Notes under the pieces: generated by a model | Seen by the model: only the letters and a program-made list of their open reading frames with translations | Databases searched by the model: none | What the model was told of the DNA's origin: nothing | NCBI RefSeq assembly: GCF_003664645.1 | Contig: NZ_RCHC01000005.1 | Coordinates: forward strand, 1-64,000 | Reading direction: 5' to 3' | DNA: 64,000 nucleotides | Source of the DNA: Acinetobacter chengduensis | GTDB taxonomy: Bacteria; Pseudomonadota; Gammaproteobacteria; Pseudomonadales; Moraxellaceae | Program-made: the position numbers and the translations under genes | Part shown: positions 1 to 64,000 of the stretch, piece by piece | Position numbering within the stretch: position 1 is the first letter of the stretch | Layout: every line of letters starts with the position of its first letter

Positions 1-1
1 T

Positions 2-3000
2 TTGAAAATCACATTCAGCGAAGCAGTAAAAGGCTTTGATGCAACTGATGTGAAAGTAACTGGCGGTACTGTGAGTGGTCTTGCTCAACAAGCAGATGGA
101 TCTTGGACAGGTCATGTTGTTGCAAATGGCAACACAGGCGCGTTGGGTACAGTAACAGTAAGTGTTGATGATAATTCATACACAGACCTTGCAGGAAATA
201 ACGGCAAAGGCAATAGTGCATCTAAAGATATTCCAAGTATTGACACCACAGCACCAACTTCAACAGTGACGTTGGATGCAAATGGCAACTTGAAGATCAC
301 GTTCAGCGAAGCAGTGAAAGGTTTCGATGCAACTGATGTGAAAGTGGCTGGTGGTACAGTGAGCGGCCTTGCTCAACAAGCTGATGGTTCTTGGACAGGC
401 AAAGTGGTTGCTGATGGAAACACAGGTGCGATCGGTACAGTGACTGTGAGTGTTGCAGACAACTCATATACCGACCTTGCTGGCAATAACGGTAAAGGTG
501 ATAGCGCATCAAATGATATTGCAAGTGTAGATACGACTGCACCGACAGCAACAATTGTGATTACCCCAGCAGGTGAAGTGACAATTAGCTTCAGCGAGCC
601 GGTAAAAGACTTTACTCCATCTGATTTAGTTGTAGCAGGTGGCACAGTAAGTGGCCTCACTCAACAACCAGACGGCTCATGGACAGGTCATGTTGTATCG
701 AATGATCCACAAGGTGCACCAGGTCAAGTAGATATTACAATTCCAGCGGGTTCATATACAGACAATGCTGGTAATCCAGGTCAACTAGCAATTGGTAGTC
801 AAACCGTTCCAGGTTTTGATACGATTGCGCCGACTTCAACAGTGACGTTGGATGCAAATGGCAACTTGAAGATTACCTTCAGTGAACCAGTGAAAGGTTT
901 TGATGCGACTGATGTGAAAGTAACTGGCGGTACAGTGAGTGGTCTTGCTCAACAAGCTGATGGTTCTTGGACAGGTCATGTTGTTGCAAATGGCAACACA
1001 GGCGCGTTGGGTACAGTGACAGTAAGTGTTGATGATAATTCATACACAGATCTTGCTGGTAATAATGGTAAAGGTAATAGCGCATCAAATGATATTGCAA
1101 GTGTTGATACCACAGCACCAAGTGTGACAGTTGCATTTGATGTGAATGGTACGCTGGTCATTAATTTCAGCGAACCTGTAATTGGTTTTGATGCATCGGA
1201 TGTCACTGTACTTGGCGGTACATTAAATAACTTTGTTAAGGTTTCTGATACTCAATGGACTGCACTGGTGAAAGGAAACGGTACGGCTGCAATTCAAACT
1301 GTTGAAGTTTCGATTGCAAATGGTACATATACCGATAAAGCAGGCAACCTTGGTACAGGTACGAGTGTGAAAGGTGATATTACACTTCCAACAGTAGAAA
1401 TCGATCCATTCGACTTCTTTGCAGCACCAGCGGCTGCACCGGTTATGAAGTTCGCGGCGCGTACTTTACTTGCTGCAGAGCCATTACCACCTGCAACCAA
1501 TAACCCTAAACAAACTTTCAACGGTTCATCTATGAACAGTGTGGAAGTGAAAATTAACATTTATGATGCTAATAATAACTTAGTTGAATCTGGACAAGCT
1601 GTATTAAATACATCTACAGGTCGCTGGTCATATACACCAACTCAAGCACTAGCAGATGGTCAATTCCGTTTAGAAGCGATTTCAAAAGATGTTTATGGTG
1701 TAACAAGTGCTCCAGCAAATATCAGCTTCATTGTTGATACTGTTAAGCCAACAATTGATATTGATGATGCAGGCGTTGTGAGTGATGCAACACCGAGCTT
1801 CTCTGGTAAAACAGAAGCGAATGCAACTGTAACAGTGACTGTGAAAGATGCAGCAGGTACAGTCCTTGCATCTGGTGCTGCAGTAGTTGCGACGGATGGT
1901 AGCTGGACATATACAGCGCCAAACCTTGCAGATGGCACTTACAAAGTTGAAGTAGTTGCAAAAGATCGCGCAGGTAACTTGAGTGATCCAGATTCAACAA
2001 ATGTCACAGTAGACACCGTGGCACAGCTTGATGCATTAACAGTAACAGCAAATCCAGACGGTACAGCAACAATCACAGGTAAGTCAGAACCTGGCGCAAC
2101 AGTGACTGTGAAAGATCCGAACGGAAATGATCTAAAAGTAACTGTAAATCCAGACGGTACTTTCAGTGCAGTTGCACCAGCACCAGCAGCAGAAGGGACA
2201 TACACAGCAACAGCGAAAGATGCTGCAGGTAATAGCTCAACATCTACAGCGGATCTTGATGACAATGTTGCACCTGTGGTGACTGTAGATATCACACCAA
2301 ATGCAGATGGCACAGCAACAGTAACAGGTAAAACTGAACCTGGCGCTACAGTAAGCGTGAAAGATCCAGCAGGTAACAACGTTCCTGTAACGGTGAATCC
2401 AGATGGTACTTACACAGCAACTGTTCCAGCACCAGCTGCAGAAGGGACATATACTGCTACTGCAACAGATAAAGCTGGCAACGTAGGTACAGGCACAGAT
2501 GTGCTTGTAGACAATGTTGCTCCAACAATTGTGAACTTGGATGTAACACCAAATGCGGACGGTACAGCGAGCATTACAGGTAAAACTGAGCCAGGCGCAA
2601 CAGTAAGCGTGAAAGACCCAGCAGGTAACAACGTTCCTGTAACGGTTAATCCAGATGGTACGTTCACAGCAACAGTTCCAGCACCAGCACCAGAAGGTAC
2701 ATATACAGCAACTGCAACCGATAAAGCGGGTAATACTGGTACGGCAACAGATGTACTTGATGACAATATCGGTCCACAAGTGACTGTAGATATCACACCA
2801 AATGCAGATGGCACAGCAACAGTAACAGGTAAAACTGAGCCAGGCGCAACAGTAAGCGTGAAAGACCCAGCAGGTAACAACGTTCCTGTAACGGTTAATC
2901 CAGATGGTACTTACACAGCGACTGTTCCAGCACCAGCACCAGAAGGGACTTACACTGTTACAGCAACCGATAAAGCAGGTAATCCAAGCACAGCAACAGA

Positions 3001-5992
3001 TGACCTAGCTGATAACGTTGCTCCTACGGTTGTGATTGATGTAGTGTCTAATCCAGATGGTACAGCAAGCATTACAGGTAAAACTGAACCGGGTGCTACA
3101 GTAAGCGTGAAAGACCCAGCAGGTAACAACGTTCCTGTAACGGTTAATCCAGATGGTACGTACACTGCAACAGTTCCAGCAACTGCAGCAGAAGGTACAT
3201 ACACAGCAACTGCAACTGATAAAGCAGGTAATGCAGGCACAGCAACAGATACATTGGTTGATACTTCATTACCAAGCATCTTAACTGCACAAGTAGATGC
3301 TCAAACAGGTGCATTTGTCACAGGTAAAGCACAACCAGGTTCATCAGTGACTGTATATACTGAAGACGGTAAAACAGTCTTGGGTACAGGAACTGTGGAC
3401 GCTTCAGGTCAGTACTCAGTCGCATTGAATCCTGCTCAAGTGGATGGCGAAACTGTTAAAGTGACTGCAAAAGACCCAGGTGGCGAATCTGTACCAGTAA
3501 CAGCCACTGCACCAGACTTGTATGCGCCAGATGCACCAACTGCACAAGTAGCTGCTGATGGTAAATCAGTAACAGGTGTAACAGAGCCAAATGCAATCGT
3601 TCAAGTCTATGGCGGTAGCAAAGGTACAACAGTGATTGGTACTACAGTAGCAGGTGCAGACGGTAAATACACAGTACCGCTAAATCCAGCATTGGTAGAT
3701 GGTGAAACAGTTAAAGTGACAGCGAAAGACCCAGGTGGTGAATCACTTGCGACTCCAGCAAATGCACCAGACTTGTATGCGCCAGATGCACCAACTGCAA
3801 CTATTAATAGCAAAGGCGATACAGTTACGGGTACAGCAGAAGCGAACTCTGTGATTAAAGTGTATGCACCAGATGGTACGACCGTTATTGCACAGGGTAA
3901 TTCAGATGCGAATGGTAACTACAGCATTAAATTACCGACTGCATTAACAGATGGTCAAACATTGTTAGTGAGTGCGAGTGATGGCGGTGGCGAATCTGGT
4001 AAAACAGGTACGAAAGCACCAAACATCACTGTGGATGCAGTAGATAACTTGGTAGATGCTGGCATTAACTTCAATTATCCTGTAGTTGATACACGTTCAA
4101 CTAAACTATTTAATGAATCATCTATATTAAATATCGGTACAAAAACGTATACAGGTAATTTCTCTGTAGGTGAAAATGAAGTTGGTAATGCAACCATTAG
4201 TGTAACAACGGGTTCATTAATCAACTTGTTTGATAAAGCAGAGATGAAGCTTTATAAATTGAACGATGATGGTACAAGAACATTACTCGGTTCAAATAAA
4301 GATTCAGGTTTATTCGACTTACTCGGTATCTTTGGTGAAAGCACACAAGTAAAAGTAAATAATTTACTTCCTGGTAAGTATGCGTTTGAGTTTACAGGTG
4401 GTTCTTTCCTTGGTGCATTTACAAGTATTAAAGCGGACTTGTCATTGCAAGTATTGGATACATCAAAAGACCCTGTAGTTTCTGGTGTAACCAATAAATC
4501 TGGTAACGTGATTACAGATGCTGACGGCGTTTACGGTAAAGATAATGTACCAACAGGTACAACAGTGACTACTGTGAACGGCAAAGCTGTGAGTGCTACT
4601 GATACAACAGTGATTACTGGTGACCACGGTACACTGACGATTGCCAAAGATGGTTCGTATACCTATAAACCAACTGCAAACGTAACGAATATTGGTAAGT
4701 CTGAAGTATTTAGCTATACAGTGACAGATCCAGTCACTGGTAAAACTGATACTGCAAACTTAATTATTCACATTGGTACAGCGAGTGATCTTGCTGTGAA
4801 ATGGGATGCTGCGAATCCACAACATGATGCAACGACAGTCGTTGCAACAGACAACTCGGATACCATCGGCATTCAAGCAACCAATGCTGTAAGTGTAGGT
4901 GCAGCTAAATCGATTAGTTACTCTTGGTCGATTGGTTTATTTGGTATAACGCTAGGTAAAACAAGTGGTACAACTGACATTACAGTAGCGAAAGGTACAA
5001 TTGAAAATGTAAACATCACTTTTGGTTCATCACAGCTTGTGTCTCTTCTAGGTACTACAAATGTGAATGTAAAAGATGCTACAGGCAAAATCGTAGCATC
5101 AACCAATGCAAGTTCACTGGTAGATGTGATTGGTATCTTGCCAAATGGTAATGCACTTAGCATTCCTGGTCTGAAAGAGGGTAAATATACGATTGAGATC
5201 GTCAGTAACTCTGGTTTACTCAGTGTTGGAGGTAACGTAAATGCGTCAATTACACGTAGTGTGATTGATCTTGATGACTTCACTGCGAAATCACTTGCAA
5301 CACAAACCAAAGGTAATCTACTTACAGACAATGATGGTCACGGCGTAGATGTACTGGCTTCGAAATATACTGACCTGTATATCTCGAAAGATGGTGGTCT
5401 AACCTACACTGCTGTGACTAGCACGGGTGTAACGGTGAAAGGTGCACATGGTGACTTAACCATTAAGTCTGACGGTAGCTACACATACAGCGTGACAGAC
5501 TCAGCATTTAAAGTAGGTACTGGTGATCAATTTGCCTATAAATTGGTTGCACCAAATGGTGATACATCTGTCGCGCATCTCAATATTGAGACTGGCTATG
5601 AGTACAACACAAGCATTGGTAACGATGTGATTAAGAGCTCTGCTGGTAATGACGTTTATACAACCAATGCTGGTGCAGACACCGTAATCTTCAAGTTACT
5701 TAATACTGCTGAAGCAACTGGTGGTAATGGACATGACACTTGGACTGACTTCAAGAAAGCAGATGGCGACAAGATCGACATCAGTGAGTTGTTACAAGGT
5801 CAAAACGTTACGGCGGCCAATATTGGTAACTATGTATCGGTTGCTAAAGATGGTCACGGTAATACGATTATTAGTATCGATCGTGATGGTCAAGGTAGCA
5901 CGTTCAATGGCAAGACTGAGCTTCTTACATTGAAAAATACCGATGTAACATTGCAAGAGCTTTTAGACAACAATCATTTGATCTACCATTGA
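2..5992 (+). CDS. Giant Bap-like RTX/Ig-repeat adhesin, 5'-truncated by the window
   Basis: This is the C-terminal 1996 residues of a very large surface adhesin; the reading frame is open to the left edge, so the true start lies outside. Blocks in order: about five Ig-like repeats of roughly 97 residues (nt 2-1390) with NLKITFSE and GTYTD/NSYTDLAGN motifs; an Ala/Pro-rich linker (nt 1410-1500); Ig-like domains to about nt 2030; five repeats of about 83 residues with GKTEPGATVSVKDPAGNN (nt 2030-3270); three repeats ending APDLYAPDAP or similar (nt 3270-4030); then VCBS/BapA-like domains. The last 130 residues carry a GGNGHDTWTDFKKADGDKI type I secretion region. I saw no cysteine. Family knowledge: such proteins are exported by a type I (ABC/HlyD/TolC) system and drive cell-cell adhesion and biofilm. 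Assignment to Bap, BLP1 or BLP2 needs the missing N-terminus. Confidence 0.9.
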   Translation: MKITFSEAVKGFDATDVKVTGGTVSGLAQQADGSWTGHVVANGNTGALGTVTVSVDDNSYTDLAGNNGKGNSASKDIPSIDTTAPTSTVTLDANGNLKITFSEAVKGFDATDVKVAGGTVSGLAQQADGSWTGKVVADGNTGAIGTVTVSVADNSYTDLAGNNGKGDSASNDIASVDTTAPTATIVITPAGEVTISFSEPVKDFTPSDLVVAGGTVSGLTQQPDGSWTGHVVSNDPQGAPGQVDITIPAGSYTDNAGNPGQLAIGSQTVPGFDTIAPTSTVTLDANGNLKITFSEPVKGFDATDVKVTGGTVSGLAQQADGSWTGHVVANGNTGALGTVTVSVDDNSYTDLAGNNGKGNSASNDIASVDTTAPSVTVAFDVNGTLVINFSEPVIGFDASDVTVLGGTLNNFVKVSDTQWTALVKGNGTAAIQTVEVSIANGTYTDKAGNLGTGTSVKGDITLPTVEIDPFDFFAAPAAAPVMKFAARTLLAAEPLPPATNNPKQTFNGSSMNSVEVKINIYDANNNLVESGQAVLNTSTGRWSYTPTQALADGQFRLEAISKDVYGVTSAPANISFIVDTVKPTIDIDDAGVVSDATPSFSGKTEANATVTVTVKDAAGTVLASGAAVVATDGSWTYTAPNLADGTYKVEVVAKDRAGNLSDPDSTNVTVDTVAQLDALTVTANPDGTATITGKSEPGATVTVKDPNGNDLKVTVNPDGTFSAVAPAPAAEGTYTATAKDAAGNSSTSTADLDDNVAPVVTVDITPNADGTATVTGKTEPGATVSVKDPAGNNVPVTVNPDGTYTATVPAPAAEGTYTATATDKAGNVGTGTDVLVDNVAPTIVNLDVTPNADGTASITGKTEPGATVSVKDPAGNNVPVTVNPDGTFTATVPAPAPEGTYTATATDKAGNTGTATDVLDDNIGPQVTVDITPNADGTATVTGKTEPGATVSVKDPAGNNVPVTVNPDGTYTATVPAPAPEGTYTVTATDKAGNPSTATDDLADNVAPTVVIDVVSNPDGTASITGKTEPGATVSVKDPAGNNVPVTVNPDGTYTATVPATAAEGTYTATATDKAGNAGTATDTLVDTSLPSILTAQVDAQTGAFVTGKAQPGSSVTVYTEDGKTVLGTGTVDASGQYSVALNPAQVDGETVKVTAKDPGGESVPVTATAPDLYAPDAPTAQVAADGKSVTGVTEPNAIVQVYGGSKGTTVIGTTVAGADGKYTVPLNPALVDGETVKVTAKDPGGESLATPANAPDLYAPDAPTATINSKGDTVTGTAEANSVIKVYAPDGTTVIAQGNSDANGNYSIKLPTALTDGQTLLVSASDGGGESGKTGTKAPNITVDAVDNLVDAGINFNYPVVDTRSTKLFNESSILNIGTKTYTGNFSVGENEVGNATISVTTGSLINLFDKAEMKLYKLNDDGTRTLLGSNKDSGLFDLLGIFGESTQVKVNNLLPGKYAFEFTGGSFLGAFTSIKADLSLQVLDTSKDPVVSGVTNKSGNVITDADGVYGKDNVPTGTTVTTVNGKAVSATDTTVITGDHGTLTIAKDGSYTYKPTANVTNIGKSEVFSYTVTDPVTGKTDTANLIIHIGTASDLAVKWDAANPQHDATTVVATDNSDTIGIQATNAVSVGAAKSISYSWSIGLFGITLGKTSGTTDITVAKGTIENVNITFGSSQLVSLLGTTNVNVKDATGKIVASTNASSLVDVIGILPNGNALSIPGLKEGKYTIEIVSNSGLLSVGGNVNASITRSVIDLDDFTAKSLATQTKGNLLTDNDGHGVDVLASKYTDLYISKDGGLTYTAVTSTGVTVKGAHGDLTIKSDGSYTYSVTDSAFKVGTGDQFAYKLVAPNGDTSVAHLNIETGYEYNTSIGNDVIKSSAGNDVYTTNAGADTVIFKLLNTAEATGGNGHDTWTDFKKADGDKIDISELLQGQNVTAANIGNYVSVAKDGHGNTIISIDRDGQGSTFNGKTELLTLKNTDVTLQELLDNNHLIYH

Positions 5993-6033
5993 TCTAAGAA
6001 TTGTCTAAATAGTTTAAATCATTAACAATAAAG

Positions 6034-6057
6034 GAGAGCCTACGGGCTCTCTTTTTT
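6034..6057 (+). terminator. Intrinsic terminator of the adhesin gene
   Basis: Perfect 7-bp stem GAGAGCC/GGCTCTC (6034-6040 with 6045-6051), TACG loop, then six T. It ends directly before the first possible ATG of the next gene. Confidence 0.85.
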
Positions 6058-6075
6058 ATGCTTGAGGTATTCAAA

Positions 6076-6396
6076 ATGCCAAATCAAAATGCTGAGCTAG
6101 CAATACAAATTTTAAATGTAGTGAAATTAATTCCTTATGGAACCGTTGCAACTTATGGGCAGATAGCCAAACTGGCAGGCTTACCAAAGCATGCACGTAT
6201 GGTTGGTCGAGTTTTAAAATTATTAGATGAAGACCAGTCTATTCCTTGGCATCGGGTAATTAATGCGCAGGGGCGTTTTAGTGTGATTGAGCTGAATATG
6301 CAGGGGATGAATAAGCAACAGCAATTGTTGTTGGAAGAGGGTGTAGTTGTATTTGAGGGCAAAGTGAATTTGAAACGCTATCAATGGCAACCATAA
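6076..6396 (+). CDS. Alkyltransferase-like protein (Atl1 family)
   Basis: A 106-residue protein with the DNA-binding fold of O6-alkylguanine-DNA alkyltransferases (MGMT/Ogt). The arginine-finger stretch ARMVGRVL (about 40-47) and the active-site-like motif PWHRV (57-61) are visible. The alkyl-accepting Cys of the normal PCHRV motif is Trp here, so it cannot accept alkyl groups. Atl proteins of this type flip and bind O6-alkylguanine and hand the lesion to nucleotide excision repair. I chose the ATG at 6076 because GAGG sits 8 bases upstream; the earlier in-frame ATG at 6058 abuts the terminator T-run and has no ribosome site. Single gene, convergent with the uspA-like gene. Confidence 0.85.
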   Translation: MPNQNAELAIQILNVVKLIPYGTVATYGQIAKLAGLPKHARMVGRVLKLLDEDQSIPWHRVINAQGRFSVIELNMQGMNKQQQLLLEEGVVVFEGKVNLKRYQWQP

Positions 6397-6425
6397 AAAA
6401 CCTCTCCAATGGGTGAAGAGGTTTT
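6397..6425. terminator. Bidirectional terminator between convergent genes
   Basis: Perfect 9-bp stem AAAACCTCT/AGAGGTTTT (6397-6405 with 6417-6425) between the Atl gene and the convergent universal stress gene; T-runs on both strands. Confidence 0.7.
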
Positions 6426-6481
6426 GATGCATCACTCAATACCAAGAATGCTAAGATATAAAGTACCTTAGCGAGCGTGTA

Positions 6482-6922
6482 TTACTTACGCACAATCAGC
6501 ACTGGAGCTTGAGCAGAACCTAATACACTTTGCGCAACGCTACCTAAAAAGAATTTTTTTAGACCTGTGCGCCCGTGTGAACCAATCACAATCAGATCGG
6601 CATGTAATTCATCTGCTGCTTTGGCAATTTCACTATGCACCACTTGGCCTTCAAGAAGCTTGGATTCAACAGTAAGGCCAGTGCCTTCAAATTTAGTCAA
6701 AGCTTCATTTAGTGTTGCTTGAATTGAAACGCGTGCGCGTTCAATTAAGTCATTGGTTTGTGATGCACTAATATATTCAGCGGCAATATAAGGGTCTAAA
6801 GTTAGGACTTGAACCACAGTAATTTTACTTTTGAATGCTTGTGCAATTTCGATTGCTTTATCTACTGCGGCATAAGAAGTTTCTGAGCCGTCTACAGGAA
6901 CTAAAATATTCTGAAAAGTCAT
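6482..6922 (-). CDS. Universal stress protein, UspA family
   Basis: A 146-residue cytoplasmic protein with the Usp alpha/beta fold. The N-terminus ILVPVDGSETS is the usual first strand and loop, and the C-terminal half shows the ATP-binding signature G-x2-G-x9-G-S (GSHGRTGLKKFFLGS) followed by VLIVRK. This points to the nucleotide-binding Usp subgroup, which accumulates under starvation or other stress and is thought to bind ATP as dimers. The ATG at 6922 has an AGGAG site 8-9 bases upstream. Single gene; the following 296 bases show no other gene. Specific role not predictable from sequence. Confidence 0.93.
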   Translation of the reverse strand: MTFQNILVPVDGSETSYAAVDKAIEIAQAFKSKITVVQVLTLDPYIAAEYISASQTNDLIERARVSIQATLNEALTKFEGTGLTVESKLLEGQVVHSEIAKAADELHADLIVIGSHGRTGLKKFFLGSVAQSVLGSAQAPVLIVRK

Positions 6923-7218
6923 GTGAATACTCCTGATCTAAATATAAATGAATGTATAGAAATATAAAAATCGTTTTAAAGCTTATTCATTGAGCATACC
7001 TAAGTTTTAAATAAAATAAAACCTAGTAAATACATAGGGATAATTATACATGGTGTCTTAAAAAACCACATGTAAACAGATGCTTGTGTGTGATTTCTGG
7101 TCTAGTGTGAAATATCTTGTTATTGAAAAATTAAAAATAAAAGCAGAGATGAATCGTTACAAGCTCAAAAGTATTTCAGCCCCTAACTGAAGTTTGAGAC
7201 TGAATATGAAAGAAAAAA

Positions 7219-7620
7219 TTAGTCACATTGAATTTGTGAGGCATCGAGTTTAATTTTAGGTGCCAATTGTTCATAGCTGAGTAAAACTTTTGCAGTTTTT
7301 TCATCAAAAATTTGTTGTTGCAACTGTTGAATTTTCTTTTGGCTTAATCGTTGTGACGCACAGCTTAAGGCGATTTGATTTTCACGTGCTAGTTCGAGTT
7401 GTTGCTCAGCATTTAAATCTGCAAAGCGCACGATTTTTTGTTGTGCACGACTGAGCTGCGCCATACTGCGTTTTTGTTGCATGCTGAGGAATGTATGCTG
7501 GTTAATCCACTGTGCAACATCACGGCGCACGCCATTATAGTCAACAAACACGGGAGAAATAACTTGGCAACCTGTAAATAGGCCCATGCTCAGGAGTAGG
7601 GGGATCATTTTTTTGTGCAT
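7219..7620 (-). CDS. Small predicted lipoprotein, function unknown
   Basis: A 133-residue protein. The N-terminus has two Lys, a hydrophobic stretch and a lipobox LFTGC with Cys at about residue 18, so it should be lipidated and envelope-anchored. The mature part is Gln-rich and largely helical (SMQQKRSMAQLSRAQQKI, LSQKKIQQLQQQIF), and ends in a second and third Cys (LSCAS near 110, QIQCD at the C-terminus) that could form a disulfide. I do not recognise a family. An AGGA lies upstream of the ATG at 7620. The neighbouring tRNA-Met is divergent. Confidence 0.75.
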   Translation of the reverse strand: MHKKMIPLLLSMGLFTGCQVISPVFVDYNGVRRDVAQWINQHTFLSMQQKRSMAQLSRAQQKIVRFADLNAEQQLELARENQIALSCASQRLSQKKIQQLQQQIFDEKTAKVLLSYEQLAPKIKLDASQIQCD

Positions 7621-7759
7621 ATTGGAGTCCTGATACTGATTTAGAAAGAATTAAATATAAAAATACGTGAAAAAAACACTAAACTATGTTGAATTTGTTT
7701 GTTTTTTGGCTGAAAAAGTCGTATTTGATTAAACACTAAACATTTGTTAATAAAAATGC

Positions 7760-7788
7760 TTGACGATGGGGGGCTAAATTTAGATAAT
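7760..7788 (+). promoter_or_regulatory. Sigma-70 promoter of tRNA-Met
   Basis: TTGACG (7760-7765), exactly 17 bases, GATAAT (7783-7788); the expected start point is about 8-10 bases before the mature tRNA 5' end. G-rich spacer before the -10 box. Confidence 0.75.
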
Positions 7789-7803
7789 GCGCACACAGTT
7801 TAC

Positions 7804-7880
7804 GGCTATGTAGCTCAGTTGGTTAGAGCACCGCACTCATAATGCGGGGGTCACAAGTTCAAGTCTCGTCATAGCCACCA
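7804..7880 (+). tRNA. tRNA-Met (anticodon CAT, elongator type)
   Basis: A 77-base cloverleaf with encoded CCA. Acceptor arms GGCTATG/CATAGCC pair fully, the D-arm contains AGCTCAGTTGGTTAGAGC, the anticodon stem CCGCA/TGCGG encloses CTCATAA (anticodon CAT at 7838-7840), and the T-arm has TTCAAGT. The sequence closely follows the elongator tRNA-Met of E. coli as I remember it, rather than the initiator or the lysidine-modified Ile tRNA, which also have CAT. Its own promoter and terminator flank it, so it is a monocistronic tRNA. Confidence 0.95.
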
Positions 7881-7887
7881 TTTTTAT

Positions 7888-7918
7888 AGACCAAGCTCTC
7901 AGCTTGGTCTCTTTTTTT
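7888..7918 (+). terminator. Terminator of tRNA-Met
   Basis: Perfect 10-bp stem AGACCAAGCT/AGCTTGGTCT with a CTC loop, followed by C and seven T. Confidence 0.9.
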
Positions 7919-8030
7919 GTGCTTTAAAAAAGTATAAATAATTCAGCACAAATAAAATGAAAATTCTGTATTTATCTGAATGGATGATGCAGTAGTCAAT
8001 CTGTCTAAATTGTACTGATTCCGAATTTGA

Positions 8031-8062
8031 AAAAAGCCCAAACATTAAGTTTGGGCTTTTTT
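8031..8062. terminator. Terminator of nadE (works on minus strand)
   Basis: Stem GCCCAAAC/GTTTGGGC (8036-8043 with 8049-8056), five-base loop; A-run at 8031-8035 gives a T-run on the minus strand, and a T-run also follows on the plus strand. Confidence 0.8.
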
Positions 8063-8086
8063 GTTTTAAACATTTGTTTGGTTCAA

Positions 8087-9712
8087 TTAGATACCAGGTT
8101 TCCAACCATTTACAATTGGGTAGCGACGTTCACGGCTAAATGCACGTGAGCTAATGCGCGGGCCAATTGCACCCTGACGGCGTTTGTATTCATTGAAATC
8201 CACTAGGCGGATAATTTTTGCAACGACTTCAGCATCAAAGCCTTTGGCAATAATGTCATCTTGGCTCATGTCTTCTTCAATATATGCATACAAAATTGCA
8301 TCGAGGACATCGTAAGCAGGTAAAGAGTCTTGATCTTTTTGATCTGGACGCAATTCAGCTGAAGGTGGACGAGTAATGACACGTTCAGGAATAACAGGTG
8401 ATTCTGCAATGCTATTACGGTATTTTGCCAATTCAAACACAATGGTTTTATAAACGTCTTTTAATACCGCAAAGCCGCCAACCATATCGCCGTAAAGCGT
8501 GCAATAACCCACTGATAATTCAGACTTGTTACCTGTAGATAGAACCAAGTTACCAAATTTGTTTGAAAGCGCCATCAATAGCGTACCGCGTGAACGTGCT
8601 TGCAAGTTTTCTTCGGTTGCATCTGCTGGTGCATTGCCAAAGAAAGGGTATAGCGTTTGCATGAAGCTGTTCACTATTGGGTTGATTTCGGCAATACCAA
8701 ATGTCACACCCATATTTTTAGCTTGCTCAGCCGCATCTTCCACACTGATTTGTGCAGTATAGGTATATGGCATCATCACCGCTTGAACTTTGTCTGCACC
8801 AATGGCATCAGCAGCAATTGCTAAAGTTAAAGCAGAGTCAATACCGCCAGATAAGCCAAGAATTACACCTTTAAAACCAGAGCGTTGTACATAGTCACGT
8901 GTTGCAAGTACAAGGCTTTGGTAAATTTCAGCCATGGTTTCAAGTACAGGAGTAATTGAACCTGCTTTAAAGGTTTTGTGTGTGCCATCGTATTCAGCAA
9001 CATACAACTCTTCTTTAAAGCTTGGTGCTTGTAACGCAACTTGACCATCTTTGTTTATCACAAAGCTAGTACCGTCAAACACTAAGTCGTCTTGACCACC
9101 CACTTGGTTACAGTACACCAAGTTAACGTGCAATTGTTTTGCCAATGCACCCATGGTTTCAATACGATGCTGTGGTTTACCCACTTCATACGGTGAGGCA
9201 TTTAAAACCAGTACAGTTTCTACATTCAGCTGAGCCAGCTGTTGTACTGTTGGTAAAGACCACACATCTTCACAAATTAACAGACCAAATTTATGGCCAA
9301 GGTATTCAAACACAAGGTGTTGATGTCCTTCGCTAAAATAACGTTTTTCATCAAACACGCTATAGTTTGGTAAATTTTGCTTGTTGTATACACCCAAAAC
9401 TTGACCGTCTTTCATCACGGCAGCTGAGTTGTAACGGTGGCCATCTTCAGTCGTGTTGACGAAGCCAAAAACCAAAACGATATCTTTAATTTCTGCTAAT
9501 TGATCAAAAGCGAGTTTAGTGCGTTTATTTAAGCTAGGACGTAGCAATAAATCTTCAGCAGGATAACCTAGCGTTGAAAGTTCTGGGAAAACAATAATAT
9601 CGGCATCTTGTTTTTTAGCTTCATTTGCTTGCTCAAGCATTTTTGCAGTATTAGCTTCTATATTTCCAATATGTGGAGAGAATTGAGCGAGTGCAATTTT
9701 AAAACTATTCAT
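8087..9712 (-). CDS. nadE: Glutamine-dependent NAD+ synthetase
   Basis: A 541-residue two-domain enzyme that amidates nicotinic acid adenine dinucleotide to NAD+, the last step of NAD synthesis, in the cytoplasm. The N-terminal nitrilase-type glutaminase domain shows the catalytic triad Glu44 (FPELS), Lys111 (NKQN) and Cys147 (LICEDVW). The C-terminal ATP-dependent synthetase domain begins near residue 265 and carries the pyrophosphatase loop SGGIDS (288-293) and the GNKSELSVGYCT motif. The length matches the shorter bacterial glutamine-dependent class. Start at the ATG at 9712; single gene with its own terminator. Confidence 0.97.
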   Translation of the reverse strand: MNSFKIALAQFSPHIGNIEANTAKMLEQANEAKKQDADIIVFPELSTLGYPAEDLLLRPSLNKRTKLAFDQLAEIKDIVLVFGFVNTTEDGHRYNSAAVMKDGQVLGVYNKQNLPNYSVFDEKRYFSEGHQHLVFEYLGHKFGLLICEDVWSLPTVQQLAQLNVETVLVLNASPYEVGKPQHRIETMGALAKQLHVNLVYCNQVGGQDDLVFDGTSFVINKDGQVALQAPSFKEELYVAEYDGTHKTFKAGSITPVLETMAEIYQSLVLATRDYVQRSGFKGVILGLSGGIDSALTLAIAADAIGADKVQAVMMPYTYTAQISVEDAAEQAKNMGVTFGIAEINPIVNSFMQTLYPFFGNAPADATEENLQARSRGTLLMALSNKFGNLVLSTGNKSELSVGYCTLYGDMVGGFAVLKDVYKTIVFELAKYRNSIAESPVIPERVITRPPSAELRPDQKDQDSLPAYDVLDAILYAYIEEDMSQDDIIAKGFDAEVVAKIIRLVDFNEYKRRQGAIGPRISSRAFSRERRYPIVNGWKPGI

Positions 9713-10086
9713 TCCAACTAAATCCTATTCCTATAGGTGAATACACTTAAATTACTGATATTTTTATTATAATAATCCAGTGGAGTGTATTTGCGGATTA
9801 ATAAACAACGAACTTAAATGCGAAAATTGACATATAAAATATGTGCGCGAAAAATTACAGGCACCGCATAAATTAAGCCCTAGCTATTTTAGCTGAATTT
9901 AACATAGATACTAGGCTTATTTATATCATTTCAAGTTCAAAGCGCTGAGCTTGTCTTATAAATGTTATTTTTTGTGCGATTTAAGCAAGGTTTTTTGCTC
10001 AATATAAAAATAATTCACATAGATTAATTGGGGTTTAATATCATAGATTTTTTAAATAACTTTATATTTCATTATTATAAATAAAA
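9713..10086. other. Non-coding AT-rich gap upstream of nadE
   Basis: A 374-base stretch between two minus-strand genes. I see no convincing ORF, RNA gene or strong terminator. It must hold the nadE promoter and the 3' end of the next unit. Confidence 0.5.
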
Positions 10087-10596
10087 CTAATGTTCAAAAT
10101 TTATTGAATTAGGCTGAAGAATGATATTTGGAATTTTATTTAAAAAAATATCTCGGGCAATATCACCTTGTTGCTCAATATTGTAGCAATCAAAAGTTTT
10201 GTTGGGTTTTAAGCGATAGGCATAAGGATTATATTTTTTGCCAGAAAGAAAATAAGCCGTCTGTAATAGCGCACCGCGGAGCAAAACATTGGTACCTTGC
10301 TGGTACTGATAAATATGGGTCATCTCGTGGATAAACAGTGCTTGGTAGGCCAAGCTGGTTTGGCTGTAGTCTGCCTTGTAATGTCGATTGTGTGCGTGAA
10401 TATCACCATAAGGTGCCATCACCACCCAAGGGCTTTGCCACGGTACAAACAAATGATTCATGATTCGGACTTTGCTGTAATCAATTAAATTACCAAAAAT
10501 AGGCTCACACAGTTGGATCTCAGCTGGCGTTAGTTGTCGGCACTTAAATTGATCAAGTTTTAAAAAGGGAATCAATACAGACAATAAAGGCAACAT
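10087..10596 (-). CDS. HExxH-motif protein, possible zinc metallopeptidase-like
   Basis: A protein of about 169 residues with HEMTHIYQYQ near residues 90-99, the HExxH zinc-binding motif. The sequence around it (PYGDIHAHNRHYKADYS before, QQGTNV after) resembles small proteins often annotated as Vgr-related or DUF4157-like; that resemblance is from memory. The N-terminus is hydrophobic (MLPLLSVLIPFL), so a signal anchor is possible. I took the ATG at 10596; the frame also allows a TTG at 10602. No clear ribosome site at either. No type VI secretion gene lies nearby, so the Vgr name should not be taken as function. Substrate unknown. Confidence 0.65.
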   Translation of the reverse strand: MLPLLSVLIPFLKLDQFKCRQLTPAEIQLCEPIFGNLIDYSKVRIMNHLFVPWQSPWVVMAPYGDIHAHNRHYKADYSQTSLAYQALFIHEMTHIYQYQQGTNVLLRGALLQTAYFLSGKKYNPYAYRLKPNKTFDCYNIEQQGDIARDIFLNKIPNIILQPNSINFEH

Positions 10597-10729
10597 AAGC
10601 AAGTCGATTCATAAACTGTAGATATTAATAGCAGTCTGTCGTGCGGTTTTTCAAGTACTAGCCGTTGACGGTTTCATCTATGGAACATGAAAGTTACAAT
10701 AGTTTGGTCTCACTCAGGTTTTAACTATT

Positions 10730-12232
10730 ATGAAAAAACGTATTCACACGCTCATTACTGCTATGAGTGAGCACATGTATGAGCGTGAACATATTATTGC
10801 ATTGAGTTTGGTGGCTGGGGTAGCAGGTTTAAATACCTTCTTATATGGCCCACCGGGGACCGCCAAAAGTTTAATTTCGCGCCGTGTATCGAGTGCATTT
10901 GAAATTACAGAATATTTTGAATACTTAATGAATCGCTTTAGTACACCTGAAGAAATTTTTGGCCCAGTATCGATTAAGGCCTTAAAAGAAGATCAGTACA
11001 TTCGTAAAACTGAGCACTATTTGCCACGTGCTGAATTTGCATTTTTAGATGAAATTTGGAAAGCCAGTCCCGCGATTTTAAATACTTTACTCACTTTAGT
11101 GAATGAACATAGTTTTAAAAATGGCGACATGATTCAGCATGTGCCCCTAAAGGTGCTGATGAGCGCTTCCAATGAAATTCCAGAAAGCGATCAGGGACTT
11201 GATGCACTCTATGATCGTTTTATTTTGCGCTTGGTGGTGCCTCCTATTCAGCAGGTCAATCATTTTCATGCCTTGCTACAAGCCAAGCCTGCCATGGCAA
11301 AATCTGAAGTGGATAGTGCGCTCAAGATTAAAAAACATGAGCTTGATGAATGGCGTATACAGATTTATGCAGTGCAATTGCCTGATGCTGTTTTAGCGGT
11401 ATTTGATGAAATTAAACAGCGCTTAGCACTGAATTTGGATGAGCTGAATATTTATGTGTCCGATCGACGTTGGCAACGTGTGGCATATTTACTCAAAGCA
11501 GTGGCTTTTTTAGATCAGCGCAGTCAAGTTGCGCTCAATGATGTGTTTATATTGCAACATTGCCTATGGACGCAACCTGAAGAAGTAGAGCTGATTGGGC
11601 AAATTGTCGAAGAGTCTATTTTAGAAGTAGGACTTAAACATGGGTCAATGCTCGATCAATTGATTGTGGAAAAAGAACAATTAGAACAAGATATTTTAAA
11701 TGCGTATTACTACACCGACGATGTATATGAAAGCTACCTGATTGTGGATACAGAGTATTTACGTGTCACGATGAATTTGGATGAGCACTATAAAGATCGT
11801 ACCTTGTATTTGGCGCTGGATAAGATGGGCACCAACAAGGATTTTTTTGCCGTGGATGCTACAGGTGAAGAGGTGCGTGGCATTGTGTGTAACTATAATG
11901 GGACTCGCCGTTGTACCTTAAAGGGGGGCTACTATGGTTTAGAAGAAGTAGTTACACCTTATATTAAATATCCAAAAGGAAGTGTCCGTAGCAAGGTTAA
12001 TGAAGCACAAGTGACACAGCTGAGTTCGCAGATTGAGCAAATGAAACTCAAGTTGCAACAGGATGCTGTACAGCAAACCCAGTTCTTTGTGCAGGAGCAA
12101 CAGGCCTTGCAGTCATTATTTGTGTTGGCAGCGCAGGCAGAAAAATTGGCTGAAGCGATGCAAGCAAGAGAAGCGCTGTATCAACTTCAGCAAAAAGATT
12201 GTGTGCGTTTGGAGCAACTATGCCAGCGCTAA
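10730..12232 (+). CDS. ravA: RavA, MoxR-family AAA+ ATPase
   Basis: A 500-residue AAA+ ATPase. Walker A is GPPGTAKS (40-47), Walker B FAFLDE (103-108), sensor 1 SASNEIP (145-151) and the arginine-finger segment LYDRF (160-164). The C-terminal third contains the beta-rich region expected for the LARA domain, then a helical Gln-rich tail. In E. coli RavA forms hexamers, works with the VWA protein ViaA, and has been linked to the lysine decarboxylase LdcI, the stringent response and respiratory complexes. Those links are family knowledge; nothing here shows the partner. The next gene overlaps its end by 13 bases, indicating translational coupling. Confidence 0.93.
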   Translation: MKKRIHTLITAMSEHMYEREHIIALSLVAGVAGLNTFLYGPPGTAKSLISRRVSSAFEITEYFEYLMNRFSTPEEIFGPVSIKALKEDQYIRKTEHYLPRAEFAFLDEIWKASPAILNTLLTLVNEHSFKNGDMIQHVPLKVLMSASNEIPESDQGLDALYDRFILRLVVPPIQQVNHFHALLQAKPAMAKSEVDSALKIKKHELDEWRIQIYAVQLPDAVLAVFDEIKQRLALNLDELNIYVSDRRWQRVAYLLKAVAFLDQRSQVALNDVFILQHCLWTQPEEVELIGQIVEESILEVGLKHGSMLDQLIVEKEQLEQDILNAYYYTDDVYESYLIVDTEYLRVTMNLDEHYKDRTLYLALDKMGTNKDFFAVDATGEEVRGIVCNYNGTRRCTLKGGYYGLEEVVTPYIKYPKGSVRSKVNEAQVTQLSSQIEQMKLKLQQDAVQQTQFFVQEQQALQSLFVLAAQAEKLAEAMQAREALYQLQQKDCVRLEQLCQR

Positions 12233-13689
12233 AAACAGCATCTGTACGGCAAACGTATGCTTCGATTCAGCGTTTAACCGATCAGTTATATAGCGAACTG
12301 GGACAGTCGAGTTTTAAGCATTGGTTGGATGACCGCAAAGTTGCAAAAAAGTTAGATGAGCGGGTGCATGAATGGGCTTATCAAGCCAAAAATAATTTAG
12401 ATACACAACATCCTTATCTGGCTGAGGTAGATCAGCTAGAGTTTTGGCTCGCACAGTCTGATGTTAACGTCACACAATTACAGCAAATGCAACAACAGTA
12501 TCAGATCATGCTTGAGCGATTGGCAAGTTCTCAACTTTTGGACACTTGGCATTATGTAGACGGACAACTGAATGACACCAGCGTGCAGTTATATTTTCAA
12601 ATGTTGAAGGATAAGTGGCAACGTAAACTTACAGAGGCAATTGCTCACTGGGAATTTGAACAATTAGCGCTAATGCGTGACGCATTTTTACAAGATATTC
12701 AGGACTTTCTACTGTCCTTGCAAAAAATGTCGAAACATCAAGATAGTTTAGGCACAGACACTGGGATTTTTATTGATTATTCCAGAGGGAAATTAACTCC
12801 AGAAGCTGTCGAAAAATTTGAACAATGGAGTGAATACTTGGCCAGCGATGTTGCCTTGCAACGGCTGTGTAAGTTAATTGGTTCGGCACAGCCCGCTCAT
12901 TCTGCGCGTAAGCGTGTTGCGGTGCAGTGGCAAAGCCAGCCGGATAGTGCTGTGATACAGCAGGCATCGGATGAAATTGCAGGCATACAATTAGGACGAG
13001 AACTGACTTGGGCGCTCCCGAATGAATTGGCTTTGTTGGCCGATCCAGATTTACAGATTTTATTTGATTTAAAGTATCTAGAAGCCAATATCAGCAGTTT
13101 TCACTTACAAGGCCAGCAAGCTAGTCGTCTTTTGGATGATGCAAAACCCAAGAAAAAACCCATGGCTAAAAAAGGGCCAATGATCGTCTGCTTAGACACC
13201 AGCGGGTCTATGCACGGTCAACCTGAGTTGATTTCTAAGGCGATGTGTTTGTATTTATCTATGCAAGCGCTACGCGAAAAGCGCCCGATGTATTTAATTA
13301 ATTTCTCAACCAATCTGACTGCAATTGAGTTGAAAAAAGGACAAGCCATAGATGATGTACTTGAGTTTTTGAGTCAATCTTTTCATGGTGGCACCGACAT
13401 TATTCCAGCCATGCAACATGCAGTAGATATGCTTACACAGCCTAGCTTTCGTCAGGCAGATATTGTGGTGATTTCAGACTTTATTATGGGGCAATTGGGA
13501 ACTGAGCTTATGCAAAGCATTGAGCAACACAAACAACAAGGTACAGGCTTTTACGCCGTAGCGATTGGTAACTTTAGATTTGACCATTTAGATAAAGGCT
13601 TATTTGATCACCAATGGATATATCAGTCCGCAACGGGCAAGGTGTTGGAGTTGCTTGATCAGCCCTTAAGTAAAATGACTTCAAAATAG
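12220..13689 (+). CDS. viaA: ViaA, VWA-domain partner of RavA
   Basis: A 489-residue protein, close to E. coli ViaA in length. The N-terminal two thirds is helical; the C-terminal von Willebrand factor A domain starts near residue 318 with the MIDAS motif DTSGSMHG (Asp at about 326) and a later metal-binding segment FHGGTD. The frame is open further upstream, but the ATG at 12220 has GGAG five bases before it and overlaps ravA by 13 bases, so it is the better start. Its role is to bind and stimulate RavA; in E. coli the pair associates with membranes and respiratory enzymes. No clear terminator follows. Confidence 0.92.
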   Translation: MPALKTASVRQTYASIQRLTDQLYSELGQSSFKHWLDDRKVAKKLDERVHEWAYQAKNNLDTQHPYLAEVDQLEFWLAQSDVNVTQLQQMQQQYQIMLERLASSQLLDTWHYVDGQLNDTSVQLYFQMLKDKWQRKLTEAIAHWEFEQLALMRDAFLQDIQDFLLSLQKMSKHQDSLGTDTGIFIDYSRGKLTPEAVEKFEQWSEYLASDVALQRLCKLIGSAQPAHSARKRVAVQWQSQPDSAVIQQASDEIAGIQLGRELTWALPNELALLADPDLQILFDLKYLEANISSFHLQGQQASRLLDDAKPKKKPMAKKGPMIVCLDTSGSMHGQPELISKAMCLYLSMQALREKRPMYLINFSTNLTAIELKKGQAIDDVLEFLSQSFHGGTDIIPAMQHAVDMLTQPSFRQADIVVISDFIMGQLGTELMQSIEQHKQQGTGFYAVAIGNFRFDHLDKGLFDHQWIYQSATGKVLELLDQPLSKMTSK

Positions 13690-13906
13690 CGCGTGACCTG
13701 AACTGATAAGAAAATGGTTTTTAAAGAAAAATAATTCAAAAAATTGTTAGACATCTCTTTAGATAGGTAATAAATGCCAATCTAAAGACAATTTTTGCAA
13801 CTGGATTAGCCATCAAGTTGGCTTACTTTTTTGACATCAGTTGGTGTATTGCACACCACTTTTGATTATTTCGCAGATCGGATGCGAACAAAAAAGAGTA
13901 GCCATT

Positions 13907-14863
13907 ATGCAAATGATTATCCCAATTAAAAAAGCACTGTCTAAAGTATTCGCCACGCCAATATTTAATGAAAATGACCAATCAAGTGTCGTGCCAATTC
14001 GTCACATGAAGTTTGATTTCGAGCCTCAGAAAATTGATGAAAAATTTTATATGAATGCAGAATTAGCCAGTGCTTATTTTGCATCATTGTCCATCTTCTT
14101 AACCCGTGGTGAAGATTTGGTGATTGATACCGCACGCTTTCATCGTGACTTTATTCAAGACCCTGTATTAAAACAGCGGGTAACATCGCTCATTGGTCAA
14201 GAAGCCATTCATTCAAAAATGCATGAAGAGCTGAATGAAGCATATTTACTTCGTGGCTTACCTGTGACGATTTTCCGTAAATTGGAACACTACGTATTTG
14301 CTTACGGTTTTGAGCGTTTACCACAGCCTATGAAGTTGTCATTGATGGCGGCTATTGAACATTTTACCGCTGTTTTGGCGGAGTACATGATGAATCATGA
14401 AGAGCTATTCTTTCGCTCAAGTGATGAAAAGCAACGTGCCATTTGGATGTGGCACATGCTAGAAGAGTCAGAACATAAAGACATTGCCTTTGATGTATTT
14501 CAGGTTTTATCCAGCAACTATGCTTTACGTGTTGCAGGTTTTTTCCCAGCACTGATTACAATTTTGGGTTTAATTTCGGTGGGTGCGTTTTTTGTGCCGT
14601 TTTACCGTAAGCCATCAAATCTTATCAGCTTGAGTTATTGGAAAGATGTACCACGTAGTTTTCAGTTAATTTTTGGCCTAAAAGATGGCGTTTATGGTAG
14701 CAGTATTGGGCATATTTTTGATTATTTACGCCCGAGCTTCCACCCTAATGATCACGATACCTCAGTATTTTTAGAATATTACAAAGATCGTTTATTAAAC
14801 CCAGAAACTGGGGTGCTAACGCCGTATTTCACCAAAGAATTTACCCCTGCATTACGCGTGTAA
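13907..14863 (+). CDS. Predicted metal-dependent hydrolase, PF10118/COG3687-like
   Basis: A 318-residue protein. Three acidic/histidine clusters resemble a di-metal carboxylate site: GQEAIHSKMHEE, AAIEHFTAVLAEYM and EESEHKDIAFD. This pattern matches the predicted metal-dependent hydrolase family PF10118 as I recall it; the motif spacing looks more like a ferritin-like di-iron fold than a classic hydrolase. A hydrophobic segment (AGFFPALITILGLISVGAFFV) near residues 205-225 suggests membrane contact. The ATG at 13907 has AGAG 8 bases upstream; an upstream in-frame extension lacks one. It heads a three-gene operon with an SDR and a Baeyer-Villiger-type monooxygenase. Substrate unknown. Confidence 0.75.
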   Translation: MQMIIPIKKALSKVFATPIFNENDQSSVVPIRHMKFDFEPQKIDEKFYMNAELASAYFASLSIFLTRGEDLVIDTARFHRDFIQDPVLKQRVTSLIGQEAIHSKMHEELNEAYLLRGLPVTIFRKLEHYVFAYGFERLPQPMKLSLMAAIEHFTAVLAEYMMNHEELFFRSSDEKQRAIWMWHMLEESEHKDIAFDVFQVLSSNYALRVAGFFPALITILGLISVGAFFVPFYRKPSNLISLSYWKDVPRSFQLIFGLKDGVYGSSIGHIFDYLRPSFHPNDHDTSVFLEYYKDRLLNPETGVLTPYFTKEFTPALRV

Positions 14864-14889
14864 ACGGATATAAAGATAAGGACATATCG

Positions 14890-15735
14890 ATGGGATTATT
14901 CAGTCAAAAGAAAAAGCCAAGTTATCATGCCTATGCGGTGGTCACTGGTGCAGGAAGTGGAATCGGGCGTAGTTTTGCGCTTGAGCTGGCACAGCGTGGT
15001 GGCCAGATTGTTTGTGCAGATATTAATGTGCAAGCAGCACAAGAAACCGTAGATCAAATACGTGAGCGTACAGGGCAAAATGCTTATGCCATTCAGTGCG
15101 ATGTTGGCGATAAAGATGCAGTGCAGGCCTTAGCAACGCAAGCGGAGATTCTACTTGGACATCCTGTAAGTTTACTCATTAACAATGCGGGTGTGGGGTT
15201 GGGCGGGAGGTTTGAAGAAGTATCTTTAGACGATTGGCAGTGGTGTATGCATGTCAATTTGTGGGGTGTGATTCATGGTTGCCATTATTTTGTACCAAAG
15301 TTTAAGCAACAAGGTTTTGGTGCAATTATTAATGTCGCATCGGCTGCAGGTTACACGGCGGCGCCAGAAATGACTGCCTATAACGTCACCAAGTCGAGCG
15401 TGTTGGCACTGTCTGAAACCTTAGCTTCTGAGCTACGTGCTTCTAATATTCGCGTGAATGTACTTTGTCCCACCTTGGTTCCAACCAATATTATGAAAAA
15501 TGGCCGTTTACCTAGTCGTTATTCAGGTTTGGCAGACAAGTTGCTCATGCAACATGCATTTACCACCAGTGAAGCAGTGGTGGTAAAAACTTTAAATCAA
15601 CTGGATGCAGGCAAGCTGTATACCATTCCACAGCCCGACGCGAAATTATTTTGGTGGTTAAAGCGTGCTTCACCAAGTTTGTACGTCAAACTTTTGGCTT
15701 TGGGTTATCCCATTTTTAGTAATTTGACCAAATAA
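14890..15735 (+). CDS. Short-chain dehydrogenase/reductase
   Basis: A 281-residue classical SDR. The cofactor motif TGAGSGIG is at 19-26, Asp in CADINVQ near 39 favours NAD(H), NNAG follows strand 4, and the catalytic triad is Ser151 (VASAAG), Tyr164 and Lys168 (YNVTK). Such enzymes interconvert alcohols and ketones. A Lys-rich N-terminus (SQKKKPS) precedes the Rossmann fold. It begins 26 bases after the PF10118 gene with AGGA upstream, and is followed 16 bases later by the monooxygenase. The context suggests oxidation of a hydroxyl to a ketone that the monooxygenase then uses; that is inference. Confidence 0.88.
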   Translation: MGLFSQKKKPSYHAYAVVTGAGSGIGRSFALELAQRGGQIVCADINVQAAQETVDQIRERTGQNAYAIQCDVGDKDAVQALATQAEILLGHPVSLLINNAGVGLGGRFEEVSLDDWQWCMHVNLWGVIHGCHYFVPKFKQQGFGAIINVASAAGYTAAPEMTAYNVTKSSVLALSETLASELRASNIRVNVLCPTLVPTNIMKNGRLPSRYSGLADKLLMQHAFTTSEAVVVKTLNQLDAGKLYTIPQPDAKLFWWLKRASPSLYVKLLALGYPIFSNLTK

Positions 15736-15751
15736 AAGTGAATAAAAGAAT

Positions 15752-17332
15752 ATGGAAACACAACTAGAACTCAAAAAAGAGCCTCAAAAAAATGTTAATT
15801 CAGCTCACGCTGATGAGGCTATAGTGAATACAGCGACGAAAAGTAAAAGTACTAAGGTCACTAAAAATAATACAGCAAAAGCACTGCATACCTACGACAC
15901 GATTGTGATTGGCGCGGGAATTTCAGGCATTGCGGCTGCGCATAAAATGCAACAAGCAGGCTATGACAATTATATCGTACTGGAAAAAGCAGAACGTGTG
16001 GGTGGTACTTGGCGAGATAATAACTATCCAGGCTGTGGCTGTGATGTGCCATCTGCGCTGTATTCGTTTTCATTTGCGCCCAGCCATCAATGGAGCCACT
16101 TGTTTGCCAAGCAACCTGAAATTTTAAGCTACTTAGAAGGTGTTGTAGAGCAGTTTAATTTAAAAGATAAAATTCAGTTTAAGCATGAACTACTGAGTGC
16201 CAAATGGGATGCTCAACAGCAGGTGTGGAATTTAGAAACCTCTCAAGGAGCATATCAAGCGAAAACAGTGATTTTTAGTACAGGCCCCATTACAGAACCA
16301 TCTTTGCCAAAAATTAAGGGCATAGAAAGCTTTAAGGGGGAAATGTTTCATTCAGCACGCTGGAACCATGATTATGACCTAAAAGGTAAGCGGATTGCCG
16401 TAATTGGTACAGGGGCTTCAGCTATACAATTCATTCCGCAAGTACAGCCTTTGGCAAAAGAATTGGTGGTGTTTCAGCGTACAGCGCCTTGGGTTTTACC
16501 AAAAGCAGATATGCCACTGGGCAATACAGCCAAAGCTTTGGTGGAGCGATTCCCAGCCATTCAGCAACTCTGGCGGGGTAGTGTTGCTCAGATTTTAAAT
16601 GGCATCAATTTTGGCTTACGTCATCCAAACTTTTTGGAACCCGCTAACTATTTAAGTCGCCAGTTATTAAAGCTACAAATTAAAGATGACACGCTCAGAG
16701 AGGCCGTAACACCGAATTTCTCGATTGGTTGTAAGCGACTTTTATTTGCCAATAATTACTATCCTGCATTACAACAAGACAATGTCACGCTCGTGCCACA
16801 AGGTTTGGTTGAAATAGATGGAAATACTGTGATTGCAGCCAATGGAGAGCGTTTTGAGGTAGATGTGATCTTGCTGGGTACAGGCTTTGAGGTTGCGCAT
16901 CCACCGATTGGCCAGCGAGTATGGGATACTGACGGTGTACGATTGTCAGACCGCTGGAAAGACAGTTCTCCTGAGGCGTATTTGGGCGCGAGTATTGAAA
17001 AAGTACCGAATGCTTTCTTGGTGTTAGGGCCAAATATTTTGGTTTATGACTCATTTATTGGCATTGCTGAAGCGCAAATTCAATACATTGTGGATGGTTT
17101 GCTTCAAATGAAACAGCAGGGCTTAAAACAAATTTCGATTAAGCCAGAAGTACTGCGTTATCATAATGTGAAATTGCAAGCCAATCTGCATAAAACTGTA
17201 TTTAATGCAGGCGGTTGCTCAAGCTATTATTTAGATCAAAATGGCCGAAACTTTGCAGCATGGCCTTGGTCATTAACCGAATTAAAATCGCGACTACAGA
17301 AGCTCGATTTATCGCGTTATGATGTGGCTTAA
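15752..17332 (+). CDS. Flavin-containing monooxygenase, Baeyer-Villiger type
   Basis: A 526-residue FAD/NADPH monooxygenase. FAD motif GAGISG is at 54-59, an NADPH-binding GTGASA segment lies near residue 220, and between them sits FKGEMFHSARW, matching the FxGxxxHxxxW fingerprint of type I Baeyer-Villiger monooxygenases. These insert oxygen next to a ketone to make an ester or lactone. The first 45 residues are a Lys/Thr-rich low-complexity extension before the Rossmann fold, longer than usual. It is the third gene of the operon with the PF10118 protein and SDR, and is followed by a strong terminator. Confidence 0.88.
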   Translation: METQLELKKEPQKNVNSAHADEAIVNTATKSKSTKVTKNNTAKALHTYDTIVIGAGISGIAAAHKMQQAGYDNYIVLEKAERVGGTWRDNNYPGCGCDVPSALYSFSFAPSHQWSHLFAKQPEILSYLEGVVEQFNLKDKIQFKHELLSAKWDAQQQVWNLETSQGAYQAKTVIFSTGPITEPSLPKIKGIESFKGEMFHSARWNHDYDLKGKRIAVIGTGASAIQFIPQVQPLAKELVVFQRTAPWVLPKADMPLGNTAKALVERFPAIQQLWRGSVAQILNGINFGLRHPNFLEPANYLSRQLLKLQIKDDTLREAVTPNFSIGCKRLLFANNYYPALQQDNVTLVPQGLVEIDGNTVIAANGERFEVDVILLGTGFEVAHPPIGQRVWDTDGVRLSDRWKDSSPEAYLGASIEKVPNAFLVLGPNILVYDSFIGIAEAQIQYIVDGLLQMKQQGLKQISIKPEVLRYHNVKLQANLHKTVFNAGGCSSYYLDQNGRNFAAWPWSLTELKSRLQKLDLSRYDVA

Positions 17333-17353
17333 GGCTAAAAAATACATAGCATT

Positions 17354-17381
17354 AAAAACCTGAGTTGATCTCAGGTTTTTT
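17354..17381 (+). terminator. Terminator of the monooxygenase operon
   Basis: Stem AAAAACCTGAG/CTCAGGTTTTT (17354-17364 with 17370-17380), loop TTGAT, T-run. Confidence 0.85.
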
Positions 17382-17576
17382 CATTTATAGCTTAAATAAA
17401 TGCTTCGATAAGGCTAAGCTACTTTAAGACTAAAAGTGATTAAATGCTCGCCTTAGCGGGGCACTATAATTGTGCTGAAAAAAATGTAGATTTATATAGT
17501 TGAGTTTATACGCGAATATAGGTGTTTAATTCGAATGATTTAAATATCAAACTATAGTTTTAAATGTTCAGATATA

Positions 17577-17604
17577 AAAAAAACCGCCACAAGGGCGGTT
17601 TTTT
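17577..17604 (-). terminator. Terminator of gltA
   Basis: CCGCC/GGCGG stem (17584-17588 with 17594-17598) flanked by eight A and six T, ending 22 bases before the gltA stop on the minus strand. Confidence 0.8.
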
Positions 17605-17625
17605 AAATCGAATAATTCTTGAGAA

Positions 17626-18903
17626 TTAACGACCTTGGATGTCACGTTGAACTTCACCAGTGTAAAGTTGACGTGGACGACCGATTTTGTAAGGTGCGCT
17701 GTGCATTTCTAACCAGTGGCTGATCCAACCAACTGTACGTGCAAGAGCGAAGATTACAGTAAACATTTCTGTTGGGATACCAATCGCTTTAAGGATGATA
17801 CCTGAGTAGAAGTCTACGTTCGGGTAAAGGTTACGTTTGATGAAGTATTCGTCAGAAAGCGCAATACGTTCAAGTTCCATAGCCAAAGCAAGTTGTGGAT
17901 CGTTGATACCAAGTGCAGTTAACACTTCGTCACAAGTTTCTTTCATTACTTTCGCACGTGGATCGAAGTTTTTGTAAACTCGGTGACCGAAGCCCATAAG
18001 TTTAACTTCTTTAGTTTTCACTTTTTCCATGAACGGAGCAACGTTCTCTACAGTGCCGATTTCATCAAGCATCTTAAGAACAGCTTCGTTTGCACCACCG
18101 TGAGCAGGGCCCCAAAGTGCAGCGATACCAGCAGCAATACATGCGTACGGGTTAGCACCAGTAGAACCAGCTAAACGTACTGTAGACGTAGAAGCATTTT
18201 GTTCGTGGTCAGCATGAAGCGTGAAGATACGGTCCATTGCTTTAGCAAGAATTGGATCAACTTTGTAGTCACGATCTGCTGGAGTAGCAAACATCATGTA
18301 CAAGAAGTTTTCTGCATAGCTTAAATCGTTACGTGGATATACGAACGGTTGACCGATTGTATATTTATACGTCCAAGCAGCCAAAGTAGGTACTTTAGCA
18401 ATTAAGCGAATCGCAGTAATTTCGCGGTGATCAACGTTTTCAACGTCAAAACCGTTGTGATAGAACGCAGAAAGCGCGCCAACAACACCACACATCACGG
18501 CCATTGGGTGCGCATCACGGCGGAAACCGTTGAAGAAGCGGCTAACTTGATCGTGAACCATAGTATGGTTACGAACTTTAGCATCAAATACTTCTTTTTG
18601 TTCAGCTGTTGGGAGTTCACCATTCAAAAGAAGGTAGCAAGTTTCTAAGTAGTCTGCTTTAGTTGCAAGCTGTGCGATTGGGTAACCACGGTGTAAAAGA
18701 ACGCCTTTACCGCCATCGATGAATGTGATTTTAGATTCACATGCAGCTGTAGATACAAAACCAGGATCAAAAGTAAAGTGACCTGCGGCCAATACATCTT
18801 TAACGTCGATTACATCTGGGCCCAATGTGCCGCTGTAAATTGGTAATTCAATTTCTTTGCCATCAAGCTGTAAAATCGCTTTCTTGCCAGTTGCTTCAGA
18901 CAT
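17626..18903 (-). CDS. gltA: Citrate synthase
   Basis: A 425-residue citrate synthase condensing acetyl-CoA with oxaloacetate, the entry step of the TCA cycle. The motif [15 protein letters not shown] carries the oxaloacetate-binding His and Arg; [28 protein letters not shown] contributes the other catalytic His, read here in two parts. Length and the N-terminal beta-rich domain fit the hexameric, NADH-sensitive type II enzymes of Gram-negative bacteria. AGGAG lies 9-10 bases upstream of the ATG at 18903. It is transcribed away from sdhCDAB across a 1-kb non-coding gap, the usual Acinetobacter arrangement. Confidence 0.97.
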
Positions 18904-19730
18904 TCAATAGATCTCCTGTCCCGGTGAGTGTTTATCTGACTCTTAATGCTAATATTTTAATGCAAGAATCAGACGGATCAAAATTTGCTATAAGATTAGT
19001 GAGTACTGAAATTTTGTCAATTATACTTATGGATAAAAGCGCCACCTTCGCATAGGATTGGTCATCTCTTTATCCATCTTGAAATGAGTCAATTGCAGCA
19101 TCGACGCAGTATAATAAGTCAAATCAAAGCAGAGTTGCAGAATTAAATGATGTTGCTGCTTTATTTGTAAGCAATTTTTAATTGCTAAAAACTCTGAATG
19201 TTTTTCATTAATCAAGTCATATTTTGGCTTAAATTATTATAATTCTCGTAACTTACACGTTTCTATTTTATTAACCTGTAGATTTATTATTCATAATTAA
19301 AAGCGCTAAATAGAAGTTGTAAGAAAGTTTGTTTGTTCAAAAAATGACTCATTGAAAATGCAAAAAAGAACATTAAATAACCATATTTTATTTTTTTTGC
19401 CAGTTAAATGTGACTTTTTAGCTTAAGAAACATACAGAATATAGAGTTATGCACAGACTAAGTTCTTATTAAGTCACGTGATCTTTCATTATTGTTTTTT
19501 AAAATAAATAATAGATATTTAGTAAATAAATAATGGTATTGGATAAATTCATGTTTTTGATTAAAATATAGAGGGGAGAAATATAAGATTTTTTTTGTGC
19601 TTTAGTCTATAGAAAAAAAATTGCGAAAGAACGTCAAAAACTATAAATGAAATATATATTTAATTTTTTAAAACCAACAACATAGTGTCTTAATCTGATC
19701 TTTTTAGATTGTTTTTAAGTTTAAATTAAT

Positions 19731-19745
19731 TGTTAATGATTCTTA
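19731..19745 (+). promoter_or_regulatory. Candidate Fur-like box upstream of sdhC
   Basis: TGTTAATGATTCTTA matches 11 of the 14 defined positions of the 7-1-7 Fur consensus TGATAATnATTATCA. It lies about 40 bases upstream of the proposed -35 element, so direct repression by overlap is not evident. In very AT-rich DNA such matches arise by chance. Confidence 0.3.
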
Positions 19746-19783
19746 TTTAAGGATTTTTTTGATTATTTCATAAATGTCATTGT

Positions 19784-19812
19784 TTGTATTTTGATAGTTC
19801 ACGTTTTATAAT
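19784..19812 (+). promoter_or_regulatory. Probable sigma-70 promoter of sdhCDAB
   Basis: TTGTAT (19784-19789), 17-base spacer, perfect TATAAT (19807-19812). Predicted start near 19819 gives a leader of about 115-125 bases. Confidence 0.55.
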
Positions 19813-19832
19813 TCAGTGTCGTTAAAAGTTTA

Positions 19833-19869
19833 GGTCTTATTTATCTGGCTTTAATATATAAATAAGTCC
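19833..19869 (+). promoter_or_regulatory. Long hairpin in the sdhC leader
   Basis: Arms 19833-19844 and 19858-19869 pair over 12 positions with one T-T mismatch; the 13-base loop begins CTGGC, which can also pair with GCCAG at 19877-19881. No T-run follows, so it is not a terminator. Confidence 0.55.
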
Positions 19870-19933
19870 GAACAATGCCAGCTTTCCTTCGAATTAATTC
19901 CAACAAACTCCGGATGGAGTTTTTACTTACAGG

Positions 19934-20332
19934 ATGCCCGCTGTGAAAAGCAACAGACCTGTCAATTTGTCCATGGGTCAAGTTTTATCAGTAAACTTAA
20001 AATCCCCTGTGGCTATTGCATCAATTTTACACCGTCTTTCAGGTGTTATCGTATTTTTACTTGTACCGGTACTGCTTTGGTTATTAGACAAATCATTGTC
20101 TTCACCAGAAGGCTTTGCAGCGGTTCAAGAAATCTTTAATGGTTTCATTGTTCGCTTCATCGTATGGGTATTTGTAGCCGGTTTAATCTATCACTTTATT
20201 GCTGGTGTTAAGCATTTGCTTGCTGATGTTGGCGTGGCGGAAGAGCTACAAAGTGGTCGTACAGCAGCTACTATCGCATTAATCTTGTCTGCAATCGGTA
20301 TTATTGCGGCATTTGTATGGATCGTACTCTAA
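19934..20332 (+). CDS. sdhC: Succinate dehydrogenase cytochrome b556 subunit
   Basis: A membrane anchor of complex II, about 130 residues with three hydrophobic helices (GVIVFLLVPVLLWLL; FIVRFIVWVFVAGLIYHF; TIALILSAIGIIAAFVWIVL). The motif SPVAIASILHRLSG is the quinone-site signature and HFIAGVKHLLAD contains the haem-ligand His. The frame begins at ATG 19934, but the GTG at 19943 has AGGA eight bases upstream and is a good alternative start giving MKSNRPVN. First gene of sdhCDAB; its stop overlaps the sdhD start by one base (TAATG). Confidence 0.95.
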   Translation: MPAVKSNRPVNLSMGQVLSVNLKSPVAIASILHRLSGVIVFLLVPVLLWLLDKSLSSPEGFAAVQEIFNGFIVRFIVWVFVAGLIYHFIAGVKHLLADVGVAEELQSGRTAATIALILSAIGIIAAFVWIVL

Positions 20333-20697
20333 TGAAAAGTGCTTCAGGTTTTTCGGGTTCAGGTTCTCGTGATTGGTTTGTCCAACGCTTAAGTGCTGTG
20401 GTACTGGCTGTATATACTGTTGTTGTATTTGGTTGGATCCTTTGCAACAGTGGTTTTACATTTGAACAGTGGTACGGCTTTATGATGACATTACCAATGA
20501 AGATTATGTCTTTATTGGCTGTCTTATCTCTTGTTGCGCATGCGTGGATCGGTATGTGGCAAGTATTCACAGACTATGTGACTACTCGTCAAATGGGTCC
20601 TTCAGCAAATGGTCTGCGTTTAGTGCTGACTTCTGCAGTTATTATTGCTGTATTTGCATACGCAATCTGGGCGATCCAGATTTTTTGGGCGAATTGA
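20332..20697 (+). CDS. sdhD: Succinate dehydrogenase hydrophobic membrane anchor subunit
   Basis: A 121-residue partner of SdhC with three membrane helices. The motif GSGSRDWFVQRLSAVVLAVYTV matches the conserved N-terminal segment of SdhD (read here in pieces: RDWFVQRLSA), and HAWIGMWQVFTDYV contains the haem/quinone-side His and Tyr. The start is the ATG overlapping the sdhC stop; the frame is open slightly upstream but that would overlap sdhC by more. Together SdhC and SdhD bind haem b and ubiquinone and fix the catalytic SdhAB to the inner membrane. Confidence 0.95.
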   Translation: MKSASGFSGSGSRDWFVQRLSAVVLAVYTVVVFGWILCNSGFTFEQWYGFMMTLPMKIMSLLAVLSLVAHAWIGMWQVFTDYVTTRQMGPSANGLRLVLTSAVIIAVFAYAIWAIQIFWAN

Positions 20698-20709
20698 TAG
20701 GAAACAATC

Positions 20710-22608
20710 ATGGGCGCTATAACCCCTAAAGAAGATTACACAAATATTCCACACGAAACTTTCGATGCAGTCATCGTTGGTGGTGGTGGTTCAGGTATGC
20801 GTGCTTCTTACCAACTTGCTCAAGCTGGTTTGAAAGTTGCGGTTCTCACTAAAGTATTCCCAACTCGCTCACACACTGTAGCAGCGCAGGGTGGTATTGG
20901 TGCATCTCTTGGTAACATGCAAGAAGATAACTGGCACTACCACTTCTACGACACTGTTAAAGGTTCTGACTGGTTAGGCGACCAAGACGCAATCGAGTTC
21001 ATGACTCGTGAAGCACCTCAAGTTGTATATGAGCTTGAACACTTAGGTATGCCGTTTGACCGTAACGCTGATGGTACAATTTACCAACGTCCGTTCGGTG
21101 GTCATGCTGCAAACTATGGTGAAAAACCAGTTCCACGTGCATGTGCTGCTGCCGACCGTACAGGTCACGCACTTCTTCATACGCTTTATCAAAGCAACGT
21201 GAAAATGGGTACTCAATTCTTCGTAGAATGGATTGCGCTTGATCTTATCCGTAACGAAGCTGGTGATGTGCTTGGTGTTACAGCAATTGACCAAGAAACT
21301 GGTAAAATTGCAGTATTCCAAGGTAAAGCAACATTATTCGCTACTGGCGGTGCTGGTCGTGTTTACCGTGCATCTACGAATGCTTATATCAACACTGGTG
21401 ACGGTCTTGGTATGGCGGCTCGTGCAGGTATTCCATTACAAGATATGGAATTCTGGCAATTCCACCCAACGGGTGTTGCTGGCGCAGGCGTATTATTGAC
21501 AGAAGGTTGTCGTGGTGAAGGTGCAATCCTTCGTAACGATGCTGGTGAGCCATTCATGGAACGCTACGCACCGACGCTTAAAGACTTGGCACCACGTGAC
21601 TTCGTATCACGCTCTATGGACCAAGAAATTAAAGAAGGTCGTGGTTGTGGTCCTAAGAAAGACTACATCTTGCTTGATATGACGCATCTTGGTGCTGACA
21701 CAATCATGAAACGTCTTCCATCTGTATTCGAGATTGGTAAGAAATTCGCGAACGTTGACATCACTAAAGAGCCAATTCCTGTAGTACCAACAATCCATTA
21801 TCAAATGGGTGGTATTCCTACAAACATTCATGGTCAAGTGGTTGTTCCAGTATCTCGTGAAACAGAAGCTTTGGTTGCAAACTACAACAAAGAAACAGAT
21901 GTGTATTCACACAACGCGGGCGACCGTGATTTCACTAAACCAGTGAAAGGTTTCTATGCAATCGGTGAATGTTCATGTGTATCTGTACATGGTGCAAACC
22001 GTTTGGGTACGAACTCATTGCTTGACTTGGTTGTATTTGGTAAAGCTGCGGGTGAACATATTGTTGACTACGTAACTAAACACCACGGTGATGAATACGC
22101 TCCATTACCAACAACTGTGCTTGAAAATACACTGAAACGTGTTCGTCATCTTGATGAATCAACTTCAGGTGAAAATGCTCAAGAAGTTGCTGACGCAATT
22201 CGTGACATCGTTCAAGATCACGCTGGTGTATTCCGTACATCTGCACTTCTTGAAGAAGGTGTAAAACAGATCCTTGCGATCGAACCACGTGTACGTAACA
22301 TTCATTTGAAAGACAAATCTAAAGTATTTAACACAGCGCGTGTTGAAGCTCTAGAAGTTGAAAACTTGTATGAAGTTGCAAAAGCTACACTTATTTCTGC
22401 AGCTGCACGTAAAGAATGTCGTGGTGCGCATACAGTGGTAGATTTCGAATTACCACCTGATCACGCTGACTACCCATACGGCCGTCGTGATGATGAGTGG
22501 ATGAAACACACTTTATGGTTCTCTGTAGACAACCGTCTAGAGTACAAACCAGTGCGTTACCGTCCATTGTCGGTAGATGCTATTCCACCTAAACCACGTA
22601 CATTCTAA
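20710..22608 (+). CDS. sdhA: Succinate dehydrogenase flavoprotein subunit
   Basis: A 632-residue catalytic subunit oxidising succinate to fumarate. An N-terminal GGGGSGMRASYQLA FAD motif is followed by RSHTVAAQGGIGASLGN, whose His binds FAD covalently. Substrate-site segments include FHPTGVAGAGVLLTEGCRGEG and, near the C-terminus, HGANRLGTNSLLDLVVFG. A longer extension than in E. coli SdhA (588 residues) is distributed over the N-terminus and the C-terminus (ending YRPLSVDAIPPKPRTF). AGGA lies seven bases upstream of the ATG. Third gene of sdhCDAB. Confidence 0.97.
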   Translation: MGAITPKEDYTNIPHETFDAVIVGGGGSGMRASYQLAQAGLKVAVLTKVFPTRSHTVAAQGGIGASLGNMQEDNWHYHFYDTVKGSDWLGDQDAIEFMTREAPQVVYELEHLGMPFDRNADGTIYQRPFGGHAANYGEKPVPRACAAADRTGHALLHTLYQSNVKMGTQFFVEWIALDLIRNEAGDVLGVTAIDQETGKIAVFQGKATLFATGGAGRVYRASTNAYINTGDGLGMAARAGIPLQDMEFWQFHPTGVAGAGVLLTEGCRGEGAILRNDAGEPFMERYAPTLKDLAPRDFVSRSMDQEIKEGRGCGPKKDYILLDMTHLGADTIMKRLPSVFEIGKKFANVDITKEPIPVVPTIHYQMGGIPTNIHGQVVVPVSRETEALVANYNKETDVYSHNAGDRDFTKPVKGFYAIGECSCVSVHGANRLGTNSLLDLVVFGKAAGEHIVDYVTKHHGDEYAPLPTTVLENTLKRVRHLDESTSGENAQEVADAIRDIVQDHAGVFRTSALLEEGVKQILAIEPRVRNIHLKDKSKVFNTARVEALEVENLYEVAKATLISAAARKECRGAHTVVDFELPPDHADYPYGRRDDEWMKHTLWFSVDNRLEYKPVRYRPLSVDAIPPKPRTF

Positions 22609-22622
22609 TTGGGAGAAGTAAG

Positions 22623-23333
22623 ATGAGTAGAGGTACTCGTACATTTAATATCTACCGCTACGATCCTGATAAGGATGCAGCTCCGTACATGCAAACTTTT
22701 AAACTTGAATTGACAGACAAGCACCGTATGTTGCTTGACGCACTTCTTGCATTAAAAGTACAAGACGAATCTTTAACGTTCCGTCGTTCATGCCGTGAAG
22801 GTATTTGTGGTTCTGATGGTGTAAACATCAATGGTAAAAATGGTTTAGCGTGTCTTTGGAACCTAAACGATTTACCAGACGTGATTACGATTCGTCCATT
22901 GCCAGGTCTTCCTGTAATTAAAGACTTGGTTGTAGACATGAATCAGTTCTACGATCAGTACAATAAAATCCATCCGTTCCTAATCAACAACCAGCCTGCG
23001 CCGCCTAAAGAGCGTTTGCAGTCTCCTGAAGATCGTGAACATCTTGATGGTTTGTATGAATGTATTCTTTGTGCATGTTGTTCAACTTCATGCCCATCAT
23101 TCTGGTGGAATCCTGACAAGTTCTTGGGTCCTTCAGCATTGTTGAATGCATATCGTTTCATCATTGACTCACGTGATACATCTACACAAGAGCGTTTGGA
23201 GCGTCTTGACGACCCGTTCTCTCTATTCCGTTGTAAAGGTATCATGAACTGTGTGTCTGTATGTCCTAAAGGTCTTAACCCTACTAAAGCAATCGGTCAC
23301 ATCCGTAATATGCTTTTAGATATGGCTGGCTAA
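22623..23333 (+). CDS. sdhB: Succinate dehydrogenase iron-sulfur subunit
   Basis: A 236-residue electron-transfer subunit. Cysteine clusters for three centres are visible in order: CREGICGSDG...LAC for [2Fe-2S] (about 58-80), CILCACCSTSCP for [4Fe-4S] and CKGIMNCVSVCPKGLNP completing [4Fe-4S]/[3Fe-4S]. It passes electrons from SdhA flavin to ubiquinone at SdhCD. GGGAG upstream of the ATG at 22623, 14 bases after sdhA. Last gene of the unit before a terminator, so sucAB-lpd probably have their own promoter as well. Confidence 0.97.
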   Translation: MSRGTRTFNIYRYDPDKDAAPYMQTFKLELTDKHRMLLDALLALKVQDESLTFRRSCREGICGSDGVNINGKNGLACLWNLNDLPDVITIRPLPGLPVIKDLVVDMNQFYDQYNKIHPFLINNQPAPPKERLQSPEDREHLDGLYECILCACCSTSCPSFWWNPDKFLGPSALLNAYRFIIDSRDTSTQERLERLDDPFSLFRCKGIMNCVSVCPKGLNPTKAIGHIRNMLLDMAG

Positions 23334-23352
23334 TTCGGCACTGACGCAAGTC

Positions 23353-23383
23353 AAAAAAAGCGCGCCTTCGGGTGCGTTTTTTT
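23353..23383 (+). terminator. Terminator of sdhCDAB
   Basis: Stem CGCGCC/GGTGCG (one G-T pair) with a stable TTCG tetraloop and seven T. Confidence 0.85.
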
Positions 23384-23942
23384 ATGCTGAGCGTTTATGT
23401 CATGGGATTGTCATGCAAACTTATGCAAAATAGCGATGCTGAAAATAGCTATAAAATATAAAGCTTAAGTAATGAATGGGCGGTGATGAGTAAATTTAAT
23501 GAAATTTGTAAAATTATACTGGTTAATAAGTGATGCGTTGCTCAGCTGGGCATGTAAATGTGAATGGAAAATGTTATCATGTAACGCATAAGAGGGTGTC
23601 GGTAGAAATATTGAGCACTCTTTTGTTTTATTTGGCGTGGTTTGTTAAGACTTTAGTATTGATTGCAAGATTTTTGAACTTAAAGCACCATATCTTAGCT
23701 GTAAAATGTTGAACTGTATTTAGCCAATTTATGAGAGGTATGTGTCAAAAAAATCAATTGAAAATGGGTTACGTGTTAGCATTTAACACAAGACTATATG
23801 CAAAAAACACGAGTGATTTGGTACATTTTTTCAACAGTTTAAAGCGTTGAAGCAGTATATAAAGATTACATAATGTATTTTGAAGTCGGTTTAGACAAAG
23901 TAAATGGTCGAATTTATTTTTTCTAAGACGATTTGCAAAAAA

Positions 23943-23969
23943 TTGCCCGGTTTTGCTGGGTATTATAAT
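23943..23969 (+). promoter_or_regulatory. Candidate promoter of sucAB-lpd
   Basis: TTGCCC (23943-23948), 15-base spacer, perfect TATAAT (23964-23969). The spacer is short. Predicted leader of about 165 bases. Confidence 0.4.
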
Positions 23970-23989
23970 GAGTAATGATGCCGCTGAGG

Positions 23990-24092
23990 GGCGTTATTGT
24001 TCGTTAATCACATTGGGAAATCCTAATGTAGTGATAACGCCTCATGGCTTAAGCCTAATGGGGACTAATGTCTTTTTACCAATAAGACATTA
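23990..24092 (+). promoter_or_regulatory. Structured 5' leader of sucA (three inverted repeats)
   Basis: Stem I pairs GGCGTTAT (23990-23997) with ATAACGCC (24034-24041) and encloses a smaller ACATT/AATGT hairpin. Stem II is the palindrome GGCTTAAGCC (24046-24055). Stem III pairs TAATGTCTT (24066-24074) with AAGACATTA (24084-24092). No T-run follows any, so they are not terminators. Conserved RNAs named sucA and sucA-II are known upstream of sucA in other proteobacteria; whether this is one is untested. Confidence 0.45.
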
Positions 24093-24143
24093 TTAATCAT
24101 GGGTTCGCTTAAAAAGCATCCTGAAATGTTTTTGCAATAGGAA

Positions 24144-26978
24144 ATGGGTCCACAAATGCAAGAAGTTGCTGACGCACTGCGTCTTGACACTGAACTTTCC
24201 GCTGACAGTGCAGCGTATATTGAAGAACTTTATGAGCAGTATTTAACGGCTCCAGACTCAGTGGAAGCTGATTGGCGCGAATACTTCGATAAATTCCCTA
24301 AAGGTGATCAACCGCACAGCAATGTACGTGAGCAATTCCTATTATTAGGACGTAATTCAAGTCGTGTTCAACCTGTCGTTCAAAGCGCAGTAAGCACTGA
24401 TCACGAACGCCGTCAAATTGGTGTATTACAACTCATCGCTGCATACCGTAACCGCGGTCATCAAAAAGCAAAACTAGATCCACTTGGTTTGGCTAAGCGC
24501 GAAATCGTGCCAGATTTAGATCTTGCTGCGCATGGTTTAACACAATCAGATATCGATACTCCGTTTAACACGGGTAACCTTGCGATTGGTAAATCTGAAG
24601 CAACTTTAGGTGAAATGGTTCAAGCGATGGAAGCAACTTATGCTGCTTCTATTGGTGCAGAATACATGCACATTGTTGACACTAAAGAAAAACGTTGGAT
24701 TCAACAACGCCTTGAAGGTGCTAAGGGGCAATTTGGCTTTAGCGCTGAACAGAAAAAGCATGTACTTGAACGTTTAACAGCTGCTGAAGGCCTTGAAAAA
24801 TACCTAGGTAACAAGTTCGTTGGTGCAAAACGTTTTGGTGTAGAGGGTGGTGAATCATTCATCCCTATGGTTGACTCTTTGATTCAACGTGCAGGTTCTG
24901 TAGGTTGTAAAGAAGTTGTAATCGGTATGCCTCACCGTGGCCGTTTAAACCTTCTTGTAAACATCATGGGTAAAAACCCAGCTGACCTATTTGGCGAGTT
25001 TGAAGGTAAAGCGCTCAATAAAAAAGGTTCTGGTGACGTTAAATACCATCAAGGTTTCTCTTCAAACGTAATGACTCCAGGTGGCGAAGTTCACTTAGCA
25101 TTAGCGTTTAACCCATCGCACTTAGAAATCGTTGGACCTGTAGTTGAAGGTTCTGTACGTGCTCGTCAAGTACGTCGTAAAGACATCGGTGGTGATGACG
25201 TATTACCAATCATTGTTCATGGTGATGCTGCATTTGCGGGTCAAGGTGTAAACCAAGAAACCTTCCAAATGTCACAAACACGTGGTTATACAGTGGGTGG
25301 TACAGTTCATATCGTTGTAAACAACCAAGTTGGTTTCACAACATCTGATCCACGTGACGCGCGTTCTACAGAATACTGTACTGACATCGCGAAAATGATC
25401 CAAGCGCCGATCTTCCATGTAAATGGTGATGATCCAGAAGCTGTATTATTTGTTTCTCAATTGGCACACGATTTCCGTCATACGTTCCGTAAAGACGTTG
25501 TAATCGACATGTTCTGCTACCGTCGCCGTGGTCATAACGAAGCGGATGAACCAGCAGCAACTCAACCAATGATGTATCAAGTGATCACTAAAAAAGCGAC
25601 AACTCGTACGCTTTATGCTGATCAATTGGTTCAACAAGGTGTGCTTGATCGTGCTTCTGCTGATGCGATGGTTGAACAGTATCGTTCTGACCTTGAAGCA
25701 GGCAAACACGTTGCGAATGCATTGGTATTAGAGCCAAATACAAAAATGTTTGTGGATTGGAAACCTTACTTAGGTCACGATTACACAGATGTTTGGGATA
25801 CAACTTTCCCAATTGAACGCTTAAAAGAGCTTGGCACTAAAATGCGTGAGCTTCCAGAAGGCTTCGTGATGCAACGTCAAGTTGCGAAAGTGATTGATGA
25901 TCGTCTGAAAATGCAGACTGGCGAAATGCCATTGAACTGGGGTGCTGCGGAAACTTTAGCTTACGCAACTATTCTAGATGAAGGCTTCCTTGTACGTTTA
26001 ACAGGTGAAGACGTTGGCCGTGGTACATTCTCACACCGTCATGCAAAACTTCATAACCAAGTAGATGGTTCAACTTACATTCCATTATGTAACTTGAAAG
26101 AAAACCAACCACGTACTGCAATTTATGACTCTTTATTGTCAGAAATGGCGGTTCTTGCATTTGAATACGGTTACGCAACGACTCTTCCTAAGAGCCTTGT
26201 AATTTGGGAAGCACAATTTGGTGACTTCGCGAACTGTGCGCAAGTTGTAATTGACCAATTCATCGCTTCTGGTGAAACGAAGTGGGAACGCGTATGCGGT
26301 CTGACTATGCTTCTTCCACACGGTTTTGAAGGTCAAGGTCCTGAGCATTCATCAGCTCGTTTAGAGCGTTTCTTACAGCTATGTGCTGAAGAAAACATGC
26401 AAGTGATCACACCGACTACACCAGCGCAAATTTACCATGCGATGCGTCGTCAAGCACTTCGTCCAATCCGTAAACCAATGATCGTGACTTCACCGAAGTC
26501 TCTTCTTCGTCACAAACTTGCAACCTCTACATTAGAAGAGCTTGCAAATGGTTCATTCCAAACTGTGATCGATGAAATCGACAACATCAACAAGTCTGAC
26601 GTAACACGTCTAGTACTTTGTGGTGGTAAGGTTTACTACGACTTACTTGAAAAACGTCGTGAAAAAGAATTGAACAACACAGCAATCGTTCGTATCGAAC
26701 AATTGTATCCGTACCCAGAAGCGCGTCTTGCTGAAGTTCTTGCTCAATATCCAAACGCTACTGAATTAGTTTGGGCTCAAGAAGAACCGAAAAACCAAGG
26801 TGCTTGGTTGTTCATTGCGCCACGTCTATACGAAGGTGTAATGAAGTCTGGCAAACAGCTTCAAATTAGTTACGCAGGCCGTGAAGCTTCAGCTGCACCG
26901 GCATGTGGTTCACCATATTTGCATGCAAAACAACAAGCTCAGCTCGTAAATGATGCTTTAGCGATCGTAGCTGAATAA
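24144..26978 (+). CDS. sucA: 2-oxoglutarate dehydrogenase E1 component
   Basis: A 944-residue thiamine-diphosphate-dependent decarboxylase, the E1 of the 2-oxoglutarate dehydrogenase complex. The N-terminus has the E2-binding motif region ([13 protein letters not shown]), the thiamine-binding stretch [18 protein letters not shown] and [17 protein letters not shown] follow, and [21 protein letters not shown] marks the C-terminal catalytic region. Two in-frame ATGs compete: 24144 has AGGA only one base away, while 24156 (MQEVADAL) has it 13 bases away; the second is likely the real start. Followed 16 bases later by sucB. Confidence 0.96.
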
Positions 26979-26994
26979 CAGGAGATTCTTAATA

Positions 26995-28209
26995 ATGGCA
27001 ACCGAAATTAAAGCACCGGTATTCCCAGAGTCAGTTGCTGACGGTACAGTTGCAACTTGGCACAAACAACCGGGTGAAGCAGTATCACGTGATGAAGTGA
27101 TTTGTGATATTGAAACTGACAAAGTTGTTTTGGAAGTTGTAGCTCCTGCTGACGGTACTATCACTGCTATCGTTAAAAACGAAGGTGATACAGTTCTTTC
27201 TGCTGAAGTGATTGCTGAATTTGCTGAAGGTGCTGTTTCTGGCGCTGCAGCGACTCAAGCTGTTCAATCTGAAGAGAAAGTAGAACAAGCTGCTGCGCAA
27301 ACTCAAGCGGGCAATGCACCGATTGTTGAGCGTGCTCAAGTTGCTGACCAAGCACCTGCAGTACGTAAAGCATTGACTGAGTCTGGTATTGCAGCAACTG
27401 ATGTTGCTGGTACTGGTCGCGGTGGTCGTATTACCAAAGAAGATGTTGCAAATCATCAAACTAAACCAGCTGCTGCTCCTGTTGCACCTCTAAGTGTAGC
27501 TGTAGGCGAACGTATCGAAAAACGTGTTCCTATGACTCGTCTTCGTAAACGTGTTGCTGAGCGCCTTCTTGCTGCAACTCAAGAAACTGCAATGTTGACT
27601 ACGTTTAACGAAGTGAACATGAAACCAATCATGGAAATGCGTGCGCAATACAAAGATGCTTTTGAAAAGCGTCATGGTGCACGTCTTGGCTTCATGTCAT
27701 TCTTTGTTAAAGCTGCAACTGAAGCTCTTAAACGCTACCCAGCTGTTAACGCTTCAATTGATGGTAATGACATCGTTTATCACGGTTTCTACGACATCGG
27801 TGTAGCAGTATCGAGTGACCGTGGTCTAGTGGTTCCAGTTCTTCGTGATACTGACCGCATGAACTATGCTGAAGTTGAAAACGGTATCCGTGCATACGCT
27901 GGTAAAGCGCGTGACGGTAAATTGGGTATCGAAGATATGACTGGTGGTACTTTCACTATTACTAATGGTGGTACTTTCGGTTCATTGCTTTCTACACCAA
28001 TCCTAAATACGCCACAAACTGCGATCTTGGGTATGCACAAAATCCAAGAACGTCCTATGGCAGTTAACGGTCAAGTAGAAATCTTACCAATGATGTACTT
28101 AGCGCTTTCTTATGACCACCGTTTAATTGATGGTAAAGAAGCTGTAGGTTTCCTTGTAACAATCAAAGAATTGTTAGAAGAACCAGCTAAGCTAATCCTT
28201 GATCTTTAA
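26995..28209 (+). CDS. sucB: Dihydrolipoyl succinyltransferase, E2 of 2-oxoglutarate dehydrogenase
   Basis: A 404-residue core enzyme. The N-terminal lipoyl domain carries the lipoylated Lys in [10 protein letters not shown] (about residue 43). After an Ala/Gln-rich linker comes the peripheral-subunit-binding domain ([26 protein letters not shown]), then the catalytic acyltransferase domain ending with the active-site motif [16 protein letters not shown]. It transfers succinyl from E1 to CoA and forms the cubic core. AGGAG is eight to nine bases upstream. A terminator-like hairpin separates it from lpd. Confidence 0.96.
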
Positions 28210-28226
28210 TACTTCAGAATAATGCA

Positions 28227-29700
<1,474 letters not shown>

Positions 29701-29706
29701 GATGTT

Positions 29707-29735
29707 AAAAAGAGCGACTTCGGTCGCTCTTTTTT
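29707..29735 (+). terminator. Terminator of sucAB-lpd
   Basis: AGAGCGAC/GTCGCTCT stem (29711-29718 with 29723-29730), TTCG tetraloop, T-run. Confidence 0.85.
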
Positions 29736-29872
29736 GTTTTGGTGGTTGTTTTTGTATGAATAATCATCTATTAATAAAGAATAAAGAAATTGAATAACAA
29801 GCCAATATTGTGTTGATGGATGTCTGAATATTGGTCGTTAATAACAAAGCAAAAGTAGTAAAAGGTAATTGA

Positions 29873-31039
29873 ATGAATTTACATGAGTACCAATCCAAAG
29901 CGTTATTAAAAAAATATGGCATGCCAGTCCAAGAAGGCGTATTTGTTACGACTGCAGAAGAAGCGGTAAAAGCTTTTGAGCAATTGGGCGGTAAATTTGC
30001 AGTGCTCAAAGCCCAAGTACATGCTGGTGGCCGTGGTAAAGCTGGCGGTGTTAAGGTGGTAAAATCTGCCCAAGAAGCCACGGACTACGTCAACCAAATG
30101 GTTGGTTCACGCTTGGTGACTTATCAAACTGATGCATTGGGCCAGCCTGTCAGTGGTATTTTGGTTTCTGAAGATGTATATCCTGTAGAGCGCGAATTGT
30201 ACCTTGGTGCAGTCGTGGATCGTTCAAGCCGTCGTGTGACATTTATGGCATCTACCGAAGGTGGTGTCGAAATTGAAAAAGTCGCAGAAGAAACGCCTGA
30301 AAAAATTATTAAAGTTGAAGTCGATCCATTAGTCGGCTTAATGCCATTTCAAGCCCGTGAAGTGGCATTTGCTTTAAATCTTAAAGATGGTCAAATCAAT
30401 CAATTTGTTAAAATTATGACGGCTGCTTACCAAGCTTTCATTGAAAATGACTTTGCTTTATTTGAAATTAACCCACTTTCTGTACGTGAAAACGGTGAGA
30501 TTTTATGTGTCGATGCCAAAATTGGCATTGACTCAAATGCATTATATCGTTTGCCTGAAATTGCAGCCCTACGCGATAAATCGCAAGAAAATGAGCGTGA
30601 GCTGAAAGCCTCTGAATTTGATCTGAACTATGTAGCCTTAGAAGGCAATATTGGTTGTATGGTCAATGGTGCAGGTCTTGCGATGGCAACGATGGACATC
30701 ATTAAATTATATGGTGGTCAACCAGCCAACTTCCTTGATGTCGGTGGTGGCGCAACCAAAGAGCGCGTGATTGAAGCCTTTAAAATTATTTTGGCTGATA
30801 CATCGGTTCAAGGTGTGTTAATCAATATTTTCGGTGGAATTGTACGTTGTGACATGATTGCTGAGGCAATTATTGCGGCGGTTCAAGAGGTTAATGTGAC
30901 TGTGCCTGTAGTGGTGCGTTTAGAAGGTAATAACGCAGAGCTTGGTGCAAAAATATTGGATGAATCTGGACTGAAATTGATTTCTGCAAACGGCCTTGCT
31001 GATGCTGCAGAAAAAATTGTTGCTGCGGTAAAAGGCTAA
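29873..31039 (+). CDS. sucC: Succinyl-CoA synthetase subunit beta
   Basis: A 388-residue beta subunit with an N-terminal ATP-grasp domain beginning [16 protein letters not shown] and containing [16 protein letters not shown]-like sequence (here [15 protein letters not shown]). The C-terminal CoA-ligase domain includes NFLDVGGGA and [10 protein letters not shown], the conserved motif that places the phosphohistidine loop. It converts succinyl-CoA to succinate with ATP or GTP formation. AAGG is eight bases upstream of the ATG. It follows the lpd terminator by about 140 bases, so it may have its own promoter. Confidence 0.97.
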
Positions 31040-31051
31040 GGGGAATCAAGC

Positions 31052-31942
31052 ATGAGCGTATTAGTAAATAAAGACACAAAAGTATTGGTACAAGGCTTTA
31101 CTGGTAAAAACGGCACATTTCATTCTGAGCAATCTATTGCTTATGGCACCAAAGTTGTGGGAGGTGTAACACCGGGCAAAGGTGGCACACAGCATTTAAA
31201 TCTGCCTGTTTTTAATACGATGAAAGAAGCGGTACGTGAAACAGGTGCGACTGCAACCTCTATTTATGTACCCGCACCTTTTGTTTTAGATTCAATTATT
31301 GAATCTATTGACTCGGGTATTGAGCTGATTGTAGTGATTACGGAAGGTGTACCTACCTTAGATATGTTAAAAGCAAAGCGTTACTTAGAAACATACGGCA
31401 ATAACGCACGCTTAATTGGGCCAAACTGTCCAGGGATTATTACACCAGGTGAATGTAAGATTGGTATTATGCCAGGTCATATTCACCAGCCGGGTAAAAT
31501 TGGCATTATTTCTCGTTCAGGTACTTTAACCTACGAAGCTGTGGCACAAACCACCAAGCTAGGTTTAGGCCAGTCAACGTGTATTGGTATTGGTGGTGAC
31601 CCAATTCCTGGTATGAACCAAATTGACTGTCTAAAACTTTTCCAAGAAGATCCACAAACTGAAGCCATTATTATGATTGGTGAGATTGGGGGGACAGCGG
31701 AAGAAGAAGCAGCTGAATATATTCAATCCAATGTGACCAAACCAGTGGTTGGCTATATTGCTGGTGTAACTGCACCTAAAGGCAAGCGTATGGGGCATGC
31801 AGGTGCGATTATTTCTGGTGGTAAAGGTACAGCAGAAGAGAAATTTGCTGCCTTTGAAAAAGCAGGTATGGCGTATACGCGTAGTCCAGCAGAGCTGGGT
31901 TCGACCATGTATGAAGTGCTTAAAGGCAAAGGCTTAGTTTAA
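31052..31942 (+). CDS. sucD: Succinyl-CoA synthetase subunit alpha
   Basis: A 296-residue alpha subunit. The N-terminal CoA-binding Rossmann domain has [15 protein letters not shown] and [12 protein letters not shown]; the phosphorylated His is in [18 protein letters not shown]. It pairs with SucC to form the enzyme of the TCA cycle that makes ATP or GTP at substrate level. AAGGGG lies before the ATG, 12 bases after the sucC stop. Last gene of the TCA block. Confidence 0.97.
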
Positions 31943-31960
31943 AAACCAACTTAAATGTCA

Positions 31961-31988
31961 AAAAGAGAATCTTAGGATTCTCTTTTTT
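31961..31988 (+). terminator. Terminator of sucCD
   Basis: AGAGAATC/GATTCTCT stem (31964-31971 with 31976-31983), TTAG loop, T-run. Confidence 0.85.
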
Positions 31989-32054
31989 TATGTTTAAATT
32001 ACGTTTATCTAGCGGTTATTTAAACGACACAAATGCGCTATACACGGATGAAAA

Positions 32055-32084
32055 GAAAAAAGCAGTGTAAACACTGCTTTTTTA
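32055..32084 (-). terminator. Terminator of the flotillin gene (bidirectional)
   Basis: AGCAGTG/CACTGCT stem around TAAA, flanked by six A and six T; ten bases beyond the minus-strand gene end. Confidence 0.75.
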
Positions 32085-32093
32085 ATTATGTAT

Positions 32094-33797
32094 TTAGTTC
32101 TTGTTGGTTTTCAGACTTTGAGTTAAACCATTGATATCACCGCCTTGTATGCCCAGCTCACTCATTAAGCTGTCAATGAGAGGTGCTTGCGAGCGGTAGC
32201 GTAGGGCGCTATTCACCACCTGATCAGATAAAGCCACTTGACCTTGTTCACCTTCAGTACTTGCTGTTGAGCCACTTACACCGCCCAGACCATTGACTTG
32301 TAAAATCTTAATGTCGTCAATATTTTCCATAGGCTTTACGCTTTCACGGATAATTTCTGGTAAGTATTTCAGCATAGCTAAACGGATCTGCATTTCAACC
32401 TGTTCAGAAGACAGTACGTTATTGGCTTCGTTTACAGCACGTGTACCTTCAGCATCTACTTGATATTGTTTTTCCATTGCTTGAGCCAATAGAACTTTTG
32501 CATCTGCTTCACCTTTGGCCTTTAAGCGTACTTTTTCAGCTTCTGCTTCAGCCGCAATGCGGATAGCTTCTGCATCATCAGCAGCAGCTTGTTTGCCTGC
32601 CTCAGCTGCAACGGTAATCGCAATGGCTTCTTTTTCTGCTTTTTCTTTTGCAGAGACCAACTCAACTGCTTTTTGACGCTCTGCTTGTTGAATTTGACGA
32701 ACGGTAATCACTTCTTCTTCTGCTTTTACCGCTTGGGCACGTGCTTGATCGGCATGTGCTTTGGCTTCAGATTCGGCACGTGATTTTTCTGCAATGGCAA
32801 TCGCACGATCTTGTTCAGCCAATTCAATAGTTTTCTTTTGTTCTACTTGTGCTTGCTGAATAATTTGCGACTTTTGAATATTTTGATTTTCAACGTCGCG
32901 TGCGGCAGTAATACGTTTTAAATCGACTTCACGTTCAGCGGCAATACGTGCTTCTTCTGCTTCACGTTTTTTCGCAGCTTCTTGCGATGCAATTTCTGCC
33001 AGTTGTTCTGCACGACGCACAGAAATTTCACGTTCTTGTTGCAACTTGGCATATTCTTCTTCACGTAGAATTTGCAAGCGAGCTTGTTCTGCTTCTAGGT
33101 TTTTGGTTTTAATTGCTAAGTCTGCATCTTGCTCAATCGCATTACGTTTACGACGGCGGTCTTCAATGGTTTCAGTCAGTTTAGTTAAACCTTCTGCATC
33201 GAAAGCATTTTGTGGGTTAAAGTATTTAAAGCCAGTTTGGTCGAGTCCAGTGAGTGAAACAGTTTCTAGCTCTAAACCATTTTTATGTAAATCCTCAGAC
33301 ACAACCTGTTGAACTTTTTGTACGAAGTCCACACGTTTTTCATGTAATTCCTCCATGGCCATTTCAGCAGCCACGGCACGCAGGGAGTCTACAAATTTAC
33401 CTTCAACAAGATTTTTAAGCTCATTTGGCGACATGGTTTTTTGACCTAAGGTCTGTGCTGCAGTTGCAATAGAATCTGCTGTAGGTTTTACGCGCACATA
33501 GAACTCTGCCATCACGTCTACACGCATACGATCGCGAGTAATCAATGCTTGATCATCCGCACGGCGTACTTCGAGGCGTAGGGTATTCATGTTTACGGGA
33601 ATAATTTCATGCAACACAGGGAGCACAATGGCGCCACCGCCTAAAATCACTTTTTCACCGCCAAAGCCTGTACGCACAAAGGAAATTTCTTTGCTTGAGC
33701 GACGGTAAAGTCGCGCTAAAATAAAGCCAATAAAAATAAATGCAGCAAAAATAATGCCTACGCTAATAAGTAGGCTACTTGGAATCATGTCTAACAT
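32094..33797 (-). CDS. yqiK: Flotillin-family membrane protein (YqiK-like)
   Basis: A 567-residue SPFH/flotillin protein. One N-terminal membrane helix (LLISVGIIFAAFIFIGFIL, about 8-27) is followed by the SPFH/band-7 domain (about 30-190, with RVDVMAEFYVRVKPT) and then a very long Glu/Ala/Gln-rich coiled coil (about 200-460), typical of flotillins. They form large ring-like oligomers at the inner membrane and organise membrane domains. The C-terminus ends in a Gly/Ser-rich stretch. It lies 66 bases downstream of a yqiJ-like gene, the same pair as in E. coli. Ribosome site at the start is weak. Confidence 0.9.
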   Translation of the reverse strand: MLDMIPSSLLISVGIIFAAFIFIGFILARLYRRSSKEISFVRTGFGGEKVILGGGAIVLPVLHEIIPVNMNTLRLEVRRADDQALITRDRMRVDVMAEFYVRVKPTADSIATAAQTLGQKTMSPNELKNLVEGKFVDSLRAVAAEMAMEELHEKRVDFVQKVQQVVSEDLHKNGLELETVSLTGLDQTGFKYFNPQNAFDAEGLTKLTETIEDRRRKRNAIEQDADLAIKTKNLEAEQARLQILREEEYAKLQQEREISVRRAEQLAEIASQEAAKKREAEEARIAAEREVDLKRITAARDVENQNIQKSQIIQQAQVEQKKTIELAEQDRAIAIAEKSRAESEAKAHADQARAQAVKAEEEVITVRQIQQAERQKAVELVSAKEKAEKEAIAITVAAEAGKQAAADDAEAIRIAAEAEAEKVRLKAKGEADAKVLLAQAMEKQYQVDAEGTRAVNEANNVLSSEQVEMQIRLAMLKYLPEIIRESVKPMENIDDIKILQVNGLGGVSGSTASTEGEQGQVALSDQVVNSALRYRSQAPLIDSLMSELGIQGGDINGLTQSLKTNKN

Positions 33798-33863
33798 TGT
33801 TCTAAATAACTCGAGATTGTTGTAATTGAATTAAAATAAAAAGAATTAGAATCAAATCATGGC

Positions 33864-34502
33864 TTATGCAGATACAGCCTGAAAAACAGTTTTGGTTTTT
33901 TGCGTTAAAATGACAGACTGACCTTGGCCAAATGTTGCTTCAGTTTCTGGCTCTACCAAAATATAGTGTGTGGTACCATGATGATCGATTACTTTGGCTT
34001 GAGCAGGGTAGTTTTGGCGGGCTTCACCCAAAATAATGGTCGCAGTACGGCCAATCAGTTCATCACTATAAATAGCCATGGTTTCATCTTGAGGTAAGAT
34101 TTTTGCCACTAACTTTGCAATAGTGCGAACTATAGGCATAGATAAAAATAAACACGCAAAGGAAATCAGCCAAACATTAAACAGCATGTCGGTTAATTGC
34201 AGGGTAATGCCTTGAATAATAAAACCAGTGAGACCATAAGCAGTTAAAAAGATAATTAACCAAACAAATAAAGGCACACGACCTAAGTACAGCCAATCTA
34301 AAGCTTTACCTATTAAACCATGATCGGCATCGAGGTGTGTTTCTGCGTTTGGTGTGGCACTGTCTGTTAAAAATTGATCTAGCAAAGTTTGTGAGCCACC
34401 GCCAATAATTGTTAGCAGAATTTCAAAAATCCCAAACAAAAACATTAAGCACAAACTGGTGCTAAATGCGATGTTTGATGGATGAGTGAATAATTCCCAC
34501 AT
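33864..34502 (-). CDS. yqiJ: YqiJ-like membrane protein with OB-fold/NfeD-type tail
   Basis: A 212-residue protein with membrane segments near residues 13-35, 76-97 and 105-125, and a C-terminal soluble domain of about 70 residues (LIGRTATIILGEARQNYPAQAKV, read in short parts) resembling the OB fold of NfeD/YqiJ proteins. NfeD-like proteins commonly sit beside flotillin genes and are thought to act with them in the membrane. It is the first gene of the pair and shares direction with yqiK; both probably form one operon. Confidence 0.85.
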   Translation of the reverse strand: MWELFTHPSNIAFSTSLCLMFLFGIFEILLTIIGGGSQTLLDQFLTDSATPNAETHLDADHGLIGKALDWLYLGRVPLFVWLIIFLTAYGLTGFIIQGITLQLTDMLFNVWLISFACLFLSMPIVRTIAKLVAKILPQDETMAIYSDELIGRTATIILGEARQNYPAQAKVIDHHGTTHYILVEPETEATFGQGQSVILTQKTKTVFQAVSA

Positions 34503-34945
34503 ATAGGTTTTTCTCTTTTATATTTGGAGTTTTCTTTCAATCATTTAAGCTTAAATGATCGCTGGCTACTCATATTTATTTAATTAAAGATATCATTGAA
34601 TGATGGATTTGTGTAAAAAATAGCTGACAAAAATTGTCAAAATGTATAAGAAATTTTCATCTAAATTGCATGTTTTTAGCATAAAGTGTGCTTTAAATCT
34701 TAAAATGTTCAAACTTTATGGGATTGGGTCAGGTTTTAAAGTCTATCGTTTTAGCAACGTACCCATGCTTCAATTACAAGTTTTAAATTGACCCATGTTT
34801 ATTGTTTTGTATTCAGGCTATCTGGTTGGAGCCCAGCCAGTCTTCGTTCGACTGGCTTATTGACTTTTACAGCTCATTTTTAATGGAGCTTAATCAAATT
34901 TTTACCCTTTTATTGGCTGTGTTTTTTGGGGATTAGGACGCATGT
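34503..34945. other. Non-coding gap upstream of yqiJ, with inverted repeats
   Basis: 443 bases with no convincing gene. Two structures are visible: an imperfect long-range inverted repeat with GGGTCA at 34726-34731 and TGACCC at 34789-34794, and a tight 8-bp hairpin AGCCAGTC/GACTGGCT at 34835-34857 not followed by a T-run. Their role is unknown. Confidence 0.45.
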
Positions 34946-35488
34946 TTATAGTAAAGACGTTTGAATGCGGACTTTCATGTCTAAGGCATTTTGTTCAATA
35001 AATGCTTTCATCCATTGCACTTGTTCGCCCATAGGATTGGTTTTTACAGCGCTGTCTAAAAATGCCATTTCAGGTAGCGTATATAATTGCTCTGCAATGG
35101 CATTTTTTAATTGGTTGGCATTGCAGGCTAAGGGCATACTAATGGTGTAAAAACCTTTAGGATAATTATAAAACGCATACAGTAGGTTAAAAGCACGTTG
35201 GTCGGCTTTTAAATTGCCAGCACCAATTTCATAGCGACGGTCTTGATTGCTGTGAGTAATTCCAATCACAAATTCCCACTTTTGCTCCGAAAGTCGTAGA
35301 CCAAATTGCAGGCCTAATTGGTCAGAACTCAGTTCATGTTGCACAAAATTATTTAGTGCTGAACCATCTTCATTCAGTGCTTCTTGCAAAATAAGCATGT
35401 GTTGCTGGTGTTGATAGATAAAGCCTGCAAGTTTCGCCTGTGCTAAGCGAGCTTTAAGTGCTTCGAGGTCAAAATGGCTGTAAGGCAT
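34946..35488 (-). CDS. Conserved hypothetical cytoplasmic protein
   Basis: A 180-residue protein with no signal peptide or membrane helix. It begins MPYSHFDLEALKARLAQAKLA (helical) and has a likely beta-rich middle (LGLQFGLRLSEQKWEFVIGI). I do not recognise the family. No nucleotide-binding or metal motif is evident. It is a single gene; the 323 bases to the divergent cysD are non-coding. Confidence 0.65.
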   Translation of the reverse strand: MPYSHFDLEALKARLAQAKLAGFIYQHQQHMLILQEALNEDGSALNNFVQHELSSDQLGLQFGLRLSEQKWEFVIGITHSNQDRRYEIGAGNLKADQRAFNLLYAFYNYPKGFYTISMPLACNANQLKNAIAEQLYTLPEMAFLDSAVKTNPMGEQVQWMKAFIEQNALDMKVRIQTSLL

Positions 35489-35811
35489 AGTCTATGGGGA
35501 AGATTGGCTAGATTCACTCTAATCTAAATTGAAAAGTCAGACTTGCATATTGCTGGTTAAGAGTTATTAGCTATGATGTTATTGTTGAGTAAACTTAATA
35601 TTTGGGTGCTAAAGCGCTACAATCAGTTGGCTTTATATCATGTAGCTGATTGATTAATTAAAATTGATATATACTATCAGCAAAGTTTTATATGACGAAT
35701 TTGCATATCAATATAATAAAACAAGCAATAGTCTAGATAACTAAATCACTATAATGAATATAAATTTTCAAAAGTGTCATAAGTACACGTTTTTCTAAGC
35801 TGGTGTTGTCC
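35489..35811. other. Divergent regulatory gap before cysD
   Basis: 323 AT-rich bases containing the cysD promoter. An inverted repeat GATA-N5-TATC lies within TTGATATATACTATCAG near 35664-35681. I could not place a firm promoter or a CysB site. Confidence 0.35.
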
Positions 35812-36726
35812 ATGTCGTTAAATGAGGAAAGACTTACTCATCTTAAACAGCTAGAAGCTGAGAGTATTCATATCATCCGTGAAGTTGCTGCTGAGTTTGA
35901 AAACCCAGTCATGCTGTATTCAATCGGTAAAGATTCAGCAGTCATGCTGCATCTTGCATTGAAAGCGTTTTATCCTGCCAAATTACCATTCCCACTACTA
36001 CATGTAGATACGGGCTGGAAGTTTAAAGACATGATTACTTTCCGTGACAACATGGCGAAAGAGCATGGCTTTGATTTGATCGTGCATCAAAACAAAGAAG
36101 GTAAAGATGCGGGTGTAAACCCATTCGATTACGGTAGTTCAAAATACACTGACATTATGAAAACCCAAGGCTTAAAACAAGCGTTGGATAAATATCAGTT
36201 TGATGCTGCTTTCGGTGGTGCGCGTCGTGATGAAGAGAAATCACGTGCTAAAGAACGTGTTTATTCATTCCGTGATACCAAACACCGTTGGGACCCTAAA
36301 AACCAACGTCCTGAACTTTGGAACCTTTACAATGGTAAAGTGAACAAAGGCGAAAGTATTCGAGTGTTCCCATTATCTAACTGGACTGAGTTGGATATCT
36401 GGCAATACATCTACCTCGAAAATATTAAACTGGTTCCTTTGTACTTGGCTGCTGAACGTCCAGTAGTTGAGCGTAGCGGTACACTGATCATGGTTGATGA
36501 TGAGCGTATGCGTTTAAACGAAGGTGAAGTACCGCAAATGAAATCGGTGCGTTTCCGTACTTTAGGTTGTTACCCATTGACTGGTGCGGTTGAATCAACT
36601 GCAACAACCTTGCCGGAAATTATCCAAGAGATGCTTTTAGCCACTACATCTGAACGTCAAGGTCGTATGATCGACCATGATGAAGCAGGTTCGATGGAAA
36701 AGAAAAAGCAGGAAGGTTACTTCTAA
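35812..36726 (+). CDS. cysD: Sulfate adenylyltransferase subunit 2
   Basis: A 304-residue PP-loop adenylyltransferase. It starts [20 protein letters not shown], very like E. coli CysD, with the ATP-pyrophosphatase loop in [13 protein letters not shown] and [10 protein letters not shown] following. With CysN it activates sulfate to APS, the first step of sulfate assimilation. I chose the ATG at 35812; the frame is open from a GTG at 35803 but GGTG upstream suits the ATG better. A palindromic repeat element separates it from cysN. Confidence 0.94.
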
Positions 36727-36734
36727 GAATCTCG

Positions 36735-36832
36735 AAATCTCCTCTAAAAATCTCCTCAAACCCCTCTTTGAGAAAGAGGGGCTTCAAAGCGGAGTCAAGT
36801 CTCCCTTAACAAAGGGATATTTAGAGGGATTA
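36735..36832. repeat. Double-hairpin intergenic repeat, copy 1
   Basis: Two inner hairpins, CCCCTCTTT/AAAGAGGGG (36761-36769 with 36773-36781) and TCCCTT/AAGGGA (36802-36807 with 36812-36817), inside imperfect outer arms (AATCTCCTCTAAA near 36736, TTTAGAGGGATT near 36820). It has the same architecture as a second copy near 45710. It lies inside the cysD-cysN transcription unit. Confidence 0.7.
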
Positions 36833-36878
36833 AAAAGATTCCAAACCGATTTCAAAAGAATATGTGGAGCTTTGAGCA

Positions 36879-38492
36879 ATGTCTCACCAATCAGATTTAA
36901 TTAGCCAAGACATCTTGGCGTATTTAAAACAACACGAAAATAAAGACCTTCTACGTTTCCTCACTTGCGGTAACGTGGATGATGGTAAGTCGACTTTAAT
37001 CGGCCGTTTACTTTACGATTCAAAATTGATTTACGAAGATCAATTGCAAGCCGTAACCCGTGATTCTAAAAAAGTGGGTACGACTGGCGATGCGCCTGAC
37101 TTAGCTTTACTTGTAGATGGCTTACAAGCTGAACGTGAGCAAGGGATTACTATTGATGTGGCTTATCGTTATTTCTCTACAGAAAAGCGTAAGTTCATTA
37201 TTGCCGACACCCCAGGGCACGAACAGTACACACGTAACATGGCAACAGGTGCGTCTACTGCGGATTTAGCAATCATCTTGATTGATGCACGTTATGGTGT
37301 GCAAACACAAACTCGCCGTCACTCGTTTATTGCAAGCCTTTTGGGTATTCGTAACATTGTGGTTGCGATTAACAAAATGGACTTGGTGGAATTCTCTGAA
37401 GCACGCTTTAATGAAATTCAAGCGGAATACAACGAGTTCGTAAACCAATTGGGTGATCGTAAGCCTGCAAACATCATCTTCACGCCTATTTCTGCGTTGA
37501 ATGGTGATAACGTCGTTAACAAATCAGCAAATACGCCATGGTACCAAGGTCAAACCTTAATGGAGACTTTGGAAACTGTTGAAATTGCGCATGACACTAG
37601 CAAGCACGAATTCCGTTTCCCTGTTCAATACGTAAACCGTCCAAACCTCGACTTCCGTGGTTTTTGCGGTACTGTTGCGCTTGGTCAAGTGAAAGTTGGC
37701 GATACCATTACAGCATTGCCATCTGGTAAGTCGTCTACTGTTAAAGAGATTGTGACATTTGACGGTAATTTAGACCATGCTGTTGCAGGTCAAGCTGTAA
37801 CACTTACGCTGAATGATGAAATTGATATTTCACGTGGTAACGTGTTGGTGAAAGCTGGCGAACAGCCGTTAATTTCACGCTCTGCACGTGCATCTGTGGT
37901 GTGGATGACAGATCAACCTTTAGTGGTTGGTAAGCTGTATAACGTGAAGTTTGGTACACAAACCATTCCTGCGAAAGTTGCGAAAATTAACTACCGTACC
38001 AATGTAAACACATTGGAAAAAATGGAAGTGGCTGAGCTTGAGTTAAACTCAATTGCTGATGTGACTATTGAATTTGATGCACCAGTGGTATTTGACCGTT
38101 ACCAAGACAGTCGTTATACAGGTTCATTCATCTTTATTGACCGCTTAAACAACGTAACCGTTGGTGCGGGTATGGTTGAAGCTGCGATTGAATGGACTGC
38201 GCACAATGAGCCAGTAACGGCTGAAGCACGTGCTGCGCGTTTGGGTCAAAAGCCTGCAGCTGTAACTGTGACTGCAAAAGCCCTTGAAAATGCACAAGCA
38301 ATTGAAAGCTTGTTGATTCAGCAAGGTGTGGTTGCGATTGCGAAAGCTGGTTTAAGTGCGGAACAAGTTGCGCTTGTTCGTGAGACTGGTGTAGTTGTGA
38401 TTACAGATGCGACCGAAGGCACTGATGTAGCTTATACGGCAGAATCTGCTGAAGAAGTTGCTGATAAAATTGTTGAGTTGGTTCGTTTGTAA
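36879..38492 (+). CDS. cysN: Sulfate adenylyltransferase subunit 1 (GTPase)
   Basis: A 537-residue translation-factor-like GTPase that couples GTP hydrolysis to APS formation by CysD. G1 is GNVDDGKS (31-38), G3 [12 protein letters not shown] and G4 NKMDL. EF-Tu-like beta barrels follow to about residue 460. It is longer than E. coli CysN (475): the last 70 or so residues resemble neither a full APS kinase nor a known tail and carry no Walker A loop. GGAG is nine bases before the ATG. An ordinary terminator follows. Confidence 0.94.
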
Positions 38493-38510
38493 TAGATTGA
38501 ATTGATATAA

Positions 38511-38536
38511 AAAACCTGCCGAGAGGCGGGTTTTTT
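38511..38536 (+). terminator. Terminator of cysDN
   Basis: AACCTGCC/GGCGGGTT stem with one T-G pair, GAGA loop, six T. Confidence 0.85.
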
Positions 38537-38637
38537 ATTGCTTTGAAATTAACTGTTGAAAAATAAAACAGTTAAATTGTGTGTGATGATTCACATAAAT
38601 ATTTTCTCTATAGAATATTTCTGTAAGAGGGGTATTT

Positions 38638-38913
38638 ATGAAAAAATTATTATTTTTAATGGGGTTGTGTTCAATCACTTTAAGTGTTGATGCAAAACAA
38701 AGTAGTCAAAATGTTGAGCAAATAAAGCAGAAAATTATTCAGCAATCGATTGAGAGTTATCCTGGTAATTGTCCTTGTCCTTACAACACGGCACGCAATG
38801 GAAGCCGATGTGGCAAGCGTAGTGCCTACAATCGAGCAGGCGGCTATACTCCACTTTGTTATTCTGAAGATGTGAGTGATCGAATGGTGAGAGAGTATAA
38901 AGGAAGAGGGTAG
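38638..38913 (+). CDS. Small secreted protein with CPCP cysteine motif
   Basis: A 91-residue exported protein. The signal peptide ends around SVDA (residue 19). A short helical stretch (VEQIKQKIIQQSIESY) precedes CPCPYNTARNGSRCGKR, then SAYNRAGGYTPLCY; four Cys in all can make two disulfides. This CPCPY...CG.RSAY.R.GG...CY pattern recurs, from memory, in small uncharacterised proteins of other proteobacteria. No function known to me. AGAGG lies seven bases before the ATG. Single gene followed by a hairpin terminator. Confidence 0.75.
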   Translation: MKKLLFLMGLCSITLSVDAKQSSQNVEQIKQKIIQQSIESYPGNCPCPYNTARNGSRCGKRSAYNRAGGYTPLCYSEDVSDRMVREYKGRG

Positions 38914-38950
38914 TTTTCTTTTACATGGAATAAGTCGTATATAAATTTTA

Positions 38951-38986
38951 AAATGTAACCTACTGCTAGACGGGTTACATTTTTTG
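38951..38986. terminator. Bidirectional terminator
   Basis: AAATGTAACC/GGTTACATTT stem with a 12-base loop and T-run, between convergent genes. Confidence 0.7.
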
Positions 38987-39005
38987 TTTAATTAGAACAC
39001 GATCG

Positions 39006-40163
39006 TTAATAAGGATTTTTTCCAAAGCGCTTTTTCAACTTATTGATATAACGCTTAAACGGCCAAGTAAACTGCTTCATAAAACTATTGGGAATTTTAT
39101 AACCCACAGTACCATATACACGAGCAAGGTGATTAGGCATGTAAATTGTTTTGAAGATAACATCATATAAAGGAATAAATGCTGCATAGTTTTTATCAAT
39201 TGCAGGCTTTTCTGACGAATGATGCCAGTGATGGAATTCAGGTGTAGCAATTAACCAGCGTAAATATGGAAATCTAAATCTTACGTTTGAGTGGATAAAT
39301 ATTGCATGGAAAGAAATAAATATAAGATAGGCAAAAACTGCGGATGTGTGAAAACCTAATAAAAAGATGGGTAGAGTGGCAATAAAGCGAGTGATTAAGA
39401 CTTCTATAATGTGTAATCGTGATGATGCTAACCAATCCATTTGTTCGGAAGAGTGGTGGATCGCATGAAATCTCCATAAGAAGTTAACTTCATGTAAGGC
39501 ACGATGAATCCAATATGTGGTGAAATCAACAACAATCAATAATTCAATAAACTGTAGCCAAATCGGTTGAGCTTGTATGTATGGAACAATTGGATTGTGA
39601 GATATGTGCGTAATCCAATATTGAATTGGCATCACAGTTAAAAATGAAAACAGCTGAATACCAATATGACTAAACATGAAATATTTCATGTCGGTGACCC
39701 ATCCGGTACGAAGTAGATTCTGTTCACTATTCTTTGCAAAAAAACCTTCAAGTGGAATAAATACAAGTGCAAGAATAACAAGTGTAATGACAAAATAATC
39801 AAATCCTGCATAAAAAGGTAATGCTGGAATCGAAGGTGCTTTGATTAATCCACAACCTAAAATGACAGCAATAATGCTAAAGCAAAGACCATAGAATCCA
39901 TATTTATTCTGTTTAAAGATTGCGCTATAAGCACCAAAACAAGCACTGATACAAATACCTATTAAGAGCGCATAATAAAAAATATCATAGTGTTTCGCAT
40001 AGAATGGTCTAAGTTCAGGCGTGGTTAGAACACTAGGAAATAAAAAGCATAGTGCTGAAAAGATTGCCAATAATCCTAGTGAAATTGAAAGAAAAGCACT
40101 GATCTTGCCTTGACCAGCATTGAGTTCAATATTTTCGAATTTTTTACGGAGTTGATCAGTCAT
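39006..40163 (-). CDS. Sterol desaturase / fatty acid hydroxylase family membrane protein
   Basis: About 385 residues. Histidine clusters of the non-haem di-iron family are present: HRALHEVNFLWRFHAIHHSS (HxxxH and HxxHH) and EFHHWHHSSEKP, on a background of at least eight hydrophobic segments. Family members hydroxylate or desaturate lipids or carotenoids; the substrate cannot be told. The frame is open to a GTG at 40202, but the ATG at 40163 gives MTDQLRKKF and seems better; neither has a clear ribosome site. Convergent with the small secreted protein, divergent from the PadR operon. Confidence 0.85.
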   Translation of the reverse strand: MTDQLRKKFENIELNAGQGKISAFLSISLGLLAIFSALCFLFPSVLTTPELRPFYAKHYDIFYYALLIGICISACFGAYSAIFKQNKYGFYGLCFSIIAVILGCGLIKAPSIPALPFYAGFDYFVITLVILALVFIPLEGFFAKNSEQNLLRTGWVTDMKYFMFSHIGIQLFSFLTVMPIQYWITHISHNPIVPYIQAQPIWLQFIELLIVVDFTTYWIHRALHEVNFLWRFHAIHHSSEQMDWLASSRLHIIEVLITRFIATLPIFLLGFHTSAVFAYLIFISFHAIFIHSNVRFRFPYLRWLIATPEFHHWHHSSEKPAIDKNYAAFIPLYDVIFKTIYMPNHLARVYGTVGYKIPNSFMKQFTWPFKRYINKLKKRFGKNPY

Positions 40164-40295
40164 AGAAATGAAATTGTTTTTATTTTGAGCATATTGAAAC
40201 ACTAAGTAAAATGTAAATCGAGGAAAAAATACTTATTAAGTATTTTAGAAAAAGTGAAAAACCGAAAAATAGACTATTCAAAAACTAAAAATACC

Positions 40296-40313
40296 ATTAA
40301 GATATATCTTAAT
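40296..40313. promoter_or_regulatory. Palindromic operator candidate of the PadR gene
   Basis: Perfect 18-bp palindrome ATTAAGATATATCTTAAT ending 23 bases before the padR-like ATG; a partial repeat GTGTATCTT follows at about 40324. PadR proteins typically repress their own promoters through such sites. Confidence 0.55.
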
Positions 40314-40336
40314 TAATCTTAAGGTGTATCTTTGCT

Positions 40337-40858
40337 ATGTCAAATTCAGACCTCATTGCAGACATCGAAAGTCCTATTAAAACCCGAAAACGCTTATTCG
40401 AAGCGGGCGAAATGAAGCTGTTGGTACTACATTTGGTTTCTCAAGCACCTAAGTTCAGCTATGACATCATTAAAGACGTTGCAAATTTGGTTGGTGGTAA
40501 CTACAAACCAAGTACAGGCACCATTTGCCCTACAATAAATTACTTAGAAGATCAGCATTACATTCATGCAGAACTCAATGCAGAAGAGCGTAAGCAGTAC
40601 AGTATTACAGAGCAGGGTATACAGCATCTGTCTGCAGAAAAAGCGACTGTAGATAAAATTCTGTGCCGTTTTGATACCCGTAAGCAAATTCATAACAATG
40701 AAGTCTATGTGGACATTAAGCGCGCTATGGAAAACCTAAAAGCATCACTGCGGATTAAAATCCAGTACAGTGAGCTGACGCCTGAACAGGTCTATGCGAT
40801 TGCAGAAAAAATCGATAAAGCAGCAGTGGAAATTAGCCGTATGGAGGTGACGCAATGA
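40337..40858 (+). CDS. PadR-family transcriptional regulator
   Basis: A 173-residue regulator. The winged-helix core (about 25-105) reads MKLLVLHLVSQAPKFSYDII, then IKDVANLVGG, TGTICPTINYLED and YSITEQGIQHL, a typical PadR layout. The C-terminal helical part (about 110-173) suits dimerisation. PadR repressors usually respond to small aromatic or lipophilic effectors and control transporters or detoxification genes. It heads a three-gene unit overlapping the next gene by four bases (ATGA), so it is likely autoregulated through the palindrome just upstream. Confidence 0.88.
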   Translation: MSNSDLIADIESPIKTRKRLFEAGEMKLLVLHLVSQAPKFSYDIIKDVANLVGGNYKPSTGTICPTINYLEDQHYIHAELNAEERKQYSITEQGIQHLSAEKATVDKILCRFDTRKQIHNNEVYVDIKRAMENLKASLRIKIQYSELTPEQVYAIAEKIDKAAVEISRMEVTQ

Positions 40859-41193
40859 AACAGCATCAATATCAGATTACTGTAAAGCACGTGGCTGATG
40901 CGCAGGGTAATCCATCGGCATATACAGAAGAATTACAGTTTAATGCCTATAACCATGATGACCTATTTAAGGTTTTAGAGCGTATTCAGCAAAGCAATTT
41001 GCTAGAAGATGAAAAAGCCCAAGCCTTTGCTATCGGTTTAAAACTGTTTGGTGAAACCTTATTGGAAAATAAGCAACATCCTTTATTTAAAGATTTTTTA
41101 CCGCAGTTTATTGAATTTATGAAAACACTCAAACAAACCATCAAAGCGCAAAAGAATGATCAGATCGCTACAGAGGTGCAACATGAGCAATAG
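40855..41193 (+). CDS. DUF3861-like small protein
   Basis: A 112-residue soluble protein: KQHQYQITVKHVADAQGN forms a beta-hairpin-like start and NHDDLFKVLERIQQ a helix, resembling the DUF3861 family from memory. No catalytic motif is evident. ATG overlaps the regulator stop by four bases and its own end overlaps the next gene by 11, so the three are co-translated. Function unknown; the partner may be the small membrane protein that follows. Confidence 0.75.
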   Translation: MKQHQYQITVKHVADAQGNPSAYTEELQFNAYNHDDLFKVLERIQQSNLLEDEKAQAFAIGLKLFGETLLENKQHPLFKDFLPQFIEFMKTLKQTIKAQKNDQIATEVQHEQ

Positions 41194-41446
41194 TCTTCCT
41201 AAATTTCACCCAAAACACTTAGCATGGCTGATGCCGTTGTTTCTATCTGGAATTATGAGTGGCGCGATTTCTTGCTTTAACATGCTGATGAATAAAGGCT
41301 GGATTGAAGGCTTTATGGACATGTGGCTGCATGCTTGGGCAATGTCGTGGGCAATGGCATTTCCGTTAATTTTAATTGTGTTGCCATTGGTGCGTAACTT
41401 TCTAATGAAATTTGTACGCCTTCCAAATGAGCCAATGCAAAAATAA
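41183..41446 (+). CDS. DUF2798-like small membrane protein
   Basis: An 87-residue protein with two membrane helices (LAWLMPLFLSGIMSGAISCF and AWAMSWAMAFPLILIVLPLV), matching the DUF2798 family from memory. Start at the ATG at 41183 with AGAGG upstream; the frame is open 27 bases earlier without a ribosome site. Third gene of the PadR unit. Function unknown. Confidence 0.8.
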   Translation: MSNSLPKFHPKHLAWLMPLFLSGIMSGAISCFNMLMNKGWIEGFMDMWLHAWAMSWAMAFPLILIVLPLVRNFLMKFVRLPNEPMQK

Positions 41447-41465
41447 TAAAGACTTGGAAATAAGA

Positions 41466-41816
41466 TTAGTCCTGTGTCACATGCGATTGTATGGCGTGTT
41501 GAATGATTGCCTGTAATTCACCAAGCGATTTGACGCCTGCAATACGCTGAACTACTTGCCCACGATAAAACACTAAGGTTGAGGGTAAGCCATACACGTT
41601 ATAGCGCAAGGTAAGAATAGGTGAGGCATCGACATTCACTTTGCCAAATTTAAGTGCTGCATACTGTGTAGACATTTGGTTCGCACATTGCTCAAATACA
41701 GGGAAATTTTGTATGCAGGGTGTACACCAGTTTGCATAGAAGCGAATCACAGCAAAACCATCAAACCATTCATAGTCTTTGGCATTATTTTCATTGTATT
41801 CAATGATCTGAGACAT
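41466..41816 (-). CDS. Thioredoxin-family protein
   Basis: A 116-residue thioredoxin fold with the redox motif FYANWCTPCIQNF near residue 30 and the cis-Pro segment YGLPSTLVFYRG near residue 75. No signal peptide, so it should act in the cytoplasm as a disulfide reductase. CTPC differs from CGPC of thioredoxin 1, so a specialised role is likely. It converges on the PadR operon with only 19 bases between the stops and no terminator seen there. Confidence 0.9.
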   Translation of the reverse strand: MSQIIEYNENNAKDYEWFDGFAVIRFYANWCTPCIQNFPVFEQCANQMSTQYAALKFGKVNVDASPILTLRYNVYGLPSTLVFYRGQVVQRIAGVKSLGELQAIIQHAIQSHVTQD

Positions 41817-41948
41817 ACTCGGCCTATTATTTATAAATGAAATACCCTACTGATTATACATAAGTCCATGCTTATTCATTCTGTGCTATTTCTATGTTCA
41901 AATAGTGCTTAGATAGATGAATAGTCAATAATTGAAAAAGGAAGAACA

Positions 41949-42944
41949 ATGTCACAGCAAACCATGCAACAGGTCATTATTACTGAGCCAGGTGGTGTAG
42001 ATAAACTGGCTTATGAAAGCGTTGCAATCCCAGAAGCAAAGGCAGATGAAGTGCTGGTAAAAGTACATGCCTTTGGTATTAACCGCCCAGACATTTTACA
42101 GCGTCAAGGCTTGTACCCAATGCCTAAAGGCGTAACACCAGTACCGGGTTTAGAAGTTGCAGGTGAAGTGGTTGCTGTAGGTACAGATGTCACTTTGTTT
42201 AAGGTAGGCGATCAAGTGTGTGGCCTAACCAATGGCGGTGGTTATGCAGAATATTGCGTTGTGCCTGAAAGCCAAACCATTCGCATTCCAGAAGGTGTAA
42301 GTTTTACCCAAGCCGCAGCGATCCCAGAGACCTTCTTTACCGTATGGGCCAATGTGTTTCAAATGGCACATGCCAAAGCAGGTGAAACTGTGCTGGTGCA
42401 TGGTGGTGCAAGCGGTATTGGTACAACCGCGCTTATGCTGTGTAAATCGTTGGGCTTAAAATCTTTTGCAACCGTGGGTTCAGATGAAAAAGTTAAAGCG
42501 ATTTCAGATTTAACCACGGCGATTAACTATAAAACTCAAGACTTTGAGCAAGTGATTAATGAAGCGACTGATAATGGTGGTGTCGATGTTGTTTTAGATA
42601 TGGTGGGTGCGCCGTATTTAGAAAAAAACTTGAATCTTTTACGTCGTGATGGTCGTTTGGTATATATCGCATTCTTGGGCGGTGCTAAAGCCAAAGAGGT
42701 AAAATTGGGTCAAATCATGATGAAGCGTTTGACGATTACAGGTTCTACGATGCGTGCGCGTAATACGGCAGAAAAAGCTGAGATTGCTCAGGGTTTACAA
42801 ACACATGTTGCACCGCTATGGGCAAAAGGTGAGTGTTTACCGATGATTTACAAGACCTTTGAGTTTAAGCAAATTCAAGAAGCACATGCGTGTATGGATA
42901 CAGGTGAGCATATTGGGAAAGTTGTGGTGAATATCACTGTATAA
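41949..42944 (+). CDS. NAD(P)H quinone oxidoreductase (zinc-free MDR, PIG3/QOR-like)
   Basis: A 331-residue medium-chain reductase. The N-terminal catalytic domain has HAFGINRPDILQRQGLYP and no zinc ligands; the Rossmann domain has VLVHGGASGIGTTALML. The pattern is that of quinone oxidoreductases of the PIG3/QorA group, which reduce quinones or enals with NADPH. It starts with GGAAGAAC upstream of the ATG at 41949 and ends in a terminator. Substrate not defined. Confidence 0.9.
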   Translation: MSQQTMQQVIITEPGGVDKLAYESVAIPEAKADEVLVKVHAFGINRPDILQRQGLYPMPKGVTPVPGLEVAGEVVAVGTDVTLFKVGDQVCGLTNGGGYAEYCVVPESQTIRIPEGVSFTQAAAIPETFFTVWANVFQMAHAKAGETVLVHGGASGIGTTALMLCKSLGLKSFATVGSDEKVKAISDLTTAINYKTQDFEQVINEATDNGGVDVVLDMVGAPYLEKNLNLLRRDGRLVYIAFLGGAKAKEVKLGQIMMKRLTITGSTMRARNTAEKAEIAQGLQTHVAPLWAKGECLPMIYKTFEFKQIQEAHACMDTGEHIGKVVVNITV

Positions 42945-42962
42945 ATTACAAAAAAACTGAAT

Positions 42963-42993
42963 AAAAGCCAACTCTTTGAGTTGGTTTTTATTT
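42963..42993 (+). terminator. Terminator of the quinone oxidoreductase gene
   Basis: CCAACTC/GAGTTGG stem (42968-42974 with 42978-42984), TTT loop, T-rich tail. Confidence 0.8.
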
Positions 42994-43172
42994 TTATAAT
43001 AAAATGTGAGTTGCGTCAAATTATGTACTTAAAATAAATCATAAAATTTGCCAAAAAGTAAAAAAAATGCAAATTATTAGACACAACCTGTCAAAAGTTT
43101 TGTATAAATTAGGTAATTAATAAATCACACTATTTTTTGAAGATTTGTGTTAAATCACATTCAGGGGGGATT

Positions 43173-43337
43173 ATGAAAATTATTCCAAATGCTTATACAG
43201 ATTTGCATAGTGGTCGAGCTTTAAAGCGTCTACACAAAGGGATTGTACGCAATAAAGTAGCGGTGCGAGATTTGCATAAACTCTATAAAGCCATGTTGCA
43301 TTTAGAGCGATATATTGACCGTTTGGCGCAAAATTAA
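43173..43337 (+). CDS. Small basic protein, 54 residues, function unknown
   Basis: A 54-residue protein rich in Lys/Arg/His (RALKRLHKGIVRNKVAVRDL) with a predicted helical C-terminus (LHKLYKAMLHLERYIDRL). A very strong AGGGGGG lies directly upstream of the ATG at 43173, which is why I take it over the open frame that starts 36 bases earlier. It could bind nucleic acid by charge; nothing else supports a function. About 100 bases upstream of the WYL regulator. Confidence 0.6.
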   Translation: MKIIPNAYTDLHSGRALKRLHKGIVRNKVAVRDLHKLYKAMLHLERYIDRLAQN

Positions 43338-43434
43338 ACCATAATTTAATATGGGTTCAGGTGTATTGGAATTAAATTGGCTGGATTGTCGCTAAAAAAT
43401 AACGCTGTTTAGAAAGCGTTTAAAAAGAGAATAT

Positions 43435-44343
43435 ATGAAAGAAAATCCGTCGACACATGAACGTCTTGCAGAGCGCTTGGCGAGCATACTCACAAAGCTG
43501 AATGCAGGGGCGCGTTTGTCGATTAAAGAGTTAGCGCTTGAATATTCGGTCAGCACGAGAACGATCAGCCGTGACTTCGATCGTATGAGCAGTAATTTAC
43601 CATTGTTGCAAGATGATCAAAGTAAAAAATTCTATTTAGATCCTGCCTATTTAACAAAACTCAAACCTCAAGATTTTAAATATTTTGCACAAGTTTCTGG
43701 GGTAGAACAACTTTACCCGTCATTGGATTTGCCTTTTTTAAAGGAAATTTTGAGTCAGCATACACCTGAGGTATATAGTGCTAAAGGCTATGAATACGAA
43801 GATGCTTCACGGTATATTGAACTATTTCAAAGCTTGAGTGTAGCTATACAACAACATCGCCAAATTGGCTTCTTATATAAAAATGAACCGAAATTGGTAC
43901 AGCCTTATCGCTTGATCCATCATCATGGCAGTTGGTACTTGGCTGCTGTGCGGAAAGGCCAATTAAGAACCTATCGTTTAAGCCACATACAACTACAAAC
44001 GACTCAGCATGAATATGAGACATTTAGTCCAGATCATGCTGTACTCAGCAGTTTGCAAGATGAAGACAGTATTTGGTTTGGGCAAGATAAGTTTGAAGTT
44101 CAAATTAAAGTTGCATCAACTATTGCCAGTTATTTTAAACAACGACGTTTATTGCCAGAGCAGAAGACAGAACACGAACTGGAAGATGGGGCTTTAATTT
44201 TAAGTTGTCAGATTGGACATACCATGCAACTTTTGCCTCTAATTCGTTTTTGGATTCCTGGACTCACTATTTTGCAACCAGAAAGTTTGAAGCAAGAGCT
44301 TAAACAGAGCTTAGCAACATATTTACAGGATCATTGTGCTTAG
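43435..44343 (+). CDS. WYL-domain transcriptional regulator (HTH + WYL)
   Basis: A 302-residue regulator. The N-terminal helix-turn-helix (about 8-60) has LAERLASILTKLN and LALEYSVSTRTISRDFDRM. The WYL domain (about 135-215) shows QIGFLYKN, LVQPYRLIHHHGSWYLAAV and RTYRLSHIQ, and a C-terminal WCX-like extension follows. WYL regulators bind small ligands or nucleic acids and often control stress, DNA-damage or defence genes. No target gene is evident here; the small basic protein is the only close upstream neighbour. Confidence 0.88.
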   Translation: MKENPSTHERLAERLASILTKLNAGARLSIKELALEYSVSTRTISRDFDRMSSNLPLLQDDQSKKFYLDPAYLTKLKPQDFKYFAQVSGVEQLYPSLDLPFLKEILSQHTPEVYSAKGYEYEDASRYIELFQSLSVAIQQHRQIGFLYKNEPKLVQPYRLIHHHGSWYLAAVRKGQLRTYRLSHIQLQTTQHEYETFSPDHAVLSSLQDEDSIWFGQDKFEVQIKVASTIASYFKQRRLLPEQKTEHELEDGALILSCQIGHTMQLLPLIRFWIPGLTILQPESLKQELKQSLATYLQDHCA

Positions 44344-44396
44344 TTATAAATGTTGAAAATATCTAAGAATAAATAAAAGTTTAATTGTTTTTCCAC

Positions 44397-44420
44397 AGCA
44401 TCCGTAAGGGTGCTTTTTTT
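44397..44420 (+). terminator. Terminator of the WYL regulator gene
   Basis: AGCATCC/GGGTGCT stem with one T-G pair, GTAA loop, seven T. Confidence 0.8.
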
Positions 44421-44477
44421 ATGCAAAATAAAGGAAGGGGATAAATAAAAATGATGTAAAAACCAAATTTCAGGCAT

Positions 44478-44498
44478 AAAAAAACCAGCTTTAAGCTG
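44478..44498 (-). terminator. Probable terminator of the tRNA-Cys/tRNA-Leu unit
   Basis: Short CAGCT/AGCTG stem around TTA, with seven A on the plus strand giving a T-run on the minus strand. Confidence 0.5.
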
Positions 44499-44534
44499 AG
44501 TTCTTTATTTACACCATTTTCTGTATTAGAAGAA

Positions 44535-44621
44535 TGGTGCCCGAGGCCAGACTCGAACTGGCACGACTTGAAGGTCGGGGGATTTTAAATCCCCTGTGTC
44601 TACCGATTTCACCACTCGGGC
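44535..44621 (-). tRNA. tRNA-Leu (anticodon TAA)
   Basis: An 87-base class II tRNA with encoded CCA. Acceptor GCCCGAG/CTCGGGC pairs; the anticodon stem GGGGA/TCCCC encloses TTTAAAA (anticodon TAA, plus-strand 44585-44587); a long variable arm (CGACCTTCAAGTCG) is typical of Leu. The T-arm holds TTCGAGT. It follows tRNA-Cys by nine bases on the same strand, so they are one transcript. Confidence 0.95.
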
Positions 44622-44630
44622 TTAACAAGA

Positions 44631-44704
44631 TGGAGGCGGAGGTCGGAATCGAACCGGCGTACACGGAGTTGCAGTCCGCTGCATGACCACTCTGCCACCC
44701 CGCC
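44631..44704 (-). tRNA. tRNA-Cys (anticodon GCA)
   Basis: A 74-base tRNA with encoded CCA. Acceptor GGCGGGG pairs with CTCCGCC including one G-T pair; the anticodon loop CTGCAAC gives anticodon GCA (plus-strand 44670-44672); T-arm TTCGATT. It is the first gene of the pair with tRNA-Leu. A GATAAT element (minus strand, plus 44724-44729) upstream could be its -10 box. Confidence 0.94.
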
Positions 44705-44856
44705 ATGTCTTGTTGATGCGTATATTATCAAGCTCAGAAAAAAAAACAATAGCTTGTTCATTCGGATGCGCATAAAAACAGCATATAGCGGAAAATAATT
44801 AAAATTATCATGTATTATGTGCAAAATTGATTCATATCATCACTTGGAGATGTGCC

Positions 44857-45705
44857 GTGGCATTAGTTTTAGATGGTCGTGCATTGGCGAAGCAAATTGA
44901 AGCTGACTTATTAACACGTGTAGAAGCGTTAAAAGAGAAGTCAGGTCGTACCCCAATTCTTGCGACTATTTTGGTAGGTGACGATGGTGCATCTGCAACT
45001 TATGTGCGTATGAAAGGAAATGCTTGCCGCCGTGTCGGTATGGATTCATTAAAAGTTGAACTTTCTAAAGAAACCACAACTGAACAATTGCTTGCAGAAA
45101 TTGAAAAATTAAATGCAAACCCAGATGTTCATGGTATTTTGTTACAACACCCAGTACCTGCTCAAATTGATGAACGTGCGTGCTTCGATGCAATTTCACT
45201 TGCAAAAGACGTTGATGGTGTGACTTGTCTAGGCTTTGGCCGTATGGCAATGGGTGAAGTTGCGTATGGTTCAGCAACTCCTGCGGGCATTATGACGATT
45301 CTGAAAGAAAACAACATTGAAATCGCGGGTAAACATGCGGTTGTTGTAGGTCGTTCGGCTATTTTGGGTAAACCAATGGCTGCAATGCTACTTGAAGCGA
45401 ATGCAACCGTAACGATTTGTCACTCACGTACACAAGACCTTGCAAGCTTTGTTAAGCAAGCAGACATTATTGTGGGTGCAGTAGGTAAAGCAGAATTAAT
45501 TCAAAAAGATTGGATTAAGCAAGGTGCAGTTGTAGTAGATGCTGGCTTCCATCCACGTGATGGCGGTGGCGTAGGTGATATTCAATTGGTGGGTATTGAA
45601 GATGTTGCTTCTGCGTATACACCAGTTCCGGGTGGTGTAGGCCCAATGACGATTACCACATTGATTCGTCAAACTGTAGAAGCTGCTGAGAAAGCTTTAG
45701 CTTAA
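44857..45705 (+). CDS. folD: Bifunctional methylene-THF dehydrogenase / methenyl-THF cyclohydrolase
   Basis: A 282-residue enzyme interconverting methylene-, methenyl- and formyl-tetrahydrofolate with NADP. The catalytic Tyr and Lys are in [13 protein letters not shown], the substrate motif QHPVPAQID and the NADP motif [18 protein letters not shown] follow, and CHSRTQDL and [11 protein letters not shown] complete the signature. The GTG at 44857 with GGAGA about seven bases upstream is the better start than the open frame from 44827. Followed by a double-hairpin repeat. Confidence 0.97.
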
Positions 45706-45709
45706 TTTT

Positions 45710-45812
45710 AAATCCTCCCTAACCCTCCTTTTTCAAAGGAGGGAACTCTGATCACTTTCTTGGATAGAGTTTCCCCTCTTTTTTAAAGAGGGGCTAGGGG
45801 GGAGATTCTTTA
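45710..45812. repeat. Double-hairpin intergenic repeat, copy 2
   Basis: Inner hairpins CCCTCCTTT/AAAGGAGGG (45723-45731 with 45735-45743) and CCCCTCTTT/AAAGAGGGG (45773-45781 with 45785-45793) inside outer arms (AATCCTCCCTA near 45711 and TAGGGGGGAGATT near 45795). Same architecture and size as copy 1 between cysD and cysN. Confidence 0.7.
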
Positions 45813-45842
45813 AAGATATAAATACCAATTAAAAGAAATCCA

Positions 45843-46511
45843 ATGAGTTGCACTTTTCAATTTCCCCAAGCCCCTGAACATTTGCTTAATGCACTGCATC
45901 AGGTGATTCCACACTGCGAATTACATGCACAGCAATTGCCTGAAACGCCCATTTCTTTGTGGTTGATTCCACCTGTGTTTCCAACGGATAAAATGGATGA
46001 CGAAGTCATTCGCCGTATTTGGAATGATACGCCGTATTGGATTTTTTGTTGGGCATCGGGCCTTGCTATGGCGCAGTGGTTGCTGGCAGAACCTCAGCAT
46101 GTAAAAGACAAAGTGGTGTTGGATTTTGGTGCGGGCTCAGGTGTAGTTGCGATTGCAGCTAAAATGGCAGGTGCAAAGCGAGTGATTTGCTGTGACATTG
46201 ATCAAGTGAGCTTAGATGCCTGTCGTGCCAATGCAGCATTAAATGATGTAGAGCTTGAATATCTTGATGATCTGTATAAAGCAGAGCAGGTAGATATTTT
46301 GTTAGCCGCAGATGTGCTGTATGACCAGTGTAATCGCTTTTTCTTAGATGAATTTTTGAAGTTTGCACCAGAGGTATGGGTCGCGGACAGTCGCGTCAAA
46401 AACTTTAGCCATCCAAAATATGAAAAACTGGATGAGCGTAGTGCAACCACTTGGCCTGATTTAGATGAATCACCCGAGTTTCGCAATGTCAGCTTTTATA
46501 AGACGCTCTAA
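45843..46511 (+). CDS. Class I SAM-dependent methyltransferase, protein-lysine methyltransferase-like
   Basis: A 222-residue methyltransferase. The SAM motif VLDFGAGSGVVAIAAKMAGA lies near residue 88, an acidic CCDIDQVSLDA binds the ribose, and ILLAADVLYDQCN is the post-I/IV motif seen in the family 16 group that includes ETF-beta lysine methyltransferase. That group methylates protein lysines; a protein substrate is therefore plausible but unproven. No signal peptide. It starts 30 bases after the repeat. Confidence 0.75.
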   Translation: MSCTFQFPQAPEHLLNALHQVIPHCELHAQQLPETPISLWLIPPVFPTDKMDDEVIRRIWNDTPYWIFCWASGLAMAQWLLAEPQHVKDKVVLDFGAGSGVVAIAAKMAGAKRVICCDIDQVSLDACRANAALNDVELEYLDDLYKAEQVDILLAADVLYDQCNRFFLDEFLKFAPEVWVADSRVKNFSHPKYEKLDERSATTWPDLDESPEFRNVSFYKTL

Positions 46512-46525
46512 AGATGAAGTGCTAT

Positions 46526-46555
46526 AAAAATAAGACGCTAATGCGCCTTATTTTT
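46526..46555. terminator. Bidirectional terminator
   Basis: AAAAATAAG/CTTATTTTT and CGC/GCG stems with one mismatch around TAAT, between convergent genes. Confidence 0.75.
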
Positions 46556-46573
46556 ATATATGCATACACTGTA

Positions 46574-47002
46574 TTATGAGCAAGTGTAACGTACTACACG
46601 TAAGGTCGCAGGACGTGCATCTAATGCATTTTGCGCGCCTAAGTTTTCTGTATTGCGTATATCTGGTGTGTTGCTTAGCCCAAAGCTTGCACGAGAGTTG
46701 CCAATTTGACGGCCATATTGCTGTGTTGTGGTTGCAGGATTAGCAATTTCATTAATACTTAAAATATTGAGTTTAAATGTACGATGTTGGCCAAGTACTT
46801 TTTGGCAAGCGCGTTGTAATTTATTTTCGTCTAATTGTTGATTTTGACGACCTGCCAATGTGTAAGCTAAAGTGGCACTCGTGTCGTTTTGGGCTTCAAT
46901 TTGATAGCCAGCATGACCGTTATAACTTTGGGGAGTGCTTTGGCAAGCCACTAATAATGTAGTGCAACATCCTAAAGTCAATAATTTAAGCGCTATTTTC
47001 AT
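46574..47002 (-). CDS. Small predicted lipoprotein
   Basis: A 142-residue protein beginning MKIALKLLTLGCCTTLLVACQ: a signal peptide with lipobox LVAC. The mature part is Gln/Asn/Ala-rich with two further Cys (ACQKVLG, VVRYTCS at the end). I take the ATG at 47002; the open frame extends 45 bases further without benefit. I do not recognise the family. Convergent with the methyltransferase. Confidence 0.65.
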   Translation of the reverse strand: MKIALKLLTLGCCTTLLVACQSTPQSYNGHAGYQIEAQNDTSATLAYTLAGRQNQQLDENKLQRACQKVLGQHRTFKLNILSINEIANPATTTQQYGRQIGNSRASFGLSNTPDIRNTENLGAQNALDARPATLRVVRYTCS

Positions 47003-47105
47003 GAAAGTCATTTCCAGTCTTGTTATTTCTATAGATGAGTATGACATAAACAGGCATTAGACTCGATGGTATAAAGGTAGGGAAAACAATAAAATTATTT
47101 TATCT

Positions 47106-47138
47106 GCTAAAACTTGCCACTGCGCTGAAGCAGTGGCA
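47106..47138 (-). terminator. Probable terminator of the MFS permease
   Basis: Perfect 9-bp stem TGCCACTGC/GCAGTGGCA with six-base loop; on the minus strand followed by AGTTTTAG, a weak T-run. Confidence 0.5.
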
Positions 47139-47153
47139 GTTAAACACTTTAAG

Positions 47154-48461
47154 TTAATGTTCTTTAATTTTAGAATGGTGTTTGGTGTCTTTCATAAAGA
47201 TATACACCAGCAATGAAATAAAGATCATGATAGTCACGTAGATAAAGAACCAAGATTCATGACCTGCTTCTTTAAAGCTAAGCGCAAAAAATTCCGCTGT
47301 ACCACCAAAAATGGTATTGGCCAATGCATAGGGAAGCGCGACACCTAAGGCACGAATATGAGCAGGGAACATTTCTGCTTTTACCACGGCATTAATAGAA
47401 GTGTAGCCTGTAACAATCACCAGACCAGCTAAGCATAACCAAAATGCAGTCCAATAGTCCTGTGTTTGTCCTAATGCATCAAATAGCACATAGGTGAACA
47501 GTACGCCCAATACACCAAAGGCAATCATAATGGGTTTACGACCAATTTTGTCCGATAGCGCACCTGCCATAGGTTGTAGGCACATAAATATAAATAGCGC
47601 TAAAGTGGTAATTTGCGTTGCGGCTGGTTTGCTAAAGCCAGAGGTATTCACCAAATATTTTTGCAAATAGGTGGTGTAGGTATAAAAAGCTAAAGTACCC
47701 CCTGCGGTAAGAAACAGCACAGTAAAGGCTTCTTTAGGATAGTGTTTAAACAATGAAAGTAGGCCAGATTCAGGCTGATTTTTTTCTTTTTGAGCATTTT
47801 GAAAGGATTGTGTTTCAAGTAGGCCACGGCGGATGCGGAACACTACAATTGCTAAACAGGCACCAATGAAAAATGGAATACGCCAGCCCCAGTCATGTAA
47901 TTGCTGTTCTGTAAGTACCCATTGCAGGATGAGTAGTACACAGAGTGCAGTCAGCTGTCCTGCAATTAATGTGACATATTGAAAGCTAGAGAAAAAACCA
48001 CGGCGGTTTTTTTCGGCCATTTCACTCAAATAAGTTGCACTGGCACCATATTCACCACCAACACTTAAGCCTTGTATAAGCCGTGCGACCACTAGAATAA
48101 TGGGTGCAAAAATCCCAATTTGGTCGTGCGTGGGTGAGATGGCAATCATTAATGAGCCAATACACATGAGGGTCACAGAAAGTGTTAAGCCAGACTTTCG
48201 GCCTTTTTTGTCAGAATATACCCCCATAATCCATGCGCCAATCGGTCGCATAAGGAAGCCTACGGCAAAAATTGCGGCTGCTTGAAGCAGTTGGGCGGTT
48301 TGGCTACCTTGCGGGAAAAAGGCATGTGCGAAATATAAGGTGAAGGCGGCATATACATACCAGTCGTACCATTCAACAAGGTTACCAGCAGAACCACCAA
48401 GAATGGATTTCACCCGCGTTTTGGTGTCGAGTGGTGCGGGTTGCATTGCGGTATCAGTCAT
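47154..48461 (-). CDS. kgtP: MFS permease of the MHS family, KgtP-like 2-oxoglutarate transporter
   Basis: A 435-residue twelve-helix permease. NLVEWYDWYVYA, FAVGFLMRPIGAWIMG, SDKKGRK, QGLSVGGEYGASATYLSE and ALSDKIGRKP are classic MHS-family signatures, and the whole sequence runs parallel to E. coli KgtP (LYFAHAFFPQGSQTAQLLQ is close), so alpha-ketoglutarate/proton symport is the best guess. The close family includes shikimate and citrate permeases. The gene stands alone on the minus strand, divergent from glpD. Uptake of 2-oxoglutarate would feed directly into the TCA enzymes encoded earlier. Confidence 0.82.
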   Translation of the reverse strand: MTDTAMQPAPLDTKTRVKSILGGSAGNLVEWYDWYVYAAFTLYFAHAFFPQGSQTAQLLQAAAIFAVGFLMRPIGAWIMGVYSDKKGRKSGLTLSVTLMCIGSLMIAISPTHDQIGIFAPIILVVARLIQGLSVGGEYGASATYLSEMAEKNRRGFFSSFQYVTLIAGQLTALCVLLILQWVLTEQQLHDWGWRIPFFIGACLAIVVFRIRRGLLETQSFQNAQKEKNQPESGLLSLFKHYPKEAFTVLFLTAGGTLAFYTYTTYLQKYLVNTSGFSKPAATQITTLALFIFMCLQPMAGALSDKIGRKPIMIAFGVLGVLFTYVLFDALGQTQDYWTAFWLCLAGLVIVTGYTSINAVVKAEMFPAHIRALGVALPYALANTIFGGTAEFFALSFKEAGHESWFFIYVTIMIFISLLVYIFMKDTKHHSKIKEH

Positions 48462-48739
48462 TGTTATATCCGTTTCTTCTTATTTAATTTTTTATATTAA
48501 ATCTGCTGAGTTACTGGAAAGGTAACTAAATTAAACAAATTGTATATAAAGTGTTCATTGTGCTGAAGTGGTGTTACATTGAAGTGAAAGGTTTTGAAAA
48601 TTTAGCATGCTTATTGTGGCGCGGGAAACTATCGTTAGTTATGTAGATTTAATGATGTGAATAAATAAAAGGCTTAAGCTTATATAGGATTAGAGAAAAT
48701 TAAAAAATAGGTTAAAAACAATAACAAAAGGAGATGCTT

Positions 48740-50248
48740 ATGCATGATTTGTATGACTTGGCTGTGATTGGTGGTGGTATCAATGGTGTAGGTATTGCAA
48801 CAGACGCAGCTGGGCGTGGTTTAAGTGTCTTCTTGTGCGAAAAGGATGATTTGGCTTCGCATACATCATCTGCCAGTTCTAAGTTAATCCATGGCGGTTT
48901 ACGTTATTTGGAGCACAAAGAATTCCGCTTAGTGCGTGAAGCATTAGTAGAGCGTGAGATATTGTTAAAGAAAGCACCGCATTTGGTGCATCCTATGCGT
49001 TTTATCATGCCACATCAGCCTCATTTAAGACCTGCATGGCTAATTCGGGCAGGCCTGTTTATATATGATTATTTAGGCAAACGTGAACAGTTGATGGGTT
49101 CGGAACAGGTATTTTTTGAAAATTCTGCTAGCCCTTTAAAAGCAAATTTCAGCCGTGGGTTTGAATATTCAGACTGTACTGTAGATGACGCGCGTTTAGT
49201 CGTGCTGAATGCGATTCAAGCGCGTGAACATGGCGCTAAAATTATGACCCGAACACAGTGTGTTTCTGCTCAACGGATGGCTGGTGTTTGGGTGTTAGAA
49301 CTCGAAAAAGATGGACAGCAATTGTGGGTAAAGGCTAAGGCACTGGTGAATGCGACTGGCCCTTGGGTGGCGCAGTTTATTCAACAGGAATTAAAGTTAA
49401 AACCTTCCTACGGCATACGGCTGGTACAAGGCAGTCATATTATTGTGCCTAAGTTGTATATGCAAAACAAAGCCTTTATTTTGCAAAATTATGATCAACG
49501 CATTGTTTTTGTTATTCCTTACTTAAACCAATATAGCTTAATTGGTACGACAGATCGCGAGTATACGGGTGATAGGAATAATGTCGAAATTAGCCCTGAA
49601 GAAATTCATTATTTATTGGATGTATCCAATAATCACTTTAAAACACAACTGACAGCAGTTGATATTGTGGCGAGTTTTTCTGGAGTGCGACCCTTATGTG
49701 ATGATGAGTCGGATAATCCCGCAGCGGTAACGCGTGATTACACCTTGGCCTTAGATGTTCATCATGATGAGGCGCCTTTGCTTTCTGTATTTGGCGGTAA
49801 GTTGACGACCTATCGTAAATTAGCGGAAGCAGCTTTAGAGCACTTGGCACCTTATTTTGGTGATTTAAAAGATCGTTGGACAGCAGAGGCTTTATTACCA
49901 GGTGCGGAGCAGTTTTCATCTATTGAGCAACTTGCGGCTGAGATTGAGCATAAAGTCAAAGGGTTAGATGAACATACTATACAGCGTTGGGCTTATGCCT
50001 ACGGCACGCGTGTATGGCATTTTATTAAGCAAGTTGTATCCGTTCATGAATTGGGACAAAGCTTTGGTCATGGCTTATATGCGCGAGAAGTGGATTATTT
50101 GGTTCAGTATGAATGGGCTGTCACATCAGAGGATATTTTAAAGCGTAGGACAAAACTGTATTTGCAGTTTGATAAAAACGAAGTTCAGGAATTGGAAAAG
50201 TATTTAACAGTACTACATGTACGAGGGTTGCCAAAAGAAGTCGCTTAA
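48740..50248 (+). CDS. glpD: Glycerol-3-phosphate dehydrogenase (aerobic, FAD)
   Basis: A 502-residue membrane-associated flavoenzyme oxidising glycerol 3-phosphate to dihydroxyacetone phosphate and passing electrons to ubiquinone. FAD motif AVIGGGINGVGIATDAAGRG is at the N-terminus, SSKLIHGGLRYLEH and GIRLVQGSHIIVP follow, and a C-terminal helical domain closes it. The ATG at 48740 is taken because AAGGAG is six to seven bases upstream; the ATG at 48734 abuts it. No glpF, glpK or glpR lies nearby. Confidence 0.95.
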   Translation: MHDLYDLAVIGGGINGVGIATDAAGRGLSVFLCEKDDLASHTSSASSKLIHGGLRYLEHKEFRLVREALVEREILLKKAPHLVHPMRFIMPHQPHLRPAWLIRAGLFIYDYLGKREQLMGSEQVFFENSASPLKANFSRGFEYSDCTVDDARLVVLNAIQAREHGAKIMTRTQCVSAQRMAGVWVLELEKDGQQLWVKAKALVNATGPWVAQFIQQELKLKPSYGIRLVQGSHIIVPKLYMQNKAFILQNYDQRIVFVIPYLNQYSLIGTTDREYTGDRNNVEISPEEIHYLLDVSNNHFKTQLTAVDIVASFSGVRPLCDDESDNPAAVTRDYTLALDVHHDEAPLLSVFGGKLTTYRKLAEAALEHLAPYFGDLKDRWTAEALLPGAEQFSSIEQLAAEIEHKVKGLDEHTIQRWAYAYGTRVWHFIKQVVSVHELGQSFGHGLYAREVDYLVQYEWAVTSEDILKRRTKLYLQFDKNEVQELEKYLTVLHVRGLPKEVA

Positions 50249-50361
50249 AGTTTGTGTTCCTCTGATATGGTTTGAATAGACTGAAAGGCAAGATTGGAAA
50301 ATAGTCTTGTTATTTTTATTAATTCAGCAATTGCTTCATCAGGATACCGTGGCTCTACGCT

Positions 50362-50784
50362 TTATGAAGTTAACCAAAATTGTAGCTGTAAATGATTAGA
50401 GTGAACGTATGAGCTTACGGCACTCCAGTTCTTTTGATTGAATTGGTTGTTGGTAGAACGGTATTGAATTGCAATTAATTCAACCATTTGTTTTGTATTT
50501 TTTATTTCTTCGCCATTTAGGTACTTATTGATCTGGTTCTCAGTTGCGACAAGCTTAATCCATAGACCTTTAATTACTGCTTCGCAAAGAGGTCTTAGGA
50601 GTGTAAATGCTGAGGCTTGAAGTGTTGGAGAATTTTGTAAAAGTAGAAAAATTGAATATTGATGCTGTTGTGCAATTGCAAATAAAGAGGCCACTACTCG
50701 TGAGCGCAAGTCAGGATGAATTATTCTTAATGTTAAATACTCAGCTTCCTCATTGGCTACTTTAAATGCGTGTTCTAATTGCAT
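50362..50784 (-). CDS. Hypothetical helical protein
   Basis: A 140-residue soluble protein, mainly helical (QLEHAFKVANEEAEYLTLRI, RSRVVASLFAIAQQHQYSI, LRPLCEAVIKGLWIKL). The layout recalls the all-helical HEPN-like DUF5677/DUF6988 proteins, but I cannot assign a family. A RPLCEA...Y...H arrangement is visible without a convincing catalytic motif. Single gene downstream of glpD on the opposite strand. Confidence 0.6.
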   Translation of the reverse strand: MQLEHAFKVANEEAEYLTLRIIHPDLRSRVVASLFAIAQQHQYSIFLLLQNSPTLQASAFTLLRPLCEAVIKGLWIKLVATENQINKYLNGEEIKNTKQMVELIAIQYRSTNNQFNQKNWSAVSSYVHSNHLQLQFWLTS

Positions 50785-50837
50785 AGTTGTTTTAAAAATA
50801 GATGGTATAAAAATAATGTAGCTTATTCTAGAGGCAT

Positions 50838-50867
50838 AAAAAAAGACCGCATATAGCGGTCTTTTTT
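50838..50867. terminator. Terminator of pckG (bidirectional)
   Basis: AAAAAGACCGC/GCGGTCTTTTT stem with ATATA loop, 17 bases beyond the pckG stop; T-runs on both strands. Confidence 0.85.
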
Positions 50868-50883
50868 CTAATCGCTTAAATGA

Positions 50884-52713
50884 TTAAGCAGATTTAACAG
50901 CTTCTAAAAGTTCGTCTTGACGCGCTTTTAGTGCAGCTGGAAGGCGATCGCCTAATTTTTCAAACAATTCAGTGTGGCTTTCAAGTTCTTTAATCCACTG
51001 TGCTTTGTCTTGTGCTGTTACAAGGTCAAATTGCTCTTTAGTGAAGTCAGAACCAGTCCAGTTCAATTGTTCGTAAGTTGGTACACGGCCAATTGGAGTG
51101 TCAATTGCAGTAGCACGACCTTCACAACGGTCAATTATCCACTCAAGAACACGCATGTTTTGACCGAAACCAGGCCATACGAAGTTGCCTTCAGCATCAC
51201 GACGGAACCAGTTCACATTGTAGATACCAGGAAGTTTGTTGCCAGCAGCTTCAGCTTTAGCAGCAACTTGCTCACCCATTTCTAACCAGTGAGTGAAGTA
51301 GTCAGCCATGTTGTAGCCAGCAAATGGAAGCATCGCGAATGGGTCACGACGAACAACACCTTGTTGACCAACAGCAGCAGCTGTAGTTTCAGAGCCCATA
51401 GTTGCCGCTTTGTAAACACCGTCAACCCAGTCAAATGCTTCTGAAATTAGAGGTACTGTGTCTGCACGGCGACCACCAAAGATGAACGCAGAGATTGGAA
51501 CACCCGCTGGATTTTCCCAGTCAGCATCGATAGAAGGGCATTGACCAGCAGAAACTGTGAAACGTGCGTTTGGATGCGCAGCTTTTTCACCAGTAACGTG
51601 TGGTTGGCCTTTCCAGTTTGTAAGGTTAGCAGGCGCTTCTTTAGAAAGACCTTCCCACCAAACTTCACCGTTGTCAGTCACAGCAACGTTTGTATAAATT
51701 ACGTCTTTGTGAAGTGTAGACATACAGTTCGGGTTAGTTTTGGTATTGGTACCAGGCGCTACACCAAAGAAACCAGCTTCAGGGTTGATTGCATATAGAC
51801 GACCATCTTCACCTGGTTTGATCCAAGCAATATCGTCACCTACAGTTTCAATTTTCCAACCTTCGTAACCAGCTGGTGGAATCAACATAGCGAAGTTTGT
51901 TTTACCACAAGCAGATGGGAATGCAGCTGCGATGTAGTGTTTTTCGCCTTGTGGGTTAGTCACGCCAAGAACAAGCATGTGCTCAGCTAACCAGCCTTGT
52001 TGACGACCCATGTAAGAAGCAATACGTAAAGCTAGGCATTTTTTACCAAGCAAAGCGTTACCGCCGTAACCAGAACCGAATGACCAGATTTCACGAGTTT
52101 CTGGGTAATGAACGATCCATTTGTCTGGGTTACAAGGCCAAGCAACGTCTTTTTCGCCTTCAGCAAGCGGTGCACCAACAGTGTGTACGCAAGGAATGTA
52201 GTCGCCATCAGTACCAAGAACGTCATAAACAGCTTTACCCATACGAGCCATTTTAGACATGCTTACAGCTACGTAAGGAGAATCAGTAAGTTCGATACCG
52301 ATGTGTGCAATATGAGAACCTAAAGGACCCATAGAGAAAGGAACAACGTACAAAGTACGACCTTTCATTGAACCGTCAAATAAACCATTCAAACGTGCAC
52401 GCATTTCAGCTGGAGCTTCCCAGTTGTTTGTTGCGCCAGCATCTTCTTTGTTTTCTGAACAAATAAAAGTACGACCTTCAACACGAGCAACGTCAGAAGG
52501 ATCAGAATTTGCAAGATAAGAACCAGGATGAGTCTCTTGGTTAAGTTCTTGCATTGTGCCGTTAGCGATCATCAAGTCGATATAACGTTGATATTCTTCT
52601 GCGCTACCGTCACACCATTCAATTTTTGCTGGTTTTGTTAATTTAGCAATTTCTTCCACCCAAGCAATAAGCTTAGGGTGACGAACGAATTCTGGTGCGT
52701 TCACTTGGGTCAT
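50884..52713 (-). CDS. pckG: GTP-dependent phosphoenolpyruvate carboxykinase
   Basis: A 609-residue gluconeogenic enzyme converting oxaloacetate and GTP to phosphoenolpyruvate and CO2. The kinase-like loop [12 protein letters not shown] holds the reactive Cys, VEGRTFICS and [11 protein letters not shown] give the substrate site, and the size fits the GTP rather than the ATP class. Needed when growing on TCA intermediates and acetate, the preferred substrates of Acinetobacter. The 411 bases upstream are non-coding. Confidence 0.95.
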
Positions 52714-53124
52714 GGTGAGGCCTATCTAAAGTGTGTACAAACTGTACAAAGTATAATCTGTGCAAAGGGGTGCAATGCTCAGATGAAATATGAAAAAAAG
52801 TGGCGCTATTAAAGCATAATTTCATAAAAAAAATAAGACTAAAGAAGTGGTAGATTTTTTTTGGTAGATAATGCTATTTAGTTTTTTATTTATTATAAAA
52901 CAACATCTTGCGTAATTTATATTGTTTTTTAATATCATTTTTTATTTTAATGAGTATTATTTATTTTTTATATAGTTATATAAAACAATAATTTATATTC
53001 GATCTAAACATGATGAATGTTATTGATTAAATAAATGGTGGTAATTCGAATTTTACATAAAGGGGCTATTAATTGTTGATAAATTCTACAAAATAATAAT
53101 ATTCAGGGTTGAGACGTATAAAAA
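52714..53124. other. Divergent regulatory gap before pckG and the lipid kinase
   Basis: 411 very AT-rich bases with no gene. They must hold both promoters; I could not place convincing boxes. Confidence 0.4.
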
Positions 53125-54063
53125 ATGTCTAAACAAACGAAACCTTTATCTATTATATATAATCAAAATTCAGGTTTTCATGCGAATCAAAAAGAAGATG
53201 GATATGAGGAAATATTGCATATTTTCTCAGCGCATGGATTTGAAATACAGTCATTTGAAATCAGTGATTTTGTAAGCTTTGAAAGCTTCATGTCGCATGT
53301 GTTAAGTCGCCATCAACAACTTGATAATCATGGAATTGTGGTGGTTGCTGGTGGTGATGGAACCTTAAACTCAGTTGCTCAGTACCTAATGGGAACGCCA
53401 ATCCCGATGGGGATACTACCTTTGGGCACATTTAATTATGTTGCTCGTGTGTTGAATATTCCACTCGACTTAAAACAAGCGGCTGAAGTGATTGCGCAGG
53501 GTGTAATACGTGAAACGCATGTCGCTAGCATTAATAATAATATTTATTTAAATAATGCGAGTTTGGGTTTATATCCTTTATTTATAAAAAAACGTGAAAT
53601 TTATAATCAACGTTTTGGGCGTTTTCCTGTTCATGCATACACTTCTGGTTTGGATGTATTAATACGAGATCGAAAAGAATTAAAACTACAGATTGAAGTC
53701 GATCATATTCGTTATCCTGTCAAAACTCCGCTGATTTTTTTTGGAAATAATCAGCTACAACTGGCAGATTTAAATTTAAAAATTGCAAATCAGGCAGCAC
53801 TAGGCAAGGTCGCAGGTGTAGTGGTGGCTAAGAGTGATAAGCTCAGTTTGTTTAAAATGCTGTGGCAATTGATCCGCGGAAATTTAGAACATACCCCAGA
53901 TGTTTATAGTTTTGCTGCTGAAGAAGTCTGCATACATGCGAGCAGTAAAAAGATAACTGTCGCTATGGATGGCGAGCTTAAAGAATTATGTCCACCTTTA
54001 TCTATAAAGGTACATAAACATGCGTTAAAGATCATGGTGCCTTATGTTAGTTCATCTCTCTGA
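53125..54063 (+). CDS. Diacylglycerol kinase-like lipid kinase (YegS/BmrU family)
   Basis: A 312-residue DAGK-catalytic protein. The nucleotide loop GGDGTLN is at 76-82, GILPLGTFNYVARVL follows, and the C-terminal beta-rich domain contains AMDGELKELCPPLS. Such enzymes phosphorylate lipids (diacylglycerol, phosphatidylglycerol, sphingoid bases) in the membrane. Substrate not predictable. Its 3' end overlaps the next gene by 20 bases, so the two proteins are probably co-translated. Confidence 0.88.
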   Translation: MSKQTKPLSIIYNQNSGFHANQKEDGYEEILHIFSAHGFEIQSFEISDFVSFESFMSHVLSRHQQLDNHGIVVVAGGDGTLNSVAQYLMGTPIPMGILPLGTFNYVARVLNIPLDLKQAAEVIAQGVIRETHVASINNNIYLNNASLGLYPLFIKKREIYNQRFGRFPVHAYTSGLDVLIRDRKELKLQIEVDHIRYPVKTPLIFFGNNQLQLADLNLKIANQAALGKVAGVVVAKSDKLSLFKMLWQLIRGNLEHTPDVYSFAAEEVCIHASSKKITVAMDGELKELCPPLSIKVHKHALKIMVPYVSSSL

Positions 54064-54802
54064 TTTACATTTTGGGACAGAGCAACCCGAATGCATACGT
54101 GCATTAGAAGCCTTTTGTGCAAAACATCAACCTGAAGCAATTGTGGTGAGCGGGGACTTAACGCAACGGGCGCGGTTTAAACAGTTTTATAGTTGCAGAC
54201 AATTTTTAGATCGTTTGAAATGTCCATATTTGGTTGTGCCTGGGAATCACGATATTCCGTTATTTCATTTATGGAATCGTTTTTTTAGCCCTTTTGCACG
54301 CTACCAGCTTTTTTTTGGCAATATGGAAATGACACTAGAAACTGAGCATTTTTTTCTGGTGGGCGTTAATAGTATACGCAGGCGTTTCCATACACGTGGC
54401 CATATCTCCTTATCGCAAATTACCCGCGTTGATCAGCACTTAAAACAAGCACCTCGGCACAAGCTTAAATATGTGGTTGCACATCAACCATTTTATATTC
54501 CGCCACAAGACAAAGAAGGGGTGAAGGACTGTCCAGTATTGGGACGTATGGCTTTACAAACTTGGGCACAAAATGGATTAAATGGTCTTTTGCATGGGCA
54601 TTTACACCAATCAGCACGCTATGATTTAAATGACATTTATCAGCTCGGATGTGTACATCCAATTTGGGATATTCATGCAGGTACTGCAACTTCGCATCGA
54701 TTGCATCATGGTGTAACTAATAGTTTTAATACTCTGGATTTACATGGAAATATGCAATCTTATGTATTTGATGTAGCAAGCCAACAGTTTTGTTTAGCGT
54801 AA
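54044..54802 (+). CDS. Metallophosphoesterase (calcineurin-like)
   Basis: A 252-residue metal-dependent phosphoesterase. Motifs in order: LSDLHFG (metal ligands), VVSGDLTQRAR, VVPGNHDIP, HQPFY and HGHLHQSARYD. Class members hydrolyse phosphodiesters, including cyclic nucleotides and lipids. It overlaps the lipid kinase by 20 bases, which links the two functionally. No signal peptide or membrane helix. Confidence 0.9.
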   Translation: MLVHLSDLHFGTEQPECIRALEAFCAKHQPEAIVVSGDLTQRARFKQFYSCRQFLDRLKCPYLVVPGNHDIPLFHLWNRFFSPFARYQLFFGNMEMTLETEHFFLVGVNSIRRRFHTRGHISLSQITRVDQHLKQAPRHKLKYVVAHQPFYIPPQDKEGVKDCPVLGRMALQTWAQNGLNGLLHGHLHQSARYDLNDIYQLGCVHPIWDIHAGTATSHRLHHGVTNSFNTLDLHGNMQSYVFDVASQQFCLA

Positions 54803-54880
54803 CAATTTGAAGCTTTACTTTAGAAAAGATTGAAACTGAATAAAAAATCTACAAAAAAAGCATTTTTTTTAATTTTTGCC

Positions 54881-54908
54881 CTTGAAGCAGATTTTTCCAT
54901 CCCCACAA
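54881..54908 (+). promoter_or_regulatory. Sigma-32 heat-shock promoter of groESL
   Basis: CTTGAAG (54881-54887), 13-base spacer, CCCCACAA (54901-54908). Matches the heat-shock consensus CTTGAA ... CCCCAT and the E. coli groE promoter pattern as I remember it. Confidence 0.75.
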
Positions 54909-55001
54909 AAGTGTCATATCAAAAAATTGTCGATGACCTAGGAATAAGAAGTCATCTTCACATCGTAATCAATGACATTTTAAATGTCTATGGAGCTAGA
55001 A

Positions 55002-55292
55002 ATGAGCACGATTCGTCCTTTACATGACAACGTTGTAATCCGCCGTGTTGAGAAAGAAACTAAAACTGCTGGCGGTTTAATCTTGAGTACTTCTGCTGCT
55101 GAACAACCAGCTCAAGGTGAAATTATTGCTGTAGGTAACGGCAAAGTCACTGACAATGGTGTACGTGCACTTGATGTTAAAGTTGGCGACAACGTACTTT
55201 TTGGTGCTTATGCTGGAACTAAAGTAAAAGTTGAAGGCGAAGAGCTACTTGTAATGAAAGAGTCTGACATTTTAGCTGTACTCGAAGGCTAA
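55002..55292 (+). CDS. groS: Co-chaperonin GroES
   Basis: A 96-residue lid subunit: [16 protein letters not shown], the mobile loop with [13 protein letters not shown] and the C-terminal [12 protein letters not shown] are diagnostic. It caps GroEL. I use the ATG at 55002 with GGAG six bases upstream; an open frame runs back to 54984. First gene of groESL behind a sigma-32-like promoter. Confidence 0.98.
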
Positions 55293-55349
55293 GCTTAGAT
55301 CTTTCGATCCGAATTCAATTTGAAAATAGATTAAAAAATTTTGGAGTAA

Positions 55350-56987
<1,638 letters not shown>

Positions 56988-57009
56988 ATTATCACCTCTC
57001 AGTTGATCT

Positions 57010-57039
57010 AAAAATCCCCGCTTCGGCGGGGATTTTTTT
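57010..57039 (+). terminator. Terminator of groESL
   Basis: AAAATCCCCGC/GCGGGGATTTT stem with TTCG tetraloop and T-run. Confidence 0.9.
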
Positions 57040-57218
57040 ATATTTTATATATATTTAAAAAAAACCAATGTAATATATGTCACACAATATGTCAGATATA
57101 AGACTTAAGCTTTATAAAAATGTTTTTTGTAGCACTATTAATAGATTTTTATAAACTTTTGCTTTAATATCAATCAATAAATGATTTATAACATATTTAA
57201 ATTAGTTTGGGGGTGTTT

Positions 57219-57380
57219 GTGTGTAAGGGTGATGAAGATCACGAGATGGTGATGGTAAGTACTCAAGAGCTTAAACGTTTATATGCAAAAATTCAGGAAT
57301 ATGAACGCATGTTTAGCTTGTTAAGCTGTGAAGAAATTCGCAGGCTGAAGGCGATGATGAGTAACTATAAAATCACTTAA
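57219..57380 (+). CDS. Small ORF of 53 codons, possible gene
   Basis: A 53-residue reading frame with a helical heptad-like pattern (TQELKRLYAKIQEYERMF, LLSCEEIRRLKAMM). A GGGGG run lies five bases before the GTG at 57219. Its stop overlaps the stop of the convergent XRE-like gene by four bases. Codon pattern and ribosome site favour a real gene, but there is no homolog I can name. Without homologs, it remains uncertain. Confidence 0.45.
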   Translation: MCKGDEDHEMVMVSTQELKRLYAKIQEYERMFSLLSCEEIRRLKAMMSNYKIT

Positions 57381-57760
57381 TTTTGAAATTCTTCAATGAT
57401 ATTTAAAATAAGCGTCTTTTGTGTTTCAGTTAACGCGTTAAATTTTAATAAAAAATCATAGTCCTTAGCACTTAATATCTCAGTATTTAAAGTGCTTTTA
57501 TCTGTTTGGGTATCGTTATCACCAAATCTAAGCCATTGATTTGACACATTAAGCCATAATGATAAGATTGAAAGCTTATCTTGATTGGGGATGGCTTTTG
57601 CAAGCAACCAATTGTTTGCTGACTGAACAGAAATGGGCTCACCAGAATAACGCGCATTGAATTGCTTAGAAATAAAAGTGGGACTGATCGGGTGATGCTC
57701 TTGCGTTAAAGCTTGTTTTAATCGTTCTGAGAACAATAACTTTTCTTTTTGACTACTCAT
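57377..57760 (-). CDS. XRE-like HTH regulator
   Basis: A 127-residue DNA-binding protein. The N-terminal helix-turn-helix region (about 8-65) includes FSERLKQALTQ, TFISKQFNARYSG and ISVQSANNWLLAKAIPNQDKL, a lambda-repressor/XRE-type pattern. The C-terminal part (about 90-127) ends DFLLKFNALTETQKTLILNI, likely for dimerisation. A TTGATTAATCAA palindrome lies about 68 bases upstream and may be its operator. It points away from the autotransporter-like gene, so it is the obvious candidate regulator of that gene. Confidence 0.8.
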   Translation of the reverse strand: MSSQKEKLLFSERLKQALTQEHHPISPTFISKQFNARYSGEPISVQSANNWLLAKAIPNQDKLSILSLWLNVSNQWLRFGDNDTQTDKSTLNTEILSAKDYDFLLKFNALTETQKTLILNIIEEFQN

Positions 57761-57827
57761 TGCTACTACGTATCAAATTTCAATTTTGGATTCTAAGTTA
57801 ATTGACAAATCTTAAAGCTAACTTAAT

Positions 57828-57839
57828 TTGATTAATCAA
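57828..57839. promoter_or_regulatory. Palindromic operator candidate near the XRE-like gene
   Basis: Perfect 12-bp palindrome TTGATTAATCAA, 68 bases upstream of the regulator start. Shares TTGATTAA with a second site near 58073. Confidence 0.45.
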
Positions 57840-58063
57840 TATTTGGTTTGTGCGGACTCGAGACTAACAACACGTCTTAATTATACTACATGATATCAGT
57901 TTTGATCACTGTAAGTATTTGTAGGGCTTATGAACTTTAAAGTTAGCATTTGAGCATAAGAAAGTTCATATTGCTTAATATCAATCATAATTTGAAAATT
58001 AATAATTTTAAGCTATTGTAATATATGAATTATTTAAGTTAACAATAAAATAATTGTAAAATA

Positions 58064-58078
58064 AATCAAATTTTGATT
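58064..58078. promoter_or_regulatory. Second inverted-repeat operator candidate
   Basis: 7-1-7 inverted repeat AATCAAA-T-TTTGATT, directly upstream of the putative -10 box TATTAT at 58101. Confidence 0.4.
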
Positions 58079-58132
58079 AATAATTAACTTTCTCTTTGGG
58101 TATTATCTCCACATCCACCAGAGGACTGGCTC

Positions 58133-58163
58133 AAAAAAGACACTTTATCTTGTCTTTTTTTTT
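58133..58163 (+). terminator. Leader terminator 1 of the autotransporter gene
   Basis: Perfect 10-bp stem AAAAAAGACA/TGTCTTTTTT with 8-base loop, then T-run; 65 bases before the gene it precedes. Confidence 0.7.
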
Positions 58164-58171
58164 AGGCTTTC

Positions 58172-58208
58172 ACTGGTTTGCATCATCCTAGGGCAAACCA
58201 GTCTTTTT
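58172..58208 (+). terminator. Leader terminator 2 of the autotransporter gene
   Basis: Perfect 10-bp stem ACTGGTTTGC/GCAAACCAGT (58172-58181 with 58193-58202) and a CTTTTT tail; ends 20 bases before the start codon. Confidence 0.65.
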
Positions 58209-58227
58209 ATAAAAATTGGAGAAATTC

Positions 58228-59955
58228 ATGAAGTTTCAAAAAACATTGCTAGCAGCTACTATGGCAATTATTGCATCACATACAGTAAATGCTGCAGATG
58301 TTACACTCAGCGACAGTACAGGTCCTTTAGGTTCATGGACCACAAATGATACTAAAGTAAACGTTGATGTGAAAAATGGCTTGGTTAATATTAACGCAGA
58401 GTTATCTGATATAAAAACAAATGGTTCAGCGACAATTTCTGAGGATTTATTAATCCCGACAATTGATAATTCTTTTAATGGTACGGGTGGTCAAACAGTA
58501 CTTGATTACAATTACTCGAGTTCAATTGCTGCTGATGAAGTTAAGCAAACTCAAAAAGTTACAGCTGATCTAATTCAGTTAACACAAAGTTCTTCATCTG
58601 GGAAATATACAACGAGTGAAGTTCGTCAATCTGAAGTGACTTATGATGCAAATGGTGAATATGTTGGTAGTTTAGCTCTGGGGCTAAAACCAAATACATC
58701 AGCAACTACTAAGTATGAGGCTAATAAAAATAATGGTACCCACACTATTAGTGTTGGTAAATTGGAAAAAAATGATGAACATTACTCATTCCAAGTTACT
58801 CAAAGTAAAGATAATGTAAATAAATCTACAACTATTACTGCAGGAAACATTGACCTAGGTAGCGGAACAAGCTCGCAAAAGGTTGCGACTGGTGATTGGA
58901 AGAAAGGTCAGGCTTATGCTATCTATGAAGTTACCCAAAATGGTAAAACATCAAAAGTTGAAACTTTTGATGGGAAATTGGCAGACGGTACTGCATTCAA
59001 TGTAGATAATCCAGATTATAGCCAAGTGACTTTAGTTTCAGTTGGTGCAGGTGGTACACAAGCTGTTACAGTTAGCCAGTCTGAAGTTGTTAAGAAAGTT
59101 ACAGATAGTAATGTCACTTATGGTGAAAAAACAACTCAGCAAAAGGGTACCAACGTAGTTGGTGATCTTTATGATGTAGATGCTGCAGGTAAGAAAATCG
59201 CAGGTACGGATAAAGCTTTAGATCAAACTTTTGTTGTAAGTGGTCAGGGTACTGTTGTTAATGAGCAGTCAGTTGTGACAGGTATTATTGGTCAAGATGC
59301 CGATAATAATAATGTTTATGGTGTTGTAGCTTCTAACATTACAACTGATGCAACTACAGGTACTAAAACAGAGCAAACGTCTGAATTGACTGGTAAAGGC
59401 TTAGTTGTAAGCAATGGTACCAATCAAACTAGTATTTCGGCAGATGGAATTTCTACAACTGGGGATTTAACTATTTTTGCGGGTTCTGATAAGGAAACCA
59501 CGGTTGGTAGTTTCGTACAAGCAACAACAGCTAAAGTAGAAACCCAAGTAAATGAAAAGCTAGCTTTAGTTGACACAAAAGTTGAAGCTATTGATACAAA
59601 AGTTGGCACTATTGATGCAAAAGTTGTTGAAGTGGATTCTCGTTTGACTGCTCAGGTTGGTCAATTGGGTGGTCGTGTTGATCAATTAAACAAACGTATT
59701 GATGACGTAGAGAAAACTTCTTACCGTGGTATTGCAATTGCATTAGCTGCTCAACAGCAAATTCCAAACATTGGTGCAGGTCAATTTGCAGTATTTGGTG
59801 GCGCTGGTCACTATGAAGGCGAATCTGCAGCTGCTTTAGGTGTTGCAAGCGTATTGGCTGATGGCCGTACTGCATTCAGTGCTGCTCTAGGTTTTGCTGG
59901 CGGTAATGAAGTTGGTGGCCGTGTAGGCGTATCTTATGTATTTGGTGGTAAATAA
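58228..59955 (+). CDS. Trimeric autotransporter-like adhesin with YadA anchor
   Basis: A 575-residue surface protein. Signal peptide ends near VNA (residue 22). The passenger is Thr/Ser/Asn-rich with repeated QSEVT/QSEVV and TVVNEQSVVTG-like strands but no canonical YadA head or Hia repeats that I can see. A coiled coil follows (KVETQVNEKLALVDTKVEAI, read to about residue 500) and the last 75 or so residues form the YadA-type beta-barrel anchor, including YRGIAIALAAQQQIP and VGVSYVFGGK. Such proteins trimerise through the anchor and bind host or surface. I use the ATG at 58228 (GGAG upstream). Confidence 0.85.
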   Translation: MKFQKTLLAATMAIIASHTVNAADVTLSDSTGPLGSWTTNDTKVNVDVKNGLVNINAELSDIKTNGSATISEDLLIPTIDNSFNGTGGQTVLDYNYSSSIAADEVKQTQKVTADLIQLTQSSSSGKYTTSEVRQSEVTYDANGEYVGSLALGLKPNTSATTKYEANKNNGTHTISVGKLEKNDEHYSFQVTQSKDNVNKSTTITAGNIDLGSGTSSQKVATGDWKKGQAYAIYEVTQNGKTSKVETFDGKLADGTAFNVDNPDYSQVTLVSVGAGGTQAVTVSQSEVVKKVTDSNVTYGEKTTQQKGTNVVGDLYDVDAAGKKIAGTDKALDQTFVVSGQGTVVNEQSVVTGIIGQDADNNNVYGVVASNITTDATTGTKTEQTSELTGKGLVVSNGTNQTSISADGISTTGDLTIFAGSDKETTVGSFVQATTAKVETQVNEKLALVDTKVEAIDTKVGTIDAKVVEVDSRLTAQVGQLGGRVDQLNKRIDDVEKTSYRGIAIALAAQQQIPNIGAGQFAVFGGAGHYEGESAAALGVASVLADGRTAFSAALGFAGGNEVGGRVGVSYVFGGK

Positions 59956-59982
59956 TTACCCGTAAGTACATTTGGATTAAAC

Positions 59983-60011
59983 AAAAGATCCCCGCTTTGC
60001 GGGGATTTTTT
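59983..60011 (+). terminator. Terminator of the autotransporter gene
   Basis: ATCCCCGC/GCGGGGAT stem, TTT loop, T-run. Confidence 0.85.
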
Positions 60012-60403
60012 ATATTTCAAATTGAAGCATTTTTGAGTAATGAGAAGGCTATTCTGGATGCAGAGCTAAAAAATAATTTTAGAAAAATATTTATCTTGAG
60101 TTGAGGTCGCATCCCCAGTCTTTGCTCTACAGCAGATTAAGCCATAGTTGAGTTTAGTCATGTATTAAATACTGCTGACAGCATTAATTATTAAGTTTTT
60201 ATTTTATATAATATAAATTTTTATAATCTAAAAATCCTGCATTAGAGTTTAGCTAGATTAATTTAAACAATACAAAAAATTTAATAAATTATTTTTCAGA
60301 TTCAATTGCTTATTTTATCTAAAAACTAGTGCTGAAATAATAGACATATTTTATAAATATAAATGATTATAATTCGCATTAATTTCTTATCTGGTCATGT
60401 GAA
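60012..60403. other. Non-coding gap before the TonB receptor
   Basis: 392 AT-rich bases without a gene; a Fur-like site lies at its right end. Confidence 0.5.
60364..60378 (+). promoter_or_regulatory. Candidate Fur box upstream of the TonB receptor
   Basis: TGATTATAATTCGCA matches 11 of 14 defined positions of the 7-1-7 consensus TGATAATnATTATCA; it ends 25 bases before the GTG start. Consistent with iron-regulated siderophore uptake. Confidence 0.5.
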
Positions 60404-62503
60404 GTGCAATATCCACGCTCATCTTTGTCATTATCCATTCTTGTTGCTTTAAGTCCCATGGCTTATGCAGAAACATCTACAGAAGGGCTAAAAACAGCTC
60501 AACAACTGCAAACCATTACAGTTGAGGCCTCCAAGCAAGGTTCCAAATATGTTGCAACTCAAGCACAAGCTGTACTGCGTACAGATGCACCGTTGTTTGA
60601 AACTGCACAGGCCATTAGTGTATTGACTCAACAACAGTTAGAGCAGAAGCAAGTAAAAACCGTTGCCGAAGCATTAGAAGGTGTAGCAGGCGTAACGGCA
60701 GGCCAATACGGTCGTAGAGGATGGGATGATTTTACTATTCGTGGACAAATTTCAAGTTCGCAAACTTATATTGATGGGCTCAGAATTCAAACTTCGGATA
60801 ATGTATTACGTTCTGAAGATATTTCAGGCCTTGAATCGATTGAAGTTGTGAAAGGGCCAACCTCAGTTGGATTTGGTTTAAGCTTACCAGGGGGAATGGT
60901 GAATCTGACCACCAAACGACCACAAGCAACTACAGAGGCTAAAGGAACGCTCAGCGTTGGTAGTTATGGATTAAAAGAAGGTACATTTGATCTGAATTAC
61001 GCACCAAATAACACAGAAAAAGGGGCATTTCGATTGGTAGGTCGAGTGTCAGATCAAGATGATCCGACAGATCAGGTGTTTTTTAAAAATTATTATATTG
61101 CGCCGTCTTATAATTTTGATTTAGGTGAGAAAGATGAACTTTCAGTTATAGCAAGTTATCAGCATCGAAATTATTTACGTCAACAAGGCGTGCCTTATAG
61201 TCAGGGAGATTATGTCAATTACTCACATAACCTTTTTTTTGGTGATCCCGATTATGGTTATGATGTGGATGTGTACCGCTTAGGCGCAAACTATACACAT
61301 TATTTTGATCATGATTGGATCTTTAAGCAAAATTTTGCTGTTACCCAAACTGATACGATTGGTCATTCGATATTGGCCTCGGGACGCAGTACATTACCTA
61401 TCATTAAACGTGCCATTAACAATCAAGATAAACACGATATCAATTATGCACTCGATAGTAATATACAGCGTAAGTTTGATTTTGGTGCAGTGCAGTATGA
61501 TTTGATGGCGGGTTTAGATTTAATGCACGAGCGCAGTGATTATTACCGTCGCACGGACACCATTAATGACTTTAATGTGAATTCACCTAATTATGGTGAT
61601 GTTGTGATTAAAAAGCTGGGTACGCCAAGCCATGAAATGACCTATAGTCAATATGCGGGTGCATACGTGCGTAATACTTTCAGTATAGATGATACATGGA
61701 AAGTCTCATTATCTGGACGTCATGATTGGACTCAAGTCGAAATTAACAATTTACTCAATGGTTCAAACAAGAAAAATTCTGATAATGCATTTACAGGCAG
61801 TGCCTCTGTTATGTATCGCATCAATGATATGTTTGCACCCTATATCAGTTATTCGACATCATTTATGCCTGTGACGGATTCAGGTGAAGATGGAAGTTTA
61901 TTAAACCCAGAAAAAGGTGAACAAACTGAAATTGGTGTTAAGTTACAAGCTTTAGATCAGCGCTTACAGGGTTATGTGGCTTATTATGATTTGACTCGTA
62001 AAAACGTAACAGAAACGGACAGTTCAGGAAATTTTTCAATTCAAACTGGAGAGCAGACAACCAAAGGTTTTGAAGCGGAGTTGGCTGCTACACTAACTCC
62101 GCAGTGGAAAGTATTGGCGAGCTATAGTTATATTCCAACAGCAAAAGTGACTGAAAGTCTAATTAGCAGTGATATTGGTATGCGAACCAATCATATACCT
62201 AAAAATGCCGCATCTTTATCGACACAATATTTCTTTAGTCCCGATCAGTTGGGTTGGCGTGTAGGGGCGGGCATGCGTTATCAAGGGGCGCGTACTGCAC
62301 AGCGTGGTACGGATTTTGTTGAACTGCCTACTTATGTACTTTTTGATCTTAATGCAGGTTATGAAGCTAAAGATTGGAGCGCAGGTTTGAGTCTTAAAAA
62401 TTTGTTTGATCGTGAATATTTGGCAGGAACCACGCCAAATGCTCAGCTGGTCAATTGGGGCGATCCTCGAATGTTACGTTTTAACCTAAGTTTCAAATAC
62501 TAA
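60404..62503 (+). CDS. TonB-dependent siderophore receptor
   Basis: A 699-residue outer-membrane receptor. Signal peptide to about AYA (22), TonB-box-like TITVEA near residue 36, the plug domain (TVAEALEGVAGVTAGQYGRR, GLESIEVVKGPTSV) and a C-terminal 22-strand barrel ending RFNLSFKY with a terminal aromatic residue. The pattern fits FhuA-type hydroxamate/ferrichrome receptors, but the ligand is not proved. The start is a GTG; no ATG fits the signal peptide. A Fur-like box lies upstream and a terminator downstream. Confidence 0.93.
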   Translation: MQYPRSSLSLSILVALSPMAYAETSTEGLKTAQQLQTITVEASKQGSKYVATQAQAVLRTDAPLFETAQAISVLTQQQLEQKQVKTVAEALEGVAGVTAGQYGRRGWDDFTIRGQISSSQTYIDGLRIQTSDNVLRSEDISGLESIEVVKGPTSVGFGLSLPGGMVNLTTKRPQATTEAKGTLSVGSYGLKEGTFDLNYAPNNTEKGAFRLVGRVSDQDDPTDQVFFKNYYIAPSYNFDLGEKDELSVIASYQHRNYLRQQGVPYSQGDYVNYSHNLFFGDPDYGYDVDVYRLGANYTHYFDHDWIFKQNFAVTQTDTIGHSILASGRSTLPIIKRAINNQDKHDINYALDSNIQRKFDFGAVQYDLMAGLDLMHERSDYYRRTDTINDFNVNSPNYGDVVIKKLGTPSHEMTYSQYAGAYVRNTFSIDDTWKVSLSGRHDWTQVEINNLLNGSNKKNSDNAFTGSASVMYRINDMFAPYISYSTSFMPVTDSGEDGSLLNPEKGEQTEIGVKLQALDQRLQGYVAYYDLTRKNVTETDSSGNFSIQTGEQTTKGFEAELAATLTPQWKVLASYSYIPTAKVTESLISSDIGMRTNHIPKNAASLSTQYFFSPDQLGWRVGAGMRYQGARTAQRGTDFVELPTYVLFDLNAGYEAKDWSAGLSLKNLFDREYLAGTTPNAQLVNWGDPRMLRFNLSFKY

Positions 62504-62537
62504 ATTTGCGTTGAATATTTAGCGATCTTTGAAAAAT

Positions 62538-62567
62538 AAAAATCCCTGCTTATATGCAGGGATTTTT
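62538..62567 (+). terminator. Terminator of the TonB receptor gene
   Basis: Perfect 12-bp stem AAAAATCCCTGC/GCAGGGATTTTT with TTATAT loop; may also stop the minus-strand nlpE unit. Confidence 0.85.
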
Positions 62568-62645
62568 ATTTTTAAGCTTTTTACACAAGCTGATGATCAA
62601 TGCTTAAAGAGCTGTCAGCCATGAGTTAAAGTAAAACACTTAAGG

Positions 62646-63125
62646 CTATTCTTTTATTAATTTATAATTCAGTTTAGTCTCAAACGCTTTGCCTGTTTCA
62701 ATATCACGGGCTTCTACATAGTTTTCGCCCACAAAGAATTTACGCTGATCGGCATTTTGATCGAGTGTAATAATGGATGGCTGATTTGCATCAAAGCTAA
62801 ATGTGCCTTTAGTTTTAGATTCGAGCTCTTTGCCTTTACCTAAATACTCTTCTTTTAGTTCATAGGTTTTATCTGATTTTAATTCTAGTGTGGTTTTAAT
62901 ACCTTCGCAGTCTGCGCAAGGAAATACGCCTTTATAATCACCTGCCCAATCTAAGGCATTTTCTGCACTATCGCCAGTTGGTGCAGGCGTAGTTGCTGTT
63001 GCTGTACTTGCAGGCGTTTGTTGTTCAGTTTTTTCAACGGATGGTGCTACTGTGCTGGTTTCATTTTTGCTACAGGCACTTAATGCAAATATAGATAATG
63101 CACTAATTAAGATAATTTTTTTCAC
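62646..63125 (-). CDS. nlpE: NlpE-family copper/stress lipoprotein
   Basis: A 159-residue lipoprotein. Lipobox LSAC with Cys at about residue 18, then a Thr/Pro/Ala linker and the NlpE-type barrel with FPCADCEGIKTTLEL, a CxxC able to bind copper, and YELKEEYLGKG. E. coli NlpE is a Cpx-activating sensor; this shorter form lacks the extra C-terminal domain and resembles single-domain NlpE proteins. Expected on the outer membrane facing the periplasm. Confidence 0.85.
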   Translation of the reverse strand: MKKIILISALSIFALSACSKNETSTVAPSVEKTEQQTPASTATATTPAPTGDSAENALDWAGDYKGVFPCADCEGIKTTLELKSDKTYELKEEYLGKGKELESKTKGTFSFDANQPSIITLDQNADQRKFFVGENYVEARDIETGKAFETKLNYKLIKE

Positions 63126-63333
63126 GTGATTTGCCTACCTTATGAAGATCAATAAAAAATAATTCATTTTGGAATGATGTTGTACAGTGATCTTGTAAAT
63201 TTATGAATGTCCAGATAAAACTGTGACGCATCTGCCTGAACAGATGTATTTTATTTGGTTGTTTGTTGAGCTGGTTTGTCTGTTAATTTACCATAACATC
63301 AGTACAATCACGACACTTTAAATTGGGGTTTGC

Positions 63334-63927
63334 GTGGTTGCTGTGTTAGAAAAATTTGCGGAAAAAAGTCTGAATGCAATGGGTTGGGAAATTGATAATC
63401 ATTGGCCACTCAATTTGGATCAATGTGTGATGATTGCTGCGCCACATACCAGTAATTGGGATGCACTTTATGCACGCTTAGCATTAAAGGCAATGGGGGT
63501 AAATGTCCGTATTACCATTAAAGACAGCTATATGAAATTTCCATTTGGACCTTTTGTTCGAGCAATGGGTGGAATTGGAATTGACCGTCGACCAAAAGTT
63601 GAGGGTGAGCAACGTTTAAGTATGGTTGATGTCATGAGCAACTTATTTAAAGATCATCCCAAGCTGGTCATGTTAGTCACACCAGAAGGCACACGAGCAA
63701 AGCAAGAACAGTGGAAAACAGGCTTTTACCATGTTGCAACTAATGCAGGTGTACCTATTGCTTTGGCCTATATGGACTATGCAAAGAAAAAAACGGGTGT
63801 AGGTAAAATTGTTTACCCAACAGGAGATTATGAAAAAGACATGGCAGAAATCATGGATTTTTACGCACAAATTCATGCGAAATTTCGAGAAAGTTTTAGT
63901 GTGGACCAACGCTATTACGCGAAATAA
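63334..63927 (+). CDS. Lysophospholipid acyltransferase-family (PlsC-like) protein
   Basis: A 197-residue acyltransferase. The catalytic H-x4-D is HTSNWD (38-43), the glycerol-phosphate motif FPFGPFVRAMGGIGIDRRP lies near residue 70, and PEGTRAK (about 113) completes the PlsC pattern. It probably acylates a lysophospholipid or related lipid, but short members like this also act on other lipids. Starts at GTG with GGGG six bases upstream. Followed by a terminator shared with the convergent gene. Confidence 0.85.
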   Translation: MVAVLEKFAEKSLNAMGWEIDNHWPLNLDQCVMIAAPHTSNWDALYARLALKAMGVNVRITIKDSYMKFPFGPFVRAMGGIGIDRRPKVEGEQRLSMVDVMSNLFKDHPKLVMLVTPEGTRAKQEQWKTGFYHVATNAGVPIALAYMDYAKKKTGVGKIVYPTGDYEKDMAEIMDFYAQIHAKFRESFSVDQRYYAK

Positions 63928-63953
63928 AAAATAGGGCTTAAAGCCCTATTTTT
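63926..63953. terminator. Bidirectional terminator
   Basis: AAATAGGGCT/AGCCCTATTT stem with TAA loop and flanking A and T runs. Confidence 0.85.
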
Positions 63954-63962
63954 ATGGGATGG

Positions 63963-64000
63963 TTACAGCTGTGGAATGACATGAGGCATGAAAGAAACTT
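63963..64000 (-). CDS. 3' end of a minus-strand gene, product unknown
   Basis: Reading the minus strand gives an open frame ending VSFMPHVIPQL-stop, stop TAA at 63963-63965, just past a bidirectional terminator. It looks like the C-terminus of a gene that continues beyond the window. Eleven residues are too few to name it. Confidence 0.4.
   Translation of the reverse strand, partial: VSFMPHVIPQL

Follow-up and report, generated by a model that had tools for sequence, protein, structure and literature searches.

A predicted control cassette of an XRE-type regulator, operator-like sites, a small helical protein and a leader hairpin at an Acinetobacter adhesin gene

Results

The locus described here lies in a 64-kb stretch of Acinetobacter chengduensis DNA, referred to below as the window. 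Along the + strand, groEL (55353-56987) is followed by a small ORF (+), an XRE-type regulator gene (−), an intergenic region, an adhesin gene (+) and a gene for a TonB-dependent receptor. groEL was identified from its sequence, and the same identification was used for all neighbourhood counts. A sequence-only reading of this DNA had described an XRE-like gene diverging from a surface autotransporter gene, with palindromes and leader hairpins around the intergenic region. Re-reading of the sequence together with ORF calls places each of these elements where that reading had put it, and the nature of the divergent pair is borne out by fold matches of the regulator and by the membrane anchor and AtaA/Hia similarity of the adhesin. 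The small gene (57219-57380) and operator-like sites at 57167-57187 and 57978-57998 had not been mentioned.

The adhesin gene (58228-59955, + strand; likely start codon ATG 58228) encodes a predicted trimeric autotransporter adhesin of 575 aa. A YadA anchor was found at its C-terminus (residues 517-572; PF03895, 36.7 bits against a cut-off of 22.7, E = 4.6e-9), and the N-terminus, judged by eye, is signal-peptide-like. The C-terminal part of the protein matches chains of AtaA (9vnj, E = 9.5e-7) and Hia; the adhesin differs from these two in having only 575 aa. A 21-bp repeat within the gene (59570-59626) would fit a coiled-coil stalk.

The regulator gene (57377-57760, − strand) encodes a protein of 127 aa. 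It has no Pfam match, and its matches to NCBIfam models are weak, both for DicA (28.5 bits, well under the cut-off of 101 for this curated family) and for RstR (E = 0.04). Repressors and regulators in PHROGs were matched at E-values from 1.4e-6 to 8.4e-5. An AlphaFold2 model built from 25 orthologues (pLDDT 83) has five N-terminal helices, and a Foldseek search with this model found the Cro/CI-type five-helix DNA-binding domains of P22 c2, 434 Cro, SinR and TP901-1 CI, with an rmsd of 1.7-2.6 over 69-79 columns and weak E-values (best 0.0024, none at or below 0.001). Because the model matches Cro/CI-type DNA-binding domains, the protein is taken to be of XRE type, its sub-cut-off score against family models being put down to limited detection and not to a structural shortcoming.

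Close orthologues of the regulator (profile search, E of 1.3e-40 or lower) are present in 30 of 175 genomes of the genus Acinetobacter. The regulator profile listed 34 genomes, and the four with distant paralogues alone (G069, G130, G031 and G170) were counted with the 145 genomes that lack a close orthologue. Of the 30 regulator genomes, 28 have a YadA-anchor adhesin adjoining the regulator, one of these adhesins (in G091) being a remnant only. In all 27 genomes covered by both searches, an anchor match lies on the regulator's contig and adjoins the regulator; the 28th genome (G178) was counted through the A. pecorum locus L079, which has equal regulator contig coordinates and in which the anchor was found. 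G185 has a divergent adhesin-like ORF, with no anchor in the stretch examined, and the regulator locus of G174 stops at a contig edge. groEL lies no more than 1.5 kb from the regulator in 21 of 27 loci and was not seen at that distance in the other six; with 3-kb flanks it was found in A. puyangensis (L089), and it was not found in A. terrae (L077) or A. gerneri (L084). Among the named loci with relatives of the regulator, 17 of 22 are from Acinetobacter, and no adhesin match was found beside the regulator relative in the loci of Moraxella, Oxalobacteraceae, Burkholderiales and Betaproteobacteria. By this comparison the locus is conserved.

The small ORF (57219-57380, + strand) has a GTG start and encodes 53 aa; it was missing from the initial ORF list, whose minimum was 60 aa. 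It is convergent with the regulator gene, and the two stop regions overlap. A homologue occupies the same place in relatives, again running towards the regulator gene, whose stop it often overlaps. In 12 pairwise comparisons of the small gene, dN/dS was 0.11-0.28 in five (with dS above 1 in three of these) and 0.44 in one; three near-identical pairs differ by 1 to 3 silent changes only, and three pairs are saturated. On these substitution patterns the small gene is a coding gene under purifying selection in the informative pairs. A profile built from the regulator's neighbours and searched against whole genomes recovered the family in 29 of 175 genomes. Each of these 29 belongs to the 30 that carry the regulator; none of the 145 genomes lacking a close orthologue yielded it. 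Two further weak matches, located elsewhere, were seen in G003 (E = 0.001, with stops) and G035 (E = 0.003). In G174, which has the regulator, the small gene was not detected. Searches of family libraries and the PDB gave no known family for the small protein, with scattered weak coiled-coil-type matches only, and its AlphaFold2 model is one long predicted helix spanning residues 15-52. The small helical protein most likely serves the regulator as a dedicated partner, either an anti-repressor or a co-regulator. A strict one-to-one partnership is weakened by G185, whose small protein has the same sequence as the G002 protein (one silent change in the gene) but stands beside a distant-type regulator; the parts of the cassette therefore probably recombine.

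Two palindromes had been recognized by the sequence-only reading as possible operators, TTGATTAATCAA before the regulator (57828-57839) and AATCAAATTTTGATT before the adhesin leader (58064-58078). A profile was built from the adhesin-side sites of 23 relatives, leaving the window out, and was scanned over the 64 kb. Its five best matches all fall inside this 1-kb locus, at four sites. The highest score (23.8) belongs to O4 (58063-58083, + strand), with the core ATCAAATTTTGAT at 58065-58077, and the second-best (19.6) to O1 (57167-57187, − strand), 31 nt before the small ORF. O3 (57978-57998, − strand; score 16.1) lies 85 bp upstream of O4, and O2 (57829-57849, − strand; score 13.3) lies 69 nt from the regulator start and overlaps TTGATTAATCAA. 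The fifth match, at 58059-58079 (score 16.5), is the O4 palindrome read on the other strand. The next-best scores in the 64 kb are 9.0 (58488-58508, within the adhesin gene) and 8.5. Both palindromes thus lie under the top five matches, in keeping with operator-like sites.

Similar sites recur in relatives. No site entered the profile from G091 (adhesin remnant), G140 (variant site) or G154, in which no adhesin ORF was found in the flank examined, and a scan without G091 and G154 covered 25 loci. All 25 have an adhesin-side site scoring above 10; a site above this score precedes the small ORF in seven and lies near the regulator start in six, the five genomes besides the window having it 50-61 nt from that start. 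Matches above 10 inside coding sequence occur in 3 of the 25 loci. An extra site lies upstream of the main site in G012 (by 106 bp) and in G147 (by 72 bp). None of 100 shuffles of the upstream region equalled the score of O1. Summed over 27 loci, the scores upstream of the small ORF were never reached in 100 shuffles; taken singly, seven of the 27 loci beat all 100 shuffles or tie with the highest. Since the training sites are homologous promoters, the likeness among them is partly descent, and the extra sites are the independent part of the operator evidence.

The common form of the motif upstream of the adhesins is ATCAA-nnn-TTGAT, followed in most by TGATA. Exact copies of it, ATCAARTWTTGATTGAT, number 35 in 32 of the 175 genomes: 25 places in 23 of the 30 regulator genomes, every one between regulator and adhesin, and 10 places in nine of the remaining 145. 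As a control, the reversed pattern has a single match in the 175 genomes. The site of the window itself is one base off the exact form. Of the 10 places in genomes lacking the regulator, eight were examined, and because none is near the adhesin, the regulator or groEL, they are taken as chance or unrelated occurrences.

The palindrome on the adhesin side had also been noted to stand next to TATTAT, and comparison with relatives makes it a conserved operator-like site overlapping a −35 element. The predicted adhesin promoter (58077-58106, + strand; 9 of 12 positions matching) consists of −35 TTAATA (58077-58082), an 18-nt spacer and −10 TATTAT (58101-58106). By itself this match is not above chance in the window (14 in the region against 14.9 expected). 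The −10 TATNAT is invariant in the 16 aligned leaders. Across the relatives the last bases of the operator-like motif form the −35 (TTGATA in most), with TATNAT or TAGAAT as −10 a further 17-18 nt downstream, and the distance from motif start to −10 is nearly constant at 35-36 nt (hand count), which puts the dyad centre near −41/−42 relative to the predicted start. At this position both repression and activation by an XRE protein would fit. Lambda CI activates at PRM by contacting RNA polymerase, and the regulator might in the same way be an activator that, bound at about −41.5, contacts RNA polymerase, leaving the adhesin off when the regulator is missing. The near-constant spacing and the weak −35 of the window would suit such an activator, as would the raised badA expression reported on overexpression of the XRE-type protein Trp1 of Bartonella (PMC5387305). 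In most aligned relatives, however, TTGATA and TATNAT, 17-18 nt apart, already make a good promoter by themselves, which argues for a need for shut-off; activation is accordingly regarded as the less likely sign of regulation, though a serious candidate, and repression as the most likely one.

The adhesin leader of the window folds better than all 200 of its shuffles (z −3.3). Leaders were aligned in 16 rows, one G035 leader having been dropped as a duplicate of another. Two terminator-like hairpins had been proposed before the start codon, and they fared differently in this comparison. Hairpin 2 (P3) with its U tract spans 58172-58210 (+ strand); its arms (58172-58181 and 58193-58202) are complementary at 10 of 10 positions, and the U tract ends 17 nt before the adhesin start codon. 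Across the 16 leaders 98.7% of cells are paired, and both partners have changed in four of the ten pairs. Eleven leaders share the identical loop, AUCCUAGGG, and another two deviate from it at a single base. The covariation measures are reached by 0 or 1 of 500 shuffles, and sliding controls are far lower. A covariance model of the hairpin gave 18 matches in 16 of the 175 genomes, 17 of them before these adhesins (three of the 17 in G035); the remaining match, in G107 (E = 0.005), is weak and looked unrelated on reading. Because 25 of the 150 cells are G-U pairs in the sense strand, hairpin 2 is favoured as an RNA structure; a DNA-level dyad is disfavoured by the same cells and by the low sliding controls.

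Hairpin 1 (58133-58163, + strand; arms 58133-58142 and 58151-58160, complementary at 10 of 10 positions) is A/U-rich with a long U tail and is specific to the window. No A/U-rich hairpin with a U tail was found in the 15 other leaders, G012 having an unrelated stem at this position, and the hairpin was set aside as a candidate conserved terminator. The conservation in relatives that the sequence-only reading had expected of its elements therefore holds for the adhesin-side dyad, at 25 of 25 loci, and for hairpin 2, and fails for hairpin 1.

Hairpin 2 has the stem and U tract of an intrinsic terminator. With its tail it beats 60 of 60 shuffles as terminator-like, and 15 of the 16 aligned leaders have a terminator-like score. 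The same hairpin could instead act on mRNA stability or on translation, as a 5′-UTR structure near the ribosome site, a possibility that we consider less likely than not. Compensatory changes that keep the pairs in G147 and G035 despite a degraded U tract speak for such a role; against it, a run of at least five T directly follows the stem in 13 of the 16 leaders. Among 12 leaders of another clade, nine have no terminator-like hairpin and three have weak ones that are no better than some shuffles, so the leader hairpin is not essential to the scheme proposed here.

Upstream of both hairpins, a CCAG-AGGA-CTGG mini-hairpin (58118-58129, + strand) occupies the P1 position. The mini-hairpin is not beyond chance in the window alone, where 48 of 200 shuffles are as good; for the leaders taken together the P1 position has support (summed score 208 against 172 for the best of 200 shuffled sets). 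Support for P2 is weak, its pairs lacking double changes. AGGA in a loop is a CsrA-type motif, and this reading of 58120-58123 was dropped because G012 has AGGG in its place. GACTGG (58124-58129) is complementary to CCAGTC (58198-58203), and it had been suggested that their pairing opens the second terminator. In the window, 9 of 300 shuffles do as well as the alternative pairing that involves the 3′ arm of hairpin 2. Over the 16 leaders, antiterminator pairings do not outperform shuffles (mean z 0.01 and −0.26, the latter for the GACTGG/CCAGTC pairing), and no conserved, mutually exclusive antiterminator emerged from them; as a conserved switch the pairing was rejected.

These data bear on whether the leader is a true riboswitch or attenuator, in which P1-P2 would sense a signal and AACCA (GACTGG in the window) would open hairpin 2. 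This reading, which we consider improbable, draws on the group support for P1, on the loop that is exact in 11 of 16 leaders, and on AACCA, which 10 of 16 leaders have at the same position (a subgroup aligned after being chosen for having AACCA) and which could pair with UGGUU of hairpin 2. For the 3′ arm, the alternative pairing reaches the top 5% of shuffles in the window, in G035 and in G072; for the 5′ arm it does so in G103 and G072. It is countered by the group result for the alternative pairings, by the strong divergence of P1-P2, which is unlike a ligand pocket, and by P2 pairs without double changes; nothing at the leader reaches the gathering score of any Rfam family.

Discussion

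The arrangement is best accounted for, with good though not full confidence, by a self-contained cassette of XRE protein, operators, small protein and leader hairpin that controls one surface adhesin, usually beside groEL. In this scheme the XRE protein would bind repeated ATCAAnnnTTGAT-like dyads, one of which (O4) coincides in part with the adhesin promoter's −35 element; the remaining dyads of the window precede the regulator gene itself and the small convergent gene, or lie between regulator and adhesin. By way of these dyads the regulator would set adhesin transcription, most likely as a repressor, and O1-O3 might assist O4 through cooperativity or looping. The product of the small gene, which in the window also has an operator-like site, would be the dedicated partner, and transcripts that are initiated would have to pass hairpin 2, which may lower read-through or set the fate of the mRNA. 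Comparison shows the conserved locus, the operator-like motif, the small coding gene and hairpin 2 as an RNA structure; binding, repression, partnership and termination are inferred. It is very improbable that the regulator and the small gene are unrelated to the adhesin and merely share an inherited chromosomal block beside groEL, since that synteny is common to 21 of 27 loci but the operator-like sites lie inside the block with none elsewhere at that score in the 64 kb, exact ATCAARTWTTGATTGAT occurs nowhere else in the regulator genomes, and the small gene was not found in any of the 145 genomes that lack a close orthologue of the regulator.

Such a compact set of parts is present, usually next to groEL, in roughly one Acinetobacter species in six, and most likely decides when the adhesin is made. 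Besides the DNA-binding regulator it comprises a very small helical protein, operator-like sites that are shared and, in many cases, an RNA hairpin. A more specific version of the scheme is doubtful: the novel small helical family would be a dedicated anti-repressor of an XRE repressor, the shared operators would provide feedback and the hairpin with the AUCCUAGGG loop would form a second, RNA-level gate, giving a chromosomal on/off switch of a new kind for the adhesin.

In Bacillus subtilis, SinR and SinI pair an XRE-type protein with a small helical protein in the control of surface and biofilm genes. The locus here resembles that pair in having an XRE-type protein, with SinR among its fold matches, beside a small helical protein; it differs in that the small protein matches no known family and the genes are convergent. 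The small protein might, like SinI, bind and inactivate its XRE partner, a possibility on which co-occurrence and the helix prediction bear. Phage CI/Cro switches (P22 c2, 434 Cro, TP901-1 CI) share with this locus the DNA-binding fold, several similar operator-like sites and divergent genes, a likeness of fold and layout; the present locus is chromosomal, usually beside groEL, and its neighbour is an adhesin gene.

The nearest described case found is the Brt1/Trp1/badA system of Bartonella henselae, whose structured RNA lies ahead of the regulator gene, with an additional action in trans proposed for it (PMC5387305). Both systems appear to combine a small XRE-type protein with a structured RNA that may contain a terminator, the target in each being a trimeric autotransporter adhesin. 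In contrast to the Bartonella RNA, the conserved hairpin here is in the adhesin's own leader and not directly upstream of the XRE gene. Relative to the Bartonella system, the Acinetobacter locus adds the small protein and the repeated operator-like sites at one locus.

A literature search of titles and abstract openings found no description of this Acinetobacter locus and no comparable control cassette for Acinetobacter adhesins, nor an account of how adhesins of this kind are controlled in the genus. The locus supplies a dedicated regulator, a likely operator sequence, a new regulator-linked family of small proteins and a conserved leader hairpin. The small conserved gene may be its most interesting part; if its product is an anti-repressor, the locus would amount to a compact adhesion switch. 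As a minor observation, the 8-mer TTGATTAA is mildly enriched in the window, with 12 occurrences against 6.6 expected, a number reached by 3 of 100 shuffles.

A small ORF of 53 amino acids (57219-57380, + strand) lies between groEL and the regulator gene and is shorter than the customary cut-off for ORF length. The family of its product was confined, among the genomes searched, to those bearing the regulator. A distant paralogue of the regulator is encoded away from the cassette in the window's own genome (G000:C67:79385-79756, locus L150), and the 4 kb of sequence flanking it contained no match to either the adhesin anchor or the small gene.

At locus L146 of another Acinetobacter genome, G185, a transposase-like ORF sits between groEL and the small gene. 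Since this ORF is present, and since the small protein, identical to that of genome G002, is found beside a regulator of the distant type and an adhesin-like ORF, the arrangement looks like the result of cassette recombination. Three adhesin loci of the cassette type (L012, L014 and L005) occur in a single genome, G035. All three carry an operator-like site and a relative of hairpin 2, the terminator-like hairpin of the adhesin leader, but in these relatives the U tract is degraded.

Hairpin loops are usually free to vary. The loop of hairpin 2 (58182-58192) is conserved and contains the self-complementary sequence CCUAGG; it might engage in a kissing interaction or be bound by a factor.

A 10-nt perfect inverted repeat (TATGAACTTT / AAAGTTCATA, 57929-57938 / 57961-57970) was also observed in the intergenic region. 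Reading of the sequence identified a strong terminator-like hairpin with a T run 3′ of the adhesin gene (59988-60012), and a second terminator-like hairpin is located 3′ of groEL (57010-57037).
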